NCBI GenBank assembly: GCA_030606485.1
Contig: JAUWGH010000008.1
Coordinates: 124,001 to 188,000, forward strand
Origin: Promethearchaeota archaeon
GTDB lineage: Archaea; Asgardarchaeota; Lokiarchaeia; Sigyniarchaeales; SOKP01
Direction: 5' to 3'
Length of the DNA stretch: 64,000 bases
Under the pieces are notes generated by a model that was not told the DNA's origin, made no database searches, and saw nothing but the letters and a program-made list of their open reading frames with translations. Below, in pieces: positions 1 to 64,000 of this stretch (the first letter of the stretch is position 1; each line of letters starts with the position of its first letter). The position numbers were made by a program, and so were the translations under genes.

Positions 1-245
1 TTTGGATTTCTTGGATGGAGATCAATATATATAATTCTACTTTTTAACAGGATATCGTTTTTTAAACTTAAAAAATCTGAATCAAAAGTAATTATTATGG
101 CATTCTCATTTAATGCTATTTCAGCAACTTCTCCATTGGTTATTCCAAGTTTGTTTAGATCTTTTAAAGTTTTTACGTCATATCCAATATTAAGAATTAT
201 ATTTTTAATTGAATGAGGTACATTTTCATCAAGTAAGAATTTCAA
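1..245 (-). CDS. DUF5615 PIN-like toxin, partial
   Basis: This is the N-terminal part of a gene that runs off the left edge of the window. Reading the minus strand from a TTG at 245 gives a protein beginning KFLLDENVPHSI, with the second motif IITFDSDF about 50 residues later. These two acidic motifs are typical of the DUF5615 (PIN-like, Mut7-C related) family, whose members are usually predicted RNase toxins. The frame is the same as that of the upstream DUF433 gene and its stop lies 3 nt before the TTG, so TTG is the only plausible start. The two genes form a compact toxin-antitoxin pair. Nuclease function is inferred from the family only. Confidence 0.75.
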   Translation of the reverse strand, partial: MKFLLDENVPHSIKNIILNIGYDVKTLKDLNKLGITNGEVAEIALNENAIIITFDSDFLSLKNDILLKSRIIYIDLHPRNP

Positions 246-248
246 GTC

Positions 249-494
249 TTAATGAACCTCTTCTCTAAATTTCTCTTTTAGATCAATTTGAGAAAGGTAT
301 TTTTGAGCATCTTGGCCTAGTTTAATTATTTTAAGAAGAATTTTTCGATTTAAAGTAGGATATTCTTCTAATATTTCTTCTATTGAATAATTGAGTCCAA
401 TTAATTCGAAAATTAAATCAACTGGAATTCGAGTTCCTTTTATTACAAGTTTTCCTCCAAGAATTTGAGGATTGTATTCAATAATATCTGACAT
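249..494 (-). CDS. DUF433 antitoxin
   Basis: This 81-residue protein has the complete DUF433 signature: a GGKLVIKGTRIPV segment near residue 13, then a helix-turn-helix-like region with EEILEEYPTL. DUF433 proteins are small DNA-binding antitoxins usually paired with DUF5615 toxins, which is exactly the neighbour here, 3 nt downstream on the same strand. The likely role is to neutralise the toxin and repress the pair's own promoter; that is family knowledge, not visible in the sequence. The AT-rich 127-bp gap to meaB probably carries the promoter. Confidence 0.82.
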   Translation of the reverse strand: MSDIIEYNPQILGGKLVIKGTRIPVDLIFELIGLNYSIEEILEEYPTLNRKILLKIIKLGQDAQKYLSQIDLKEKFREEVH

Positions 495-621
495 CTTTTA
501 TCTAAGAATAATAATCAAATTCAATAATAAATATTTTCACTCCAATAATATTGAATACTAATTTTATTATTAATATATCCAGAATTGTGAATAATAGAAT
601 AAAAGAAGAATAAAGAATTTT

Positions 622-1599
622 TTAATCCGATTTTTTCATTTCAAATTTAACATTACTAAATAAATCGTGAACCATATCGTAGATTTTAAATTTCTTACCT
701 TGTAAAACAGAATTAGAAATTTTATTTAGATCATCTTCACTTATTAGACTTTCTAGAACCTTTCCTATTTTAGATGATAGTAATTCTTCTATTTTATATG
801 CAAATCTATGTTTTTTCTTTTCTTTCAGCAATTCAGATAGCTCAAGGTGTTCTTTATGATCCATTATCTTTTCTATTAAAGAATTAACTCCTTCTCCGGT
901 AATAGAATTTGTCATTATAACTGGTGCCCTCCAGCCACTCTGGGTAATAGTTGCATCGTCAAGCATCATTTCCATTTGCACAACAATATCTTCCCCCCCT
1001 AAATCCTTTTTATTTACAACATAAACATCTCCAACTTCAATTATTCCGGCTTTTTGTATCTGTATCGAATCTCCATACCCAGGAACCATTATTACAACTG
1101 TAGTATAAGCTAAATTATAAATATCAAATTCGGATTGACCTACACCTACAGTTTCAATTATGATAAAATCCATTCCAAAAGCTTCATACAATAAAGTTAT
1201 ATCAAAAACAGCTCGTGAAATACCACCTTTATAACCTCTTGATGCAAGGCTCCGTATAAATATATTTGGATGTAAAGAAATATCTGTCATCCTTACTCTA
1301 TCTCCTAGAAAAGCTCCTCCAGTAAAAGGTGAGGTTGGATCTACAGAAATAATTCCGATTGACTTTCCATTTTCTAATAAAATCTTTGAAAAAGCATTAA
1401 CTAAAGTGCTTTTTCCTACGCCTGGAGACCCAGTTATCCCAATAATATAAGAATCGTTTTCTGAACTATCAAAATTATTAAATATGTTAGTAGTGGTTTC
1501 AGGATTATTTTCAACAAGAGTTATAAGCCTTGCTAAGGCAATTTTATCCTTTTTTTTAAATTTCTCAATTAAAAGATCAATGTCATAATTTCGTTTCAA
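622..1599 (-). CDS. meaB: MeaB/ArgK-type G-protein chaperone of acyl-CoA mutase
   Basis: This 325-residue G3E-family GTPase has a P-loop at residues 57-65 (GSPGVGKST), a DPTSPF switch segment, ETVGVGQSE as the Walker B/switch II region, and NKKD near residue 195 for guanine recognition. MeaB proteins gate loading of adenosylcobalamin into methylmalonyl-CoA-type mutases and protect or rescue the enzyme. The gene lies 75 bp downstream of the B12-binding subunit of the mutase and in the same direction, so the three genes probably form one operon. The length is normal for the family. Its presence supports a genuinely B12-dependent mutase next door. Confidence 0.93.
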   Translation of the reverse strand: MKRNYDIDLLIEKFKKKDKIALARLITLVENNPETTTNIFNNFDSSENDSYIIGITGSPGVGKSTLVNAFSKILLENGKSIGIISVDPTSPFTGGAFLGDRVRMTDISLHPNIFIRSLASRGYKGGISRAVFDITLLYEAFGMDFIIIETVGVGQSEFDIYNLAYTTVVIMVPGYGDSIQIQKAGIIEVGDVYVVNKKDLGGEDIVVQMEMMLDDATITQSGWRAPVIMTNSITGEGVNSLIEKIMDHKEHLELSELLKEKKKHRFAYKIEELLSSKIGKVLESLISEDDLNKISNSVLQGKKFKIYDMVHDLFSNVKFEMKKSD

Positions 1600-1674
1600 A
1601 TAAAAATAACACCAAATATATCGTTTATTCTTTTTTAATTAGAGTAAGATTTAATTATTCTTAATTATTAATAA

Positions 1675-2105
1675 TTATTTTTTAGTATTTTCTACAATAA
1701 AATTAACAACATCTGCAACGACAGTTCCAGGACCATAGACATTTGCTACACCCATTTTTTTTAATGTGGGAAAATCCATCACCGGAATTACACCACCAAC
1801 AAGTATTAAAAAGTGATCTTTTACGCCTTTTTCTTTTAGGAGATTTATGACTCTTTCAGTATATACTAAGTGAGCCCCTGAATGCATACTTAAACCAATA
1901 ACATCAACATCTTCGCTAATTGCAGACTCAACGATCTGTTCGACATTTTGAAACCCTCCAAATATAACTTCCATACCAGCGTCTCTTAAGCCTCTTGAAA
2001 CAACTACGCCACCTCGCCAATGCCCGTGAGCATTTTATCCTAAGAACTTTAGAATAAATCTATGCCGGGCTTGGACATTAAAACTCTTATTTTTCTCTCA
2101 CTCAT
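1675..2105 (-). CDS. Acyl-CoA mutase small B12-binding subunit, split by a 32-nt BHB intron
   Basis: Without splicing the reading frame gives only 99 residues from an internal ATG at 1974, lacking the B12-ligand motif. A short exon 1 (2105-2060, 46 nt) begins with ATG preceded by GAGGTG six bases upstream and encodes MSERKIRVLMSKPGI plus the first base of an Asp codon. Exon 2 (2027-1675, 353 nt) supplies the rest. Joined, they give 132 residues, the usual length for this subunit, with the cobalamin motif D16-x-H18-x-x-G21 restored, followed by VVVSRGLRDAGMEV and the GLSMHSGAH and GGVIP segments of the B12-binding Rossmann fold. Unspliced mRNA hits stops right after exon 1. The catalytic subunit ends 18 nt upstream and meaB follows, so this gene sits where a functional subunit is expected. 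A plain pseudogene is the alternative, but the exact intron geometry argues against it. Confidence 0.85.
2028..2059 (-). other. Archaeal bulge-helix-bulge mRNA intron (32 nt)
   Basis: On the minus strand the exon 1 end forms an outer helix GCCCG/CGGGC with the start of exon 2. A 4-bp central helix follows, GCAT (exon 1) with ATGC (intron). There are two 3-nt bulges on opposite strands, AGA at the 5' site and TCA at the 3' site. The intron body is a 10-bp hairpin, TTTATTCTAA with TTAGGATAAA (one G-U pair), closed by the loop AGTTC. This is the canonical hBHBh' substrate of the archaeal tRNA-splicing endonuclease. Cutting after the second base of each bulge (AG^A and TC^A) excises 32 nt and restores the frame exactly. 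Confidence 0.87.
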
Positions 2106-2122
2106 ACTTTACACCTCATTCT

Positions 2123-3796
2123 TTAAATAGCAATTGGGGGCTCCCAGATTCCCCAAACTTCGCGATAAACATCGCATATTTCACCAACTGTTGCTCCTTC
2201 TTTTGTTATTTCCATCATAATGGGCATTACATTCTCTTCTTTTTCACATACTTTTCGTAATTTATCAAAAAGTGTTTCTAATTTTTTGTTATCTCTTCGC
2301 TTTCGCAAATTAATAATCCTTTCTTGTTCAATTTTTACTGCTTCTTTATTAGTTCTAAATACAGTTGTTGTTTGATCATAAGGAACTGGAAATTTATTGA
2401 CTCCAAGCACGATTTCTTCTCCTTTTTCAATACGATTTTGCCTACGCATAAAAGCATCTCTCATTTCCTTATATAACCAGCCTGTATCTAATGCTCTAGC
2501 AATATTTCCAACCTTTTCGATTTTATCTATATAAGACAACACTTTTTCTTCGAGCTCATCAGTTAGCCACTCAATAAAATAAGAACCCGCTAATGGATCA
2601 ATAGTATTTGGAACTCTTGTTTCATCTTGTATTACTTGTTGTGTTCTTAAAGCAAGTAAGACAGCTTCTTCAGAAGGCAAGCAAATTGCTTCATCATAAG
2701 AATTTGTGTGGAGTGATTGTACTCCGCCTAATGCTGCTTCTAAAGCTTGAATTGTTGTTCTTATTATATTTACATTAGGAGATTGAGCAGTTAAGGAGCT
2801 TCCAGCAGTTTGAACATGAAACCTAAATTCCATAGATCTTGGATTTTTTGCTTCGTATCTATCTTTTATTAATTTACTCCAAATCCTTCTTGCTGCCCTA
2901 TATTTAGCTATTTCTTCAAAGAAATCCTTATGAGCTGAGAGATGAAATGCAAGACGACTAACAAAATCATCAACTTTCCAACCTCTGTCAATTAAATTAT
3001 CAATATGAGAACATGCACTTGCAAATACAAATCCTAATTCTTGAATTGCATCAATTCCACCTTCCCTATAATTATATCCCGTAAAATTGATAGGATGCCA
3101 CCTTGGGACATTTTTTTGTGGTACACACCACTCAATTAAATCACAAGCTAATCGAAGAATATGATAAGGATTTACATTTTTATAAGGAACATATCCAACC
3201 GTCATTGTTAAGATATCATTTTGTGTTGTTCCCATCAATGCTTTAATATCAAGTCCACGCATTTTCGCCATATTATAATACATCGCACATACAGGTGCTG
3301 AAGTAAAAGGCTCAACTATTAATGCAACACTAACTTTATCTATTGGTAATCCTTCTGTAAGGGCAAACATACTGTCAATACAATATAATGGGACTCCTGA
3401 TGTTCCAACTTCAGCATCTCCGTCAGGATTAGTTGGATCTATACCATTAAATGTTAAAGCATCAACAGCTGCACTAAATCCAGTTTCTCCATGAGAATAT
3501 AAAAACTTCCATCTTTTATTAGTCTCTTCAGGTGTCCCATGCCCTGAAAACAGTCTCATAGTCCATAATTGTCCCCTATACATGTTTGGATATACTCCTC
3601 TGGTATAAGGAGTGTTCCCAGGAAAACCCACATCCTCTAAATAATTGCTCTTTACGTCTAATGGAGTGTATAAATTTTTTATTGGAATTCCTGAATCCGT
3701 AATAAATTTTATTTCGCGTTCTTTTGTATTTTCAAATTTTTTATCCCATTCTTGCTTCTTTTCTTTAATTTTTTCAAGGTAATTCTCATCAAACAT
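2123..3796 (-). CDS. B12-dependent acyl-CoA mutase, catalytic (large) subunit
   Basis: This 557-residue TIM-barrel subunit belongs to the methylmalonyl-CoA mutase family. The CoA-binding entry motif YPNMYRGQLWTMR is at 69-81, GTTQNDI at 189-195, HVQTAGSSL and an AQSPNVNIIRTTIQALEAALGG segment near 340-365, and DPLAGSYFIE near 410. By eye alignment three substrate-contact positions differ from true methylmalonyl-CoA mutase: Phe83 where Tyr89 is expected, Tyr202 for Arg207, and Asn242 in GYNYREGG for His244. The loss of Tyr and Arg removes the carboxylate-binding pair, as in isobutyryl-CoA-type mutases, so the substrate is probably not methylmalonyl-CoA. The B12-binding domain is encoded separately 18 nt downstream. 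Family assignment is firm; substrate is open. Confidence 0.88.
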   Translation of the reverse strand: MFDENYLEKIKEKKQEWDKKFENTKEREIKFITDSGIPIKNLYTPLDVKSNYLEDVGFPGNTPYTRGVYPNMYRGQLWTMRLFSGHGTPEETNKRWKFLYSHGETGFSAAVDALTFNGIDPTNPDGDAEVGTSGVPLYCIDSMFALTEGLPIDKVSVALIVEPFTSAPVCAMYYNMAKMRGLDIKALMGTTQNDILTMTVGYVPYKNVNPYHILRLACDLIEWCVPQKNVPRWHPINFTGYNYREGGIDAIQELGFVFASACSHIDNLIDRGWKVDDFVSRLAFHLSAHKDFFEEIAKYRAARRIWSKLIKDRYEAKNPRSMEFRFHVQTAGSSLTAQSPNVNIIRTTIQALEAALGGVQSLHTNSYDEAICLPSEEAVLLALRTQQVIQDETRVPNTIDPLAGSYFIEWLTDELEEKVLSYIDKIEKVGNIARALDTGWLYKEMRDAFMRRQNRIEKGEEIVLGVNKFPVPYDQTTTVFRTNKEAVKIEQERIINLRKRRDNKKLETLFDKLRKVCEKEENVMPIMMEITKEGATVGEICDVYREVWGIWEPPIAI

Positions 3797-4022
3797 TAAA
3801 TAATCACGAAATTTTATTATAAATTAATATTTATCTAACTAAATATAATTATAATAAACAACTAAAAAATTTAATCTTTTAAAATAGATATTTTTTTAAT
3901 AAGATTTTAAATTATGTGCGATAAATCCCTCTGGATAAAGATATAAGAACACTTTTATTTCATAGATTCACATGGATTCAAACAATTAAAACGTCTGGAA
4001 ATCTGATAATTCTTTTTTCTCT

Positions 4023-4664
4023 TTAACTAACCAATTCTAAGGCTTTTTTTGCAGCTTCTGGTGCAGTGCGAGCCCAACCATCTGCTCCATACAACTTAGC
4101 GACTTCTTCAGTCACTGGACCTCCTCCAACCATGATTTTTATATCTAGGTTCTGTTTATGGACATCTTCGATTACTTTTTTCATTTTTACCATTGTAGAG
4201 GTCATTAATGCGGACATGGCAAGGATATCTGCATTAGTTTTTTTTACCTCCTCAATAAACCGTCCTAATTTTACATCATACCCCAAATCATGAACTACAA
4301 ACCCTTGTGCTATCAACAAATACTTGACAAATTCTTTGCCCAAATCATGAATATCTCCTTCCATTACGCCTAGAACAACAACTCCCTTCTTTTTTTCTGC
4401 TTTTTCTTTGATTAATTGAGGTTTTAAAATGTTTAACCCCTCATTGAATGCATCTGCACTAGCCATTAATTCAGGTGCAAAGATTTCTTTTTCATAGAGA
4501 TCTCCTAATTCTATAAACCCTCTAGCTAGACCTTCATTTAACACTATTTGCGCATCTATTCCTTCTTTTAAAGCGTCTTTAGTGATTTCTATAACAGCTT
4601 CAATATCATAATTTTTTACGCTCTCTCTGAGCTTTTTTAAAATTTCTTCTTTTTTATTTTCCAT
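4023..4664 (-). CDS. Methyltransferase corrinoid protein (MtaC/MttC family)
   Basis: This 213-residue protein has an N-terminal helical cap domain (about 1-90, with the GLARGFIELGDLY and PELMASADAFNEG segments) and a C-terminal B12-binding Rossmann domain with D104-I-H106-D-L-G109, the lower-axial histidine motif, then SALMTSTM and VGGGPVTEE. Such proteins carry a methyl group on cobalt between a substrate-specific methyltransferase and an acceptor methyltransferase. It lies 16 nt after the UroD-family methyltransferase, which is the likely partner. No substrate-specific MtaB/MttB-like methyltransferase is present in the window. The methyl donor is unknown. Confidence 0.9.
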   Translation of the reverse strand: MENKKEEILKKLRESVKNYDIEAVIEITKDALKEGIDAQIVLNEGLARGFIELGDLYEKEIFAPELMASADAFNEGLNILKPQLIKEKAEKKKGVVVLGVMEGDIHDLGKEFVKYLLIAQGFVVHDLGYDVKLGRFIEEVKKTNADILAMSALMTSTMVKMKKVIEDVHKQNLDIKIMVGGGPVTEEVAKLYGADGWARTAPEAAKKALELVS

Positions 4665-4680
4665 TTTAAATCCCTCCTAA

Positions 4681-5772
4681 TTATTCATATTTTCCGTAGA
4701 TCTCAGCTGCCTTAACCATGGCTATAGCATTGTACAATGAAGCATACGGAGGATATTCACATGCTGAACCAAGGATATACCCTCGCTTCCAATTTCTAAA
4801 AACTTCAATCTCTCTTTTGCATTCTGCTATCACTTCACTAGGTGTTCCAAGAGCAAGAAGTGATGTATCCACATAGCCTATAAAAATAACTTTTTCACTA
4901 TATTTTTCTATCATCTCTTCCTCGGTTTCACAGTCATATGGCAAATAAGCAAAGTTCATGCCGATTGGTTTTAACCATTTGATCAAAAGATCGAAGTATG
5001 CTCCACGTCCGCAATTATGGGTTAAAAACATGGCTCCTTTCTTTTTCGCAGCATCAACTATCCTCTTTTGATAAGGGGCATCTAGCTCTTCCCACATTTC
5101 CCTACTCATAATATCTTTTTGAGCACAAACAGTTGGTATCATAAGCATTGAAGGACCTCCACCTGCTGCTTCAATTTGCTTTTCTACATATTCAACTAAT
5201 ATATCTGTGATAAAATCCAAAGCTTCATGAAGTTCTTCTTTATGCCAAATCCAATCCCGAATTAGGTCTTGTGGCCTTCGAAGTCGAACTAGAACGCCCA
5301 TTGGACCAATAGTTATAGCCCCTCCCATGCCCACGATGTCACTTAATTTCTTAATTCCGTGTATCACATCATTCATCCTTTTTGCTTTCTCCCAACTAAA
5401 TTTTTTTACAATCTTATAATCTTTTGGATCTTTAATAAGCCACTTGGTAGGATCAGGGTAGGGTGTATCATCTTCAGGAAAAATAGTAGCTCCACCAAAA
5501 TCAGTTGATTCTACACAGAGGTCAGGCCCTAAAGATGAAGGAAGCGCATCATGGCCAACTATCTTCATAGCCTCTAGATGACATTTTATTGCCACATCTG
5601 AATTTTGAGCATATTCTCGATAGGAAATACCAAGAAGATGACGAGAAGCAGCACCAATTAACGGAATTGCTGGTACTCTGTCGATCTTTCGTTTCATGAA
5701 AAGCCCTAGCAATCTTTCAGTAATTTCCGCAATTTTCTCTTTTATAAATTTATTTTCATTTTCGGATTTCAT
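4681..5772 (-). CDS. Uroporphyrinogen decarboxylase-family corrinoid methyltransferase
   Basis: This 363-residue protein belongs to the UroD superfamily, which includes MtaA/MtbA methylcobamide:thiol methyltransferases. It has H252-x-C254 (THNCGRG) and Cys338 (GSACEYPPY), matching the zinc-binding His-Cys-Cys set of the methyltransferase branch rather than the Arg-rich substrate site of true heme-pathway UroD. The gene starts an apparent two-gene unit with the corrinoid protein downstream. It could act as the second methyltransferase, or, as in some MtgB-like family members, on the methyl donor directly; sequence alone does not decide. Start ATG at 5772 is followed by a lysine-rich N-terminus of ordinary length. 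Confidence 0.8.
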   Translation of the reverse strand: MKSENENKFIKEKIAEITERLLGLFMKRKIDRVPAIPLIGAASRHLLGISYREYAQNSDVAIKCHLEAMKIVGHDALPSSLGPDLCVESTDFGGATIFPEDDTPYPDPTKWLIKDPKDYKIVKKFSWEKAKRMNDVIHGIKKLSDIVGMGGAITIGPMGVLVRLRRPQDLIRDWIWHKEELHEALDFITDILVEYVEKQIEAAGGGPSMLMIPTVCAQKDIMSREMWEELDAPYQKRIVDAAKKKGAMFLTHNCGRGAYFDLLIKWLKPIGMNFAYLPYDCETEEEMIEKYSEKVIFIGYVDTSLLALGTPSEVIAECKREIEVFRNWKRGYILGSACEYPPYASLYNAIAMVKAAEIYGKYE

Positions 5773-5976
5773 AAGTTTCTTTTATTATTTTTATTTAAAT
5801 ATATTTCGTATAAGAGAACTTGCCTGATCATTTTTCCTAATGAGATCGATTTTTTCTTAAAATTTTGTATTTTTTAATATTATTTTATTATAAACCGTAT
5901 TAAATCCCAGTTCAATTTCTAATCTCTTTAAAAAATGTCTTAATAACTAACAAAAGGTCGAGTCGTATCTGAATTT

Positions 5977-6816
5977 TTACGATCTAGAGATGTAATATCT
6001 AAATTTATTATCATCAATCTGCCATGCATAAAAAAAATCAAAAGCTTTCTTGGTATCCCATAGATTCTTTATATTTTTAATACCATTGTAAAGATCCGTT
6101 AAAAGTGTCTTATCACATGGATATTTTCTATGTGATGGATAGAGTTCAAGATCTTTTTGTTTTTCACATAATTCTATCAATTTAGAAAGAGTTATGAGAA
6201 CTTTTGGAAAGGATTTTCTTTTAGGTAAAAATTGATCTCCATAATAAGCTACATCACTCGTAAAAAGTTCGCCTGTGCTTATAAGCAAACATATAGAACC
6301 GGGAGAATGCCCGGGAGTATGAATTATTCTAACACTTATTCCTCCTAAGTCAAAGATATCACCATCTCTTAATGTATTAATAACTTCTGCTGGCGGAATT
6401 GAAAAGTCTTTTTCCTCATACTTTCTTACAATTTCGCATGGAGAATCTTTTAAAAACGATAAATCATAAGGTTTCGAAATAATATATGCTTCGTTTTCAT
6501 GAATATATACTTCTCCGAATTCCTCATTTCCTAAAATATGATCCCAATGGGCATGAGTATTGAAAACCAATAAATTTCTTTCACCTATCAGTTCATCTAC
6601 GACCGGTTTTAGAGGATATAATCCACATCCTGTATCAAGTAAAAGAGCAGTATGAGTTCCTAAAAGTAAGTACATATTAAGAGGATCATTTCTATAAGCT
6701 GGATGAACAACAGAGATATTTTCTTTAATTACATATAGATAATCTTTATGTTTCGAAACCTTAAAATGCTGTTTATCATCACTCATAATTAATGAATTAT
6801 GGAATTTTCTGACCAT
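5977..6816 (-). CDS. Metallo-beta-lactamase-fold hydrolase
   Basis: This 279-residue protein carries the H88-x-H90-x-D92-H93 motif (THAHWDH), H170 in HTPGHSPGS and D188 in FTSDVAYYG, the full ligand set for a dinuclear metal centre of the metallo-beta-lactamase superfamily (glyoxalase II-like branch). It probably hydrolyses a thioester or ester, but the substrate cannot be read from the sequence. It stands alone between the methyltransferase unit and the divergent acyl-CoA dehydrogenase; the 116-bp gap to the latter is AT-rich and presumably holds both promoters. A second Met (residue 11) is an alternative start. Confidence 0.85.
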   Translation of the reverse strand: MVRKFHNSLIMSDDKQHFKVSKHKDYLYVIKENISVVHPAYRNDPLNMYLLLGTHTALLLDTGCGLYPLKPVVDELIGERNLLVFNTHAHWDHILGNEEFGEVYIHENEAYIISKPYDLSFLKDSPCEIVRKYEEKDFSIPPAEVINTLRDGDIFDLGGISVRIIHTPGHSPGSICLLISTGELFTSDVAYYGDQFLPKRKSFPKVLITLSKLIELCEKQKDLELYPSHRKYPCDKTLLTDLYNGIKNIKNLWDTKKAFDFFYAWQIDDNKFRYYISRS

Positions 6817-6941
6817 ATAAGTTTAGTCTTAAAAACCAACCTATTAAATTTAATTAGAATTATTTATTAAATTATTTAATTGTTTAAACTAGTATAAATT
6901 ATAAGAATTATTAAAAATACAATAAAAAATAGATGATTATT

Positions 6942-8096
6942 ATGGATTTTTCACTAACTGAAAAACAAAAAATGATTCAAAAAACAACACGTGAATTTGC
7001 GGAAAAATATATCGCACCTATCACAGAAGAAAGTGATCAAAAACAAGAATTAAATCAAGATGTTTTCGAAAAGATGAAAGAAATGAATTTTTTTGGTACT
7101 TGTATTCCAAAAGAATATGGGGGAGCAGGATTACATGATGATACATTGAGTTTTTGTATTATAACAGAAGAAATCGGACGTGTCGATGCTTCTTGGTCAA
7201 TAACTACTGGAGTCCACTGTAGCGTGGTTGCATCTCCAATATATAGATTTGGAACTGAAGAACAAAAACAAAAATTTTTAATTCCACTTGCAAAAGGCGA
7301 AAAATTAGGAACATTTGCTTTGACTGAAGCTAATGCTGGTTCAGATGCAGGAGGAGTTCAATTGAGCGCAGTATTAGATGGAGATGAATGGATTTTAAAT
7401 GGTAGCAAAATTTTTAATACAAATGGTGGAATAGCAAAAATATTGCTCGTTGTTGCAAAGACAGGCGAAGAAAGTGCAAGAAAGGCTCTAACAATTTTTA
7501 TAGTCGATACAGTTACTCCAGGTTATTCAGTAGGTGTAAAAGAAGATAAATTAGGAGTTCGCGCTTCAAATACTTCCGAACTTGTATTTCAAGATGTTCG
7601 AGTGCCTCAAGAAAATATATTAGGTAAAATTGGGGATGGTTTTCGGCTCGCTTTAAAAATATTGGATTTTGGACGGATATCTATTGCAGCGCAATGTGTT
7701 GGATTAGGACAAGCATCATTAGAAGCAGCAGTTAAATACGCAAATGAAAGGGAACAATTTGGACAGAAAATAGGGCGGTTTCAAGGTATCCAATGGAAAA
7801 TTACTGATATGGCATGCGCTGTCGAATCTGGTAGATTATTAACATATAAAGCTGCCTATATGTGTGATAAAGGATTGGATTATGGTTTGGCTAGCTCAAT
7901 GGCAAAACTTGTCGCATCTGAAGCAGCAATGCAAGCAGCTCATGATGCTTGTCAAATACATGGTGGATATGGTTTGATGAAGGCGTATCCTGTAGAGAGA
8001 TATTTTAGAGACGCAAAAATGGGTGAAATATATGAAGGAACTTCTGAAATTCAACGTTTAGTAATTGCTAACCATTTATTAAGGAAAGGATTTTAA
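6942..8096 (+). CDS. Acyl-CoA dehydrogenase
   Basis: This FAD-dependent acyl-CoA dehydrogenase of about 384 residues has FALTEANAGSDAGG (flavin and substrate contact), a region equivalent to the GxRxSxT loop (GVRASNTSE), REQFGQKIGRFQGIQWK, QIHGGYGLMKAYPVERYFRDAK and the C-terminal YEGTSEIQRLVIA with the catalytic Glu. The start is set at ATG 6942; an ATG at 6933 would add three residues. It probably oxidises a short or branched acyl-CoA and passes electrons to the ETF encoded 330 bp downstream. The gene also sits near the acyl-CoA mutase operon, which fits branched-chain acyl-CoA metabolism. Confidence 0.93.
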   Translation: MDFSLTEKQKMIQKTTREFAEKYIAPITEESDQKQELNQDVFEKMKEMNFFGTCIPKEYGGAGLHDDTLSFCIITEEIGRVDASWSITTGVHCSVVASPIYRFGTEEQKQKFLIPLAKGEKLGTFALTEANAGSDAGGVQLSAVLDGDEWILNGSKIFNTNGGIAKILLVVAKTGEESARKALTIFIVDTVTPGYSVGVKEDKLGVRASNTSELVFQDVRVPQENILGKIGDGFRLALKILDFGRISIAAQCVGLGQASLEAAVKYANEREQFGQKIGRFQGIQWKITDMACAVESGRLLTYKAAYMCDKGLDYGLASSMAKLVASEAAMQAAHDACQIHGGYGLMKAYPVERYFRDAKMGEIYEGTSEIQRLVIANHLLRKGF

Positions 8097-8427
8097 AGAC
8101 GAGGATCTTATAAATTGGAAATATTAATTTGTTATGAACTTAACTAGGTTTATCTTATTTTTATCTTTTTTTTTGTAAATTTTGAGTCAAAATATAAGAA
8201 TTATTAGAAAATTGCCCAAAAAAATCCCACTTTATTAAAAATGATATAAGCGCCATTTGGTATAGAACATAGCTATTTTTACCATCAAATTTCATTATTT
8301 CAAATTTTTTTTATTGTTATTACGACTTTGTTAAATTTCATAAAGTATTAGAATCATATTTTTAAGATTACTAATATTACAAGAATAATAATAATAGTAA
8401 AATGTTTTTATGTGAAGACGTGTTTAA
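8097..8427. other. Intergenic region before etfB
   Basis: A 331-bp AT-rich gap between the acyl-CoA dehydrogenase and etfB. It contains T-rich tracts near 8160-8175 and 8308-8316 that could end or start transcription. I see no credible small gene and no recognisable structured RNA. Confidence 0.5.
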
Positions 8428-9234
8428 ATGAAAATTTTCGTTTGTATAAAGCAAGTACCTGGAGTTTCTGAGGTAAAAATTGACCCAAAAACAAACACCC
8501 TTGTTAGAGAAGGAATACCATCAATTATAAATCCTTACGATAAAAATGCCATTGAATTAGCCTTGTCAATAAAGGAAAAACATGGAGCTGAAATCACGGC
8601 AATTTCAATGGGTCCACCTCAAGCTGAAGAAGTTTTGCGTGAAGCTCTAGCGATGGGTGTAGATAAAGCCTTCTTATTAACCGATAAAGCTTTTGCCGGT
8701 GCAGACACGTTGGCTACATCTCATACTTTATCACTTGCGATTAAAAAAATATTAGAAGAGTTGAAAAAAGATGAAAAATACATCGTTATCTGTGGATCTC
8801 AAGCTATTGATGGAGATACAGGCCAAGTAGGACCTGAATTAGCAGAAGAATTAAATATACCCCAAATAACATATGTGCAAAAATTCCAAATTAAAGGAGA
8901 TAAAGTAATTGTTGAAAGAGTATTCAGAACAGAAGAAGTTGTTGTAATAGAAACTAATTTTCCAGTATTAATTTCAGTTTTAAGCGAAATAAATATACCC
9001 CGAAATCCAACTATGTCTGGAATTGTGGATGCGTATCAAAAAAAAGAAATTCATTATTTAGATGCAGAAAGGTTGAAAGCAGATAAAGCAAAAATAGGGT
9101 TAGATGGTTCTATGACGCAAGTTTGGAAAATATTTATTCCAGAAAGAAAAGGAGAACACATCATATTAACTGGTACAATAGAAGAAATGGTCCAAAATTT
9201 ATGTGAAAATTTAAAGGAAGATAAAATCTTTTGA
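8428..9234 (+). CDS. etfB: Electron transfer flavoprotein beta subunit
   Basis: This 268-residue protein has the EtfB/FixA signature: CIKQVPG at the N-terminus, the DKNAIELALSIKEKHG segment, SMGPPQAEEVLREALAMGVDKAFLL with breaks, ICGSQAIDGDTGQVGPELAEEL for nucleotide binding, and an IPRNPTMSGIVDA segment. EtfB and EtfA form a heterodimer that carries electrons from acyl-CoA dehydrogenases. The gene for the ferredoxin-fused alpha subunit begins 13 nt downstream, so the two are co-transcribed. EtfB of bifurcating ETFs binds FAD in place of AMP; that property cannot be settled by eye here. Confidence 0.93.
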   Translation: MKIFVCIKQVPGVSEVKIDPKTNTLVREGIPSIINPYDKNAIELALSIKEKHGAEITAISMGPPQAEEVLREALAMGVDKAFLLTDKAFAGADTLATSHTLSLAIKKILEELKKDEKYIVICGSQAIDGDTGQVGPELAEELNIPQITYVQKFQIKGDKVIVERVFRTEEVVVIETNFPVLISVLSEINIPRNPTMSGIVDAYQKKEIHYLDAERLKADKAKIGLDGSMTQVWKIFIPERKGEHIILTGTIEEMVQNLCENLKEDKIF

Positions 9235-9247
9235 ATGGAGGGATAAA

Positions 9248-10453
9248 ATGAGCATAAAAGTAGATAGGGACCTTTGTACCGGCTGCGGAAGTTGTGTTGA
9301 TGTGTGTCTATATAGTGGGATCGAAATGATAGACGATAAAGCTCAGATAACAGATGGTTGCAATTTATGTGGAGCTTGTGTTGATGTATGTCCCGTTGAA
9401 GCAATAATTTTAGAACGAGAAGAATTAAAAGTTGAAAAAATGGATATAACTCAATATAGGGGAGTATGGGTTATAGCAGAACATTATAAAAATAAAATCC
9501 ATAATGTTGCATTTCAATTATTGGGAAAAGGACGGGAACTAGCTGATATATTAGAAGTAAATTTATCCCTTGTTATATTAGGGGGTAATTTCGATGATAA
9601 TTTAGATGAATTTAGTCAATATGGAGCAGATGAAATTATTTACATTAAATCACCAATCTTGAAAGATTATTATTCAGATTTATATGTAAAAACTTTAACT
9701 GAATTAATTATTGATCATAAACCAGAGATTATATTAATCGGTGCAACACCTACGGGAAGGGATTTCGCACCAAGAGTAGCAAAAAGGGTTAATGCTGGGC
9801 TTACCGCAGACTGTACTGGATTAGTCATTGACCTTGAAAGTAGGAATTTATTACAAACACGCCCTACATTTGGTGGAAATATAATGGCAACAATTAAAAC
9901 TCCCACCAGCAGACCACAAATGGCTACAGTTAGACCCGGTATATTTAAACCACTTAAGAAAAGTAAGAGAAAGGTAATAATAAAAAAAATGGATTATGAC
10001 TATAATCAAAAAGATTCCGTTTCAAAAATTGTAAAAATTATTAATAGAGAAAAAAAGAAGATAAATCTTGAAGAAGCGGAAATAATAATTACGGGAGGAA
10101 GAGGAGTTGGCTCAAAAGAAAATTTTAAACTTATTGAACAACTAGCAGATTCTCTAAATGCTGAAATAGGAGGATCAAGAGTTGCAGTTGAATTAAATTG
10201 GATTGAACAAGATCGTCAAGTTGGACAAACTGGCAAAACAGTTTCGCCAAAATTATATATTGCATGTGGAATTTCGGGTGCAATACAACATATAGTGGGT
10301 ATACAAGGCGCAGAGATTATAGTAGCAATTAATAAAGACCCGAAAGCACCAATTTTTAAATTAGCTCATTACGGAATTGTTGGAGACCTTCAAAAAGTTA
10401 TTCCAGAACTAATTAAGAAAATAAAAAAAATAAGAACTGAAAAAGAAATTTAA
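9248..10453 (+). CDS. etfA: Electron transfer flavoprotein alpha subunit fused to a 2[4Fe-4S] ferredoxin domain
   Basis: Residues 1-60 are an 8-Cys ferredoxin: C10-x2-C13-x2-C16-x3-C20 and C38-x2-C41-x2-C44-x3-C48. The rest is a standard EtfA: an N-terminal alpha/beta domain (LIGATPTGRDFAPRVAKRVN), then a C-terminal FAD domain with GGRGVGSKENF, GQTGKTVSPKLYIACGISG and AINKDPKAPIF. Total length is 401 residues. The fusion implies electrons can be exchanged between the flavins and low-potential ferredoxin, as in clostridial and archaeal ETF variants. The SD-like GGAGGGATAAA lies just before the ATG. It probably partners the acyl-CoA dehydrogenase upstream. Confidence 0.94.
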   Translation: MSIKVDRDLCTGCGSCVDVCLYSGIEMIDDKAQITDGCNLCGACVDVCPVEAIILEREELKVEKMDITQYRGVWVIAEHYKNKIHNVAFQLLGKGRELADILEVNLSLVILGGNFDDNLDEFSQYGADEIIYIKSPILKDYYSDLYVKTLTELIIDHKPEIILIGATPTGRDFAPRVAKRVNAGLTADCTGLVIDLESRNLLQTRPTFGGNIMATIKTPTSRPQMATVRPGIFKPLKKSKRKVIIKKMDYDYNQKDSVSKIVKIINREKKKINLEEAEIIITGGRGVGSKENFKLIEQLADSLNAEIGGSRVAVELNWIEQDRQVGQTGKTVSPKLYIACGISGAIQHIVGIQGAEIIVAINKDPKAPIFKLAHYGIVGDLQKVIPELIKKIKKIRTEKEI

Positions 10454-10505
10454 GAAAAAATGTTTTATCGTTTAAATAAATCTAATTTTTTGTATATAAT
10501 TTTTA

Positions 10506-10988
10506 ATGAGATTATTATTTAGATTATTTAATCACATATTTGAATTGAAGCAAATGAAATTCTTTAGAAACGAGAAAAGTTTTTTTAAAAAGTATTGTAT
10601 TTTAATCCTAATATTAAATTTTGTAGTTTTGGGTATTTCCTTAATTTTATACCCATTATTATTAATCGGGATAATAGTTCCAATTTTTGGAAACATTTTT
10701 GGAGTCTTATTTTTATGCAATATATTTGCAAATTTACTATTTATGCAAATAAATTCTAAATTTTTAATTAAAACTAGTGATAAGGGTAAAATTATAAATC
10801 GAGTAACATATTGCTATCTTTTTTTTTTAATATTCGGAGTTTTGCCACTATTTTCTATTTCAGAACCAATAGTAATTCAAAATTATATTATTTCTCTAAT
10901 TATATATCTATTTCCTATTGTTATTAGCTATTATGAACTTATAATAATTGATAAAAAAGAGGGGATCTTTAAATGGGAGATAATATAA
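10506..10988 (+). CDS. Small integral membrane protein
   Basis: This 160-residue protein is very hydrophobic, with about four predicted membrane helices (roughly residues 28-48, 50-72, 100-120 and 125-147) and a basic N-terminal segment. I recognise no family. It overlaps the following esterase gene by 16 bp, so the two are probably translationally coupled and may act together at the membrane. Compared with neighbours it is especially Ile/Phe/Leu-rich and AT-rich, as expected for a membrane protein in this genome. Confidence 0.7.
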   Translation: MRLLFRLFNHIFELKQMKFFRNEKSFFKKYCILILILNFVVLGISLILYPLLLIGIIVPIFGNIFGVLFLCNIFANLLFMQINSKFLIKTSDKGKIINRVTYCYLFFLIFGVLPLFSISEPIVIQNYIISLIIYLFPIVISYYELIIIDKKEGIFKWEII

Positions 10989-12304
10989 AATTATTGAAAG
11001 TCTCATTAATTGTAATTTTTATTTGGACTTTTATTGGTGGGTTTATTTTTTCCTATATACTATTTACTGGAGGTCCAGATCCCTTAGGGATATTAATTGG
11101 TTTTGCAAATGCAATTTTATCTCCTCATTTAATTATATTATATCCAATAATTACAGTATTTTTCTCAAAATTAATTCCTAAAGAAAAGCACAAGATTATT
11201 TACTCTCTTATCATAATTATTGGATTATCTCTAAGCATAATTTATGCAATTCCATTATTCATGGTGCCAATTTCGATTCAACAGACAAATTCACAATTCT
11301 ATTCTAATTATGGTACAAATTGGAATACTTTCCCAGCACAAGTCCAAAATAATTTTTATACAACACCTTTTGAATTATATCTGTTATATTATGGTATTCC
11401 TGATTCAAATGAGCACATGTTTGGCGTTCAAAAAGATATAATTTTTGTGAATGAAACTGATTACCAATTATATTTTGACGTATATTGTTCAAAAGAATCA
11501 GGATTTGTTAATAATGCAACAATTATTTATATTCATGGAGGTGCATGGACTGGCGGTGAGAAAGAACAACAAGCAAGCACATTGGAGTATTTTGCCTCTC
11601 AAGGTTATATTGTATTTGCTATTGAATATAGACTATTGAATGCAAGTTTATTAGAAGGAAATTCAGATTCAGAGATAATAAGTGACCTTTTTAACTTACC
11701 AACGACAGGACTTGAATATCGCACTGGAAATTATACTTTAGCGGACCAAATTATTGATATTGGAACTTTTACAAAATTTATTGCAAATGACTCAAACAAT
11801 ATCTATGGTGCCAACTTAAATCGAGTCTTTTTTATGGGTGGAAGTGCTGGAGCACATTTGGCAGGAGTTTGTGGATTTGGTTATAAGAATGAATATTTTA
11901 CTGGAATTTTTAGTAGTGATTTACAAATAAACGGTGTAGTATTATATTATCCCCCTAATAACGCTTCAGAATTCTTTTATTATGTCCATAAAATGTATTA
12001 TGAGATAAATCAATTTATTCCAGGTACACCTGAAACTAACCCAGAGGCATATTTACATTACAGTCCAAGTTATTTAATTAATGAGAACTCGCCGCCATGC
12101 ATTCTTTTACATGGAACTTCAGACACAATGGTTCCCTATAAGGAAAGTATAACCATTCAATTAAAAATGCAGCAAAATAATCGTATATGTATATTGATTC
12201 CTGGTTATTTTGGAGGACATGGACATATATTGGGAATTCAGCATAATATTATAACTACTTATTATATTGAGAGATTTTTATATCACAATACTATGCATAA
12301 TTAA
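10973..12304 (+). CDS. Membrane-anchored alpha/beta-hydrolase (esterase)
   Basis: This 443-residue protein has two to three N-terminal membrane helices (about 11-32, 45-66 and 76-98) followed by an extracytoplasmic alpha/beta-hydrolase domain. The oxyanion motif HGGAW is at 188-192, the nucleophile elbow G-G-S291-A-G at 289-293, Asp384 in HGTSDTMVP and His416/418 in FGGHGHI, a complete catalytic triad of the carboxylesterase/BD-FAE type. The likely substrate is an ester in the envelope or medium. The start overlaps the preceding membrane-protein gene; GAGGGGATC precedes the ATG as a ribosome-binding signal. Confidence 0.85.
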   Translation: MGDNIKLLKVSLIVIFIWTFIGGFIFSYILFTGGPDPLGILIGFANAILSPHLIILYPIITVFFSKLIPKEKHKIIYSLIIIIGLSLSIIYAIPLFMVPISIQQTNSQFYSNYGTNWNTFPAQVQNNFYTTPFELYLLYYGIPDSNEHMFGVQKDIIFVNETDYQLYFDVYCSKESGFVNNATIIYIHGGAWTGGEKEQQASTLEYFASQGYIVFAIEYRLLNASLLEGNSDSEIISDLFNLPTTGLEYRTGNYTLADQIIDIGTFTKFIANDSNNIYGANLNRVFFMGGSAGAHLAGVCGFGYKNEYFTGIFSSDLQINGVVLYYPPNNASEFFYYVHKMYYEINQFIPGTPETNPEAYLHYSPSYLINENSPPCILLHGTSDTMVPYKESITIQLKMQQNNRICILIPGYFGGHGHILGIQHNIITTYYIERFLYHNTMHN

Positions 12305-12435
12305 GTTAAATTCACATGAGAACTTATTCACTTTATTTAGTCTTTTACATATTAGTTATATATTGGATTCAAGATAAACTATATATAGAAGAAAATAATT
12401 AATTCCAAAATACCTATTGGAAGTTTGTGAAGATA

Positions 12436-12807
12436 ATGAAAAAAACGATTTTTATTGCAGAAGATAATGAAGTTTATTTAAAATTAGTTAAGGCTGTAGT
12501 CAATACTATGCCTGATTTAGAAGTTATAATGGAGACTGAAGGAGGGCGAGCTCTTGAATTGATAAAAAAAAATAATCCTGATCTTATTATTTTAGATATT
12601 CAACTTCCAGGTATAAATGGTATAGAGATTTGTAAGGAACTCCGGAAATTAACTGAGTTTAAAAATAAACCTATAATTGCAATGACAGGTTATCCTGAAG
12701 ATTTTGATGAATCCATTGTTTCAGAAGCTGGTTTCAGCAAATTCTTTTCAAAACCAATAGAACTTAACGATTTTATAAAATCAATACAGGATTTTTTATC
12801 TATTTAA
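12436..12807 (+). CDS. Stand-alone CheY-like response regulator receiver
   Basis: This single-domain receiver of about 123 residues has the acidic pair in FIAEDNE, the phospho-acceptor Asp in LIILDIQLPG, a Thr in AMTGYP and the Lys in FSKPIEL, so all residues for phosphotransfer are present. There is no output domain. No histidine kinase gene is adjacent. The start is taken as ATG 12436 because GTGA lies five bases upstream, the same spacing seen at other genes here; a GTG at 12427 is the alternative. Confidence 0.9.
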   Translation: MKKTIFIAEDNEVYLKLVKAVVNTMPDLEVIMETEGGRALELIKKNNPDLIILDIQLPGINGIEICKELRKLTEFKNKPIIAMTGYPEDFDESIVSEAGFSKFFSKPIELNDFIKSIQDFLSI

Positions 12808-12905
12808 CTAGATTCGATATAATTTTGAAGTAAAATAAAGAATAATTGATTTTAAGAGACATCGATAAATCACTATTTTTTTAATTGTTTTTTTAGATGA
12901 TTTAT

Positions 12906-13586
12906 TTAAATCAGTTTTATTTCTTTTTTTTTAATTTTTGTAAAAGATTTAGAAAAACTTTTTTTACAAATATCAATAATTGGACATAAATTACATTTTG
13001 GATATGTAGGACGACATATTTGCTGACCAAATTTTACTATTAATCCATTAGATTCTATCCATAAATCTTTTGGAATTATTTTTTTTAACTCATTTTCAGT
13101 TTGTTCAGGTGTTTTTGTATCTACCCAACCAGTTCTATTGGATATTCTATGTACATGTATATCCACGGCAATAGCTGGGATTTTAAATGCATATATCAAT
13201 ACACAATTCGCCACCTTATTCCCAACTCCAGGTAATTCTATTAATTCATTAAAATCTTTTGGAACTTGTCCATTATATTTTTCTACGATTATCTGAGAAA
13301 CTTGTTTAATTCTCTGAGCTTTCGTTTTATACGTTCCTGAAACGTAGATTAATTCTTCAATATCTTCTAAATCTGCCTCGGCGATCATTTTAGGAGTATA
13401 ATACTTTGTGAATAATTTATCAGTTGCAGCTGAAGTATTTTTATCTTTAGTTCGGACTGATAGAATAGTTGAGATTAAGATTTTGTAAGGATCAATACTT
13501 TTAGGAGTTCTCTGGACTAGTTCTTCCAAATGGGATATTCCATTCAAAGATTGTTTTATTTTTTTAAAAATTTCATAAAAATCCAT
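12906..13586 (-). CDS. nth: Endonuclease III (DNA glycosylase/AP lyase)
   Basis: This 226-residue base-excision repair enzyme has the helix-hairpin-helix LPGVGNKVAN at 118-127 with the catalytic Lys124, the catalytic Asp142 in VDIHVHRISNR, and the [4Fe-4S] cluster loop C191-x6-C198-x2-C201-x5-C207. The order and spacing match canonical Nth. It removes oxidised pyrimidines and nicks the resulting abasic site. The C-terminus ends in a Lys-rich tail. The gene lies 15 bp downstream of the tRNA methyltransferase gene on the same strand. Confidence 0.95.
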   Translation of the reverse strand: MDFYEIFKKIKQSLNGISHLEELVQRTPKSIDPYKILISTILSVRTKDKNTSAATDKLFTKYYTPKMIAEADLEDIEELIYVSGTYKTKAQRIKQVSQIIVEKYNGQVPKDFNELIELPGVGNKVANCVLIYAFKIPAIAVDIHVHRISNRTGWVDTKTPEQTENELKKIIPKDLWIESNGLIVKFGQQICRPTYPKCNLCPIIDICKKSFSKSFTKIKKKEIKLI

Positions 13587-13601
13587 AAAAATCCATAAAT
13601 T

Positions 13602-15014
13602 TCATTTGTTATTATCTAATTTTTGAAAGAGGTAAAATTTGCGCTTTATAATTTGATTTTTTTTTGATTCAATAATCGATTTTAAGCTATTTAGGTTTAA
13701 TTGTAATAATTTATTAGACTTACTGAAGATTCGATTTTTTTTAAAGATAGGAATTAAATTTAATTTATGTTTTTCAGCGATTTTTTGAAGAGGGAGTTGG
13801 ACTTCAAGATTTTCAACGGTTTCAATTACGGGTGAGGTTAAACATAATCTTTTGCCAGGTTTAAGTAATTTATACGCTATTTTTATTAATTCTTCAAAGG
13901 TGGGGCGAATTTTTGTATCTAATAAAGTCTTTGCATCTTTAAAGTCTGGTTTTTGTTTATAAAAAGGACCAAATATGGGTTCTGTGCATATTCCATCAAA
14001 GGAAGATTGTTCAAAAATATTTATCAGATCTTTAATATCAATATTTTTTATTCTTTCTTTAAAATTCGGTATATTTTCCTCTTCTAATATCTTTCCAACC
14101 CATCTTAAATTTTTTATTGTATGTTCAACGTATTTATTTTTAATATCTGCTCCATAAACTTCAAAACCATTAATATACGCAAAAATAAGAATTGTTCCTG
14201 AACCACAAAATGGGTCAAGAATCCTTTTGGATTCTTTATTTTCATAAAGGTTTAAGAAATTAAGCATAATTTTAGCAAATTTTGGAGGGATAGATCGCTC
14301 AAAACTTGTAAAAGGACGCTTTTCATCAATCTTTTTTTGAAAATTTGGATTAGTCACTGTATATGTTCTTGCAATATAACATCCTTCTTCTGTGAAACCA
14401 AAAATTATTTCTGCGCGATTTTCCTCTAATAGATTATACCTAATGACATGGTGTGGAAATATTGGATTTAAATTTCCAGTTTCCATATTTCTTTGAGGAT
14501 ATTTATAAAAAATAGCCTTTCTTGCATTCCTTTCTTTTAACAATCTTGAAAAATTTTCATTTAAAAAGGGTAAAAAATGTTTAACTAATATGGATTTATA
14601 ATAATCATCAATATAAAGATTAGGATAAATTGAAACCGCAAAAAAGATGCTTTCATTTTCAATTTTAGGGAAAACTTTAGGTAATAAATCATTTAACTTT
14701 TTAGATATATTCGTTCTAAAAGGCTTAATTTTTTTATAGGAAACTACTAATTCAGGAAATGCTGATTTTACCTTAGAAATATCAATAAAATCTAGTATCT
14801 CTGCAATTTTTAATATTCCTCCAAAATAAAATTGTAATAATTCCAAATTATTAACATATGTTTTGGGATTTAATCCCTCTTCAATTTCTACTATTGCAAT
14901 ATTAGCTGAATAATCTATAATTCGGCCTTTAAATGGTGGATTTCGTATAATAAGGTCTATTTCTGCTAAAGATAAATGCCAATTAGAACCAAGAACAAGT
15001 AGAAATCTTTTCAT
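13602..15014 (-). CDS. TRM11-family tRNA guanosine methyltransferase
   Basis: This 470-residue protein has a THUMP-like N-terminal half and a C-terminal SAM-dependent Rossmann methyltransferase with DPFCGSGTILIFA (SAM loop), VYGADIKNKYVEHT and a catalytic-site motif CTEPIFGPFYK. TRM11-like enzymes methylate N2 of G10 or nearby positions in tRNA. Most archaeal Trm-G10 enzymes carry a D-x-P-Y-type motif, so the TEPxxGP variant marks a distinct branch. The start codon overlaps the stop of the upstream GIFT-domain gene by one base, implying coupled translation. Confidence 0.83.
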   Translation of the reverse strand: MKRFLLVLGSNWHLSLAEIDLIIRNPPFKGRIIDYSANIAIVEIEEGLNPKTYVNNLELLQFYFGGILKIAEILDFIDISKVKSAFPELVVSYKKIKPFRTNISKKLNDLLPKVFPKIENESIFFAVSIYPNLYIDDYYKSILVKHFLPFLNENFSRLLKERNARKAIFYKYPQRNMETGNLNPIFPHHVIRYNLLEENRAEIIFGFTEEGCYIARTYTVTNPNFQKKIDEKRPFTSFERSIPPKFAKIMLNFLNLYENKESKRILDPFCGSGTILIFAYINGFEVYGADIKNKYVEHTIKNLRWVGKILEEENIPNFKERIKNIDIKDLINIFEQSSFDGICTEPIFGPFYKQKPDFKDAKTLLDTKIRPTFEELIKIAYKLLKPGKRLCLTSPVIETVENLEVQLPLQKIAEKHKLNLIPIFKKNRIFSKSNKLLQLNLNSLKSIIESKKNQIIKRKFYLFQKLDNNK

Positions 15015-16120
15015 TATTTTTTTTTATTATTCTTTTTTTGTGCTGTATTTTCATCCGTGCCCGCAACTTTATCAATATCTGAAATGATCTCATCTATATC
15101 TATTTTTTCTCTTTTATCTCCGACCATATCTAATATTTTATCTTCAGCCATTTTCTTTTTTACTGCAGCGGTTTTTTTTTTCTTTTCATATTCTTTCTTT
15201 TTTTTAATACGTTCTTTTTTTGTTGTCTCAATTATGTTTTTATAATGGTCTTTTAGATATTTTAAACTAAAATTAACTATATCTGAAATAGATTCCCAAT
15301 TTTGATCATTTAAAATATTTCTAGCCCAATGATAAACACTATCTTTTAATTTTATTGAAACAGCTTTTCCTCCAGAGATTTGTTCTTGAGATAACCACTT
15401 AAAAATGTTAGAAATAAGCATAGAGTTATCTAATGCTCCAAAACCATATTCTCTACTTAAAGAGCTAAATATTGATACATTACCAATAGATACTACTTTT
15501 CCTTTGTAAAATTTAGTTGCTACAAGTATAGGGATATTAGGACAATCTTCGTGATTCCAGTTACTTCCATCATAAATTTCCCTCCAGCAGTTGAGTCCAC
15601 CATATGCTATTATCTCGATTTTTATATTTTTATCTTCACTGTATTCAACAACATCAATTGAACATCCACCTGAATGCACAAATGAATTTAGATCTTCAGT
15701 TATTGAGTGATGTATGAATTTTTTGATTATTGGACGTTTTTGCAGATTTAAATAATAAACTGAATCATTAATTCGATCTGGAGAAAATGTAAATCCAAAT
15801 TCCTTGGTTAAATCAAATAAGTTAGTTTTATTGGAATAATCGCCCCCATTATTACTAATAATAAATAAACTCCCGCCTTTTTTAACGTATTCAATTAGAA
15901 CTTTTATTTCTGATTCGGAATAAACAGAGTTATTGGGGGCACCTATAATTAATAAATTATATTTTTCTATTTTTTTCACGGAATTTATTCCTGCTTCGAT
16001 TTTTCCGAGTTTATACCCACTAGTGAATAAAAATTCAACAAAGTCAATAAATGAAGGACTTTCAATAACTAGCTTATTTCCGTGGGAATAATCAAAACAA
16101 ATCTTTATATCTTGACTCAT
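15014..16120 (-). CDS. GIFT/GATase1-like domain protein resembling IFT52
   Basis: The first 250 residues form an alpha/beta domain. The strand-turn LLIIGAPNNSVYSESEI is followed by LIEYVKKGGSLFIISNNGGD, then LFDLTKEFGFTFSPDRIND, and later GKVVSIGNVSIFSS and ISNIFKWLSQ. This order and spacing match the GldG/IFT52 GIFT domain, a non-catalytic class I glutaminase-like fold, and are close to the N-terminus of eukaryotic IFT52. The last 90 residues are highly charged (Lys/Glu-rich, likely coiled coil). There is no signal peptide. It overlaps the tRNA methyltransferase gene by one base. DUF4350-type annotation is the alternative. Function unknown. Confidence 0.65.
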   Translation of the reverse strand: MSQDIKICFDYSHGNKLVIESPSFIDFVEFLFTSGYKLGKIEAGINSVKKIEKYNLLIIGAPNNSVYSESEIKVLIEYVKKGGSLFIISNNGGDYSNKTNLFDLTKEFGFTFSPDRINDSVYYLNLQKRPIIKKFIHHSITEDLNSFVHSGGCSIDVVEYSEDKNIKIEIIAYGGLNCWREIYDGSNWNHEDCPNIPILVATKFYKGKVVSIGNVSIFSSLSREYGFGALDNSMLISNIFKWLSQEQISGGKAVSIKLKDSVYHWARNILNDQNWESISDIVNFSLKYLKDHYKNIIETTKKERIKKKKEYEKKKKTAAVKKKMAEDKILDMVGDKREKIDIDEIISDIDKVAGTDENTAQKKNNKKK

Positions 16121-16207
16121 AAAATTACCACAGTCTACTTAGGATTAAATATGAATTCATAATATTAATTTTTTAGTAATAAAAGTTTTTATTTTAATTC
16201 TTAACCT

Positions 16208-17062
16208 TCATTTATTTACTAATATATCAACTACAATATGATATAACCGAGGTCCGTAGCTTTTTACAACCCTATGTTCTATTAATTCACATTGATATCC
16301 ATTTTGTTGAGCCACTTTATCAAACTCATCATAAAGTTTTAAATAATTATCCTTTTCTATAACTCCTTCATAATGAATGAATGTCCCAGAATCTTTTACA
16401 CATAATAATGCAGATGAAATGAAATCCTTCGGAGCAGGAAATACAGCCATTATTATTCTATCTGCCGTAATTCCGTTTTCAGCTAATTCTTTTACTTTCT
16501 CTTTACAATTACCGAAAATCGGAATAATTTTAAATTCTAAATGATTTAATTTTACATTTTCCTTTAGATATTCAAATGCAACTGGGTTTAATTCAATACT
16601 ATAAATTATTTTCGCTTCTGAATGTATTCCAATTGGTAAAGAAAAGTATCCGATCCCTGCAAACATATCAATTATTATTTCTCCAGGTTTTACTAGGGTT
16701 GCTAATTTTTTTCTTTCATTAAGATTACCTTTACTGAACATAATTTTTGTAATATCAAATTTATACATTACTTCATGTTCTTTATGAACAACAACGGGAT
16801 TGTCTTTACCAGCTAAAAATTCTATCTTTTCTGGAATTCTAAATTGTCCAGTAATTTTTCCTCCATAATAATACACGGATTCCATTCTCGGATTTATTTC
16901 CAGACATTTTTGTGCAATTAACTTTCTTTTTTCATATAAATCCGAATGCGTTTTAAAAATAATTGTTTTTGATACTTGTTGAAACCCTCTCGGCAATTTT
17001 TCAAGTTCTTCTTGAGTTAAGTCAGACTTTAAAGCCGTCTTAAGTTGCTCCTTGAAATTCAT
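16208..17062 (-). CDS. Taw2/Trm5-family tRNA-G37/wyosine modification enzyme
   Basis: This 284-residue class I SAM-dependent protein has the family marker FSKGNLNERKK, then IIDMFAGIGYFSLPI (SAM motif I), YSIELNPVAFEYLKEN (motif II) and an IHYEGVIEKDNY segment. The family contains Trm5 (tRNA m1G37 methyltransferase) and Taw2/TYW2, which transfers the aminocarboxypropyl group of SAM in wybutosine biosynthesis. The short N-terminus and the DMFAGIGYF form favour Taw2, but the residue after motif III (FPAPKDF) is not the standard one for either. tRNA-Phe position 37 is the expected target. Confidence 0.8.
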   Translation of the reverse strand: MNFKEQLKTALKSDLTQEELEKLPRGFQQVSKTIIFKTHSDLYEKRKLIAQKCLEINPRMESVYYYGGKITGQFRIPEKIEFLAGKDNPVVVHKEHEVMYKFDITKIMFSKGNLNERKKLATLVKPGEIIIDMFAGIGYFSLPIGIHSEAKIIYSIELNPVAFEYLKENVKLNHLEFKIIPIFGNCKEKVKELAENGITADRIIMAVFPAPKDFISSALLCVKDSGTFIHYEGVIEKDNYLKLYDEFDKVAQQNGYQCELIEHRVVKSYGPRLYHIVVDILVNK

Positions 17063-17173
17063 ATTAATACATAAAAAGATTTAATCTTAATTAATAATTA
17101 CAATTAATATTTAAGTAAGTAAAAATTTACGCTGAAAGTTCACTGAAAAATATCTATAAATAACGATGTAAAA

Positions 17174-18427
17174 ATGGTTAAATCAATCACTCTTCCATGG
17201 GGAGCATGGTCTGGTACGGATGAGACATATATTTTGGAGTTCCCCGAGAATTGGGACATTGAAGTATTTGATATGCAAGATACAAAAGATATCACTGATG
17301 TAAAATCAATAGAAAGTGCCTTAAACAATCCAATAGGAACACCTACGATTTACGAAATCGCAAATGGCAAAAACACAGCAATTATCGTCGTTGAGGATAT
17401 CTCAAGACCCACTAAATGCGGACCAATTTGCGAACAAATAATTAAAGCATTAAACAGTAGTGGTATTTCGGACGATAATATCACTTTAATTGGTGCCACT
17501 GGTGCGCATCGACCAATGAATCGCGAAGATTATATCAAAAAAGTAGGACTAAATGTCGTTGAGCGAATTAATATCGAAAACCACCATCCTTATGAGAACC
17601 TCATAGAAATTGAAAAATCCAAGATGGGAACACCTATATTTATAAATAAAACTTATTATAATGCCGATGTAAAAATTGCTGTTGGAACCGTTATCCCTCA
17701 CCCTCTTGCTGGATTCGGTGGAGGTGCAAAAATTATTTTACCAGGAATATGTGGGATAGAAACGCTAGCAGCAAATCATAAAGCAGCTTTAGAAGGTAAA
17801 GGGGTCGGCTTTGGATTTATCACTGATTTGAGAAAAGATATTGAAGATGTATGCAATCGCGTTGGTCTTGATTTTAGTATTAATATTATCACTACGAAAA
17901 ATCGTGGAATTGCAGGCATATTTGCTGGTCATTTCGTTGATGCACATCGAAAAGCTATTGATCTCGCAAAAGAGGTATATCGACTAAACCTCCCTAAATT
18001 AGAAGATGATGAAAAGTTTGATGTTGGCCTTTTTAATCTGTTTCCAGAAGATACAGAACTTTCTCAGTCTGCTAAGGGCACTAATATGTTCATGAAAGCT
18101 GATAGTTTATTAAAAGAAGACGCTTCCGTTATATTTCTTACATCCTCTTACGAAGGCAGAGGATATCATTCTTTATTAGGCGAAAAAGGTGGTAAATTAT
18201 ACGAAAAATGGATTAACGCTGTAGAAGTTCTCTTAGAATTCTGCGAAGAAAAAACATTTTCAATTTTCTCACCAAATCTTAGTAGAGCAGATATCACTCA
18301 TTATTGGACAGACGAAATGGGTTTCTATAATAAATTTTCTGATGTTATTCAAGCGATTGAGACTCAAGTCGATGATAATCCTAAGGCGGGAATATTTATG
18401 AGAAGTATCCAACTTCCAATGGCATAA
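17174..18427 (+). CDS. LarA-like (DUF2088) nickel-pincer racemase family protein
   Basis: This 417-residue protein belongs to the lactate racemase LarA family. Visible landmarks are VEDISRPTKC, GATGAHRPM, ENHHPYENL, VGTVIPHPLAGFGGGAKIILPG (family core, catalytic His and cofactor Lys region) and ANHKAALEGKGV. LarA enzymes use a nickel-pincer nucleotide to racemise or epimerise 2-hydroxy acids; many homologues act on substrates other than lactate. The cofactor genes larB, larC and larE are not in this window. GC content looks higher than in adjoining genes. Substrate is unknown. Confidence 0.85.
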   Translation: MVKSITLPWGAWSGTDETYILEFPENWDIEVFDMQDTKDITDVKSIESALNNPIGTPTIYEIANGKNTAIIVVEDISRPTKCGPICEQIIKALNSSGISDDNITLIGATGAHRPMNREDYIKKVGLNVVERINIENHHPYENLIEIEKSKMGTPIFINKTYYNADVKIAVGTVIPHPLAGFGGGAKIILPGICGIETLAANHKAALEGKGVGFGFITDLRKDIEDVCNRVGLDFSINIITTKNRGIAGIFAGHFVDAHRKAIDLAKEVYRLNLPKLEDDEKFDVGLFNLFPEDTELSQSAKGTNMFMKADSLLKEDASVIFLTSSYEGRGYHSLLGEKGGKLYEKWINAVEVLLEFCEEKTFSIFSPNLSRADITHYWTDEMGFYNKFSDVIQAIETQVDDNPKAGIFMRSIQLPMA

Positions 18428-18480
18428 ATTTAACATAATTAGTAAAGCTTTTTAATTAAACAGCTGTGGTTTATGTCATT

Positions 18481-20373
18481 ATGGACGAAAAGTGGTTAAC
18501 TAAGAAGAAAAAAATTATTATTGCGATTGCAATAGTAGGGGCATTTGCCTTATTAGTTCCTATTATGGCGTTTTCTGGCGGATTTGACATATCAACGGTT
18601 ATGGAATTTGTTTATTCACCAATAACACTCGTTGTTATTTTAGAAATAACAGTAATATTTTTATTTATTTTCTCATTTTTTTTTAAAAAGAAAGTAAAAA
18701 ACATCACACATGCATCGGCTCTAATAATTATTATATCACTTGTAATATTCTATTTTTATATTCCTTTTATCCCAGTTAATGTATCTCCCAATCATCCTGA
18801 TTCTGAGTGGGATTCGGGAGACATAGTTCATATTCTTCCTACAGTTAACGATAACAGAATCCTTTTGAAAACTTCATATAATAAACCCATTTATAATCCA
18901 ACGCTCAAGATCGGTAATAAACTTGTGTCTGGCGTGCAATTGGACACTAATAGATATTTTTGGAGCTTTGATGTAAAAAATTTAATTCCTGATACGACTT
19001 ACGAGCTTACTCTATTAAACGGTATAGGTGGAAAGTTGTGCGATCCATGGACTCTAAAGACATTTCCATCTCCTGAGGCAACTCCTGAGAGCTTAAGAAT
19101 TTTAGCATTTACTGGATCAGGAGGGCACGACGCTTGTCGAACTTGGTATGGCGCGGGAACGATACCATTATCTATACGAAAGCATATTTTGAATAAAGCG
19201 CTTTCTTTTGAACCAGATATAATTATTGGATCAGGAGACCAGATCTATTATGATATTAGGTTTGGAGTCTCATCGAAAATTATGGGCGATTCGAGAAGAG
19301 CTCAGCAATATTCTGGAACTTTTGACCCCTCAAAAGCAGTAATGGGAACTGAAAATGAAAATGTGCTCAAGAGATCTGTTGGACCACAAATTGCATATTT
19401 ATACGGAACTGCATGTCGTTCGATTCCCACCTTTTTCATTTTGGACGACCATGAATATTTTGTAAACGATGATGCTTACGAAAGCGACTCGATAAACTGG
19501 CAACTTCTAATGGCTTGGATAGATCCATATGTACCAGCGTGTGTAACATTTCCACCAGATAATTTTTCTCTTGAACTTTGTCGAGCAGCACAGAAACTCT
19601 ATATGCCAGAATTTCTTCCTGATTCTAACAGACCTCAAAGTCTACCTGGCACTGGCGCTTCCGATAGGTCGGAAGGTGTTTCGGAGTGCTTTGGAACGCT
19701 TAGATACGGAGATCTGGTTGAGGGTTTGCTTTATGATGTAAGAAGGTATATAACTCTTACTGGAGAGGATGCTGTTTTTATACCTATTGAGGTAGAAAAT
19801 TGGCTAATTAATAGAATGGCCGCTGAAGATGCTACTTATGTGATAAATTTTTCGCCGATAAGTTTCGGCTGGAGCGCTGGAAAATGGTTATCGTGGTATC
19901 CTGATGTGAAGACAAAAGAAAATGGAGTACACATTCTTACGAAGAACATATCAAAATACTTATGGCAGAGGGGTTGGTTCGAACAGCACAACCGTATTTT
20001 AAAAGCTGCGTATGAAATGCAAAATAGCAAACCTCTCTTCGTGTGCGGAGATATGCACACTCAAGCAGCAGGCTACATAACAAAAAGCGGAGTTTTAGAT
20101 TTCAGTCCGAATCCAATACCATCTGTGTTAACGGGTTCTCTCGGAGTAGATGGGGGTGGCTTTCCTTCTGGGGGCATCCGAGGAATAGAAGCAACTCCAC
20201 CTACCGATTTAGAGGTTGAAGAATCCTTACCAAGCTATGAAAAAGCAGGATTTACCATTATTGATATTACAACCGATGGAATAACAATTAGTTTCTATGG
20301 TTGGCGATTTGGGCAAGATCTAGTGGAGGCAATTGATACGTTTACACCGCACTATATATTTAAACTCTACTGA
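18481..20373 (+). CDS. PhoD-like metallophosphatase with N-terminal membrane helices
   Basis: Three N-terminal membrane helices (about residues 12-31, 47-68 and 77-96) are followed by a fibronectin-like domain and a PhoD-type phosphatase. Metal-site motifs are IIGSGDQIYYD, FILDDHEYF and VCGDMHTQAAGY; LRILAFTGSGGHD begins the catalytic domain. PhoD-like enzymes are calcium/iron-dependent phosphodiesterases or alkaline phosphatases outside the cytoplasm, and the helices would tether this one to the membrane with the enzyme outside. The start is taken as ATG 18481 in place of a GTG at 18466. Codon use is more GC-rich than most neighbours. Confidence 0.82.
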   Translation: MDEKWLTKKKKIIIAIAIVGAFALLVPIMAFSGGFDISTVMEFVYSPITLVVILEITVIFLFIFSFFFKKKVKNITHASALIIIISLVIFYFYIPFIPVNVSPNHPDSEWDSGDIVHILPTVNDNRILLKTSYNKPIYNPTLKIGNKLVSGVQLDTNRYFWSFDVKNLIPDTTYELTLLNGIGGKLCDPWTLKTFPSPEATPESLRILAFTGSGGHDACRTWYGAGTIPLSIRKHILNKALSFEPDIIIGSGDQIYYDIRFGVSSKIMGDSRRAQQYSGTFDPSKAVMGTENENVLKRSVGPQIAYLYGTACRSIPTFFILDDHEYFVNDDAYESDSINWQLLMAWIDPYVPACVTFPPDNFSLELCRAAQKLYMPEFLPDSNRPQSLPGTGASDRSEGVSECFGTLRYGDLVEGLLYDVRRYITLTGEDAVFIPIEVENWLINRMAAEDATYVINFSPISFGWSAGKWLSWYPDVKTKENGVHILTKNISKYLWQRGWFEQHNRILKAAYEMQNSKPLFVCGDMHTQAAGYITKSGVLDFSPNPIPSVLTGSLGVDGGGFPSGGIRGIEATPPTDLEVEESLPSYEKAGFTIIDITTDGITISFYGWRFGQDLVEAIDTFTPHYIFKLY

Positions 20374-20489
20374 ATTTCTACAACATAATGATTTTGAGAT
20401 TATTTTAATTATAATTTATAATTTATTTAAGAATGTTAAATAATAATAAATAAAATTTCAAAAAAAAGATAGTTGAAAGGTAAATAGAA

Positions 20490-21572
20490 ATGGTAAATGT
20501 TTATCACGATAGAGATGCAAACTTGAGAGATTTAGATAACAAAGTTATTGCAGTTATTGGTTACGGCAACCAAGGGAGAGCTCAAGCACTGAACATGAGA
20601 GATAGCGGTCTAAAGGTAATAGTAGGAAATAGAAAAGACGAATATAGGAAAACCGCAGAGAAAGATGGTTTTGAAGTAAATTCGATTTCTGACGCTGTTT
20701 CAAAATCAGATATAGGGTTTATTTTGATACCTGACGAAATAACAAAAGATATATTTCAAAACGATATAAAAGATAACCTAAAAGAAGGATATACCTTATG
20801 CTTTGCTACTGGATATAACATTGCTTACGATCTCATTAAAATCCCCGACAATATTGATATAATTATGATTGCACCGAGGATGATCGGTGTAGGAGTAAGA
20901 GAGACCTTTCTTCTAAAAAAAGGTTTCTATAGTTTTATCTGCGTTCATCAAGATGCTACTGGAAATGCAAAAAAAACATTATTAGCTCTAGCAAAAGGAT
21001 TGGGAACTTTAATGAAAGCTGGAATAGAAGTTGATATGAAAACGGAAGCCGTTCTTGATCTCTCCACTGAACAGATGTTTGGACCCAGTATGGGACGATG
21101 TCTATTAACATATGTTGATACATTAGTTGATGCAGGTTATCCTCCAGAAGCGGTGTTAGTTGAATTATATATGAGTGGAGAAATGAGCTACACATTTCAA
21201 AAAATGGCAGATATTGGATTGATAAAGCAGATTAATTTTCATTCTCAAACCAGTCAATATGGTTCAATGAGCCGTGGCATTAGATTTAGGAAAATACCAC
21301 TTAGAGAGAAGTATGACCAAATCCTTAAAGAATTAGAAAATGGGGATTTTGCTAGGGAATGGGAAGGAAAATTAGCCAAATTGAAATTTAGATTCATTAA
21401 ATTCTTTGCAACAAAACAAAGAATAGCAAAGTTGGAAAAAAAAGTCAGAGCAACTTTAAATCTAAAGGATATTGATATATATGAAGAGATGCCACCATCA
21501 ATCGAAGAACTTGAGGAGAAAGAGAAATTATTAGCAGAATTAAAAGAATTTCAAGAATTTTATGAATATTAA
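20490..21572 (+). CDS. Ketol-acid reductoisomerase-like protein with altered catalytic residues
   Basis: The N-terminal half is a KARI-type Rossmann fold: IGYGNQGRAQALNMRDSG at 23-40 (NAD(P) loop), then VGNRKDEY. The knotted C-terminal domain retains D190-x3-E194 (DLSTEQ) and an SQTSQYG segment matching SNTAEYG. The catalytic His107 of KARI is Thr107 here (FATGYNI), and Lys130 is Arg130 (APRMIG). These changes should impair the classic alkyl-migration reaction, so ilvC function is doubtful. The charged 60-residue C-terminal tail is longer than usual. No other branched-chain amino acid biosynthesis gene is nearby. It may act as a dehydrogenase on a related hydroxy or keto acid. Confidence 0.75.
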   Translation: MVNVYHDRDANLRDLDNKVIAVIGYGNQGRAQALNMRDSGLKVIVGNRKDEYRKTAEKDGFEVNSISDAVSKSDIGFILIPDEITKDIFQNDIKDNLKEGYTLCFATGYNIAYDLIKIPDNIDIIMIAPRMIGVGVRETFLLKKGFYSFICVHQDATGNAKKTLLALAKGLGTLMKAGIEVDMKTEAVLDLSTEQMFGPSMGRCLLTYVDTLVDAGYPPEAVLVELYMSGEMSYTFQKMADIGLIKQINFHSQTSQYGSMSRGIRFRKIPLREKYDQILKELENGDFAREWEGKLAKLKFRFIKFFATKQRIAKLEKKVRATLNLKDIDIYEEMPPSIEELEEKEKLLAELKEFQEFYEY

Positions 21573-21724
21573 TTTTTTTTTTGATTAATTGCTAGCTAAT
21601 TAAATATTTTTTTATCAGTTTAGCAGATTTGTAAGAATTTTTAATAATATTTTAATTGAAGTTAAAAGAATTAATTATTAGTAAAATTTTTGAAAAACAA
21701 AAAAAATAAAAAGTTGAAAGAAAA

Positions 21725-23584
21725 ATGCCAGATTTAAAGGATTTTCATGTAGATGAAAATAAAGTTTGGTTTACTGGTGGACATTGGCCAGAAGGAGTAC
21801 CTCATCAAATATATGATGTTGAAGATATATCAGTAGAACCTTTATATGAAGGATTTTTAACTGCAGCAGATAAATATAATCTGTGGGATAAAGATATTTG
21901 CATTTTTGTATTAAGTAGTCATTTAGAAAGAATAAAATTAAGAGCTTTAATTGATTATGCAAAAAGATTTGGAACTTTTCTTTATGATCTCGGTATAAGA
22001 AAAGGTGATGTTGTTGCAATTGATTTGCCTAATTCTATTAATTTCGTGGTTGCATACATTGGTTGCCAGTATATAGGTGCAGTAGTTGCTGGAGTTAATC
22101 CAACATATAAACCGATGGAACTTTTACATGAACTTACAATAACGGGAGCAAAGGTATTAGTTGTAATGGATGCATTATATGTTGCAGGACCTAATCAAAT
22201 ATTACCTAAAACTAGCATAAAATACTTAATTTCTACAAATCTTTTAGATTTTGTAACTGCTAAAGGAGAGGTATTTGAAAAATTGAGAAACGCACTCCCA
22301 GATTTTCAAAGTTCTGTTCCAGATAGAGGAGAGACTTTTAAAACATTTAGAATGAGAAAGATTATCGATGAAACAGAACCAAAAGAAATTAAGATTGAAA
22401 TTGATCCATGGGAGGATCCTGCAGTATATTTAATGACTGGTGGAACAACTGGACTTCCTAAAGCAGCTGTCTTAACTCACGCAAATTTAATAACAGATTT
22501 ACAAATTATGAAACCTTGGACAAAAATTGAACCAGGAATGATAACAATTGGTTCACTTCCCTTCTTTCATGTCTTTGGGATGACTTGCGTTATGAATGCA
22601 AGTTTGTCCATCGGGATGACAATGCTTTTATTTCCAAAACCTCCTCCCGACGATGTTTTATGTGAAACAATAAACCATATTGATGCCCCTGAAGGGATAA
22701 TGTATACAGGGGTCGAAATGCTCTTTAAACGATTGACAGATTTTGTTGAAGGAATGGGAGAAGAAGAGTTTAAAAAGAAATATGATATTTGGAAAAAATT
22801 GAAATTTGCAACTCAAGGTGCAGGACCACTTCATGATTACGTTCGAATACCTTTTGAGCGAATATTTAATTGTCCAATTCGGTCAGGTTATGGTTTAACA
22901 GAAACCTCTCCTGTTTTAAGTATAGCTCCTTTTTGGGGAGAGCATAAAACTGGAAAATTAGGTTTGCCTTTATCAGGTGTAGATTGGGCTATATTTGACC
23001 CAAACAATTTTGAAGCAGGTCCCATTTGTGATGGTACTAAAGAAAGGGGAAATTTTGGTATTGAACATACCGGAGAAATTTGCGTTTCTGGTTCAATGAT
23101 ACTGAAGGAATATTTAGGGGAATTTAAAGAAAAAGAAGATAATTTAAAGATGTGGGGTGGAAAACGCTGGCTTATGACTGGAGATATTGGGTTTATGGAT
23201 GAACAAGGATATGTTGAAATTAGAGACCGTAAAAAATCTCTAATAAAAGTCTCAGGGCATAGTGTTTTTCCAAAAGAAGTTGAAGAATTGATGGCAAACC
23301 ATGAAATGGTTGATGAGGTCGGTATTGCTGGAATACCAGATGAAATGACGGGGGAAGCAGTAAAAGCTTGGGTTACTTTAAAACAAGGTTATAAAGCAGG
23401 AAAGGATATTGATTCTGAAACTTTGAAGAAATGGTGTCAAGAAAATATGGCAAAATGGAAATCTCCTAAATATATTGAGTTTCTTAGGAGATTGCCTGTA
23501 AGTATTACTGGGAAAGTTCAAAGAAGAGTATTACAAGAAAAAGATCTTGATAAATTGAAAAAAGGAAAAGAAATTAAGGGCTAA
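21725..23584 (+). CDS. Long-chain fatty acid:CoA ligase (AMP-forming)
   Basis: This 619-residue ANL-superfamily enzyme has the AMP-binding P-loop MTGGTTGLPKAAVLTH, GSLPFFHVFG, GYGLTETSP, TGDIGFMDEQGYVEI and a RDRKKSLIKVSGHSVFP hinge, with GKVQRRVL carrying the catalytic Lys near the C-terminus. It activates a fatty or other carboxylic acid to its acyl-CoA, feeding the acyl-CoA dehydrogenase/ETF route encoded at 6942-10453. A 12-base T tract follows the stop and is probably the terminator. The gene is preceded by an AT-rich promoter region. Confidence 0.92.
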   Translation: MPDLKDFHVDENKVWFTGGHWPEGVPHQIYDVEDISVEPLYEGFLTAADKYNLWDKDICIFVLSSHLERIKLRALIDYAKRFGTFLYDLGIRKGDVVAIDLPNSINFVVAYIGCQYIGAVVAGVNPTYKPMELLHELTITGAKVLVVMDALYVAGPNQILPKTSIKYLISTNLLDFVTAKGEVFEKLRNALPDFQSSVPDRGETFKTFRMRKIIDETEPKEIKIEIDPWEDPAVYLMTGGTTGLPKAAVLTHANLITDLQIMKPWTKIEPGMITIGSLPFFHVFGMTCVMNASLSIGMTMLLFPKPPPDDVLCETINHIDAPEGIMYTGVEMLFKRLTDFVEGMGEEEFKKKYDIWKKLKFATQGAGPLHDYVRIPFERIFNCPIRSGYGLTETSPVLSIAPFWGEHKTGKLGLPLSGVDWAIFDPNNFEAGPICDGTKERGNFGIEHTGEICVSGSMILKEYLGEFKEKEDNLKMWGGKRWLMTGDIGFMDEQGYVEIRDRKKSLIKVSGHSVFPKEVEELMANHEMVDEVGIAGIPDEMTGEAVKAWVTLKQGYKAGKDIDSETLKKWCQENMAKWKSPKYIEFLRRLPVSITGKVQRRVLQEKDLDKLKKGKEIKG

Positions 23585-23590
23585 AAATTC

Positions 23591-23602
23591 TTTTTTTTTT
23601 TT
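23591..23602 (+). terminator. Poly-T terminator after the acyl-CoA ligase gene
   Basis: A run of 12 T begins 7 nt after the stop, and a second run of 8 T follows shortly after. Archaeal RNA polymerase terminates at such U-rich tracts without a stem-loop. Confidence 0.6.
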
Positions 23603-23670
23603 ATTATTTTTTTTAATCAATTAATTCGCCTTTTAAATTCTCAAATGCAAAATATGAAGTTGAAAATGTC

Positions 23671-24005
23671 TTAACATTCAACAACATGGTTATCTATTTT
23701 TTTTGCGATTTTTTCAGCAGTTAATTTCGGATTGATTCGACCCGTGGATCTTTCAATGATAACACCAAAAATACCTTGGCTTATAATAATTGTACCAAAC
23801 ACTTGATAAAATATTTCAAAAGTATTTTCAGCACCAAAATCTTTCATAAAAAAAATGTTGCTAAAAAAATATCTGTTAGAGATGCGATGGAACTATACAT
23901 GAACCAATGAAATAAAAAACCTCCACCAAACCAAACTAGTATCAGAATTAATGGTACTTTAATTTCCCCTATAAAAATATCAAATTTAACAAGTAATTTT
24001 CCCAT
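23671..24005 (-). pseudogene. Small membrane protein split in two frames
   Basis: Two short frames on the minus strand together make one plausible protein. The first (24005-23844, 53 codons) begins MGKLLVKFDIFIGEIKV and has a membrane helix rich in Leu/Ile/Trp/Gly. The second (23847-23671, 58 codons) begins MKDFGAENTFEIFYQVFG, has a second hydrophobic stretch and a charged tail. They overlap as ATGA next to a run of 8 A (plus strand). One more base in that run would fuse them into about 112 residues. It could be a recent frameshift, an assembly error or two coupled small genes. No family is recognised. Confidence 0.5.
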
Positions 24006-24104
24006 ATTTTATCTACCTTCGATAGATGATAATAAATAATTTAAGGACATCACTTTAATTATAGATATAGAACACTTAAAAAAATAAGATTCAATGCGAT
24101 CGAT

Positions 24105-24872
24105 ATGACTTTACAAGATGATATTATGAGGGCAGCGGAAATTATAGGAAAGAGCAACCTTATAGTGGTATTTACTGGAGCCGGTATCTCAACAGAATCA
24201 GAAATCCCGGATTTCCGAAGTCCAGGGGGCTTATGGAGTAAATATGATCCTGATGTATATGCGAATTATTTTCTATTTCTAAAAAATCCATCACCATTTT
24301 GGACGATGCATCATGAAGTTGTTGATATGTTGTTAATAGCTAAGCCTAACCTTGCACATTACTCAATTTTTGAATTGGAAAAAATGGGAAAATTAAAAGC
24401 CATTATTACTCAAAATGTTGATATGCTTCATCAAAGGGCGGGTTCAGGAACAGTTAATGATGTTCCTATCTATGAATTGCATGGAGCATTTGGTGAATTA
24501 TACTGTATGAAATGTAATAAAAAATATAATCACGATGAAATAAAAGACCTTTTAACAGAAAAGGAAAAGATTGTGCCTTATTGCGAATGTGGAGGTGTTA
24601 TTAAACCAACTACGATTTTATTTGGCGAACAACTTCCTTCAAAAATTTTATCTGGTGCTATTAACGCTTGCAATAATTGTGATTGTTTTTTAATGATTGG
24701 AAGTTCGTTATTAGTTACTCCCGCAAACCAAATGCCTTATTCCGCAAAAAAAAAAGGAGCCAAAGTAATTTTTATAAATAAAGAGGATACTTTTATGAAT
24801 AATATAGCTGATTTCTTCTTAAAAGGAAAAGTAGGTGAAATACTACCAAAAATAATTTCTTATTTAAAATAG
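24105..24872 (+). CDS. Sir2-family NAD-dependent protein deacylase
   Basis: This 255-residue sirtuin has GAGISTESEIPDFRSPGG (NAD loop, 25-42), TQNVDMLHQRAG (102-113), the catalytic H126 in ELHGAF, a structural zinc site C134-x2-C137 and C160-x-C162, then LFGEQLP and GSSLLVTPAN. All catalytic positions are present. The second zinc pair is C-x-C instead of the usual C-x2-C. It removes acetyl or longer acyl groups from lysine using NAD+. In an acyl-CoA-rich metabolism such as this window suggests it may reverse enzyme acylation, which is inference. Confidence 0.93.
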   Translation: MTLQDDIMRAAEIIGKSNLIVVFTGAGISTESEIPDFRSPGGLWSKYDPDVYANYFLFLKNPSPFWTMHHEVVDMLLIAKPNLAHYSIFELEKMGKLKAIITQNVDMLHQRAGSGTVNDVPIYELHGAFGELYCMKCNKKYNHDEIKDLLTEKEKIVPYCECGGVIKPTTILFGEQLPSKILSGAINACNNCDCFLMIGSSLLVTPANQMPYSAKKKGAKVIFINKEDTFMNNIADFFLKGKVGEILPKIISYLK

Positions 24873-25059
24873 ATTGAAAAATTCTTTTATATTTGATTAA
24901 TTAAATTTTCTCTTTCAGAAAATTAACATTATTGATGAAAATATTTCTCAAATAATCAGTTGCTTTAAATATTTTAAAACATATATAGATTTTAATCAAT
25001 TTTATTGATAAATTTTTTAAAATCGACGAAATCAAATTTAAATAAAAAAAGTGAAAAAT

Positions 25060-28000
25060 ATGGTAAAGAAAATAAAAATATTTTCATTTGCTACATTGTT
25101 ATCATTACTTTTGTTTACTATATTAAACGGATCATTTTCAATCGCTACATCAATGCAAGGTCAAGGTGCATCATTTGACTTGGACGAAGATGACCCAATT
25201 GCATTTGGAGCTATTATTCCAGACACAAATATGTATACCGCTGTAAGTATAAATGGATTTAACCAAGGAAAATTTGTTCAGTTGGATTATAGAGGTAATC
25301 CAATAGCAACTGAAGAAATTAATGTTCCAGGAGATGATATTTCTTCGGTTTATCCGTGGTATTTTGATGGTGGTGGTAGTAGAATATATACACCAACAAA
25401 TAATAATTATACTGATCCATGGGACGTTAGATGGCTAAATGTAAGTGCTTTTGATGCAGAGAGTGAAACTCTTTCGCCTTTCAATATAAGTACAGTCTGG
25501 AATTATTATACAATGTCTGAAGGTGGTTCATTGAATGTCCACTTAAATTCTTCTATTCCGATGGTAATTGATATAAATATTAATTCAATTGGTCCTAAAA
25601 TATTAAAATATGATTGGTTGACCGATTCTGTACCCAGTATTACCTCATTTGCTAAACACTTAATCTCTCCATCTGGAATTCCTGTAGATATAGACACAAA
25701 AACCATCAAAACTACGCCTTGGGCACCTGAATCATTTAACATTTTAACATTCGTAGCTCCAGAACCAGGAGTATATAGACTATTAATGGATGTTAACTAT
25801 GTTTCACCAACAATTATGCGTTTACAATTTCTCGATTATGACATAGGAACATTAAATATAGGTGCAATACAATACGGTGGAAACGCTGAAGAAATTCCTA
25901 ATTCTCAAGAACTATTGGATGTGAGATGGAGTTCAGAATGGCATCAATTCAGCGGTGAAAAGGGAGAAAAGTTTAGATTAGATATTGGACTCGATTTTGA
26001 ACAAGCGCCTGGTTCAGCCTATGTAGACATTTGGATTCCTACCGCTTCGGGACATTCACGATTACCAGCAGGTTGGGGTACATATTCGATCTACTTGCCA
26101 ATAAGTGGAAACGTATATGTTTCTGTCACTGATCAATATTATCAAAATCTTTATAGATATTCCTTATATCTAACGAAGATACCAGCTACATATTGGAATA
26201 TGAGTACTACTTTGGATACTTCCATCAAGGTATCAAAAGATGAAATAAAAGGTGTAGATTTCACTATAGAAGAAGACTCATTTGTTAGAATAAATTCAAC
26301 GAGTTACGGTAGCGGAGAAGCTGATTGGGGACGCAGGACTGGATCTCAAGCGTTGATTTTTAAAGATGCGAAAAAAATTGCTGGTTTTGAAGAAATCGCT
26401 CCAATTGAAACCAAGACCGTTGATGGTAATAATTTTTATTACTATTATTTACCTAAAGGTGAATATGAGTTCATAATATGGAATACAGAACCTAAATACG
26501 ATAGCGTTTTACAATTAAGTTCCAAATTTGTTAAATACAGTACTGCTAAAATCCCAATAAATCCATTAACTTATCCAAACCATAATCCATCAATATCTGC
26601 AGCAATTGAATTCACTCCTGATGAATATTATACAAGCCTTAAAGAAGCATATTGGGTTGAGATTAACATTACAGAACCAGGACAATATAGATTGAATACC
26701 ACAATTTGGGTATCTGATCATTCAAGTTATCTTCCTGCCACAGTGAATCCATCTGCAGTTATTGTATATAATAATAATACAGATACATATCATGATTGGA
26801 CTGCAGAATGTATTGACGCTACACTTTCTTTCCCCGCATTTCCTGAGAACCAAGTTGGTGATTGCCTTTTTATTGCACATCCACAGAAATGGGCGGATAT
26901 ACATTATGATTTCTCGCAATTTGGGAGTTCTAGGCAGGTTTCTCTATACATATGGGATGGGGATTGGAATAATCCTCTATCTTATACTGATAATACAGTA
27001 GTTGGATGGTCGGCTTTCAGGCAAGATGGTAGTCAAGATATCAATATAAAAGATAATAATTTTACAGAGTGGATAAAGGGATGTGATTTTGATGTTCTAG
27101 ATATTGATGAGGATTTATATTATTGGATGGCAATAAACTGTTCTGATAATATTGGAACTGGATTGCCGTATATTCAACACTTAACCCTGTCAAATATTAC
27201 AATCGATGGAGATGTTAATTTTTATCTTATAGGAGAGAGCGGTTATGAATATTGTGATTTTTGGGAACCTTCAGCGATAAACCAACCAGACAGTATAGAT
27301 AATGGAGATGATGATTTTGTTATTAACATAAATCAATCTAATAATTTTGCCACTGGTGAAACATGGATTTTAGATCAGGACAAAAATCATCACATGATCG
27401 GAATTGAGCCAGGTGCATACAAACTTTTAATAATTCCTGCATATTGGAGTCATCCTGGTCCAATAAAACTCCGTTTTGCTATAGAAAATTATATGCCTTA
27501 TGCTATGAAAAGATCTTATAATATTACAACAAATCCAACTTACCATCCATGGGAAATAATTGATGATGTACTTGATCCGGAAAAACCATGGCAAAAAGTA
27601 AATTATTCACTCTATTCATACGGAGCAACTATTAAATTTAATAATACATTAGTCGATATTGATCCATTGAGTCCAGACGGTAGTAAAGTATTTGTCGAAT
27701 GTTATGGTAATGCAATTGATTGGACTCAATTGGTTGTATGCATTAATAATGTTAGTTCCTATGATCTCTACTTAATGCAGAATCTTACATGGATAGACAA
27801 TTTTGGACCAAACGATGAAATTAAGGCTATTGCTACAGGTGTTAATGATAATAGTACATTTGAATTTGGAGTATTGACTGATACTTTTACTCTTATCTTT
27901 GTATTTGATGAACAAATGGCAAATGAAACAATTACCTTCAAACTTGGATTAAGTCAATATGATACAATTCGAATCTTAGCAGAAACGCCAATTACAACAG

Positions 28001-28110
28001 TTCCAGGTATTGATCCAGTTCTGCTATTAGGGATAGTAATAGTGATATCTATAATTGCAGGAGTGGCAGTTGTAATCGTTGTAATTTTAAAGAAAAAAGG
28101 CCGAATATGA
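25060..28110 (+). CDS. Large secreted surface protein with C-terminal membrane anchor
   Basis: A protein of about 1016 residues: N-terminal signal peptide (KKIKIFSFATLLSLLLFTIL), a very long extracytoplasmic region rich in Asn, Tyr, Trp, Ser and Thr with many N-x-S/T sites, and a C-terminal helix (about VLLLGIVIVISIIAGVAV) followed by a basic KKKGRI tail. This is type I topology with the bulk outside the cell. No enzymatic motif is seen. Its beta-rich composition suggests jellyroll or Ig-like modules. It converges on a second protein of the same design at 28310, separated by poly-T tracts. The start is ATG 25060, with GTGA five bases upstream; GTG 25051 is the alternative. Confidence 0.75.
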   Translation: MVKKIKIFSFATLLSLLLFTILNGSFSIATSMQGQGASFDLDEDDPIAFGAIIPDTNMYTAVSINGFNQGKFVQLDYRGNPIATEEINVPGDDISSVYPWYFDGGGSRIYTPTNNNYTDPWDVRWLNVSAFDAESETLSPFNISTVWNYYTMSEGGSLNVHLNSSIPMVIDININSIGPKILKYDWLTDSVPSITSFAKHLISPSGIPVDIDTKTIKTTPWAPESFNILTFVAPEPGVYRLLMDVNYVSPTIMRLQFLDYDIGTLNIGAIQYGGNAEEIPNSQELLDVRWSSEWHQFSGEKGEKFRLDIGLDFEQAPGSAYVDIWIPTASGHSRLPAGWGTYSIYLPISGNVYVSVTDQYYQNLYRYSLYLTKIPATYWNMSTTLDTSIKVSKDEIKGVDFTIEEDSFVRINSTSYGSGEADWGRRTGSQALIFKDAKKIAGFEEIAPIETKTVDGNNFYYYYLPKGEYEFIIWNTEPKYDSVLQLSSKFVKYSTAKIPINPLTYPNHNPSISAAIEFTPDEYYTSLKEAYWVEINITEPGQYRLNTTIWVSDHSSYLPATVNPSAVIVYNNNTDTYHDWTAECIDATLSFPAFPENQVGDCLFIAHPQKWADIHYDFSQFGSSRQVSLYIWDGDWNNPLSYTDNTVVGWSAFRQDGSQDINIKDNNFTEWIKGCDFDVLDIDEDLYYWMAINCSDNIGTGLPYIQHLTLSNITIDGDVNFYLIGESGYEYCDFWEPSAINQPDSIDNGDDDFVININQSNNFATGETWILDQDKNHHMIGIEPGAYKLLIIPAYWSHPGPIKLRFAIENYMPYAMKRSYNITTNPTYHPWEIIDDVLDPEKPWQKVNYSLYSYGATIKFNNTLVDIDPLSPDGSKVFVECYGNAIDWTQLVVCINNVSSYDLYLMQNLTWIDNFGPNDEIKAIATGVNDNSTFEFGVLTDTFTLIFVFDEQMANETITFKLGLSQYDTIRILAETPITTVPGIDPVLLLGIVIVISIIAGVAVVIVVILKKKGRI

Positions 28111-28146
28111 CTAAATTCAAAAAGATGAAATATTAAATTATAATTC

Positions 28147-28157
28147 TTTTTTTTTTT
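28147..28157 (+). terminator. Poly-T terminator of the 25060-28110 gene
   Basis: A run of 11 T lies 36 nt past the stop, with an 8-T run at 28184-28191. The layout fits archaeal U-tract termination between convergent genes. Confidence 0.6.
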
Positions 28158-28265
28158 CCAAATTTTAATTAAAATAAAAGCTCTTTTTTTTCCCTTGAGT
28201 TGAAATATAGATCTTGGAGGGCATTTTATGTATAAATAGTATATTCTGATAAAATATTACAAGCA

Positions 28266-28276
28266 AAAAAAAAAAA
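28266..28276 (-). terminator. Poly-T terminator of the 28310-30478 gene
   Basis: Eleven A on the plus strand read as 11 T on the minus strand, 33 nt after the stop of the minus-strand gene. It mirrors the terminator of the convergent gene. Confidence 0.6.
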
Positions 28277-28309
28277 TTGAATTAAAATTTTGATGGTTTT
28301 CAGTAGATT

Positions 28310-30478
28310 TTACTTTGATTCTCTCTTTTTATAGAATTTTAAGGCTACAACGGCAATTGCAACAAACGAGAAGCTTAGGATTATGAATATTGGATAACCA
28401 GGAATTATAGGAGCCTCGACGGGGACCTCATAAGTTACTGTTGCTTTAAAGGTACCTATATTATGATATCCATCATCAGTATGTGAATCTAATACAATGT
28501 AATATTCAGATACTTTACAAGTATATACTACCCCGTAATTACCTCCGGAAAAGGCTGTGATACCGAAACATTTTCCATCTATTGATCTAACATTTGAATC
28601 ATATGTCCAAGGAGAATGGACATTTGCTTTGCCGCTAATTGCTTCAATATTAATGTAACAACAACAATCCAATGTCCCGTTTAATAAAGTTAGATCTTCA
28701 CCTCTATTGCGATCGTATTCTGTACCAATTGATATTGGTTCATTCCAATCATAAGACATAGTAAATGAAGTTGAATTTTGAGTTGGATATCCTGAACCTG
28801 GGAAACTATCATCAGCTAAGAGGACCCATGTTTCTTCAAAAATTGCCCATTCGGTAATATATTTATCAAGGTTAGAAGTTTCATAAGTTGAATTTTTAAA
28901 TGTCTTACTTTTCGAAAGCCATAGGGAATATTCTGGGATTATGCCCCCACCTGTGGGAGTTTCAAGTGTCAAGGTTGTCGTTGCATTATCGCCCATTGAG
29001 TCCATTAAAAATCCAACTACAGTATTAGTTGTGTTTACTGGGAGTTTATAAATCCCCTCATCATCACTATCCGAAATTGAACTAAAACTATATGTTTTTG
29101 TTGTAGGTAGATCTACAGGTTGCTTTGAAGATTCTTTAAAACTGAAAGTTAATGATGTATCCGTAAAAGGGACTGATGTGTTGTGTATCTGCACATATAT
29201 AATCAAATCAATTGCATCATTTGATATATTAAATTCACAACTTTTACTAATATGTTCATTAATGCCGTAATATCGTTCAAGAGAATCTCCTATATCTTCG
29301 TCATACCCACCAAGCATCAGTGTTTCCATATTAGGCATTACTTCTCCGTTTAATTTACACTCTCTAGGATCTTTTGGTGGAATAAAAATCATTGCTCCAG
29401 ATTCCGTTTTATTTTCTCCTCTCTTATTATGTAAGTAATAAGGCCCCGTTATGAAGGGAAAAAAAAGTTCAACATCGAAACCATTAGGACAAGAAACAGA
29501 CCAGTCATATAAGACACGAGATTCAAGACCTGAAACATTTATTCCCTGAATTGCATAATTATAAGAAGACATGTTAGCACTATAAAAATTTACATTAATT
29601 GAATCAACTATAGGTGGCGAAACAGCTGGTAATAATACTTCTTTAATATTGAGATCGAAGGAGCAACCTTCGTATAAATAATATGGTTGTGCATAAAGAT
29701 AGTATATACCTTGACATAAGTAAAATTGCCAAATGTCAGCCTCATCGGTTAAGTTAGAATCATCCAGATAGCCTCTACGTCTTTCGAGATTCATTCCTCT
29801 AAAATCGGGCTCATAAATGAAAATTTGTGTATCATTTACTGTAGAATTTAAAACAAATTGATATAATCCAGTAGAGGTAATATTTAATTTTTTATACTTG
29901 AAATCTTCAGAAGTTGCTAATGATGTACTCCAAGTTATTGCACTTGTTTCATCTACATTTGTTGAAGTTACTTCTGATACTGTAATACTACCTCCTAAAT
30001 CCTCCCAAGCGATAGAGCCATTTCTATCGGAAGGTGTACTATAACAGTTGATCATTAAGTTATAATCACGAATAGCAAAATAAAAAAAATCTTCTGAAGT
30101 TGCATTCCAATCTGTAAAAAACCAAACACCCATATCAAAGTAATCTAAACTCTCTCCTTTCATTCTCGGTATGCCAATTCCACACCCATCACATTCAACA
30201 AGATAATCCGGCCAATACAAGTTCGCTATGATGTTACAGCCTTTCTTATTTGTTAGTGTTATTTTATATAAATTATCTTTCGTAAAATTAATTGCATATG
30301 AAGCGATATGAGTATCATTTGTATAAGAGAAAGATTGTGGTGTCCCTAAAGTTAAGGTAGTCGGTGTAGCAGCGCTTGAGGGAGTTACTAGAAAAAATAT
30401 GCTAAAACCCGTAATCATAGAAGTGCATAGTATAGACATAATTGTTAAAATTTTAAGATTTCTTCTCATTATATTCAC
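28310..30478 (-). CDS. Large secreted surface protein with C-terminal membrane anchor
   Basis: A 722-residue protein with a signal peptide (ILTIMSILCTSMITGFSIFF), an extracytoplasmic region rich in Tyr, Asn, Ser, Thr and Cys, and a C-terminal membrane helix (IPGYPIFIILSFSFVAIAVV) followed by KFYKKRESK. The proline-rich IIPGYP segment before the helix is typical of archaeal surface anchors. Repeated beta-strand-like motifs (for instance LYKITLT, GLYQFVL and GIYKLPV) suggest three tandem domains resembling bacterial pre-peptidase C-terminal or Ig-like folds; this is by eye only. It shares architecture with the convergent gene at 25060, and the two may be related envelope components. Function unknown. 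Confidence 0.72.
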   Translation of the reverse strand: MNIMRRNLKILTIMSILCTSMITGFSIFFLVTPSSAATPTTLTLGTPQSFSYTNDTHIASYAINFTKDNLYKITLTNKKGCNIIANLYWPDYLVECDGCGIGIPRMKGESLDYFDMGVWFFTDWNATSEDFFYFAIRDYNLMINCYSTPSDRNGSIAWEDLGGSITVSEVTSTNVDETSAITWSTSLATSEDFKYKKLNITSTGLYQFVLNSTVNDTQIFIYEPDFRGMNLERRRGYLDDSNLTDEADIWQFYLCQGIYYLYAQPYYLYEGCSFDLNIKEVLLPAVSPPIVDSINVNFYSANMSSYNYAIQGINVSGLESRVLYDWSVSCPNGFDVELFFPFITGPYYLHNKRGENKTESGAMIFIPPKDPRECKLNGEVMPNMETLMLGGYDEDIGDSLERYYGINEHISKSCEFNISNDAIDLIIYVQIHNTSVPFTDTSLTFSFKESSKQPVDLPTTKTYSFSSISDSDDEGIYKLPVNTTNTVVGFLMDSMGDNATTTLTLETPTGGGIIPEYSLWLSKSKTFKNSTYETSNLDKYITEWAIFEETWVLLADDSFPGSGYPTQNSTSFTMSYDWNEPISIGTEYDRNRGEDLTLLNGTLDCCCYINIEAISGKANVHSPWTYDSNVRSIDGKCFGITAFSGGNYGVVYTCKVSEYYIVLDSHTDDGYHNIGTFKATVTYEVPVEAPIIPGYPIFIILSFSFVAIAVVALKFYKKRESK

Positions 30479-30603
30479 TTTTTAATTAAATTTTACATTA
30501 AGGATTTCAAAAAAATAAATGTGTTAAGTATATTTTATGCATTTTGTGTTTTTAAAAATTATTATTTAATCATAATTGTTAATTTTTAAAATAAAAAATT
30601 CAG

Positions 30604-31434
30604 TTATCTTGGTAAATAAAACTTGCATAGACCACACTGATATACCATCATTCTACGTTGAGGGCCTAATATCACAAAAGAGCGTTTCATTTCACCCCCA
30701 CACTTAGGGCAACGTCTTTCGAAAGATTCCTTTAAACGAATTAATGTCTGAGAAATTGATTCTTCTAATAAATCTGTCTTAGTTGTATCGATCTGTTTGG
30801 CCGCTATTGTATCCAAATCGATTTCAGGTGACCATTCTAAATCAAATATATCATCAAATTCTGAGACATACTCGAATTCTGGAATCTCTTCAAATTCGAT
30901 AACATCTTGTTCTTTCTTTTTACTTAAATCTGGCGAAATAATTGTCGGTTCTATAAAAATTTGCTTTATTTTTCTAAGACCCTTAGAAATTTTGGGTTTG
31001 AATTCAGAAGGTTTTTTTTTTAAAGTTATGATTTTTTGTCGTTTTTTCCATTGGAGATAGATTTTTGTAACTTTATTTCTCCAAATTGCATGACGCCCCG
31101 TTGAATCTTCAAAAACTTTCATTAATTTTGCTTCTTCCAATTCACTAAGCTGTTCGGGTGAAGCTTTCTTTAATTTTTGAGTTTTAGTAAGAGATATTTC
31201 CGGGAAAGAAGGTTTTTCTTTTGAAATTAACAAATTTTGTCTTTTTTTCCATCGGAGGTATATTTTGGTTATTTGTCCTCTCCATATGGCATTTTTACCA
31301 GTAGTCTCTTCAAAATATTTCATAAGTTCAGCTTCGTTTAATCGACTCAATTTTTCTGGTGGAATTATCTTTCCGTTTATTTCTTTAGGAATAGTTTCCT
31401 TTCTTGAATTTAATTTGTTTTTTTGAGTTGGAAT
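30604..31434 (-). CDS. Tandem-repeat protein with C-terminal zinc ribbon, uncertain start
   Basis: Two copies of a roughly 35-residue motif, NEAELMKYFEETTGKNAIWR and then IYLRWKKRQ in the first and EEAKLMKVFEDSTGRHAIWR and then IYLQWKKRQ in the second, are joined by Lys-rich linkers. An acidic stretch follows (near 150-180), and the protein ends with C-x2-C and C-x2-C of a zinc ribbon (CPKCGGEM, CGLCKFYLP). The internal repeat suggests a small helical or winged-helix nucleic-acid or protein-binding module. The frame is open upstream of the TTG at 31350, back to a stop at 31438-31440, with no ATG; PPEKL before it matches SPEQL before repeat 2, so the protein probably begins upstream, perhaps at an AUU at 31434. 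Family unknown. Confidence 0.62.
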   Translation of the reverse strand: MPTQKNKLNSRKETIPKEINGKIIPPEKLSRLNEAELMKYFEETTGKNAIWRGQITKIYLRWKKRQNLLISKEKPSFPEISLTKTQKLKKASPEQLSELEEAKLMKVFEDSTGRHAIWRNKVTKIYLQWKKRQKIITLKKKPSEFKPKISKGLRKIKQIFIEPTIISPDLSKKKEQDVIEFEEIPEFEYVSEFDDIFDLEWSPEIDLDTIAAKQIDTTKTDLLEESISQTLIRLKESFERRCPKCGGEMKRSFVILGPQRRMMVYQCGLCKFYLPR

Positions 31435-31602
31435 TTTTTATCCCGCCAGATTTATAATGATTCTATCTCAATAAAATACTATCGAAAATATATACCTACT
31501 TTATTTTTAAAAAAATGGGATATATACATAATATAATCTACTAGGATTGGAATAAAAAAAATTTCCAATTAATTTAAAAAAAATAAAAATAAGATGGATT
31601 AT

Positions 31603-32322
31603 TTAAAGCTGACGACCTACTCCATAATAAACGAGGTAAGCACCTAAAACAATTATTATTCCACTTAAACCAAAAACAAGTCTAAAAGTTTCATTATCTA
31701 AAAGATTGTTTATACATGTCCCGATACCAATATACCAAAAGATACACAAACCTAATGTGAAAAATCTCCATTTCTTTTGTAAGCTTTTGTCTTCAAATTT
31801 AAAATAGACTACTACACATAACCGATATGATATTCCAATAGTTATTCCAATTATTGTTAGTGTATAAATTACAAAAACAATACCCCAAACAGGAGCTAAT
31901 TGAGTTCCATCAGGCTGAATTTCCACTTTTGCACCAAAAGGTTCGGGAATAAAAAATAGAACTGATAATAATACAGCGTAAATTAGTACGATAAGGATTT
32001 GTTTTCGAGTATTAATAATTTTCTCAGATTTATTTACAATCATTATAAAAATAAGTAAAAAAGCCATAGATAAAACAACAAAGTAGATTGTAAATATATT
32101 CAGAATAGTAGCTAACCATTGAAGATTTGGATCATCAATCGGTGCATAAATAAAGTTAACAATTAAACTCGCTGCTACAATTAAAAAAAATAATGAGAAT
32201 ATCTGATTTAATCGTTTTTTAGGATTTCTTTTAATTATTTTGTACCCAATAAAAAAAAAGAAAAGACAAACTGCTCCTTGGATAATATATACTTGCAGAA
32301 TCCGGGTAAAGGACATTACCAT
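31603..32322 (-). CDS. Seven-helix membrane protein
   Basis: A 239-residue protein with about seven hydrophobic segments (roughly residues 8-27, 40-60, 70-95, 108-125, 145-168, 188-208 and 215-235). The layout resembles the sensory 7-TM modules found at the N-terminus of archaeal histidine kinases, but no kinase or other output domain is attached. It sits between two zinc-ribbon proteins on the same strand. I cannot name a family. Confidence 0.68.
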   Translation of the reverse strand: MVMSFTRILQVYIIQGAVCLFFFFIGYKIIKRNPKKRLNQIFSLFFLIVAASLIVNFIYAPIDDPNLQWLATILNIFTIYFVVLSMAFLLIFIMIVNKSEKIINTRKQILIVLIYAVLLSVLFFIPEPFGAKVEIQPDGTQLAPVWGIVFVIYTLTIIGITIGISYRLCVVVYFKFEDKSLQKKWRFFTLGLCIFWYIGIGTCINNLLDNETFRLVFGLSGIIIVLGAYLVYYGVGRQL

Positions 32323-32562
32323 AATATTTCACTCAAATAAAATCTATTTTTCATTTATTATATAATATTTTGAAACTAGATTATATATAAGCTTATTTAT
32401 GATAGGATTAAAAATAATATTATTTCGCTTCTTATATTATTCTAAATTATTCCCTATTAGAAATTTTAAAATTAAAATAATAAGGGTTAATGGAAAAAAA
32501 AATAAAATTGAATAACTAAAAACTTATTTCATAAAGAAAAATCCATTAATTTTTAAAAAATT

Positions 32563-33543
32563 TTAATATTCTTCTCTCCATTCTGTTTTACAGAAGCCAC
32601 ATCTAAATTTACGTCCATAAATCCTTGGATAAGCTAATAAAACTTTATCTCTATTTTCAGATTCATGGATCATGGCTTTATTTGCATTATCGCAGATAGG
32701 GCATTTTCTCCTACCTTTTGGTTTTTTGATTATTAAAATTACCTCATGTTTTTTGATAATTTTGTTAATAATCTTTTCTTCTTTTATTTGTTCTGTGAGG
32801 TCGATTATTTCTTCTCTAATTTTCAGATCATTTTTGACATCTTCTTGCATTTGACTATAGGCTTTTTCCAAATTTAATACTCTGGAAGTTCCAGATCCTT
32901 GAGTCTGGGTTAAGATTGTTTCAATGGGTTTTTCTTCTAATTCTTCAAAATCTACCAAATTTTCGTAAGTTTTTACTTTTTCAAATAAATCAGGACTTGT
33001 AAGTTGTATTTTAAAAACATAATCTTTAATGATTTTTTTAAAAATCTCATTTAAATCATCATAGTTTTTCAAATCTGCTTCAAAACAATATAAAATGTTT
33101 AAATCTAACGATTTTTTGATAATTTGTTCTCTATCGATTTGTACTCCTGTTGAATTTCCATAATTTATCCCGATCATTATAATTGATTCAGAAAATTCAA
33201 ATACATTTATAATTTTATTAAAATCTTCCTTTTTCAGAAATTTAAATGAATCAATATCATGAATATCAAAAATCAAAAGTAGAGAATTGATTTTTTGAAT
33301 GATATCATACATTTCCAACATGTTTGAAAATGTATTGATTATCCAAATCTTAATTATTAGAGGAATATTATTATATCTTAAGGATTTTTCATATTCAAGA
33401 AAATTTTTTGTATCTCCATAATCCAACTCTCCTTCAGTTAATTTAAAACCATACGTGTGAAGAAACTGTATAGATTTTTCATAATTTGAACCAATGAGTA
33501 AAACTTTTATTATTGAGGGGCTCTTCTTCAAATATTGACTCAA
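32563..33543 (-). CDS. Degenerate Ras-like GTPase domain with C-terminal zinc ribbon
   Basis: Residues 1-190 follow the strand and loop order of a small GTPase. KVLLIGSNYEKSI is where a G-x4-GK-S/T P-loop should be, IIKIWIINTFSN is where D-x2-G is expected, SLLLIFDIHDIDSF matches the Ras V-Y-D-x-T-x-x-x-S-F stretch, and IIMIGINYGN stands for NKxD. The P-loop Lys, the DxxG and the NKxD are all lost, so it is a pseudo-GTPase. A charged coiled-coil-like linker (230-270) leads to a zinc ribbon with CPICDNANK and CGFCKTEW. Asgard genomes contain many small GTPases; this one presumably serves as a scaffold. Fold assignment is by eye. Confidence 0.65.
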   Translation of the reverse strand: MSQYLKKSPSIIKVLLIGSNYEKSIQFLHTYGFKLTEGELDYGDTKNFLEYEKSLRYNNIPLIIKIWIINTFSNMLEMYDIIQKINSLLLIFDIHDIDSFKFLKKEDFNKIINVFEFSESIIMIGINYGNSTGVQIDREQIIKKSLDLNILYCFEADLKNYDDLNEIFKKIIKDYVFKIQLTSPDLFEKVKTYENLVDFEELEEKPIETILTQTQGSGTSRVLNLEKAYSQMQEDVKNDLKIREEIIDLTEQIKEEKIINKIIKKHEVILIIKKPKGRRKCPICDNANKAMIHESENRDKVLLAYPRIYGRKFRCGFCKTEWREEY

Positions 33544-33700
33544 CCAAAACTTAAAGTAATCTACTTAACATTATTTTTAGTAAATAATTACTTTAAATAT
33601 TTTCTCAAAAAAAGAATAATTTATAATCACTAATCTTAATATTTTTTAGTTAATCTTCATTTAATTTTAATATAAATAACAGTTAAGAGCATTAAATTAA

Positions 33701-34618
33701 ATGGAAATACTTCCTCCTGAAGTTATAGTTATACGTCCGCCAGTAGAAGCTTATTCTTTATTAATTGCTGTAACTGGTGGCTGTTCTTGGAATTCCCAGA
33801 CTGGTGGTTGTAAGTTCTGTGGGACGTATAAGGGAATTTATGGAGGAATACAGCCGTATGCTATAAGACCTTTGGAAGATGTTCTGCGAGATATTGATAA
33901 ATATGGTAAATTGCATTATGATGGATTTCCAGTCTTTTTAGCTGGAGGTAATCCAAGTTCACTTCCCACTGAACACCTTGCTACAATTGTAAGATATGTA
34001 AGAGAAAGAATCAAAAATGTTCCTAGAGTGAGTTGCTACGCAAGAGCTTTAGATATTTTAAGAAAATCCGATGAAGAATTAAAAAAGTTAGCTGAAGCTG
34101 GGCTTGATATTGTTTATTGTGGATTAGAGAGTGGATCTGATACAATATTACGGATGATGAGAAAGGGTATAAATTCTAAAGGATATATAAAAGCAGGGAA
34201 AAAAGTAATGAAATCGGGAATAAAATTATCTCTATATGTAATTTTAGGTTTAGGTGGCTATAAATATACTGAAGAACATGCAATAGAAACAGCGAGAGTT
34301 CTTACCGAAATAAATCCAACAATATTTAGATTTCGAACCCTAAATATTTTACCAAATACGGAGTTATATAAAGAGGTGCAAGAAGGAAAATTTAAAATAT
34401 TGAAACCTGTTGATGCATTAAAGGAAGAGTATAAAGTTATTGATAATTTAGGACCAAACGTTACATCAGCATTTAGAAATGATCATATATCTAATTATTG
34501 TGACGTAGAATCAGAAAACATTAGAGAAGATCGCGCAGTTGTTTTAAAGATATTAGATTCATTTATCAATGACCCGAGAATTATCAATATGGAACCTAGA
34601 AATCTAATTTATATGTAA
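33701..34618 (+). CDS. Radical SAM protein
   Basis: A 305-residue radical SAM enzyme. The cluster motif is C28-x8-C37-x2-C40 (GGCSWNSQTGGCKFCGTY), longer than the usual C-x3-C-x2-C, which is typical of a subgroup with a coproporphyrinogen-oxidase-like (HemN/Elp3-like) barrel. Further marks are FLAGGNPSS, YCGLESGSDTILRMMRKG and YVILGLGGYKYTEEH. It would generate a 5'-deoxyadenosyl radical, but the substrate is not apparent. It stands alone, divergent from the pseudo-GTPase gene, and is followed by the IMPDH-like gene. Confidence 0.88.
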   Translation: MEILPPEVIVIRPPVEAYSLLIAVTGGCSWNSQTGGCKFCGTYKGIYGGIQPYAIRPLEDVLRDIDKYGKLHYDGFPVFLAGGNPSSLPTEHLATIVRYVRERIKNVPRVSCYARALDILRKSDEELKKLAEAGLDIVYCGLESGSDTILRMMRKGINSKGYIKAGKKVMKSGIKLSLYVILGLGGYKYTEEHAIETARVLTEINPTIFRFRTLNILPNTELYKEVQEGKFKILKPVDALKEEYKVIDNLGPNVTSAFRNDHISNYCDVESENIREDRAVVLKILDSFINDPRIINMEPRNLIYM

Positions 34619-34725
34619 TTTCTCCTTTTATAGAAAAATTTTTACAGCATAAACAGTTATATTTTTAACAGTTTATTTATTTTTAATAATTTATTTAAGA
34701 AAAGAAATTTAATAGGTTTTTTCGA

Positions 34726-36204
34726 ATGGCTGGAAATTATAGAAAAAAAATATTAGCCGATCAAGGTTGGATGCATGCATTTGATGATGTGTTAATAAAG
34801 CCAGGATTTACAAATTTTGATCCTAATAAAGTAGATATATCGAGTAGTTTAGGTCCATATAAATTTAATATTCCAATAATGTCAGCGGCAATGGATACAG
34901 TTACAGGAGTGAAAATGGCAATTCAAATGGCATTATTGGGTGGTCTTGGGGTACTTCATAGAAATTGTTCTTGCGAAAAGAGACTTGAAATGGTTAAAAA
35001 AGTTAAAAGAGCCCGCTCTTATATCGTTGATGATGTAGCAACTATTTTTCCAAATTCTCCAATACATGAGGCAATATCTAAAATGGAGCAATTAGAAATC
35101 AGTGGTTTAGTGGTTGTTGATGACAATAATAAAGTTGAGGGGATCCTTACTTCGAGAGATATACCTTTCGACGCAAAGCTGAAAGAAAACGGCTTAGTAA
35201 AAGATGTTATGACAAAAGAATTAATCACCGGAAATATTGGTATTTCAAGAATAGAAGCTGCTAAAATGTTATATAAGTTTCGGAAGGAGAAATTACCAAT
35301 AATAGATAAGGAGGGAAGGTTAGTTGGGTTAATTACAAATAAGGATCTTAAACCGGATTTTCCAAAAGCTTCTCTTGATAAGAGAGGTCGGCTATTATGT
35401 GCTTTAGCAGTTTCTCCCGTTATGCCTCCTACTGTTAAAGAAAGAAAGATATTTGAAGAGATTGTTGAATATACCGATATATTCTTTATTGACGTTGCAG
35501 ATTTTTATAAAAAACAAGATATTGAGAATACTAAAGAAATAATGGAAACTTTTAACGTTCATTTTATATTGGGGAATATTGGGACTTTTGAAGCAGCTGA
35601 ATATATTTTAACTAAAATTGATTATGACAGAGATAAATTTATTGCATTAAAAGCAGGAATGGGGTCTGGTTCTATATGTTCAACATCAATTCAAACTGGT
35701 GTTGGCGCTCCAACTTTATTTGCTACAGCTCAAATTGCAGATGCAATACAAAAGTATGATCCAAAAATGGGTTTAATTGCAGATGGTGGCTTTAAAAATT
35801 TAGGTGATTTACCTAAGGCATTTACCGTTGGAGCAAATATGATAATGACAGGGCATTTTTTTGGTGGGTGTGTTGAGAGTCCAGGGTTTGTGGATACAAT
35901 TCAAGGTCGTAAGGTTAAAGTTTATCGAGGTATGGGAAGTAAAGAGGCAAGACATGTTATGGGAGATTATATTATGGATCGTTATTCTAAAGAGACAAAA
36001 ACATTACCGGAAGGTGTGAGTGATTATATACCTTTTGTCGGACCCGTAGAAGGAGTTATTGAGCAAATGAAAACAGGAATTAGAAATGGTTTGGTTTATG
36101 CTGGGGCAAAAAACATAAAAGAGATGAAAAATGTCGAGATAGGAATTATTACAATGAGTGGTAAATTAGAAAGCGAGCCTCACGATTTAATTGGTAAATG
36201 GTAA
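34726..36204 (+). CDS. IMP dehydrogenase-like protein with CBS domains
   Basis: A 492-residue (beta/alpha)8 enzyme with two CBS domains inserted at about 110-210. The catalytic loop GMGSGSICSTSIQTGVG carries Cys318; DGGF and YRGMGSKEA bind phosphate, and the flap MDRYS keeps the Arg-Tyr pair of IMPDH. The motif normally D-S/T-A-H-G is IDVADFY (256-261), closer to the LDVANGY of GMP reductase. The C-terminus ESEPHDLIGKW resembles the IMPDH end. IMPDH converts IMP to XMP with NAD+, and CBS domains would sense nucleotides. PurH follows in the same direction, which fits purine synthesis. Confidence 0.85.
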   Translation: MAGNYRKKILADQGWMHAFDDVLIKPGFTNFDPNKVDISSSLGPYKFNIPIMSAAMDTVTGVKMAIQMALLGGLGVLHRNCSCEKRLEMVKKVKRARSYIVDDVATIFPNSPIHEAISKMEQLEISGLVVVDDNNKVEGILTSRDIPFDAKLKENGLVKDVMTKELITGNIGISRIEAAKMLYKFRKEKLPIIDKEGRLVGLITNKDLKPDFPKASLDKRGRLLCALAVSPVMPPTVKERKIFEEIVEYTDIFFIDVADFYKKQDIENTKEIMETFNVHFILGNIGTFEAAEYILTKIDYDRDKFIALKAGMGSGSICSTSIQTGVGAPTLFATAQIADAIQKYDPKMGLIADGGFKNLGDLPKAFTVGANMIMTGHFFGGCVESPGFVDTIQGRKVKVYRGMGSKEARHVMGDYIMDRYSKETKTLPEGVSDYIPFVGPVEGVIEQMKTGIRNGLVYAGAKNIKEMKNVEIGIITMSGKLESEPHDLIGKW

Positions 36205-36306
36205 TGGTATTATTTAATTCAATTTTAATATATTTTTCTGATTTCTTGAATTTAGGATTAAGATTTTTAAATTATTTTAATAATAAAAGATGAGATTGGT
36301 ATAAAT

Positions 36307-37905
36307 ATGCAAAAAATTCATAGAGCATTAATTAGCGTAAGCGACAAAACAGGAATTGTAGAATTTGCTAGGATCTTAGTTGATGAATTTGGAATAGAAA
36401 TATTATCTACAGGTGGAACGGGAAATCTATTAGAAAAAAACGGGATCATTTTTAAAAAAATTTCAGAATATACACAAACAGATGAAATGTTTGATGGTAG
36501 AGTTAAAACATTACATCCAAAGATTCAAGGTGGTATTTTATTTCGACGAGATATAGTTGATGATATGAAAGATGCTGAAAGATATAATATCCCCCCCATT
36601 GATTTAGTGGTCTGTAATTTATATCCATTTAAAGCCATAATTTCTAAGCCTAAATCTACTTTAACAGAAGCCTTAGAAATGATCGATATTGGAGGCCCAA
36701 CGATGATAAGGGCAGCCGCAAAAAATTATCCAGATGTAGCCGTTATTACTAATTCAAAAGATTATCCACTCATTATAAAAGAGCTAAGGGAAAATGAAGG
36801 AGCAATCAGTGAAAAAACTAGGGCCTTCCTAGCTCAAAAAGTTTTTACTATTATGGCAGAATATAACGCAAATATTGCAAATTATTTACAAAAAATCAAT
36901 TTCCCTGATAAAAAATTTGGAGATAATGTAATAAAAATATTTAAAAAAGTGTTTGATGTTAGATATGGAGAAAATTGGGATCAAGATGCTGCATTGTACA
37001 AGGATCTCTCAGCAGATTTTGGACTTCAAAATATTAAACAGATATCAGGAAAAGAAATCTCTTTCAATAATTATTTAGATATTGATGCATGCATGCAAGT
37101 TCTTTTAGAGCTTGGAATAAAAGATTACGTTTGTTCAATTTTTAAACATACAACTCCAAATGGAGTTGCAATAGATAGAAAAAGTCAATTGAATGCAGTA
37201 AAAAGAGCTTTTAACACCGATCCTTTATCTGCTTTTGGAGGAATTTGGGGATTAAATAAGGAATTAACAGTTGAGATTGCAGATTTTATTGTGAATCAAA
37301 AGAAAATTTTTGTAGAAGTCCTACTTGCACCAGCGTATGAAGAAGGTGCTTTAAAAATTCTTAAATCTAAAAAAAATATGAGAATTCTTGAATTCGGAGA
37401 TTTTTTAATCAAAAGAAAAAGTATATATAAAAATCCAGAAATAAGGAGTGTACTTGGAGGAGTTTTATTTCAAGATTATGATTTCGGTCCTATAATAAAA
37501 GAATGGAAAGTTGTTAGTGAAAGGAAAATCTCTATAGATGAAAAAAAAGCATTAATTTTTTCATATATAATATGTAAATATGCAAAATCAAATTCTGCTG
37601 TATTTGCGAAATGGGACCATGATGGAATTTATACTATTGGGATAGGAGCAGGGCAACAGAGCCGAGTTCATGTTGTTAATTTGGCGCATCAAAAAGCCTT
37701 AGAATTTAGGCATGACCTTTCAGGTAGTGTGATGGGTACAGATTCTTTTTTTCCTTTTCCGGATGGATTAGAAGCTGCAGTAAAAGCTGGTGCTATTGCA
37801 ATAATTAATCCAGGAGGATCCATTCGAGATAATGAAGTTATAAAAAAAGCAGATGAACTTAATTGCGGTTTAGTATTTTGTGGCAAACGAGTGTTTCGAC
37901 ATTAG
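36307..37905 (+). CDS. purH: Bifunctional AICAR formyltransferase/IMP cyclohydrolase
   Basis: A 532-residue PurH with an N-terminal IMP cyclohydrolase domain (DKTGIVEFAR, STGGTGNLL, FDGRVKTLHPKIQGG) and a C-terminal AICAR transformylase domain (FKHTTPNGVAI with the Lys-His pair, DPLSAFGGIWG, GAGQQSRVH, SFFPFPDGLEAAVKAG, INPGGSIRDNE, ending GKRVFRH). It makes the last two steps to IMP. Most archaea use the unrelated PurP and PurO, so a bacterial-type PurH suggests acquisition by transfer. It follows the IMPDH-like gene by about 100 bp. Confidence 0.94.
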   Translation: MQKIHRALISVSDKTGIVEFARILVDEFGIEILSTGGTGNLLEKNGIIFKKISEYTQTDEMFDGRVKTLHPKIQGGILFRRDIVDDMKDAERYNIPPIDLVVCNLYPFKAIISKPKSTLTEALEMIDIGGPTMIRAAAKNYPDVAVITNSKDYPLIIKELRENEGAISEKTRAFLAQKVFTIMAEYNANIANYLQKINFPDKKFGDNVIKIFKKVFDVRYGENWDQDAALYKDLSADFGLQNIKQISGKEISFNNYLDIDACMQVLLELGIKDYVCSIFKHTTPNGVAIDRKSQLNAVKRAFNTDPLSAFGGIWGLNKELTVEIADFIVNQKKIFVEVLLAPAYEEGALKILKSKKNMRILEFGDFLIKRKSIYKNPEIRSVLGGVLFQDYDFGPIIKEWKVVSERKISIDEKKALIFSYIICKYAKSNSAVFAKWDHDGIYTIGIGAGQQSRVHVVNLAHQKALEFRHDLSGSVMGTDSFFPFPDGLEAAVKAGAIAIINPGGSIRDNEVIKKADELNCGLVFCGKRVFRH

Positions 37906-38050
37906 AAAATATTATTCATTATTACATTATTAAAGCAATTAATTCAATTTTTTTAACAAACTCTAAAAATCAGTTTAAATAACTCTTAGATTAACTTGAA
38001 ATAAAAGTTTAAATAATTTACGGTGTAAATTAATAATGTTTAATAAAATA

Positions 38051-38060
38051 TTATATATAA
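38051..38060 (+). promoter_or_regulatory. TATA box of the small winged-helix gene
   Basis: TTATATATAA lies 36 bp before the ATG at 38096, placing transcription about 10 bp before the start. GAGGGTATTC just upstream of ATG is a plausible ribosome-binding signal. The box agrees with the archaeal TBP consensus. Confidence 0.55.
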
Positions 38061-38095
38061 TTAGGTAACTTTATTTTTTTGAGGGTATTCTCTCC

Positions 38096-38392
38096 ATGGA
38101 CTTCTTTATCGAAAATTTAAGAGAGACTGTTAGTGCTGTAAATAAAGTAATTGCCCGAAAGATTAGTTATGTTGATGTTAAGAGAATTAGAAAAACTATT
38201 AATATTAAATCCTCAAATAGGTCAAAAATCAATTTTATTTGGCGTTCTTTGAAAGTTCTTGAAAATCATGGAATCCTTAGATGCAGTGGAAGTAATAGCC
38301 CAAAAACCTATAAAATTATAAAAATGCAAAAAATAGATTTTGACAGTCTATTAGAAAAAGTTAAAGGAAAGAAGAAAGTTAATAAAGTATAA
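38096..38392 (+). CDS. Small winged-helix DNA-binding protein
   Basis: A 98-residue basic protein. The segment around NRSKINFIWRSLKVLENHGILRC looks like helix 3 plus the start of a wing, and SNSPKTYKIIKM continues as the wing strand; the tail is Lys-rich. This fits a stand-alone winged-helix regulator or chromatin-like protein. No target or effector site can be read. It has its own promoter with a clear TATA box and is separated by 189 bp from the next gene. Confidence 0.65.
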   Translation: MDFFIENLRETVSAVNKVIARKISYVDVKRIRKTINIKSSNRSKINFIWRSLKVLENHGILRCSGSNSPKTYKIIKMQKIDFDSLLEKVKGKKKVNKV

Positions 38393-38581
38393 ACCTACTT
38401 ATTTATATCCGATTTTTTAAAGATTTTTACTTTATTTTTAAAACTTAATAAGAAAATTTTATTTTTTTATAATTAAATACCATATCTAAGAGATTATTAT
38501 TTTTTAGTAGATACTGTATTGGTTAAAATTTAAAATTTTGAGTGAATAAAAAATAAAAGATTTAAAAATTTAAAGATAAAT

Positions 38582-41299
38582 ATGGTTATGGATATTAATC
38601 CTAATGATTTTATCGATAAAAATTTAATCAAAACTATTAATAAGCTAAATAAATTTATAGATAAGGTTAAAAAAGAGAAAATTAAGGAAATTATTGAAGA
38701 GTTAGAGCAATTTACAAAAGTTGAACATCTTAATGTTCAAGCTTTATATATTTTAAGTATTCTTGCGGAGAAATTTCCACAGCTTTTCGAGAGAAATAAT
38801 ATAGAATCTATTAAAATAAATCTGGATTCCAATAATGTAAAAGCAAAAATAAATACATTAATAATTATTGGATTTTATTTACGTGAAAACCTTAAAAAAG
38901 AAAAAGTATTAGTAAAAAGATTTCTAGACTATTTAAAAGACGATGAGGAAGAGATTGTTGAAAATATACTATTTTTTTTAAATTATTTTGCTGAAAATGA
39001 ACCGGATATTATTGAAAATAATAGCGATTTACTTTTAAATTTATTCTATACAGAGACGGATATTAATAAAATAAATATACTTTTAGAAATTATTGATAAG
39101 TTTAAACTAAGAAGTCTTTCAGTAATAATAAGAATTAGAGATATATTACAATTTTTAATTCAAACCTATGACAATGAATATATATTAAAGAAAGCAATTG
39201 AAATTCTCTCAAAATTTATTTCTGAAGTAAAAAATATTAAATACTCTAAAAAAAAAAAGAGAAATATATTAGAAATAATTGCAAAGAAAATTCTACTGAA
39301 AAGATATAATTTAATCATTAAAAATGGAAATCTAGAAAATATAATTAATGATTTCAAAAAAAAAATAAAAAATACAATAAAAAATGAGAATATATATTAT
39401 TGCTACATAAAGGATAAAGAGAAACTATTTTTTATTGAATTTGAAAAATCTAAAATCTTACACTTTTTAGAAAATAAACGGGTATCTCTTAAGGAGCTAC
39501 TAGAAGTCTTATCTGAAGTAATCGAAAACACTTCACAATTAAAGTTATTTCTGTTAAATTTGATTCAATTTAAATTAATAAAAGGATATGTTTCTGAGTT
39601 TTATTTTTACTCTTATGGTTATGTAAAAACAAATATATTAACCAATATCGTGGATAAAGGCTTTATTGATTTAACTGAGTATAAGCATATTGAACCCAAT
39701 TTTATTGAATTAATTCTTGAGGATATAAAATCTGAATTAAAATATACATTATTATATAATAAATCTAAGAAGGTTGTTTACTCTCTCAAAAAGATTATTG
39801 AAGATATTTCTCATTTAGCCTCAAAAGAAAGTGTTATAAATCTGAAACTGTATCACGGATTATTTGATGATAATAATTTTCTAAAAATTATAAAGAAACT
39901 TCCCAAAGGTTATTTAACAGATTATCATATAAGAACAAATTGGCTAACTAATGTTGGAAAAACAAAAATAGTAAATGAATTTGAGAACTCTAAAAAAATC
40001 GGTTTTTTTGATAAGAAGAAGATTAGTGAAAAATTGAGTATTCCTGAAATTCTTCTTGATTCATTTATCAATTCAATTTTAAATTCACAATTAGGTTTTT
40101 GGGATAAATTTCAAGAAATTTTCTATTATTCTAAATATATTCAAGACCAAATAGATAAATTTAGAACCGTTACCGATGAGAAGATAAAAAATCAAAAAAT
40201 TTATTCTTTAGCACAGAAGTTAAATATAGATCAAGACCAAATTCAATTGAAAATTAATGAAGAAATTCAGAAATTTGGTGAAAAAATTAAAAGCAAAGGA
40301 GAAATAAGTATTTCGGAATATATGGATAAAATGGGGATGGATTCTAAAAGATTTTTTAATTTTATTAACAGTTTAAATATTACTTATTTCAAAAAAGGCG
40401 ATTTACTTTACTTAAATGAGGATAAAATATTAGATATAAAAAATGAAGTTAGAAAACAGATAAAGCTTCAATCGAAATCTCAATCTCAACTAATTTTAGG
40501 GAATTTTAATATAAAACAATCAATCGTCAAAGAAATTATTGAAGATTTAGAACAATCAGAGAATTTAAAAGGAATTTTTTGTGAAGAAGGGAATCAAATA
40601 ATTTTTTATACTAAGAAGGGAATTAATAACAAAATTCTGGAATCTACCGATATTTTCTTTATAGATGAATTATTTCCTGGGAAGAAATTGACGGATGATA
40701 AGTATATATTGATTGAGAATATTATAAAATCTCTGATTAAAAATAAAACTCTTATTGGAACATATGATGAATCGAATCGCAATTTTATAAGTTCTGATAT
40801 TGAATTTTCAACGAGTTATAATGATGCTATTAACCAATTCGTAAATTTAATTGAATATTATTGTACTATATTTGAAAGGACATTTAAATCTATTAGGAGT
40901 ATATTAATAAAAGATAATGAGATAATTAGACCAGCTGAAATTACTTTATTACAAAATTCTTTTGATGAATTAATAAAATCTTATGTACGTTGGCGCTCTC
41001 AAATAAGTATAATGAAATCTAAACAAACATCTATTTTTTTGAAACAACAAAGCATATATTCAAAAAAAGAATTTGAACTTTTATCTGAAGAGGAGAAAAA
41101 TGAAATTAAAGATTTCAAAGAAGAACAACGGATTAAAGAGGCAGAAGATATTTTTAATGCGTGGGTAAAATTATTTAAAGAATTAGAATTAAATTATGGA
41201 AAATTAATATTTTATCAAAAAAAAATGTTAATTAATCCAGATGATAAGGAAACTAGAAAAAAATTGAAAGAACTCTACGATTTTCTAGATTTGAAATAA
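38582..41299 (+). CDS. Large protein with HEAT-like N-terminus and winged-helix modules, unknown function
   Basis: A 905-residue protein extremely rich in Ile, Lys, Glu and Asn. Residues about 20-230 contain paired amphipathic helices (for instance VQALYILSILAEKFP and IENNSDLLLNLF) like HEAT/ARM repeats. The middle has segments such as KGEISISEYMDKMGMDSKRF and KGDLLYLNE that look like successive winged-helix domains. The C-terminal 180 residues are mostly helical and charged. No catalytic motif, zinc site or membrane helix is seen. Scaffold-like architecture recalls eukaryotic PCI or UFL1-type proteins, but I cannot claim homology. An ATG six bases downstream of 38582 is an alternative start. 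Confidence 0.7.
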   Translation: MVMDINPNDFIDKNLIKTINKLNKFIDKVKKEKIKEIIEELEQFTKVEHLNVQALYILSILAEKFPQLFERNNIESIKINLDSNNVKAKINTLIIIGFYLRENLKKEKVLVKRFLDYLKDDEEEIVENILFFLNYFAENEPDIIENNSDLLLNLFYTETDINKINILLEIIDKFKLRSLSVIIRIRDILQFLIQTYDNEYILKKAIEILSKFISEVKNIKYSKKKKRNILEIIAKKILLKRYNLIIKNGNLENIINDFKKKIKNTIKNENIYYCYIKDKEKLFFIEFEKSKILHFLENKRVSLKELLEVLSEVIENTSQLKLFLLNLIQFKLIKGYVSEFYFYSYGYVKTNILTNIVDKGFIDLTEYKHIEPNFIELILEDIKSELKYTLLYNKSKKVVYSLKKIIEDISHLASKESVINLKLYHGLFDDNNFLKIIKKLPKGYLTDYHIRTNWLTNVGKTKIVNEFENSKKIGFFDKKKISEKLSIPEILLDSFINSILNSQLGFWDKFQEIFYYSKYIQDQIDKFRTVTDEKIKNQKIYSLAQKLNIDQDQIQLKINEEIQKFGEKIKSKGEISISEYMDKMGMDSKRFFNFINSLNITYFKKGDLLYLNEDKILDIKNEVRKQIKLQSKSQSQLILGNFNIKQSIVKEIIEDLEQSENLKGIFCEEGNQIIFYTKKGINNKILESTDIFFIDELFPGKKLTDDKYILIENIIKSLIKNKTLIGTYDESNRNFISSDIEFSTSYNDAINQFVNLIEYYCTIFERTFKSIRSILIKDNEIIRPAEITLLQNSFDELIKSYVRWRSQISIMKSKQTSIFLKQQSIYSKKEFELLSEEEKNEIKDFKEEQRIKEAEDIFNAWVKLFKELELNYGKLIFYQKKMLINPDDKETRKKLKELYDFLDLK

Positions 41300-41321
41300 A
41301 CTTATTTATATAAATTTAGTA

Positions 41322-42131
41322 TTAGTTTATAAAATTAATCAAATCTGAGATTTTATTCAAAATAATATCTGGTTTAATTTCTGATTTTTCAATCATTTCT
41401 CGTGTAGTTTCTCCCGATAATACACAAATAGTAGATACTCCAGCCTTTATTCCCATTTTTATATCTGTATATAACCGATCTCCAACAATTACTGCATCAT
41501 TTGGAGAAATTCCTAACTCTCTTAATTTAAATAGAAGCATTTCTTTATTGGGTTTTCCAAAAATTTTAGGTTTCTTTCCAGTTGCCTCATATAGCAGAGA
41601 AATTATTGCTCCTGCATCAGGGATATATCCTTTTTTTGTGGGACATACTTTATCAGGATGAGTAGCGATAAAAGGAATGTTATTTTGTAAGAAATATGAA
41701 GCTTTTACTAATTTCTCATATGTAAGTTCTTTATCGAAACCTAAAACAACAATTTCTGGATCCTTATCCGTAATTTCAAATCCTTTTTCAATAAATTCGG
41801 ATTGTAATGATTTTGTGCCAAGAAGAAATATTTTCTTAACATTTTCTTTTTTTAAAAAATAAATCGTTGGATGTGTTGAAATAATAACATCTTCAATACT
41901 TACATCTAAACCTAACTTATTTAATTTTAGAACATATTCTTTAGTAGAAATACTTGAATTATTTGATAAAAAAAAGAATCTCTTATTGAAGATTTTCATT
42001 AATTTTATTAATTCTTGAACTCCTTCAAATAAAATATCTTCTAAATAAAGAGTACCGTCTAAATCAAAAAAAAATACCTTCTTTTTTCTCAAAAACTCTA
42101 AATTTATACTGAAATTGGTTTTTTTTATCAT
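41322..42131 (-). CDS. HAD-superfamily phosphatase (NagD/phosphoglycolate phosphatase type)
   Basis: A 269-residue HAD hydrolase of the NagD-like class IIA type. Motif I is FFDLDGTLYLE (Asp23, Asp25), motif II FFLSNNSS, motif III Lys in FGKPNKEML, and motif IV VGDRLYTDI. The large C2 cap domain is between motifs II and III. It dephosphorylates a small phosphate ester; substrates of this class include 2-phosphoglycolate, p-nitrophenyl phosphate and nucleotide or sugar phosphates. Its stop lies 22 nt from the stop of the convergent 905-residue protein. Confidence 0.9.
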   Translation of the reverse strand: MIKKTNFSINLEFLRKKKVFFFDLDGTLYLEDILFEGVQELIKLMKIFNKRFFFLSNNSSISTKEYVLKLNKLGLDVSIEDVIISTHPTIYFLKKENVKKIFLLGTKSLQSEFIEKGFEITDKDPEIVVLGFDKELTYEKLVKASYFLQNNIPFIATHPDKVCPTKKGYIPDAGAIISLLYEATGKKPKIFGKPNKEMLLFKLRELGISPNDAVIVGDRLYTDIKMGIKAGVSTICVLSGETTREMIEKSEIKPDIILNKISDLINFIN

Positions 42132-42481
42132 TTATGTATATTAAATTCTTTTCACTTATATAGACTTACAAGGAAATTTTCAAAATTTTATAATTAAACA
42201 ACTATAAAAATCTAAAAAGTAGAATTTTCTTATGCTGGGTCTTATTAAGATTGATATAATTTTTACTTTAGATAAATCAATATTTGTACTATTAAAAATT
42301 TCAATTAGTCTTTTTATAATCATATAAAATTTTTAAAATTTTTTCCAATATTTATTTTTCTTATTTATTTTAAGAATATTAAAAATAATTATAACTAATT
42401 TTAAATAAAAGTTAATTTCCAATATTCAATAAAGAAATTCATCATTTTAATATGGTTATTTATAGAATAATGGTTTTCATC
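42132..42481. other. Intergenic region between HAD and E2/RING-like genes
   Basis: A 350-bp AT-rich stretch between two minus-strand genes. It presumably contains the promoter of the HAD gene on its left and the end of the transcript from the right. Long A/T tracts are present, but I see no coding frame or clear structured RNA. Confidence 0.5.
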
Positions 42482-44167
42482 TTACGGTATCATATGTGGA
42501 GGTGGGGTTTTTAAACAAAATCCACATTTACCAAATGAAGAAATTGTTTGATCCCAACAATGTTTATGATATAATCTTTCACAATACGGACATTCCGTTC
42601 GACATTGATTACCATCAGCAGATGCAATAGGTAGTTTACAGGTACCGTCAGGACATTGAATTTGATGACAAATTACACATGAAATAACCGATACTTCAAA
42701 AATCTTTTTAGATATTGCGTTAAATAAATCAATCAGATATGTAAAAGGAGTCCAGTCATCAAAAAATTGCTGAATAGATGCTTCAAGTTTCTTTTTTATT
42801 GGCTCATGGATCTCATCTTCAAATTCATTTAATACTTTAAGTTCGGGAGGATTCATAGGATAATTTGGGGGTAAAATTGCTTGAAATTCAAAAATTATAT
42901 TCTCGGTTTTCATTTTACCTTTCATTTTCAGATTAATTGTATTTGTGAAAGCGTCAAATTGAAGCTCATCAATGCCACCTTTTAACAAATTAATCTCAAA
43001 ATTTACTCTCGAATTTTTATCAACTAACCAAGATATTTCTCTTAAAATATCCACTACTTCTGATTGTTTAGGTATCCAACTCTTGATTGAGTCTAACTTA
43101 GAAGGAGAAGTTTGTATTAAACTATTTAATTCTGGGCTATATTGCAAAACGGGTGGGTTTGGATATTTGCTAATATCTATCTCTAAATTATATTCTTTAA
43201 ATCCATAGGTAAGTAAATGAACATTCAACTTTGAAATATTTCCCTCTATTGATTCAGCTTGATATTCTCCTGATATTTTTTTACATTGAACTTCAATATC
43301 TTTTATAAAAAATAATTTACTTTCGATTTCTCTTATTAACTCTGCAATATGTGGGGGTGATTTTGAGTTCCATTTTTTAAGCAAATCAAGTTCTTTCTCT
43401 GGTTCTCCCAAAAGATTAATTACTTTTTCTGGAAATGTAACAATGGGTTTTTTGGGGTAGTCATTAAAATCAATCCCGATGATAAATGTTTTTTCTAAAG
43501 TAATTGTGAGATATACGTCGATATATGCTTTATTTTTACCTTTTTGATCAATTGGATATTCCATTTGGATTAATCCTAATTCTGTAGTGACTTCTAAAGG
43601 CATAGTAAATGTTTCTTCAGTAAAAGATTGCGTTTCTGGTTTTAGGGGTTGAAATGATTCTTCTTTTGGTTTTTCTTCTTCATAATAGTCAGGAGTAATG
43701 AATGAGTCTTGCTGAAGAGAAAGTTCTTCTGCAGGATATTTGGAATAATCTGGAGTAATATACTCTTCTGATTTCTGGGATTCTTCGTTAAATTTCTGCT
43801 CTAAAACAGATTGTTCAACAATTGGTTGAATGGGAGCTAAATCTTCTTCAATTTTTGCTGTTCCACTTAAAGTACTTTGAATTTTTCCTTTTAATTCTTT
43901 TATTATATCAACAACTCTTAAATCAGGAGTCCAATTTTTCATGTTATCAAGATTTATATCTCCTAATAAATCTTTTATTTCTTGATGAAGTATTATTTGA
44001 GGAGGGGCATGAGGAAATGTTTCATCAAATTTCACCTCTATAATGAATTTTTGTTCTGAGGTTTCATATACTGCTCCATATAAATGAGCAATATTTCCAG
44101 ATACCATCCAAAAAGAAAATTGTGATGCAATAATTTGAGCTTCTTTTAAAATTCTCTGCTTTTCCAT
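42482..44167 (-). CDS. Four E2/RWD-like domains fused to a RING/PHD-like zinc finger
   Basis: The 561-residue protein contains four similar units at about 5-100, 195-287, 291-385 and 388-490. Each has a proline-rich turn (FPHAPP 51-56, YPKKP 237-241, YPNPP 335-339, YPMNPP 436-441), a short hydrophobic strand, and a later K/N/S/D-W-x-P/S turn before a helix, which is the UBC/RWD-fold layout. None has the HPN-plus-Cys of active E2 enzymes, so they look like UEV/RWD-type non-catalytic domains. An acidic, low-complexity linker spans 105-190. The end is a C4HC3-like cross-brace: C497-x2-C500, C526-x2-C529-x4-H534-x2-C537-x10-C548-x2-C551, with extra C505, C510 and C522. The fusion suggests a scaffold or E3-like protein of an Asgard ubiquitin-type system. 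Domain calls are by eye. Confidence 0.72.
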   Translation of the reverse strand: MEKQRILKEAQIIASQFSFWMVSGNIAHLYGAVYETSEQKFIIEVKFDETFPHAPPQIILHQEIKDLLGDINLDNMKNWTPDLRVVDIIKELKGKIQSTLSGTAKIEEDLAPIQPIVEQSVLEQKFNEESQKSEEYITPDYSKYPAEELSLQQDSFITPDYYEEEKPKEESFQPLKPETQSFTEETFTMPLEVTTELGLIQMEYPIDQKGKNKAYIDVYLTITLEKTFIIGIDFNDYPKKPIVTFPEKVINLLGEPEKELDLLKKWNSKSPPHIAELIREIESKLFFIKDIEVQCKKISGEYQAESIEGNISKLNVHLLTYGFKEYNLEIDISKYPNPPVLQYSPELNSLIQTSPSKLDSIKSWIPKQSEVVDILREISWLVDKNSRVNFEINLLKGGIDELQFDAFTNTINLKMKGKMKTENIIFEFQAILPPNYPMNPPELKVLNEFEDEIHEPIKKKLEASIQQFFDDWTPFTYLIDLFNAISKKIFEVSVISCVICHQIQCPDGTCKLPIASADGNQCRTECPYCERLYHKHCWDQTISSFGKCGFCLKTPPPHMIP

Positions 44168-44247
44168 AATCGATCAAAAAATTATCTTTAGATTCACTAA
44201 TTATGTATTAAAATCGAACTTCTGGAATAAAAATATATGTAAAATAA

Positions 44248-45147
44248 CTATAAATTTTTATGCTCTTTCATAAAATTGAGACCCTCATCTAAATCTAAAA
44301 CTTTTAATTTATTTCCCAATATTTTTTTAAGCTTGGATATATTGAGTGAAGCATTTTTTGGTCTAATGGCTTTTTGTTTAAAAAATTTAATTGGTTGGAT
44401 TAAATTTTGTGAAAAATTAAAAACTTCAGCACATTTTACTGCCATTTCATATCGATTGAGAGCACAATCTCCAACAGTATGAATAATTTCTGATTTATTA
44501 TGATCAATTAAATGTAATAAAATTTCTGCTAAGTTATTTGCTAAAGTTGGAGAATTTATTTGATTAGTAATAATTTTTATTTTATTACCATTTTCTAGAT
44601 TATTTAATATCCAAGTTATGAAATTCTTCCTATGTGGATACCAACCATACAAAACAGCAGTTCTGCAAATTATATAATCAATTCCTGCATTTGTAATGCG
44701 TTTTTCACCTTCAAATTTCGTTTTCGCATAGTAGTTTAATGGCTTAGGGTCTTCAGTTTCTGAATAATCTCCTTTTTTGCCATCAAAAACAAAATCTGTT
44801 GAGAGGAATATTATTTTTGAATTTATTTTTTTGCATCCTAAAGCTACATTTTCAGGACCAAGAATATTTAGATCATGAGCAAATCTCTTCTTATCTTCGC
44901 ATTCATCAACATTGGTATAGGCTGCAGTTAAAATAACAGTATTTGGGTTTATTTTTTTAATAGTCTCTATAGTTTTTTCCCTATTTGTAATATCAATTCT
45001 CTTAAAATCAATCTCTTTTGGGATTCTATTGTTTTGAATGTCTGAAGCAATTGGAATAAATTTATGGTTGTAATTTTCATTTTGAATATAGTGAATTAAT
45101 TTACTCCCTAAGAACCCATTTGCTCCTATTATTAAAACTTTCTGCAA
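44248..45147 (-). CDS. rfbD: dTDP-4-dehydrorhamnose reductase family protein
   Basis: A 299-residue short-chain dehydrogenase/reductase of the RmlD type. The N-terminal NAD(P) loop is GANGFLGSKLI, DITNREKTIETI follows, and TDFVFDGKKGDYSETEDPKPLNYYAKTKFEGE, read in parts, contains the catalytic Tyr-x3-Lys (YAKTK). It reduces dTDP-4-dehydro-6-deoxy-L-mannose to dTDP-L-rhamnose, or a related deoxysugar. It is the last gene of a four-gene nucleotide-sugar cluster in the order rfbA, rfbC-like, rfbB, rfbD on the minus strand. Confidence 0.88.
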   Translation of the reverse strand: MQKVLIIGANGFLGSKLIHYIQNENYNHKFIPIASDIQNNRIPKEIDFKRIDITNREKTIETIKKINPNTVILTAAYTNVDECEDKKRFAHDLNILGPENVALGCKKINSKIIFLSTDFVFDGKKGDYSETEDPKPLNYYAKTKFEGEKRITNAGIDYIICRTAVLYGWYPHRKNFITWILNNLENGNKIKIITNQINSPTLANNLAEILLHLIDHNKSEIIHTVGDCALNRYEMAVKCAEVFNFSQNLIQPIKFFKQKAIRPKNASLNISKLKKILGNKLKVLDLDEGLNFMKEHKNL

Positions 45148-45177
45148 GATTTCTTAAAACCAATTTTTTTAAAATAT

Positions 45178-46200
45178 TTAACGGTCCTTATACATTTTTT
45201 CATAATATTGAAGATAATCTTCATTGATAACATGGTCTAGCCAATCTTGATTTTTTAAATACCATTGCACTGTATACTTTAATCCATCTTCAATATTGGT
45301 TTTTGGTTCCCAAGATAACTCATTCATAATTTTCTTAAAATTAATTGCATATCTTAAATCATGCCCCGGTCGATCTTTTACAAATTTAATTAAAGTTTCT
45401 GATTTATTTAAAATAGATAAAAGTTTTTTGACCAATTCTAAATTTGAAATTTCAGAATTGCCCCCAATATTATAAATCTCTCCTGGAATTCCATCCTTTA
45501 AAATTAAAAATATTGCTTCGCAATGGTCTTCTACAAAAATCCAATCTCTGATATTTTGTCCGGTTCCATAGATTGGCAATTCTTGATTATTCCTCGCATT
45601 ATTAATCATTAAAGGTATTAATTTTTCAGGAAATTGATAAGGACCGTAATTATTTGAGCAACGGGTGATATTGACTGGTAAATCGAAAGTTTTAAAATAT
45701 GAGCGGACGATTAAATCTGCCGATGCTTTACTTGCAGAATAAGGACTATTTGGTTTTAGTGGTAGATCTTCAGTAAAAGCAGGGTCTTTAAAATTCAACG
45801 ATCCATAGACTTCATCGGTTGAGATTTGGATAAATTTTTTAATTTTTAATTTTTTTGCTACGTTCAGTAAAGATTGAGTTCCTAAGATATTTGTTTTTAT
45901 GAAAATATCAGGATTATCAATAGACCTATCTACATGTGTTTCTGCCGCAAAATTTACAATATAATCGATATTTTCATTCTTTGCGACTTCTAGAATATGA
46001 TCAAAATCACAAATATCGCATTTATAAAATTTATATAAATTCTCATCAAAACCTTCAAATTCTAATAGATTTTCGGGATTTCCAGCATATGTTAAATAAT
46101 CTAAATTAATAACTTTATAATTTTTATGAGTTTTTAATAAGTAGTGAATAAAATTGCTTCCAATAAATCCCATGCCTCCAGAAACTAAAATCGATTCCAT
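45178..46200 (-). CDS. rfbB: dTDP-glucose 4,6-dehydratase
   Basis: About 340 residues with the NAD loop SGGMGFIGSNFIHYLL, FAAETHVDRSIDNP, STDEVYGSL, and the catalytic YSASKASADLIVR with Tyr-x3-Lys, then RCSNNYGPYQFPEKLIP and DWIFVEDHC. These are the hallmarks of RmlB, which makes dTDP-4-dehydro-6-deoxyglucose. The start is set at ATG 46200, preceded by GGAGAAAGGAAAG on the minus strand; a TTG 15 nt upstream is the alternative. It is 30 nt upstream of the rfbD gene. Confidence 0.94.
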   Translation of the reverse strand: MESILVSGGMGFIGSNFIHYLLKTHKNYKVINLDYLTYAGNPENLLEFEGFDENLYKFYKCDICDFDHILEVAKNENIDYIVNFAAETHVDRSIDNPDIFIKTNILGTQSLLNVAKKLKIKKFIQISTDEVYGSLNFKDPAFTEDLPLKPNSPYSASKASADLIVRSYFKTFDLPVNITRCSNNYGPYQFPEKLIPLMINNARNNQELPIYGTGQNIRDWIFVEDHCEAIFLILKDGIPGEIYNIGGNSEISNLELVKKLLSILNKSETLIKFVKDRPGHDLRYAINFKKIMNELSWEPKTNIEDGLKYTVQWYLKNQDWLDHVINEDYLQYYEKMYKDR

Positions 46201-46227
46201 CTTTCCTTTCTCCAAGTAATAAAATTT

Positions 46228-46692
46228 CTAACCCATTTTAATTTCCCAATCATAATCTATTTCTTTTGAATCGTATGGTAATCGATATTCATCTGGAGTA
46301 TCATAGTTATAAAGTTCCGTTGGACAATTTAGAATTACGGCTTCTTTTCCCCCAATAGCTTTAAACCCATGCCAAACATGATTGGGAATAGTCAATAAAA
46401 TCGGATTTTTCTCCCCCATAAAAAATTCATTTATCTTTTTATATGTTGGTAAATCTTTGCGATTATCACATAAAACAATTTTAGCATTACCTTTGATACA
46501 AACAAAGTAATCAGTTTGAATTTTATGATAGTGCCACGCTTTAACTACGTTTGGATATGCCACTGTAATATATACTTGTCCAAATTTTTTAAACATTGAC
46601 CAATCCGACCTAAAACATTCCATTAAATAACCTCTTTCATCTAAAATTGTATTTAACTTTTTTATCTTAACTCCTTCTATTAAATCTTCCAT
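46228..46692 (-). CDS. rfbC: dTDP-4-dehydrorhamnose 3,5-epimerase-like cupin
   Basis: A 154-residue RmlC-like cupin. Landmarks: DERGYLMECFRSDW, AYPNVVKAWHYHKIQTDYF (the catalytic-region His pair), LLTIPNHVWHGFKAI and NCPTELYNYDTPDEYRL. RmlC epimerises C3 and C5 of the keto sugar before reduction by RmlD. The protein is shorter than classic RmlC and closer to the short archaeal/WxcM-like type, so it may make a related deoxysugar. It lies between rfbA and rfbB in the same operon. Confidence 0.82.
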   Translation of the reverse strand: MEDLIEGVKIKKLNTILDERGYLMECFRSDWSMFKKFGQVYITVAYPNVVKAWHYHKIQTDYFVCIKGNAKIVLCDNRKDLPTYKKINEFFMGEKNPILLTIPNHVWHGFKAIGGKEAVILNCPTELYNYDTPDEYRLPYDSKEIDYDWEIKMG

Positions 46693-46725
46693 AATTTTTT
46701 CCTCAATTTTTGAATATTATATAAT

Positions 46726-47466
46726 TTATTCTTTATTCAATTGATTTTTTACAAAATTACTGCATTTCAATAATGTCTTAAAAGTTCCTGCATCAGACCA
46801 AAATCCTTTAAAAATTTTAGATTTAGTTTTTCCCTTTTTTATATAATAATTATTAACGTCAGTTATTTCTAATTCTCCCCTTGCTGAATAGCCAATCTCC
46901 TTAATTACATTTTCAATAATATCAAAGACATTCTCATCATAAAAATATAATCCGGTAACGCATAAGTTTGATTTTGGCTCTTTGGGTTTCTCCTCAATAT
47001 TAAGGATTTTCCCATCTTCATCAATTTCTGCAACTCCAAATCGTTCAGGATCAGGTACTTCTTTTAAAAATAACATACACTCCCAATTGTTGGAATTTTC
47101 AAATTCTTGGACCTCCTCCTTAAATTTATCTTCAAAGATATTATCACCTAATATAACAGCGATTTTATGACCTTTAACTATATGTTTTGTTAAACTTAAT
47201 GCCTCAGCAATCCCACCAGCACCTTCTTGATAAACATAACTAAACTTTGCCCCAAATTCTTTTCCATCACCTAGTAATTTAATAAAATCTCCAACGCTTT
47301 CTCCACCTAAGACAATTACAATATCATTTATTCCTGAATTTGATAAAGTTTTTATGACTTTATAAATCATAGGTTCATTATAAACCGCTAATAGATGCTT
47401 ATTGGTAACTTTTGTCAATGGAGATAATCGAGAACCAGTTCCTCCAGCCAATATTACTCCTTTAAT
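46726..47466 (-). CDS. rfbA: Glucose-1-phosphate thymidylyltransferase, no standard start codon
   Basis: A nucleotidyltransferase with AGGTGSRLSPLT (signature loop), NKHLLAVYNEPMIYKVI, GAKFSYVYQEGAGGIAEAL, VILGDNIFED and ITDVNNYYI near the end. It couples dTTP and glucose-1-phosphate to dTDP-glucose. The usual N-terminus M-K-G-V-I-L is here I-K-G-V-I-L: the codon at 47466 is ATT, and the only upstream in-frame codons are ATA and TTT before a TGA. The TTG at 47451 would delete the first strand. GTGAT lies five bases before ATT, so AUU initiation is plausible. It heads the deoxysugar operon. Confidence 0.85.
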   Translation of the reverse strand: MKGVILAGGTGSRLSPLTKVTNKHLLAVYNEPMIYKVIKTLSNSGINDIVIVLGGESVGDFIKLLGDGKEFGAKFSYVYQEGAGGIAEALSLTKHIVKGHKIAVILGDNIFEDKFKEEVQEFENSNNWECMLFLKEVPDPERFGVAEIDEDGKILNIEEKPKEPKSNLCVTGLYFYDENVFDIIENVIKEIGYSARGELEITDVNNYYIKKGKTKSKIFKGFWSDAGTFKTLLKCSNFVKNQLNKE

Positions 47467-47975
47467 TATAAATCACAATATTCTTCTTTTTTTTTGATAA
47501 GTCAATAAAAGTAATATTAAATAATAATAAGCTAAAAATAATTTAAAATTTAGTAAGAATTTTATTTTTCTAAAAATTTGATTTTATTCCAAAAAATAAT
47601 GAAGAATATATTTTAAAAAAAAGATCCAAAAATGGAAATTTGATTTTTTTTAAATCAATCTATTTAAAAGTATTTAAACCATTTAAAGGGTTATTTCCGG
47701 TAAAATATTTCGAGATTAACATAATTCTTTTAATCTCATTATTAATTAGACTCATTTTCTGAATAGTTTTATTCATAATTGGATTTATTATTATTTTTCT
47801 CTACTTTATTATTTTCTTCAATATACTTATTCTCATTTTTAAATGATTTCTTTTAAAAATATAATTTTTAAAATTACATCCATGGTTTTCAGCCAGGCTT
47901 CTGTCTCGGCTTTTTACTCAAGCATAAATGGATCGGTGGGACGAATTCTCGGCGTGAGGGGGTAGAGGTCGCATA
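47467..47975. other. Intergenic region with a GC-rich block beside the deacetylase-like gene
   Basis: About 510 bp between rfbA and the deacetylase-like gene. The left 400 bp are very AT-rich and hold only a weak 38-codon minus-strand frame (47660-47776). The right end, 47882-47975, is conspicuously GC-rich for this genome and has no recognisable gene; the matching upstream flank of the deacetylase gene also carries GC-rich hairpins (49221-49249). This looks like the edge of transferred DNA. Confidence 0.45.
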
Positions 47976-49139
47976 CTATTGAAAACTTAAATTCAATTTA
48001 AATCCGGGAACAGCTGGAAGTTCAACCCAACAGATTCCCTCAAAATCGTTAACTCTTTCCGTAACATAATGGACCTCTTTGTTGGGAGAAGTGACTTTTA
48101 AATTTTTTCTAGAAGTAAATTCAATCTTGATGGTAATGTTTGAAGATTCCCATCTGGTATCCCATTTATCTATCTTAATTTCGATTAAGGAATTTGTCAA
48201 AGTAGCGAAATAAGAGTTTCTTTCGATGTATAGCCTACACGCAAGATCTATGGGAGAGCACCACCAAATTTTCTCTCCATATTCATCTATTAATGCATTG
48301 ATTACATTGCAAAATACATCGAAATTATCGCTTTCAGCCATTTCCCAAAAATGATCAAATAAATTATAAATCTCTACTTTTCTTTCTATAAAATCTTGTA
48401 TATTACTCTTGTTATGATAAAAGTATATCAGAGGAATGGTAGGAATTCCTAAAAACTCGTTTCCGTCCGTTAAATTATTCCACTTTTCCTGATAATCGGG
48501 GGTGAACTGAAAAAATCCCAGAAAATTCAAATCTCGAAGGGCTCTTAGAGCTTCTGACGTATATTTGTGTCCAGGAAATCTCATTAACAAGATTTCGTTA
48601 TTGTTCAGTCCTATATTCGCATATGCTTGTCTCGCTTTATTCAACCGTTCGTAACAATATTCATATTTCACTGCTTGGGGGTCGCAAATTGGATTAAATT
48701 CGTGGTCTGTACGAGATCCGTTTGGAGGGCGATGATAGTAACCGTGATTCCCTAGCGTGATCCACTCATAATTTTCACCTAATTGAAGTAATTTCCATAA
48801 ACTTCGGCCGTTTATCTCATTTGTGTATGATTCGTCAACAGTTTCAATATTTTGTTTATTATTATCATAAATGAGAAGATTGCACGGGACAGTTTGTAAA
48901 ATGACTTGGATTTGTGGATACTTCTCGTGAAATACATTTATTAAAAAGTCTAAATCAGACAATTTAGAAGTGGCTACAATATCATCAGGGGAATAGAATA
49001 CTGCGATCTCCTTTTTAATTGGGAATTTCATAATTTTTACATTCTTTATTGAATCTCCAAAATGAACACATAATATGGAGAGGAAGCAAAAAGAAGAGAG
49101 AATCAGAAGGATTAATCCAATTGTTGCTTTAGTCTTCAC
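47976..49139 (-). CDS. Polysaccharide deacetylase-like secreted protein
   Basis: A 387-residue protein with an N-terminal signal anchor (IGLILLILSSFCFLSILC), a segment with EIAVFYSPDD (possible catalytic Asp pair), ITLGNHGYYHRPP (His pair as in NodB-like metal sites), and LMRFPGHKYTSEAL matching the R-x-P-G motif of NodB/CE4 deacetylases. It probably acts on extracellular polysaccharide, consistent with the sugar-nucleotide genes downstream. The C-terminal 90 residues look like a beta-sandwich. Base composition is more GC-rich than its neighbours, a sign of transfer. Substrate unknown. Confidence 0.75.
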   Translation of the reverse strand: MKTKATIGLILLILSSFCFLSILCVHFGDSIKNVKIMKFPIKKEIAVFYSPDDIVATSKLSDLDFLINVFHEKYPQIQVILQTVPCNLLIYDNNKQNIETVDESYTNEINGRSLWKLLQLGENYEWITLGNHGYYHRPPNGSRTDHEFNPICDPQAVKYEYCYERLNKARQAYANIGLNNNEILLMRFPGHKYTSEALRALRDLNFLGFFQFTPDYQEKWNNLTDGNEFLGIPTIPLIYFYHNKSNIQDFIERKVEIYNLFDHFWEMAESDNFDVFCNVINALIDEYGEKIWWCSPIDLACRLYIERNSYFATLTNSLIEIKIDKWDTRWESSNITIKIEFTSRKNLKVTSPNKEVHYVTERVNDFEGICWVELPAVPGFKLNLSFQ

Positions 49140-49200
49140 TTAACTCACCATAATTGGGAAATAGGTATTTTTTACCAATAATCTAGCCGTTTGGGTATCT

Positions 49201-49257
49201 ATTGATATTTGGGACAAATTGCACCTCGGAGGTGCGCCGCCACTCGGCGACATCAAT
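49201..49257. repeat. Cluster of hairpins closed by an outer inverted repeat
   Basis: ATTGAT (49201-49206) pairs with ATCAAT (49252-49257). Inside are three arms: ATTT-GGGAC-AAAT (49207-49219), GCACC-TCGGA-GGTGC (49221-49235) and CGCCG-CCACT-CGGCG (49235-49249). The two GC-rich arms stand out in AT-rich surroundings. It lies between the truncated rfbA copy and the deacetylase-like gene, 61 bp upstream of the latter's start. It may be a structured RNA leader, an insertion-element end or a recombination site; I cannot tell which. Confidence 0.5.
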
Positions 49258-49277
49258 ATTTATATGAAAATTACATC

Positions 49278-49604
49278 TCAATTTTTTACTAGTTTTTCTT
49301 TTTTTGCTTCTGCAATACCACCAGCACCTTCTTGATAAACATAACTAAAGTTAGCTCCAAATTCTTTTCCATTTCCTAATAATCTAATAAAATCTCCAAC
49401 ACTTTCTCCTCCTAATACTATAATAATATCTCTAATCCATGAATTTGTTAAGGTTTTAATCACTTTATAAATCATTGGTTCATCATAAACCGCCAATAAA
49501 TGCTTATTAGTAACATTTGTTAATGAAGACATTCGAGATCCAGTTCCACCAGCTAATATTACTCCTTTAATTTTTCTCACTATTTTTACTTTATCTTCTA
49601 ACAA
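49278..49604 (-). pseudogene. Truncated second copy of rfbA
   Basis: From ATG at 49604 it reads MLEDKVKIVRKIKGVILAGG, then follows the intact rfbA closely through QEGAGGIAEA (about 96 residues, with roughly 15% base differences judged by eye). It then breaks into KKEKLVKN and a stop. The C-terminal two-thirds, including the metal- and sugar-binding regions, is missing, so it cannot be an active nucleotidyltransferase. It keeps a normal ATG start, unlike the full copy. The deacetylase-like gene and hairpin cluster begin right after the breakpoint. Confidence 0.8.
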
Positions 49605-49704
49605 TTGCTGATTATTTATAAATAATATATAAAGAAAATTATTTAAAAATTAGATAGAAACTAATTAATTATAAAGATTTAGAAAAAAATGAATAATTGT
49701 ACGA

Positions 49705-49995
49705 CTATAAGTTAAGGATTTTGAGTATTTGACTGTTCTGATTATCATAATAAATTTTTAATTTACTAATTTTGCTTAAACTTATTGCATCCTTTTTATT
49801 TTTAACTAATGTGATAACTTTTACTACTGAAGAATCTTGTAATCTATTTTCATTTTCGATAATATATTGTTTAAATGTATTGGGAAATAAATTAGGAAAT
49901 TGGTCAAAAAGCAATTTTAATTCATTTACTCCCAAATCTTTAATTAAAATATTTGGTTCTTCTGCCTTTTCTAAAAAATTTTGAACAATATTCAA
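49705..49995 (-). CDS. Small hypothetical protein
   Basis: A 96-residue acidic-basic mixed protein. Segments such as LGVNELKLLFDQFPNLFPNTF suggest helices; the C-terminal half (VVKVITLVKNKKDAISLSKI) alternates as in a beta-alpha unit. No cysteine, signal peptide or membrane segment. I recognise no family. It stands between the truncated rfbA and the RNase PH gene on the same strand. Codon use agrees with neighbours, so it is probably a real gene. Confidence 0.5.
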   Translation of the reverse strand: MNIVQNFLEKAEEPNILIKDLGVNELKLLFDQFPNLFPNTFKQYIIENENRLQDSSVVKVITLVKNKKDAISLSKISKLKIYYDNQNSQILKILNL

Positions 49996-50078
49996 ATTTA
50001 ATATATTTTCCAGATTTTATCACATATTAATTTCAATTTTAATAATATAAAAAGGAAAAGAATATTTTAAAATAATTT

Positions 50079-50813
50079 TTATTTTAAGTTTAAAGATTTT
50101 CGTTGGAGTTCTATTATTTCTATTATTCCCTTTTTCCCCAGATTTAATAGATCTAGTAATTGTTGATGATCAAATGGATTTTTTTCTGCTGTTCCTTGAA
50201 CCTCAATAAACTTCTCTTGTTCATTCATTATAATATTCATATCTACATCTACTCTTGAATCTTCTTCATAATTTAGATCTAATATTGGATATCCATCTCT
50301 CATTCCTACAGATATCGCAGCAGTGATTACGTAATCGGGGAATTTCTGAATTAAACCCTCGTTATGTAAGTATCTTATTGAATCAAACACTGCAACAAAT
50401 CCTCCAGTTATAGATGCACATCTTGTCCCTCCATCTGCTTGGATTACATCACAATCCACTTTTATTGTTCTTTCTCCCAATTGTCTTAAATTAAAAGCCG
50501 CTCTCAAACTTCTTCCTATTATCCTTTGGATTTCAATAGTTCTTCCTCTTAAAAATCCTCTTCTACTTTCTCGATTATTTCTGATTTGCGTTGCTCTCGG
50601 AAGCATATTATACTCGGCAGTTATCCAACCAGAACCTGAATCTTGTAAAAACCTTGGGACTGATTCATCAATCGAAGCTGTTATTACTACTTTAGTATTT
50701 CCTTGGGAAATTAAAACTGATCCTTCTGGATACATTAGGTAATTACGTTCAATTTTAAGTTTCCGTAAGTCATCATTTTTTCTTCCATCAATTCGTTTAT
50801 CTAATAGTGTCAT
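50079..50813 (-). CDS. rph: Bacterial-type RNase PH
   Basis: A 244-residue phosphorolytic 3'-5' exoribonuclease. It matches bacterial RNase PH closely: RIDGRKNDDLRKLKIERN, EGSVLISQGNTKV, GSGWITAEYNMLPRATQ, RRGFLRGRTIEIQRIIGRSL, DCDVIQADGGTRCASITG, EEDSRVDVDMN and VQGTAEKNPF. The Arg of GRTIEIQ and the Asp residues of EDSRVDVD form the phosphate and catalytic site. It lacks the motifs of exosome Rrp41 or Rrp42, so it looks like a transferred gene for tRNA 3'-end trimming. It has its own position upstream of no other exosome gene. Confidence 0.93.
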   Translation of the reverse strand: MTLLDKRIDGRKNDDLRKLKIERNYLMYPEGSVLISQGNTKVVITASIDESVPRFLQDSGSGWITAEYNMLPRATQIRNNRESRRGFLRGRTIEIQRIIGRSLRAAFNLRQLGERTIKVDCDVIQADGGTRCASITGGFVAVFDSIRYLHNEGLIQKFPDYVITAAISVGMRDGYPILDLNYEEDSRVDVDMNIIMNEQEKFIEVQGTAEKNPFDHQQLLDLLNLGKKGIIEIIELQRKSLNLK

Positions 50814-50960
50814 TTAAGATTACCAGAAATGTTCAATTATGTTTTATAAATAACTCAAATCTTATAATATTTTACATATTAACAAACATATAATGGGTAG
50901 TAATGCGTTAATTAATTGGAAAATTTGATTGAGTGTAAATTTATGTATATAATTAAATGT

Positions 50961-52052
50961 TTATTTATTTTCGAAAGATTTTGGAACAAAAGATCCCAAA
51001 ATTTTATACCAGACTGTGATATCTTTCATTTTATTAAGAACTGATTTTATTACTTTGTCGTTTTTGTGACCTTCAAAATCCATTAAAAAAATATATTCCC
51101 AGAGTCCTTGTCGTCTTGGTCTCGATTCTATTTTTAATAGATTTATATTTTCTTCGGCAAATATTCTTAAAACATTATATAATGCACCTGGGGTATGTTT
51201 TGTTGCAAAAACAATTGATGTTTTATAGATATCTGCTGATTCTTTACTTTCTTTTTTAGAAATTACTAAAAATCTTGTGTAATTAGACGAATTATCTTCT
51301 ATTCCCCTAGCGACTATTTCTAAATTATTTAGATTTGCTGCAATCTCGCTTCCAATTGCAACATTTCTATTATCGTCTAGATTCACAATTTTTTTTACAG
51401 CTTGTGCTGTGGAATTTGTTTTAATGATTTCTGCATTAGGAATATTACTTCTAAGCCAAATTCTAGTTTGAGATATTGCTTGTGGGTGTGAATAGACAGC
51501 ATTGATTTTATTTATTTGAGTATCTTCAAAGCCTATTAAGTTTTGAATTATCCTAATCTCGAATTCACTATAAATCTTTAAATTTTTTTCAATTAATAAA
51601 TCTACAGTTTCTCTTACAGTCCCTTGGAGACTATTCTCAATTGGAATGACTCCATAATCTACTTTTTCAGTTTCTATTTCTTTAAATATATCAACAATAG
51701 TATAGGCGTTAATTAATTCAGTTCCAGATTTAGGAAAAAATGTTAATGCTGCCTTATGAGCATGAGTTCCTTCTGGGCCTAAATAGCTCACTTTTATTGT
51801 TTGTCCTTGAACTTCCTTGCAAGCACTGATGATTTCTTTCCAAATTGTTATTATGTTTGTCCTTAATAATAAGCTTTTTTCTTGAACATTCTTAATTACT
51901 ATTTTTTCTCTTTCGGGCTGATAAATATTTATTCCTAATTTTTCCTTTTTTTCTCCGATTAATTTTGAAATTTCAGCCCTTTTTTCTAATAATTCAACGA
52001 TTTTTTCGTCCAGTTCATCAATTAAGGCTCTAAATTTTTTCAAGTCTTCCAT
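50961..52052 (-). CDS. pheA: Bifunctional chorismate mutase-prephenate dehydratase
   Basis: A 363-residue P-protein with three modules: AroQ-type chorismate mutase (1-80; LRALIDELDEKIVELLEKRAEISKLI-type helix, read in parts), prephenate dehydratase (about 88-270; SYLGPEGTHAHKAALTFF, YGVIPIENSLQGTVRETVDLL, SHPQAISQT, NSTAQAV and NYTRFLVI with the catalytic Thr), and a C-terminal ACT domain (about 275-355; LYNVLRIFAEENINLLKIESRP) that binds Phe for feedback control. It converts chorismate to phenylpyruvate. It is 16 nt downstream of pheT, so phenylalanine synthesis and Phe-tRNA charging are co-transcribed. Confidence 0.94.
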   Translation of the reverse strand: MEDLKKFRALIDELDEKIVELLEKRAEISKLIGEKKEKLGINIYQPEREKIVIKNVQEKSLLLRTNIITIWKEIISACKEVQGQTIKVSYLGPEGTHAHKAALTFFPKSGTELINAYTIVDIFKEIETEKVDYGVIPIENSLQGTVRETVDLLIEKNLKIYSEFEIRIIQNLIGFEDTQINKINAVYSHPQAISQTRIWLRSNIPNAEIIKTNSTAQAVKKIVNLDDNRNVAIGSEIAANLNNLEIVARGIEDNSSNYTRFLVISKKESKESADIYKTSIVFATKHTPGALYNVLRIFAEENINLLKIESRPRRQGLWEYIFLMDFEGHKNDKVIKSVLNKMKDITVWYKILGSFVPKSFENK

Positions 52053-52067
52053 TATTCTTCCTTTTTC

Positions 52068-53762
52068 TTATATTAATTGCTTTCCTAGAAATTTATTCAT
52101 GTCCATTTCTAAAGCTGCGACAGGAAATTCTAAATTAAAATTTAGAATTACTTCAGGGTTAATTTCCCCAATTATACCAATGGATTCACTATTATATGAT
52201 ATCTTTCCGACTCTTCCTTCAATATAAGTTGGACTAGTTGTTGGCATGACTTTGATTTTTTCATTAATTCCAAGTGAAATGGTTAAATGATCTAATAAAC
52301 TCCTAATCTCTGTGAAATTGGAGTTCTCATGGTATGTAACAGCCGCCAGATGTAAATCTTGTCTTGCACCAGTTTCTGTAGATAAATCAAGTTCAATTAT
52401 TTCTCCAACTTCAAATATTTTAATTGGTTTTTCCTCAGATCTATTATAGAGTAAATTTTCCATAAGTCCAGGAAGTAATTGTGTTCGAGTAGTATCAAGT
52501 TCTTTTGATTTTGGGTTTAAAATTTGTATAAGGTCTTTTAAGACATATTCTCTTTTCATAAAATTATAATGTCTTTCAGAATTTGTGAGCAGAAAATTTA
52601 TAACTTCTAAATATTGTGCTCCAATCATTATTTTTCTAATCAAATTGCATAGTTCTTGAAATGGATGAAACTCACCAATACAACCTTCTCGAATAGTTGT
52701 TGGTAGATTGAAATAACCATACCCTATAGCACACTCCTCTACAAAATCTACAGCATGCATAATATCCACTCTGTATGCTGGAACCCAGATGTCAACCATA
52801 CCCTTTTCTTTCGAAGGTTTAGCATTAAATCGTACTTTTTGAAAACATTTAATCATTTCTGTTTCACTTAGATTAACTCCTACATAATCATTAATGTATT
52901 TTTTTGATACTGTCCACTTCATTAAATTTAAATCGGGTGTTGTAATTTGCCTTCTATCTTCATTATAATTTACTTTAACACTTTCTATTTTTGCGCCCAT
53001 TTCTGCTAAAGTTGTAGAAAGAATGTTTAAAGTATAATTTATAGCTCTAAAATCAGTTCCCGTTATATCAATAAATAAATTTTTTGTATCATCAGTTACC
53101 ATTGTAAGAATCCCATTAATTATCGGAGGAAAAGAAATAACTTCTTTATTTTTATCGAATATTATCGGAAATACTTCTTTACCTTCCAAGATATGTGCAT
53201 ATTTGATTCCTTTTGGATGCTCCTTTAAAATTTCAGCTAGAGTTAATTCAAACCGTTCTAATTGTAATGCACGAAATTTACAACTATCGGGTTTGACTGC
53301 TGTGTAAAGGTATGGCGGAACAATTTTATCTAAATCGTGCACACCTATTGCAACTTTTTTCCTATCTCTACCAAGTGCCCAATGCAAGTCTTCTTGAATA
53401 TTCATTAAAGTCGCAACTTCATCCTCATCTAAATCAATATTTCTAATGATTCCTCCCACTATATAGGGTCGAACTTTATTAACTATTGGATCTACATTGA
53501 TTTCTAATGATCCTGGATTTACTTTATATGTTGGAGCTCCCAATTCTAATTCATAATACCCCTTTAAAGTTCTGGCGATACCTTCTGGACTGGAAAAATC
53601 AGGTCTGTTTGGACTATATTCTACTTTTATTTTATTTTCTTTCTCATCTATGGATTCTAAATCTAAGCCAATCCATTGAAGATCATACTCAAGATCTTTT
53701 ATATTTAATTTTTTACCGACTAATTTTTCCAATCTTTCTACTTTCAATTCAAGTGTTGGCAT
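52068..53762 (-). CDS. pheT: Phenylalanyl-tRNA synthetase beta subunit
   Basis: About 564 residues of the archaeal/eukaryotic PheT type, starting MPTLELKVERLEKL and continuing with the B3/B4 domain and B5 domain (VEYSPNRPDFSSPEGIARTL, VPAYRVDIMHAVDFVEECAIGYGY in parts). It forms the alpha2-beta2 synthetase with PheS and carries the editing site. The start is set at ATG 53762, preceded by AAAAGGAGGGATC, a strong SD; an upstream in-frame TTG/ATG overlapping pheS is less likely. PheS ends 14 nt upstream. Confidence 0.95.
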   Translation of the reverse strand: MPTLELKVERLEKLVGKKLNIKDLEYDLQWIGLDLESIDEKENKIKVEYSPNRPDFSSPEGIARTLKGYYELELGAPTYKVNPGSLEINVDPIVNKVRPYIVGGIIRNIDLDEDEVATLMNIQEDLHWALGRDRKKVAIGVHDLDKIVPPYLYTAVKPDSCKFRALQLERFELTLAEILKEHPKGIKYAHILEGKEVFPIIFDKNKEVISFPPIINGILTMVTDDTKNLFIDITGTDFRAINYTLNILSTTLAEMGAKIESVKVNYNEDRRQITTPDLNLMKWTVSKKYINDYVGVNLSETEMIKCFQKVRFNAKPSKEKGMVDIWVPAYRVDIMHAVDFVEECAIGYGYFNLPTTIREGCIGEFHPFQELCNLIRKIMIGAQYLEVINFLLTNSERHYNFMKREYVLKDLIQILNPKSKELDTTRTQLLPGLMENLLYNRSEEKPIKIFEVGEIIELDLSTETGARQDLHLAAVTYHENSNFTEIRSLLDHLTISLGINEKIKVMPTTSPTYIEGRVGKISYNSESIGIIGEINPEVILNFNLEFPVAALEMDMNKFLGKQLI

Positions 53763-53776
53763 TTTGATCCCTCCTT

Positions 53777-55312
53777 TTAATAGGATACCTCCCTTAACCA
53801 TTTTAATGGATTTCTATATAGATCTCTAATATCTTCCCGCCCATATTTTAACATCGCTAATCTTTCTAAACCTAACCCCCATGCCAAAACTCTTGTTGGA
53901 TCTTTAATTCCCCACGGATAAGTGACTTCTGGCCTGAATATACCTGATCCTCCAAGTTCAAGCCATTCACCTAATTTTTCAGAATAAACTGCTATTTCTA
54001 AACTAGGTTCAGTATAAGGGAAGAAACTAGGACGTGTGATTATTTTAGAAAAACCCATTTTTCGATAAAACTCTGTTAATAATCCTCTTAAATCACATAA
54101 AGTTACATTCTCATCAATTACAATTCCTTCAATTTGCATAAATTCAGCAAGATGAGAATGATCTAATCTTTCATTTCTGAAAACCTTATCAATTGAAAAA
54201 ACTTTTACTGGTGGTTTTTCATTTTCTCGATAGAATTGAGCTAATCTTCTACAAGTCGTTGCTGTTGTATGTGTTCTTAGAACCACTTTTTTTGCAATAT
54301 CATAACTCCAATCATATCCCCATCCTATTGAACCACAACCTCCTCCATTTTCATGTGTCGCTTTTACCGCCTCGACTCGCTCTCTTTCAGGCAATTTAGA
54401 TTGTTTAGGATTATTAAGATAAAAAGTATCTTGCATTTCTCTTGCTGGATGATCTTGAGGTTGAAATAATGCATCAAAATTGAAAAAAGCAGATTCAACT
54501 ATAGGTCCTTTTATTTCAGTAAATCCCATTGAAAGAAAGATTTCTCTAATTTCATTGATTATATTTATTAATGGGTGGATCTTTCCTGCATGAATTCTGG
54601 GACCTGAAATCGAAACATTGAAAGGTTTTAAATTAATATGTTTCCATTCTCCAGAAATAAGCATCTCCGAAGTAATCTTACTTACTTCTTTTAATATTTC
54701 AATTTTCCGCACATCTATTTTTTTACCTTCTGGAGTTAAGAAAATTAATCTTTGAGTACTCTTTTCTCGACGGATTAAATTTCTTTTATTTAGAATCTCA
54801 ATTAATTCTACTTCTTCCTTAGATAATTTACTTTTATCATAAAAAGGTTTTTTTTCAAATGTTTTAAGAAAAACTTCCAATTCTGTATTTGGGAAATCAT
54901 CTGCAACCAAAAACACTTTATTTTCACCAGTTGCTTTACTAGTAGCAATCCATTTATTACGTCTTAAGTTTTGAATCGCTCTATAAAAAGGTTTATCAGT
55001 TAATTCCGATTTCTCTTTTAATTTCGCTATAGATATTTCCTTAATTTTATTTTTAACTAAGTAATTTATTAGTTGTCTACTTGGAAGGCCTTTTTTGAGA
55101 TAATTAAGTCCTTCATCGGTTAAATATAGATAATCGAGATATTTCTCTTTAAAACCTCCCAAATTCGCCTTATCTAAGTCATTTACGGCGGACATTAGAA
55201 CAATATAGTCTAAATTGAGATCTTTTGCTAATTCTGATGCATCACATTCTATATTTTTTTCTTGAAGTGTTTTTAAAATTTCTAAGACATTTTGTTTTAA
55301 TTTAATTCCCAA
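53777..55312 (-). CDS. pheS: Phenylalanyl-tRNA synthetase alpha subunit
   Basis: A 511-residue archaeal-type PheS. The N-terminal third has winged-helix modules (for instance LYLTDEGLNYLKKG) that bind tRNA. The C-terminal class II catalytic domain shows HPAREMQDTFYL (motif 1/2 region), HTTATTCRRLAQF, VFSIDKVFRNERLDHSHLAEF with the motif 2 Arg, and GSGIFRPEVTYPWG, ending with LGLERLAMLKYGREDIRDLY (motif 3 Arg). It activates Phe and attaches it to tRNA-Phe. It is the first gene of the pheS-pheT-pheA unit. Confidence 0.96.
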   Translation of the reverse strand: MGIKLKQNVLEILKTLQEKNIECDASELAKDLNLDYIVLMSAVNDLDKANLGGFKEKYLDYLYLTDEGLNYLKKGLPSRQLINYLVKNKIKEISIAKLKEKSELTDKPFYRAIQNLRRNKWIATSKATGENKVFLVADDFPNTELEVFLKTFEKKPFYDKSKLSKEEVELIEILNKRNLIRREKSTQRLIFLTPEGKKIDVRKIEILKEVSKITSEMLISGEWKHINLKPFNVSISGPRIHAGKIHPLINIINEIREIFLSMGFTEIKGPIVESAFFNFDALFQPQDHPAREMQDTFYLNNPKQSKLPERERVEAVKATHENGGGCGSIGWGYDWSYDIAKKVVLRTHTTATTCRRLAQFYRENEKPPVKVFSIDKVFRNERLDHSHLAEFMQIEGIVIDENVTLCDLRGLLTEFYRKMGFSKIITRPSFFPYTEPSLEIAVYSEKLGEWLELGGSGIFRPEVTYPWGIKDPTRVLAWGLGLERLAMLKYGREDIRDLYRNPLKWLREVSY

Positions 55313-55697
55313 TTACAAAACCTTATTATATTTATTTTTTTTCCTATATTTTTTTTAAATCTTTGATTTATTTAAATCTTTTGGAGAATATCTCTAAAAT
55401 TTTCAACTAAAATGCTCTAAACTTAAATTAGATTATAAAATCACCTCTTTACGTTAAAATTTTTCATTAAAGAAAATTTTAGCTAATAACTTTCATTTTA
55501 AAACTCCCAAGAGAACTTATCAAAACATGTCTCTTGGGTTAAATAAAGAATAAAGAGGCTAGACTAAAAACTACTCCCATTTCATCTATTGTTAAATAAT
55601 CGTAACCCTTCTGAGTAATCTTTTTTCAACTATAAATTTCTTAATATTTTAAATCTAGCTTATTTAAAATAACATATAATTTTTAAAATTACTTTTA
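55313..55697 (-). other. Leader region of pheS with a decayed reading frame and hairpin
   Basis: A 385-bp gap. On the minus strand 55625-55539 encodes 28 residues including KGYDYLTIDEMGVVFSLAS, which resembles the wing of a winged-helix protein such as the N-terminus of RIO2-type kinases; no start codon is present and the frame is closed by TGA just before it. Directly after its stop comes a perfect 9-bp hairpin CCCAAGAGA/TCTCTTGGG (55506-55538, 15-nt loop) followed by AGTTTT, like a terminator of a lost gene. The remainder is AT-rich and would contain the pheS promoter. Confidence 0.5.
55506..55538 (-). terminator. Stem-loop in the pheS leader
   Basis: A perfect 9-bp stem CCCAAGAGA/TCTCTTGGG encloses a 15-nt loop; AGTTTT follows on the minus strand. 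It is the strongest hairpin in this stretch and could act as terminator, leader structure or processing site. Confidence 0.45.
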
Positions 55698-56135
55698 TTA
55701 AAGATTTTTTCTGATATTTGTAGAACTAATTTTTTTACCATTTTTGCCTTTGAGTAATGATATGATTATAAATATTAGAGGTTTGAAACTCTTTTCTTCT
55801 CTAATCTCATTTATTTTAATTGCATTGGGAAGTGTTTCTAAACTAAATACTAATGCTTCATAATCCTCATCTTCAATTGGAGGACCATAAGGATCATTCA
55901 ATTCTATAATTTCAAGACGGCTTAATTCAGTGAACGATTGAACAAAATTTTCAATATTTTGTTTTCTCGTTGAATAATCTTGAATTTCTTCTTTATATTG
56001 CTTCTTTTGATTCATTTTTTCGGTAGTTAAACCAATTACCAGCTTTTCTGAAACTTTAAGTGCAGTATTTATTAAATATTTATGTCCTTCATGTAAATGA
56101 TCGAAACAACCACCCATTCCTACTAGTTTGAACAT
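55698..56135 (-). CDS. coaD: Phosphopantetheine adenylyltransferase, archaeal type
   Basis: A 145-residue nucleotidyltransferase. The N-terminal GMGGCFDHLHEGHKYLI contains the nucleotide-binding H-x-G-H motif, followed by KLVIGLTTEKM and RKQNIENFV; KISSTNIRKNL near the C-terminus matches the ISST(R)IR motif. It transfers AMP from ATP to 4'-phosphopantetheine, the penultimate step of CoA synthesis. Length fits the archaeal/eukaryotic PPAT family and not the bacterial CoaD. It overlaps no other gene, and a membrane protein gene ends 12 nt upstream. Confidence 0.88.
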   Translation of the reverse strand: MFKLVGMGGCFDHLHEGHKYLINTALKVSEKLVIGLTTEKMNQKKQYKEEIQDYSTRKQNIENFVQSFTELSRLEIIELNDPYGPPIEDEDYEALVFSLETLPNAIKINEIREEKSFKPLIFIIISLLKGKNGKKISSTNIRKNL

Positions 56136-56147
56136 ACTTTTTCAAAA

Positions 56148-56531
56148 CTAAGATTTTTCAGTTTTTAATTTTACTGAGTAAATATCATTGATTTTCATTG
56201 AGCCATCACATTTTGAGCATTTTCCTGCTACTTTAAAAACAAAATCCCCTTCTTTATAATCTTGAACTTTTGTATAATCACAAAGATCACATCGAAGTAC
56301 ACATAGAGTTTGAATTAACGGTTCTTTGGGCCTTTTCTTAACATTTAGAAAAAAAGATGCTATGCACATTATAGAAACACCTATCCAGAATAGATAAGTC
56401 ACCCCCAAGACATTTCCAAGGGCAAGTATTATTACTCCTATAATTACAAGAATAAAAGTTAAAATACTCTTTATAATTGATTTTTTACTTTTTTTCTTGT
56501 TTAAAAAATCTTCATCTTCTTCTTCAATCAA
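56148..56531 (-). CDS. Small membrane protein with a zinc-binding C-terminus
   Basis: A 127-residue protein. An acidic-basic N-terminus (EEEDEDFLNKKKSKKS) is followed by two membrane helices (about 20-42 and 45-65), then a soluble tail with C-x3-C-x2-C (CVLRCDLC) and C-x2-C (CSKCDG), probably a zinc ribbon facing the cytoplasm. I recognise no family. The gene lies 12 nt upstream of coaD on the same strand. Confidence 0.65.
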   Translation of the reverse strand: MIEEEDEDFLNKKKSKKSIIKSILTFILVIIGVIILALGNVLGVTYLFWIGVSIMCIASFFLNVKKRPKEPLIQTLCVLRCDLCDYTKVQDYKEGDFVFKVAGKCSKCDGSMKINDIYSVKLKTEKS

Positions 56532-56719
56532 TGAGTTCCACTTATGTTCTAAATAAATTAATCAAAAAATCAAATTTTAACTACTAAATAATAATTAATA
56601 ATGGAAAAAAATAAATCTTTAGATTATTTCTTCTAGAATAAAATGAAATATCAAAGTTTTTATTTTCGTTTTTTTTAAAAAATATAATTCTTAAGAGAAA
56701 TAATAAAGTTTGATTTATT

Positions 56720-57862
56720 ATGATTTACCAGTTTGGCCAAACTCAAGGAACTGATCCGATTTCACTACTATTAAGTATGTTCTTTTATGTTATATTTATT
56801 ATTTTTATGTTTTATGGAACCAAAATTCAGGCGTGGCGTGCCTCAAGGGAAATTGGAGTAGCTTTAGTTGATCTAAAAGCGTGGAATGATGAGGGAAAGA
56901 GTCTTGTGTTAAAAAAGATGCAAAAATATAAAGACGAAAATTTATCTTCTAAAGATTTAAAAGTAAAAATTGAAGATATTATGACGTTTGTAACGATTTC
57001 ACCGACTAATTTGGATCCAGCTGGAATTATACCAAAATTGGACCATTTAATAAATGTTAGAGATGACCGATTCAAAGAGGAAATCAAGATCTTAGCCCCT
57101 AGTGCCGACTCTGTGACCGCTAGTAATCTTGAGAATCTCTTAGAGGCATCAATGGCTTTGGATTTCATTTATCGTCTTATTAGGCATTATTTGATCTTAG
57201 GAAAAAAAAGTAAAAGTATGTTGTTATTGATGCAGATTCAAATGCAATTATCATTAATTATGACAATGGCTAAGTCTTATTTACATGCAACTAGAGCATT
57301 TAAGGAAGGTAGTCCCATCGGGGATGCACTTGGACCATTAGTTGTAGCTAGTTTTATTCGAGATATTTCAAATAGAGATGATGTCGAAGCTATTGAGATA
57401 GCTAAGGATACAATCTATCAACAAGTAGAGTTTGAGGATAGAACAATTTTTTTAGTAAGAGCCAAAGGACCAGGTGGAACTGTCGGAAAACCCGGAGAAG
57501 CCATTAAAATATTAGTAGAAAAGCATAAAAACGAGATATCAAGGATTATTATGATTGATGCTGGTTTAAAATTAGAAGGTGATCGCACAGGTTCGCTTGC
57601 AATAGGTGTTGGTGCGGCTATTGGTGGGATTGGAGTTGAAAAATTTAAAATTGAGGAATCAACTTCTGGCGTGAAAATACCTATTGATGCTGTAATTTGT
57701 AGAGAAAGCTTAGAAGATGCAATAACAACAATGAAACGACCGATTACCCGTTCTGTTCCCAAAATAATTGAAAAAATTAAGCAAGCCATCAGATCAAGGA
57801 CAGAAAAAGGAACAAAAATAATTATTGCGGGAATTGGAAACACAATTGGTATAGGAATTTAA
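56720..57862 (+). CDS. DUF1512 archaeal membrane-associated protein
   Basis: A 380-residue protein with one N-terminal membrane helix (LLLSMFFYVIFIIFMFYGTK), a helical region and a conserved C-terminal domain (FLVRAKGPGGTVGKPGEAI, MIDAGLKLEGDRTGSLAIGVGAAIGG, AGIGNTIGIGI). These are the marks of DUF1512, a family almost confined to archaea. Function is unknown; the Gly-rich C-terminal motifs suggest nucleotide or phosphate binding. It is divergent from the small membrane zinc protein gene at 56531. Confidence 0.85.
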   Translation: MIYQFGQTQGTDPISLLLSMFFYVIFIIFMFYGTKIQAWRASREIGVALVDLKAWNDEGKSLVLKKMQKYKDENLSSKDLKVKIEDIMTFVTISPTNLDPAGIIPKLDHLINVRDDRFKEEIKILAPSADSVTASNLENLLEASMALDFIYRLIRHYLILGKKSKSMLLLMQIQMQLSLIMTMAKSYLHATRAFKEGSPIGDALGPLVVASFIRDISNRDDVEAIEIAKDTIYQQVEFEDRTIFLVRAKGPGGTVGKPGEAIKILVEKHKNEISRIIMIDAGLKLEGDRTGSLAIGVGAAIGGIGVEKFKIEESTSGVKIPIDAVICRESLEDAITTMKRPITRSVPKIIEKIKQAIRSRTEKGTKIIIAGIGNTIGIGI

Positions 57863-57897
57863 AGGAAAAAAAAAATAAAATAAGAAAATTTTTAATT

Positions 57898-58302
57898 TTA
57901 ATAGAGATGTGTATCTGTAGCAACAACGCTATTTACCATTTCTTGGGCAGCTTTAGTTGCACGCATTACCTTTGCCATATTACCAACTAGCTTAAATTTC
58001 CCAGCCATTAATCCTTGGATCGGGTCAATTTTTTTAGTTAAAAGTAAAACCCAATTATCCCAGATACCTGACCATATGAATTCAGCTTTTGGCTCTTCTC
58101 CAGGTTCTAAAACTCTCCCACTACGACATTTTCCATGCCAAAGATCAACATATAACTTTATCTCATGATCGAGATTTCCAGCAGGCTCAGCTATGAAGAT
58201 GAAATCACCTTCCCACCAACTAGCTGCCTCTTCGTATGCTTTATTATCATTTAAATTCTTAACATATGCATCTACCCATTCTTTAGTTCCAAATAAAGGC
58301 AT
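57898..58302 (-). CDS. SCP2-like sterol-carrier-domain protein
   Basis: A 134-residue single SCP2-like domain: an amphipathic N-terminus (WVDAYVKNLNDNKAY), a five-strand core with IKLYVDLWHGKCRSG, AEFIWSGIWDNWVLLL, and DPIQGLMAGKFKLVGNMAKVMR as the loop and final helix. SCP2 domains bind lipids or acyl-CoA in a hydrophobic cavity. Related archaeal proteins are usually found with acyl-CoA metabolism genes, which fits this window. A second, more divergent one is at 61970. Confidence 0.8.
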   Translation of the reverse strand: MPLFGTKEWVDAYVKNLNDNKAYEEAASWWEGDFIFIAEPAGNLDHEIKLYVDLWHGKCRSGRVLEPGEEPKAEFIWSGIWDNWVLLLTKKIDPIQGLMAGKFKLVGNMAKVMRATKAAQEMVNSVVATDTHLY

Positions 58303-58548
58303 TTTATTTACTCATCTAATTTTTTTTAATTAATATGTTAAATGTTAGTAATAAAAAAAGTATTTTGTCTTTTAAATTTTTAAATATATTTGTTTTAAAA
58401 CAAATAGAACTAGTAATTATGTGTTATAATCTTAAATTAAATTTTTTCTTTAATCTCATAATAGATTAAAAAAAAATATTAAGATTGTTTTATTACAATT
58501 ATATGATTAAGAGAAAATATCAATTTTAATTATGGATTTGTTTTAACA

Positions 58549-61245
58549 ATGGTAACCGCTAATAAAAAAAAACAAATATATACTTTTAAAGAAGGTTCTA
58601 AAGAATTAAAGCTTCTTTTAGGAGGGAAAGGAGCAAACCTCGCTGAAATGACTAACTTAGGATTAAATATCCCTCCAGGCTTCACAATCTCAACTGAAGC
58701 GTGTTTAGAATATTTTGAGAATCCAAGAATTATTGATGATCTACGAGATGATATTTTAAAAAACATTAAATTGTTAGAAGAACAAACAGGAAAGAGTTTT
58801 GGAAGTAATAAAAATCCTTTATTGTTAAGTATAAGGAGCGGTGCGCCTATGTCGATGCCGGGTATGATGGATACTGTATTAAATCTTGGATTAAATAATA
58901 ATTCTGTGCTAGGTCTTGCAGTTACTACAGATAACCAGAGATTTGCTTATGATTCATACAGGAGATTTATACAAATGTTTGGAGATGTTGTTATGGGAAT
59001 TCATGCTGATAGATTTGAAAGAATTTTAGAGGGTTATAAAAGAAGAATAGGAAGACACGCACAAGATACTGACCTCACTGTAGTTGATCTTCAAAAACTT
59101 ATTAGTGATTATAAAGAACTTTATAAAGTTGAAATTGAAAATGATTTTCCTCAAGACCCTGATGAACAGTTGTTTCTATCAATAGAAGCAGTATTTAAAT
59201 CTTGGAATAATAAACGTGCAATTACATACAGAAGAATTAATAATATACCGAATTATGGAACAGCTGTTAATGTACAAGCGATGGTTTTTGGAAATAAAGG
59301 TATTAATTCAGCTACTGGAGTAGCATTTTCAAGGGATCCAGGAAATGGTGAAGACCATAAATTTGGAGAGTATTTAACTAATGCACAGGGAGAAGATGTT
59401 GTCGCAGGAATAAGAACTCCAAAAAAATTTGAAAATATGAAAGAAGAATTTCCTGAGATATATAAAAATCTGATTAAAACGATGGAGAATCTTGAAAAGC
59501 ATTATAGAGATATGCAAGATATCGAATTTACTATTGAAGATAAAATTTTATTCATTCTACAAACAAGAACTGGAAAAAGAACACCACTTGCAGCTGTAAA
59601 AATCGCAGTTGATCTATTCAAAGAAGGACTGATCTCAAAAGAAGAAGCAATAGGGAGAATCGATCCACAAGGTTTAGAAAATTTACTCTTTAAAAGTATT
59701 GATGAAAATTCTTATTTTCAGGTCTTGGCACATGGTATTGCTGCATCACCTGGAGCTGTATTCGGATTGGTAATTTTTGATGCAGATACTGCAGAAAAAT
59801 TAGTAAATGAAGACCATAAAGATGTTATTTTGGTAAGACCTCAAACCAAACCTGAGGATATTCATGGTCTTTATGCATCAAATGGTGTTTTAACTCAGTT
59901 TGGTGGTAAAACGTCTCATGCTGCTGTTGTGGCTCGTGGAATGGGAAAACCTGCCATTGTAGGTGCTTCTGAAGTCCATATTGATCTTGAGAATCGAGAA
60001 TTTACTGTTGGAGATGTTGTTATTAGAGAAGGTGAAGTGATTACAATTGATGGTACAAAAGGATTAGTGATAGCAGGAAAAGTTCCTTTAGTAGAGCCAG
60101 AGATTAGGGGAGAATTTAAAGAATTATTAGAAATGGCAAATGAAATAAAATTTCTTGGTGTTAAAGCAAATGCAGATACTCCTACTGACGCCAAAAAAGC
60201 TATAGAATTTGGTGCGGAGGGAATTGGTCTCTGTCGTACAGAACATATGTTTATGGCACAAGATAGATTACCTGTAGTCCAAAAGATGATTTTAGCTAGA
60301 AACCAAGAAGATAGACAAGATGCATTAAATAAATTACTTCCAATGCAAAGATCTGATTTCTATGAAATTTTTAAAGTTATGGAAGGAAAACCTGTTACGA
60401 TAAGATTACTTGATCCACCATTACATGAATTTCTTCCTGATTTAAATGAAATTCTACTAGAAAATATGACTTTTAAGATTACAAATAATTTAACACGTCA
60501 ATTACTCAACCTCACTCCATTAGATGAGGAAATTACAGAAAGAAATAAAATGGTCTCCTTAATTCGTTCAATTTCTGAATCAAATCCAATGATGGGTTTG
60601 AGAGGTTGTCGTTTAGGAATTACTTGGCCAGAAATTAATGAAATGCAAGTTAAAGCAATATTTCAAGCGGCATGCCAATTAAAAAAAGAAGGGATTGATG
60701 TTAAACCTGAAATCATGATTCCGTTAGTAGGAGTTGTAGAAGAGTTGCTTGAGGTTAAAACTCAGCTTCAAAAAGTGGCTGAAGAAATTTTAAAGGAAAA
60801 TAAAAGTGATCTTAAATATAAATTTGGAACAATGATTGAGGTTCCTCGTGCTGCATTAGTTGCCGGAGAGATTGCAAAACATTGTGAATTTTTTTCGTTT
60901 GGCACCAATGATTTGACACAAATGACGTTTGGCTATTCTCGTGATGATGCCGAAGGAAAATTCATACCGGTCTATTTAAGCAAGGGAATACTAAAAAAGA
61001 ATCCATTTGAAGTATTAGATAAAGATGGTGTAGGTAAATTGTTAAAAATGGCAGTAAAAGATGGGAAAACAATAAATCCTGATTTAGAATGCGGAATCTG
61101 TGGAGAACATGGTGGAGAACCATCATCTATCGAATTCTTTCACGAAATTGGGTTAGATTATGTCTCTTGTTCGCCTTATAGAATTCCTATTGCACGTGTT
61201 GCAGCAGCACAAGCACAATTAAAATTTCGAATGAAAAAATCTTAG
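58549..61245 (+). CDS. ppdK: Pyruvate, phosphate dikinase
   Basis: An 898-residue three-domain enzyme: N-terminal ATP-grasp (GGKGANLAEMTNLGL, SIRSGAPMSMPGMMDTVLNLG, GVAFSRDPGNGE), the swivelling His domain with catalytic His in GGKTSHAAVVARGMGKP, and a C-terminal PEP/pyruvate TIM barrel (GIGLCRTEHMFM, MGLRGCRLGI, FSFGTNDLTQMTFGYSRDD, CGICGEHGGEPSS with the catalytic Cys). It interconverts pyruvate, ATP and phosphate with PEP, AMP and diphosphate, running glycolytically or gluconeogenically. It probably has its own promoter in the AT-rich region upstream. Confidence 0.96.
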   Translation: MVTANKKKQIYTFKEGSKELKLLLGGKGANLAEMTNLGLNIPPGFTISTEACLEYFENPRIIDDLRDDILKNIKLLEEQTGKSFGSNKNPLLLSIRSGAPMSMPGMMDTVLNLGLNNNSVLGLAVTTDNQRFAYDSYRRFIQMFGDVVMGIHADRFERILEGYKRRIGRHAQDTDLTVVDLQKLISDYKELYKVEIENDFPQDPDEQLFLSIEAVFKSWNNKRAITYRRINNIPNYGTAVNVQAMVFGNKGINSATGVAFSRDPGNGEDHKFGEYLTNAQGEDVVAGIRTPKKFENMKEEFPEIYKNLIKTMENLEKHYRDMQDIEFTIEDKILFILQTRTGKRTPLAAVKIAVDLFKEGLISKEEAIGRIDPQGLENLLFKSIDENSYFQVLAHGIAASPGAVFGLVIFDADTAEKLVNEDHKDVILVRPQTKPEDIHGLYASNGVLTQFGGKTSHAAVVARGMGKPAIVGASEVHIDLENREFTVGDVVIREGEVITIDGTKGLVIAGKVPLVEPEIRGEFKELLEMANEIKFLGVKANADTPTDAKKAIEFGAEGIGLCRTEHMFMAQDRLPVVQKMILARNQEDRQDALNKLLPMQRSDFYEIFKVMEGKPVTIRLLDPPLHEFLPDLNEILLENMTFKITNNLTRQLLNLTPLDEEITERNKMVSLIRSISESNPMMGLRGCRLGITWPEINEMQVKAIFQAACQLKKEGIDVKPEIMIPLVGVVEELLEVKTQLQKVAEEILKENKSDLKYKFGTMIEVPRAALVAGEIAKHCEFFSFGTNDLTQMTFGYSRDDAEGKFIPVYLSKGILKKNPFEVLDKDGVGKLLKMAVKDGKTINPDLECGICGEHGGEPSSIEFFHEIGLDYVSCSPYRIPIARVAAAQAQLKFRMKKS

Positions 61246-61302
61246 AAAATTTTCATTTTTCCTTTTAAATATCCAATTTCTATTGAAACCAGTGAAACTT
61301 TT

Positions 61303-61923
61303 TTGATTGATATCCTATTAATTGGAGATACTCACATTCCTAAAAGAGCTATGGGTTTATCTCCATTATTAATAAACGAACTTAACACCTTATCTGCGAA
61401 AAAACTTTTTGATTTTGTAATCTTTACTGGAGATGTAGTTAAATCACCAGAAACTATAAGATTTTTTAAAAATCTAGCCAAAAAAAAATTCTTGATAGTT
61501 CAAGGCAACATGGACTATTATTATGGAAATATTGAAGCTCCTTTATATGATTCTTTATCTATTACATTAAAAAACGACTCTTATTTAAACATAGGAATAA
61601 CACATGGAGCAGAAATTCATCCGCGCGGAGATAAGGATGAATTGATAAATATTGCTAAAGAAAATAACGTTAACCTTCTAATTTTTGCACATACACATCT
61701 TGCAGAAATCTTTCTTTCTTCAGATGGTATTCTATTACTTAATCCTGGGAGCTTTACGGGTGCTTGGAGTTTCGTAGCGTCTAGAACTCCATCCTTTATA
61801 ATTATTAAAGTAGATATTGAAGAAAGTGAAATTAAGGTTATTCTATATAAACTAAAAAATGATCGAATAATTAAGACGATTGAGAGTTTTTATTTTAAAA
61901 ATCAACAATTTTTAAAATCTTAA
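61303..61923 (+). CDS. YfcE/MJ0936-type phosphodiesterase
   Basis: A 206-residue calcineurin-like phosphoesterase. Metal motifs: LLIGDTHIPKRA (D-x-H), IFTGDVV (GD), QGNMDYYYG (GNxD), THGAEIHPRGD (H), and FAHTHLAE (GHTH variant). The YfcE/MJ0936 branch hydrolyses phosphodiesters such as bis-pNPP or 2',3'-cyclic nucleotides with Mn/Ni. The start is a TTG at 61303; no ATG lies in the same frame near the first strand. Its 5' end is 57 bp from the ppdK stop, so the two may be co-transcribed. Confidence 0.88.
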   Translation: MIDILLIGDTHIPKRAMGLSPLLINELNTLSAKKLFDFVIFTGDVVKSPETIRFFKNLAKKKFLIVQGNMDYYYGNIEAPLYDSLSITLKNDSYLNIGITHGAEIHPRGDKDELINIAKENNVNLLIFAHTHLAEIFLSSDGILLLNPGSFTGAWSFVASRTPSFIIIKVDIEESEIKVILYKLKNDRIIKTIESFYFKNQQFLKS

Positions 61924-61969
61924 ATATTTATCAGTTTTTTTGACAGAATTGATGATAAAGGAAAAAAAA

Positions 61970-62386
61970 TCATTTTTCTGCAGGGATTTTATCTAAAACT
62001 AATATTTTCGAAATTTTTAGTAATTTTCCAAGATTTCTGCCACCTTTCTTAATTCTTAGCTTCCGTTTACCGAATCTATTTTTTTTAATCACCATATGCA
62101 CAGTTGAATTAGTCCCATTTGAAAAATACAGTAAATCTCCAGGATCTGACATTAATTCTAAGTCAAAATTTTCTAATCTACCTCTATCTATTTTATAATT
62201 TCCGTCTTTTGCAGTTAAATTTAACCAAAAATAATAATCTTCCTCAACTTGAAGCCCTAAATTAACAACTCCCTCAAAAGAATTAAGTAATTTAAAATTT
62301 TTCGGATTTTTTCTTTTATCTTCTATTATTGCGTTGATAACTCCACTAAATGTTATAAATAAATTATCTTTATCAGATTCTTCCAT
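61970..62386 (-). CDS. Divergent SCP2-like protein
   Basis: A 138-residue protein with an alternating beta layout: FEGVVNLGLQVEEDYYFWLNLT, KIDRGRLENFDLELMSDPGDLLYF in parts, STVHMVIKKNRFGKRKLRI and a final helix region LLKISKILVL. Strand-helix order and the surface-strand DLELMSDPGDLL segment match SCP2-like domains, though similarity to the protein at 57898 is weak. It would bind a lipid or acyl chain if the assignment holds. It converges on the phosphodiesterase gene and is divergent from the alcohol dehydrogenase gene. Confidence 0.55.
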   Translation of the reverse strand: MEESDKDNLFITFSGVINAIIEDKRKNPKNFKLLNSFEGVVNLGLQVEEDYYFWLNLTAKDGNYKIDRGRLENFDLELMSDPGDLLYFSNGTNSTVHMVIKKNRFGKRKLRIKKGGRNLGKLLKISKILVLDKIPAEK

Positions 62387-62524
62387 TTTTTTTTTACCTT
62401 AAATTTCTACATATCTTAGATTTTTCTAATTTTAATATAAAATCTATTAATCCTTAATTATCATAAATAATTAAATATTATTTGTTTTAAAATTAAATAA
62501 AATAAATTAAGAGGTAAAATAAAA

Positions 62525-63724
62525 ATGTGGTATTTTTTCAGTCCAAATATTGTCTACGGAGAAGACGCTCTTGATTTCTTAGAAAAAATTCCTGGAAACA
62601 AATGTTTTATTGTAACTGATGAAGGTCTTATTAAGCTAGGATATTTAGATATATTAACTGAAAAACTAACAAAATTTGGAAAGGAATTTAAAGTATTTAG
62701 CGAAGTAGAATCAGATCCTCATGAAGAAACTGTTTTAAAAGCGAGAGAACATTGTATCTTTTACAAACCAGACATCATAATTGGATTTGGAGGTGGTTCT
62801 CCAATAGATACTGCCAAAGCAGTTAGAGCTTTATATGAATTTCCAAATATGGTTGTTGATGATCTACATCCATTTAACGATGAGTTATTTAAATTAGGTC
62901 AAAAAACAAAAATGGTTGCAATTCCGACAACTAGTGGAACTGGTGCAGAAACTACATGGTCTGTGATTATTAATCGTTTTGAAGATAACTATTGGAGAAA
63001 ATTGGAACAAGCTCATAAGGCATTTATTCCTGATATCGCTATTGTAGATCCAATATTTACGGTTGGAATGCCCCCAAAATTAACGGCAGGAACTGGTTTA
63101 GACGCAGTTGCTCATTCAATTGAAGGATTATTTTCTGTATGGCGCAATGATTTCAGTGACGCAATGAGTTATAAAGCATTAGAACTTATTTTTGAATATC
63201 TTCCTAAAGCATATAAAAATCCAAATGATATGGAAGCAAGAGATAAAATGCATCAAGCAGCTACTATGGCAGGCTTAGCTTTTGGAAATTCGCAAGCCAA
63301 TCTAGGTCATAGCATGGGTCATGCATTGGGAGCAGTATATCATACTCATCATGGCTTAGCGGTTGGACTATTCTTGCCTTATAATATGCAATATTGTATA
63401 AATAACCCAGATGAAAATGATAAAACAGTTGCAATCTTGGCAAAAAATGCTAAATTATTGAACTTTGCAAAATGGGATACCAATGATAAAGAAGCTGCAA
63501 AGATTCTTGTCAAGAAAGTTAAGGAATTACAGAAATTAGTTGATTTTCCTCAATCTTTAAAAGAGTTAGATATTCCAAAAGAAGATTTAGATAAAAACTT
63601 AGATCATCTTGTAAGTTTGTGCTTTCAATCAAGTAGTTCTGTGATGTCTCCTAGATCAGCGGATGGAGAAGCATTTCGAAAATTATTTACATATGCCTAT
63701 GAAGGCAAAGATATTGATTTTTAA
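62525..63724 (+). CDS. Iron-dependent alcohol dehydrogenase
   Basis: A 399-residue group III Fe-ADH. NAD(P) loop GFGGGSPIDTAKA, TTSGTGAETTW, DPIFTVGMPPKLTAGTGLDAVAHSIEG with the first metal Asp/His ligands, GHSMGHALGAVYHTHHGLAVGLFLP with further metal His residues. It reduces aldehydes or oxidises alcohols with NAD(P). GAGGTAAAA before ATG is a plausible SD. The adjacent AOR gene starts 22 nt later, so alcohol to aldehyde to acid can proceed with NAD(P)H and reduced ferredoxin exchange. Confidence 0.93.
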   Translation: MWYFFSPNIVYGEDALDFLEKIPGNKCFIVTDEGLIKLGYLDILTEKLTKFGKEFKVFSEVESDPHEETVLKAREHCIFYKPDIIIGFGGGSPIDTAKAVRALYEFPNMVVDDLHPFNDELFKLGQKTKMVAIPTTSGTGAETTWSVIINRFEDNYWRKLEQAHKAFIPDIAIVDPIFTVGMPPKLTAGTGLDAVAHSIEGLFSVWRNDFSDAMSYKALELIFEYLPKAYKNPNDMEARDKMHQAATMAGLAFGNSQANLGHSMGHALGAVYHTHHGLAVGLFLPYNMQYCINNPDENDKTVAILAKNAKLLNFAKWDTNDKEAAKILVKKVKELQKLVDFPQSLKELDIPKEDLDKNLDHLVSLCFQSSSSVMSPRSADGEAFRKLFTYAYEGKDIDF

Positions 63725-63746
63725 TTAAATATTTGGGTGTATTAAA

Positions 63747-64000
63747 ATAAAAGGATTTAGAGGTAAATTATTAAAGGTTAATCTTACAACAAAAGAAATT
63801 ACTACTGAACCACTAAATGAAGAAATTGCGAAGAATTTCTTAGGGGGTTCTGGCTATGCATGTCGTTATTTATATGATTTAGTTGATAAGGAAACAGATC
63901 CACTTTCAGCTGAAAGCGTTTTGATGATAATGACAGGGCCTCTTTTGGGGACATTCGCCCCTAATACTGGAAGATGGGTAATTTGTGCGAAATCACCTTA
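63747..64000 (+). CDS. Tungsten aldehyde:ferredoxin oxidoreductase, N-terminal part
   Basis: The right-edge fragment reads KGFRGKLLKVNLTTKEITTE, FLGGSGYACRYLYDLVD and MTGPLLGTFAPNTGRWVICAKSP, the N-terminal tungstopterin-binding domain of AOR. The rest lies outside the window. These enzymes oxidise aldehydes to acids and reduce ferredoxin. No ATG, GTG or TTG lies in frame between the preceding in-frame stop (63726-63728) and K-G-F; ATA 63747 (GGTG seven bases upstream) or ATT 63741 could be the start. Coupling with the Fe-ADH upstream suggests one alcohol-oxidation or aldehyde-recycling unit. Confidence 0.85.
   Translation, partial: MKGFRGKLLKVNLTTKEITTEPLNEEIAKNFLGGSGYACRYLYDLVDKETDPLSAESVLMIMTGPLLGTFAPNTGRWVICAKSP

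Follow-up and report, generated by a model that had tools for sequence, protein, structure and literature searches.

The combination of RWD and RING domains in one protein is known from LTN1, RNF14 and RNF25, each of which has one RWD only and a different overall architecture. In FANCL, a long kinked helix links two RWD folds (PMC5264512), the ELF domain binds ubiquitin and the double-RWD (DRWD) domain binds substrate (PMC4543658, PMC5264512); Ile309 occupies the position at which the FANCL RING contacts its E2 (PMC5264512). Among archaea, a ubiquitin system has been reconstituted with a small RING protein, srfp, as its E3; srfp is encoded with ubiquitin, E1 and E2 in the Caldiarchaeum operon and needs its Ile30 for activity (PMC5654768). 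In a library of open papers, which covered few subscription articles and no bioRxiv preprints, we found no description of a multi-RWD RING protein from Asgard archaea.

Such a protein is encoded in the window analysed here, a stretch of 64,000 nucleotides from a Promethearchaeota contig. The RWD4-RING gene (42482..44167, minus strand, as are all parts of the gene given below) specifies 561 amino acids; its start is conserved in relatives, and its orthologues are conserved over their full length across several genera. The first-pass annotation of this DNA had described four tandem UBC/RWD units, each with a proline turn and a downstream W turn and none with an HPN-Cys catalytic site, and both parts of this description hold. 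The proline turns are located at residues 51–56 (FPHAPP), 237–241 (YPKKP), 335–339 (YPNPP) and 436–441 (YPMNPP), and the W-x-[PST] turns at residues 78–81 (NWTP), 265–268 (KWNS), 363–366 (SWIP) and 471–474 (DWTP). When the protein sequence was shuffled 5000 times, four such pairs never arose, the maximum being two. The UBC/RWD fold is indicated by these motifs, by AlphaFold2 models and by Pfam matches above the curated cut-offs (UQ_con, 4.7e-9; RWD, 8.7e-6); matches to UQ_con and RWD were obtained in 24 of the 24 family members scanned.

Unit 1 (residues 1–104; 43856..44167) is UBC/E2-like according to the model, to UQ_con, whose best stretch covers residues 30–92, and to an E2-K profile, which matches residues 4–99 at 1e-4. 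A linker predicted to be disordered (residues 105–187; 43607..43855), with pLDDT below 50 over residues 103–187, separates it from unit 2 (residues 188–286; 43310..43606), an RWD-like domain in the position of the FANCL ELF that is delineated by the model and by profile matches to units 1 and 3. Unit 3 (residues 287–398; 42974..43309), also RWD-like in the model, ends in a long helix (about residues 371–398) shared with unit 4 (residues 399–490; 42698..42973), which matches Pfam RWD over residues 402–473 and a profile of yeast Ubc13 over residues 416–481. Profile-profile comparison by hhalign identifies units 1–3 as mutual repeats (E 7e-13 to 1e-18). Judging from the same comparison, unit 4 is a more distant repeat, as it matches unit 1 at 1.8e-7 and has no clear match to units 2 or 3; the best score with shuffled columns was 0.017. 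The HPN motif and the catalytic Cys of active E2s are absent from all four units. In unit 1 the catalytic position is occupied by Asn (GDINLD, residues 69–74) where E2s have G-x-I-C-L-D, some of the E2 structures listed for this comparison being Cys-to-Lys mutants; the zinc module apart, the protein has a single Cys, C295 of unit 3.

The whole protein was modelled by AlphaFold2 from 32 aligned sequences at pLDDT 74, and residues 188–561 alone at pLDDT 84 and pTM 0.70. Each of the four units consists of a helix, four strands and a helix in the model, which bears out the sheet/helix arrangement expected of UBC/RWD domains, and units 3 and 4 are joined by the shared helix of about 26–28 residues. 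Foldseek searches of 350,542 PDB chains with the two models matched E2, RWD and tandem-RWD proteins. The top match of both models is FANCL (7kzp_L, 2.2e-7 and 1.8e-7; 9a0j_L, 4.6e-7 and 8.7e-8), aligned over about 405 columns to 370–373 residues, i.e., to the whole length of FANCL. The matches that follow include a BRCA1-A/BRISC chain that we take to be BRE (the second-best protein, 6e-7 to 8e-7), KMN and CENP-O proteins, the isolated central domain of FANCL, and a 1530-residue ribosome quality control chain, presumably LTN1 (6e-5 over about 200 columns).

Residues 188–561 keep the domain order of FANCL: an E2-like fold, two RWD domains joined through a long common helix, and a RING with a C4HC3 zinc module at the C-terminus. 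Because the whole-chain TM-scores are only 0.22–0.30, our claim is one of equal domain order and not of equal spatial arrangement; the low scores reflect either differing domain orientations or merely a domain-by-domain match. The initial comparison with eukaryotic RWD-RING proteins can be made more specific: the closest structure is FANCL and not a generic RWD-RING protein. Unlike FANCL, the window protein has an additional N-terminal UBC unit and additional ligands for a likely third zinc, and neither Trp341 nor Tyr311 of FANCL is conserved. The Pfam models FANCL_C and FANCL_d1 to FANCL_d3 are not reached above their cut-offs; FANCL_C is missing from the families listed for this protein and for its orthologues, and the matches to FANCL_d1 (one member, 9.5e-4) and FANCL_d2 (two members, 0.0039) are weak. 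We do not claim membership in the FANCL family at the sequence level: the FANCL_C matches listed across the class are to unrelated entries of the proteomes, and matches were also obtained in half the control genomes. Orthology with FANCL is not established, since the FANCL sequence models do not match the window protein and RWD tandems are also found in BRE, CENP-O and KNL1; these BRE/BRCC45 and kinetochore proteins share the tandem UBC/RWD domains and the high Foldseek ranks but are not known to have a RING.

The RING-type zinc module (residues 493–556; 42500..42691) comprises ten Cys, His534 and His536, which are kept across the family with few exceptions. The C4HC3-type ligand order first read from the sequence is found in its core (C497-x2-C500, C526-x2-C529-x4-H534-x2-C537, C548-x2-C551), together with four further conserved ligands. 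The pattern C-x2-C...C-x2-C-x4-H-x2-C-x10-C-x2-C is invariant among close orthologues; its C-x4-H spacing (C529-x4-H534) is presumably that of FANCL as well. We infer two core zinc sites, formed by C497, C500, H534 and C537 and by C526, C529, C548 and C551. The remaining residues C505, C510, C522 and H536 suggest a third, RBX1-like site: an RBX1 profile matches the module at 6e-4 and aligns them with the residues that we take to be the third-zinc ligands of RBX1, while Pfam zf-rbx1 matches are weak (best 0.002). The Cys that replaces H536 in three paralogues (L076, L077 and L079) is what a ligand position would lead one to expect; the Ser of one orthologue (L048) is not. A set of additional ligands within the RING, CxxC...C...H, would be a feature in common with RBX1 and RBX2, but RBX1 is a cullin-bound RING-H2 protein, whereas here a C4HC3 core is fused to RWDs. 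Since much of the module was modelled at pLDDT below 50, its cross-brace fold is proposed on the grounds of ligand spacing, the RBX1 profile and weak Pfam RING and RH matches, which favour it. A zinc module of this type (ACVICHSLTCPTCGG...) also occurs in a 275-residue protein (L127:4352-5176), in which the match to the family is confined to this module.

The hydrophobic E2-contact position before the second ligand is occupied by Ile499, which is invariant in the A2 set; some other members have V or L in its place, and one distant paralogue has Glu. This residue lies at the position of Ile309 of FANCL and is probably equivalent to Ile30 of Caldiarchaeum subterraneum srfp. Canonical RINGs have a Trp four residues past the sixth ligand; the 561-residue protein has T541 there, and W538 directly follows the sixth ligand C537.

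Besides the 561-residue protein, no ubiquitin, E1 or E2 was found in the window (for E1, the neighbours were scanned), in agreement with the first-pass annotation. The neighbouring genes, a HAD hydrolase, sugar-nucleotide-type genes and Phe-tRNA synthetase, show no functional link. A 905-residue neighbour (38582-41299, plus strand) has a HEAT-like (Cnd1) N-terminus, no other Pfam match above cut-off and no convincing match among solved structures; two long ORFs of the window, of 1019 residues (25051-28110, plus strand) and 722 residues (28310-30478, minus strand), have no Pfam match at 0.01. A ubiquitin-like protein, an E1 and an E2 are encoded outside the window in the same genome, the E1 and E2 near each other. 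These two are homologous to the E1 (6e-128) and E2 (2e-83) of a Helarchaeal operon, L074, in which the RWD-RING orthologue is directly followed by the E1, then by an E2 (5e-26, HPN...NICLDL) and a JAB-domain gene (8e-14). An E1 directly follows the Helarchaeal orthologue in three loci (ThiF, 4e-62 in L059, 2e-61 in L073 and 3e-57 in L074); the adjoining gene of L072 was rejected as an E1. L059 and L074 also have an NTP_transferase gene on the upstream side, which we regard as incidental. Near the L074 operon lies a gene for a VWA-domain protein with RING/PHD-like zinc modules (L074:13184-14365), an architecture with a similar counterpart in the genome of the window (L124:475-1644, contig C1). 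In the Lokiarchaeales loci examined, the RWD-RING gene is not near ubiquitin genes; in many of them the next gene on the same strand encodes about 1048 residues, which in both cases tested is a class I tRNA synthetase.

A relative with two RWD units and a RING is found in another Asgard lineage; the profile of the window family matches it at 1.5e-10, the aligned part being unit 4 with the RING. Its gene adjoins E1 and E2 genes in the loci examined from all five genomes (L125, L126/L129, L130, L131 and L133), one of which (G071) is probably misbinned; a ubiquitin gene is also present where the fetched stretch reaches (L125, L126), and a JAB gene in L126. The ligand spacing of this RING, C-x2-C-x14-C-x4-C-x4-H-x2-C-x3-W-x8-C-x2-C, is presumably close to that of FANCL. 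The L125 protein scores 26.6 bits with FANCL_C against a cut-off of 27.3, and zf-RING_2 scores higher. A few genes from the cluster of ubiquitin, E2, E1 and RWD2-RING genes in L126 are an SMC-type ATPase with a hinge (L126:1099-4964; SMC_N, 1.8e-43) and an AAA ATPase, and between these ATPases and the cluster lies an M48-like peptidase fused to a RING; the gene order is the same in L125 (L125:1065-4990).

It should be noted that the family is unevenly distributed. Its zinc module occurs in 39 of the 83 genomes of the class and E2 in 78, which indicates that RWD4-RING is not a core component; as E2 is near universal, co-occurrence with it was discarded as uninformative. Those loci that carry organism titles are mostly titled Lokiarchaeota/Lokiarchaeia, Sigynarchaeota or Helarchaeota, and two are titled Bathyarchaeota, perhaps by wrong assignment. 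The four Helarchaeal orthologues are without unit 1. In a tree built without eukaryotic sequences, the Helarchaeal orthologues, three of them E1-linked, group with the window family, and the branch between them and a second paralogue family has weak support (68/25). More divergent RWD3-RING paralogues are present in L075, L076, L077, L078, L079, L081 and L082, several with a coiled-coil-looking N-terminal region; those of L077 and L078 have a further RING/zinc-ribbon gene immediately behind them. Possible decay or frameshifts are seen in an RWD-RING gene broken into two ORFs (G010, C4:14664-16224) and in an incomplete second copy of the N-terminal part, which contains a stop and lies upstream (G043, C78:185035-185469).

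In our opinion, RWD4-RING probably serves the Lokiarchaeial ubiquitin system as a RING-type E3 ligase and follows the plan of FANCL. A scaffold or an E3-like architecture had been suggested at the outset, and the E1, E2, JAB and ubiquitin genes adjoining relatives support the latter, as do the FANCL domain order and the conserved E2-contact Ile. This is the most economical reading, given Ile499 and the precedent of an archaeal RING E3 in Caldiarchaeum. Like srfp, the protein belongs to a family whose RING is encoded in relatives with ubiquitin, E1, E2 and a JAB/Rpn11-type gene, and in which the E2-contact Ile is conserved; unlike the small srfp, this RING is fused to three or four RWD units (two in the other lineage). 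The zinc module would recruit a charged E2 encoded elsewhere in the genome. By analogy with the FANCL DRWD and ELF, which bind substrate and ubiquitin, respectively, the double RWD of units 3 and 4, together with unit 2, may bind substrates and ubiquitin or E2, and the N-terminal pseudo-E2 on its flexible linker may add a further contact with ubiquitin or substrate. Against an E3 count the lack of ubiquitin genes near the Lokiarchaeales loci, the patchy occurrence of the module, the missing canonical Trp, the poorly modelled zinc module and the low TM-scores.

A rival reading, which we consider unlikely, is a scaffold or adaptor that binds ubiquitin but has no ligase activity, similar to Vps23 (UEV) or BRE/BRCC45, in which the zinc module would be structural or protein-binding. 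The BRE-assigned chain is the second-best protein in Foldseek, but FANCL scores better, and BRE and Vps23 are not known to have a RING. Pfam BRE (2.4e-4) and UEV (1.1e-5) match a few members, and no steadiness box like that of ESCRT-I Vps23 was matched in Pfam. Asgard UEV proteins do bind ubiquitin (PMC9192718), and the Rubicon RH model of Pfam gives matches in many members (best 4.6e-5), including the window protein over its zinc region; the adjacency of relatives to E1 and E2 and the retained E2-contact Ile nevertheless argue for a ligase. The RH matches and the patchy distribution would also suit a role unrelated to ubiquitin, such as attachment to a membrane or a GTPase by way of an RH/FYVE-like zinc module, but tandem E2-like domains and the recurrence of ubiquitin-pathway genes next to relatives in two Asgard lineages make this quite improbable. 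Least probable is an LTN1/Listerin-like translation quality-control factor at ribosomes, which would still be an E3: the Foldseek match to the LTN1-assigned chain (6e-5), in which the C-terminal RWD-RING of LTN1 may be the matched part, and the class I tRNA synthetase next door in two tested Lokiarchaeales loci are offset by the absence of the LTN1 HEAT/ARM solenoid from the window protein and of that synthetase neighbour from the window and the Helarchaeal loci, a housekeeping neighbour being weak evidence in any case.

Returning to the E3 ligase, we suggest only tentatively, and with more doubt than conviction, that the Asgard RWD-RING family, taken as a whole, is homologous to eukaryotic FANCL, such that the Fanconi E3 would descend from a general archaeal operon-encoded ligase and BRE would perhaps be related after loss of the RING. 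If the ligase assignment is true, an E3 architecture of the FANCL type, equipped with domains that probably bind substrate, is present outside eukaryotes, and the multi-RWD RING protein is a candidate, open to direct testing, for the source from which FANCL and other proteins with tandem RWDs arose.
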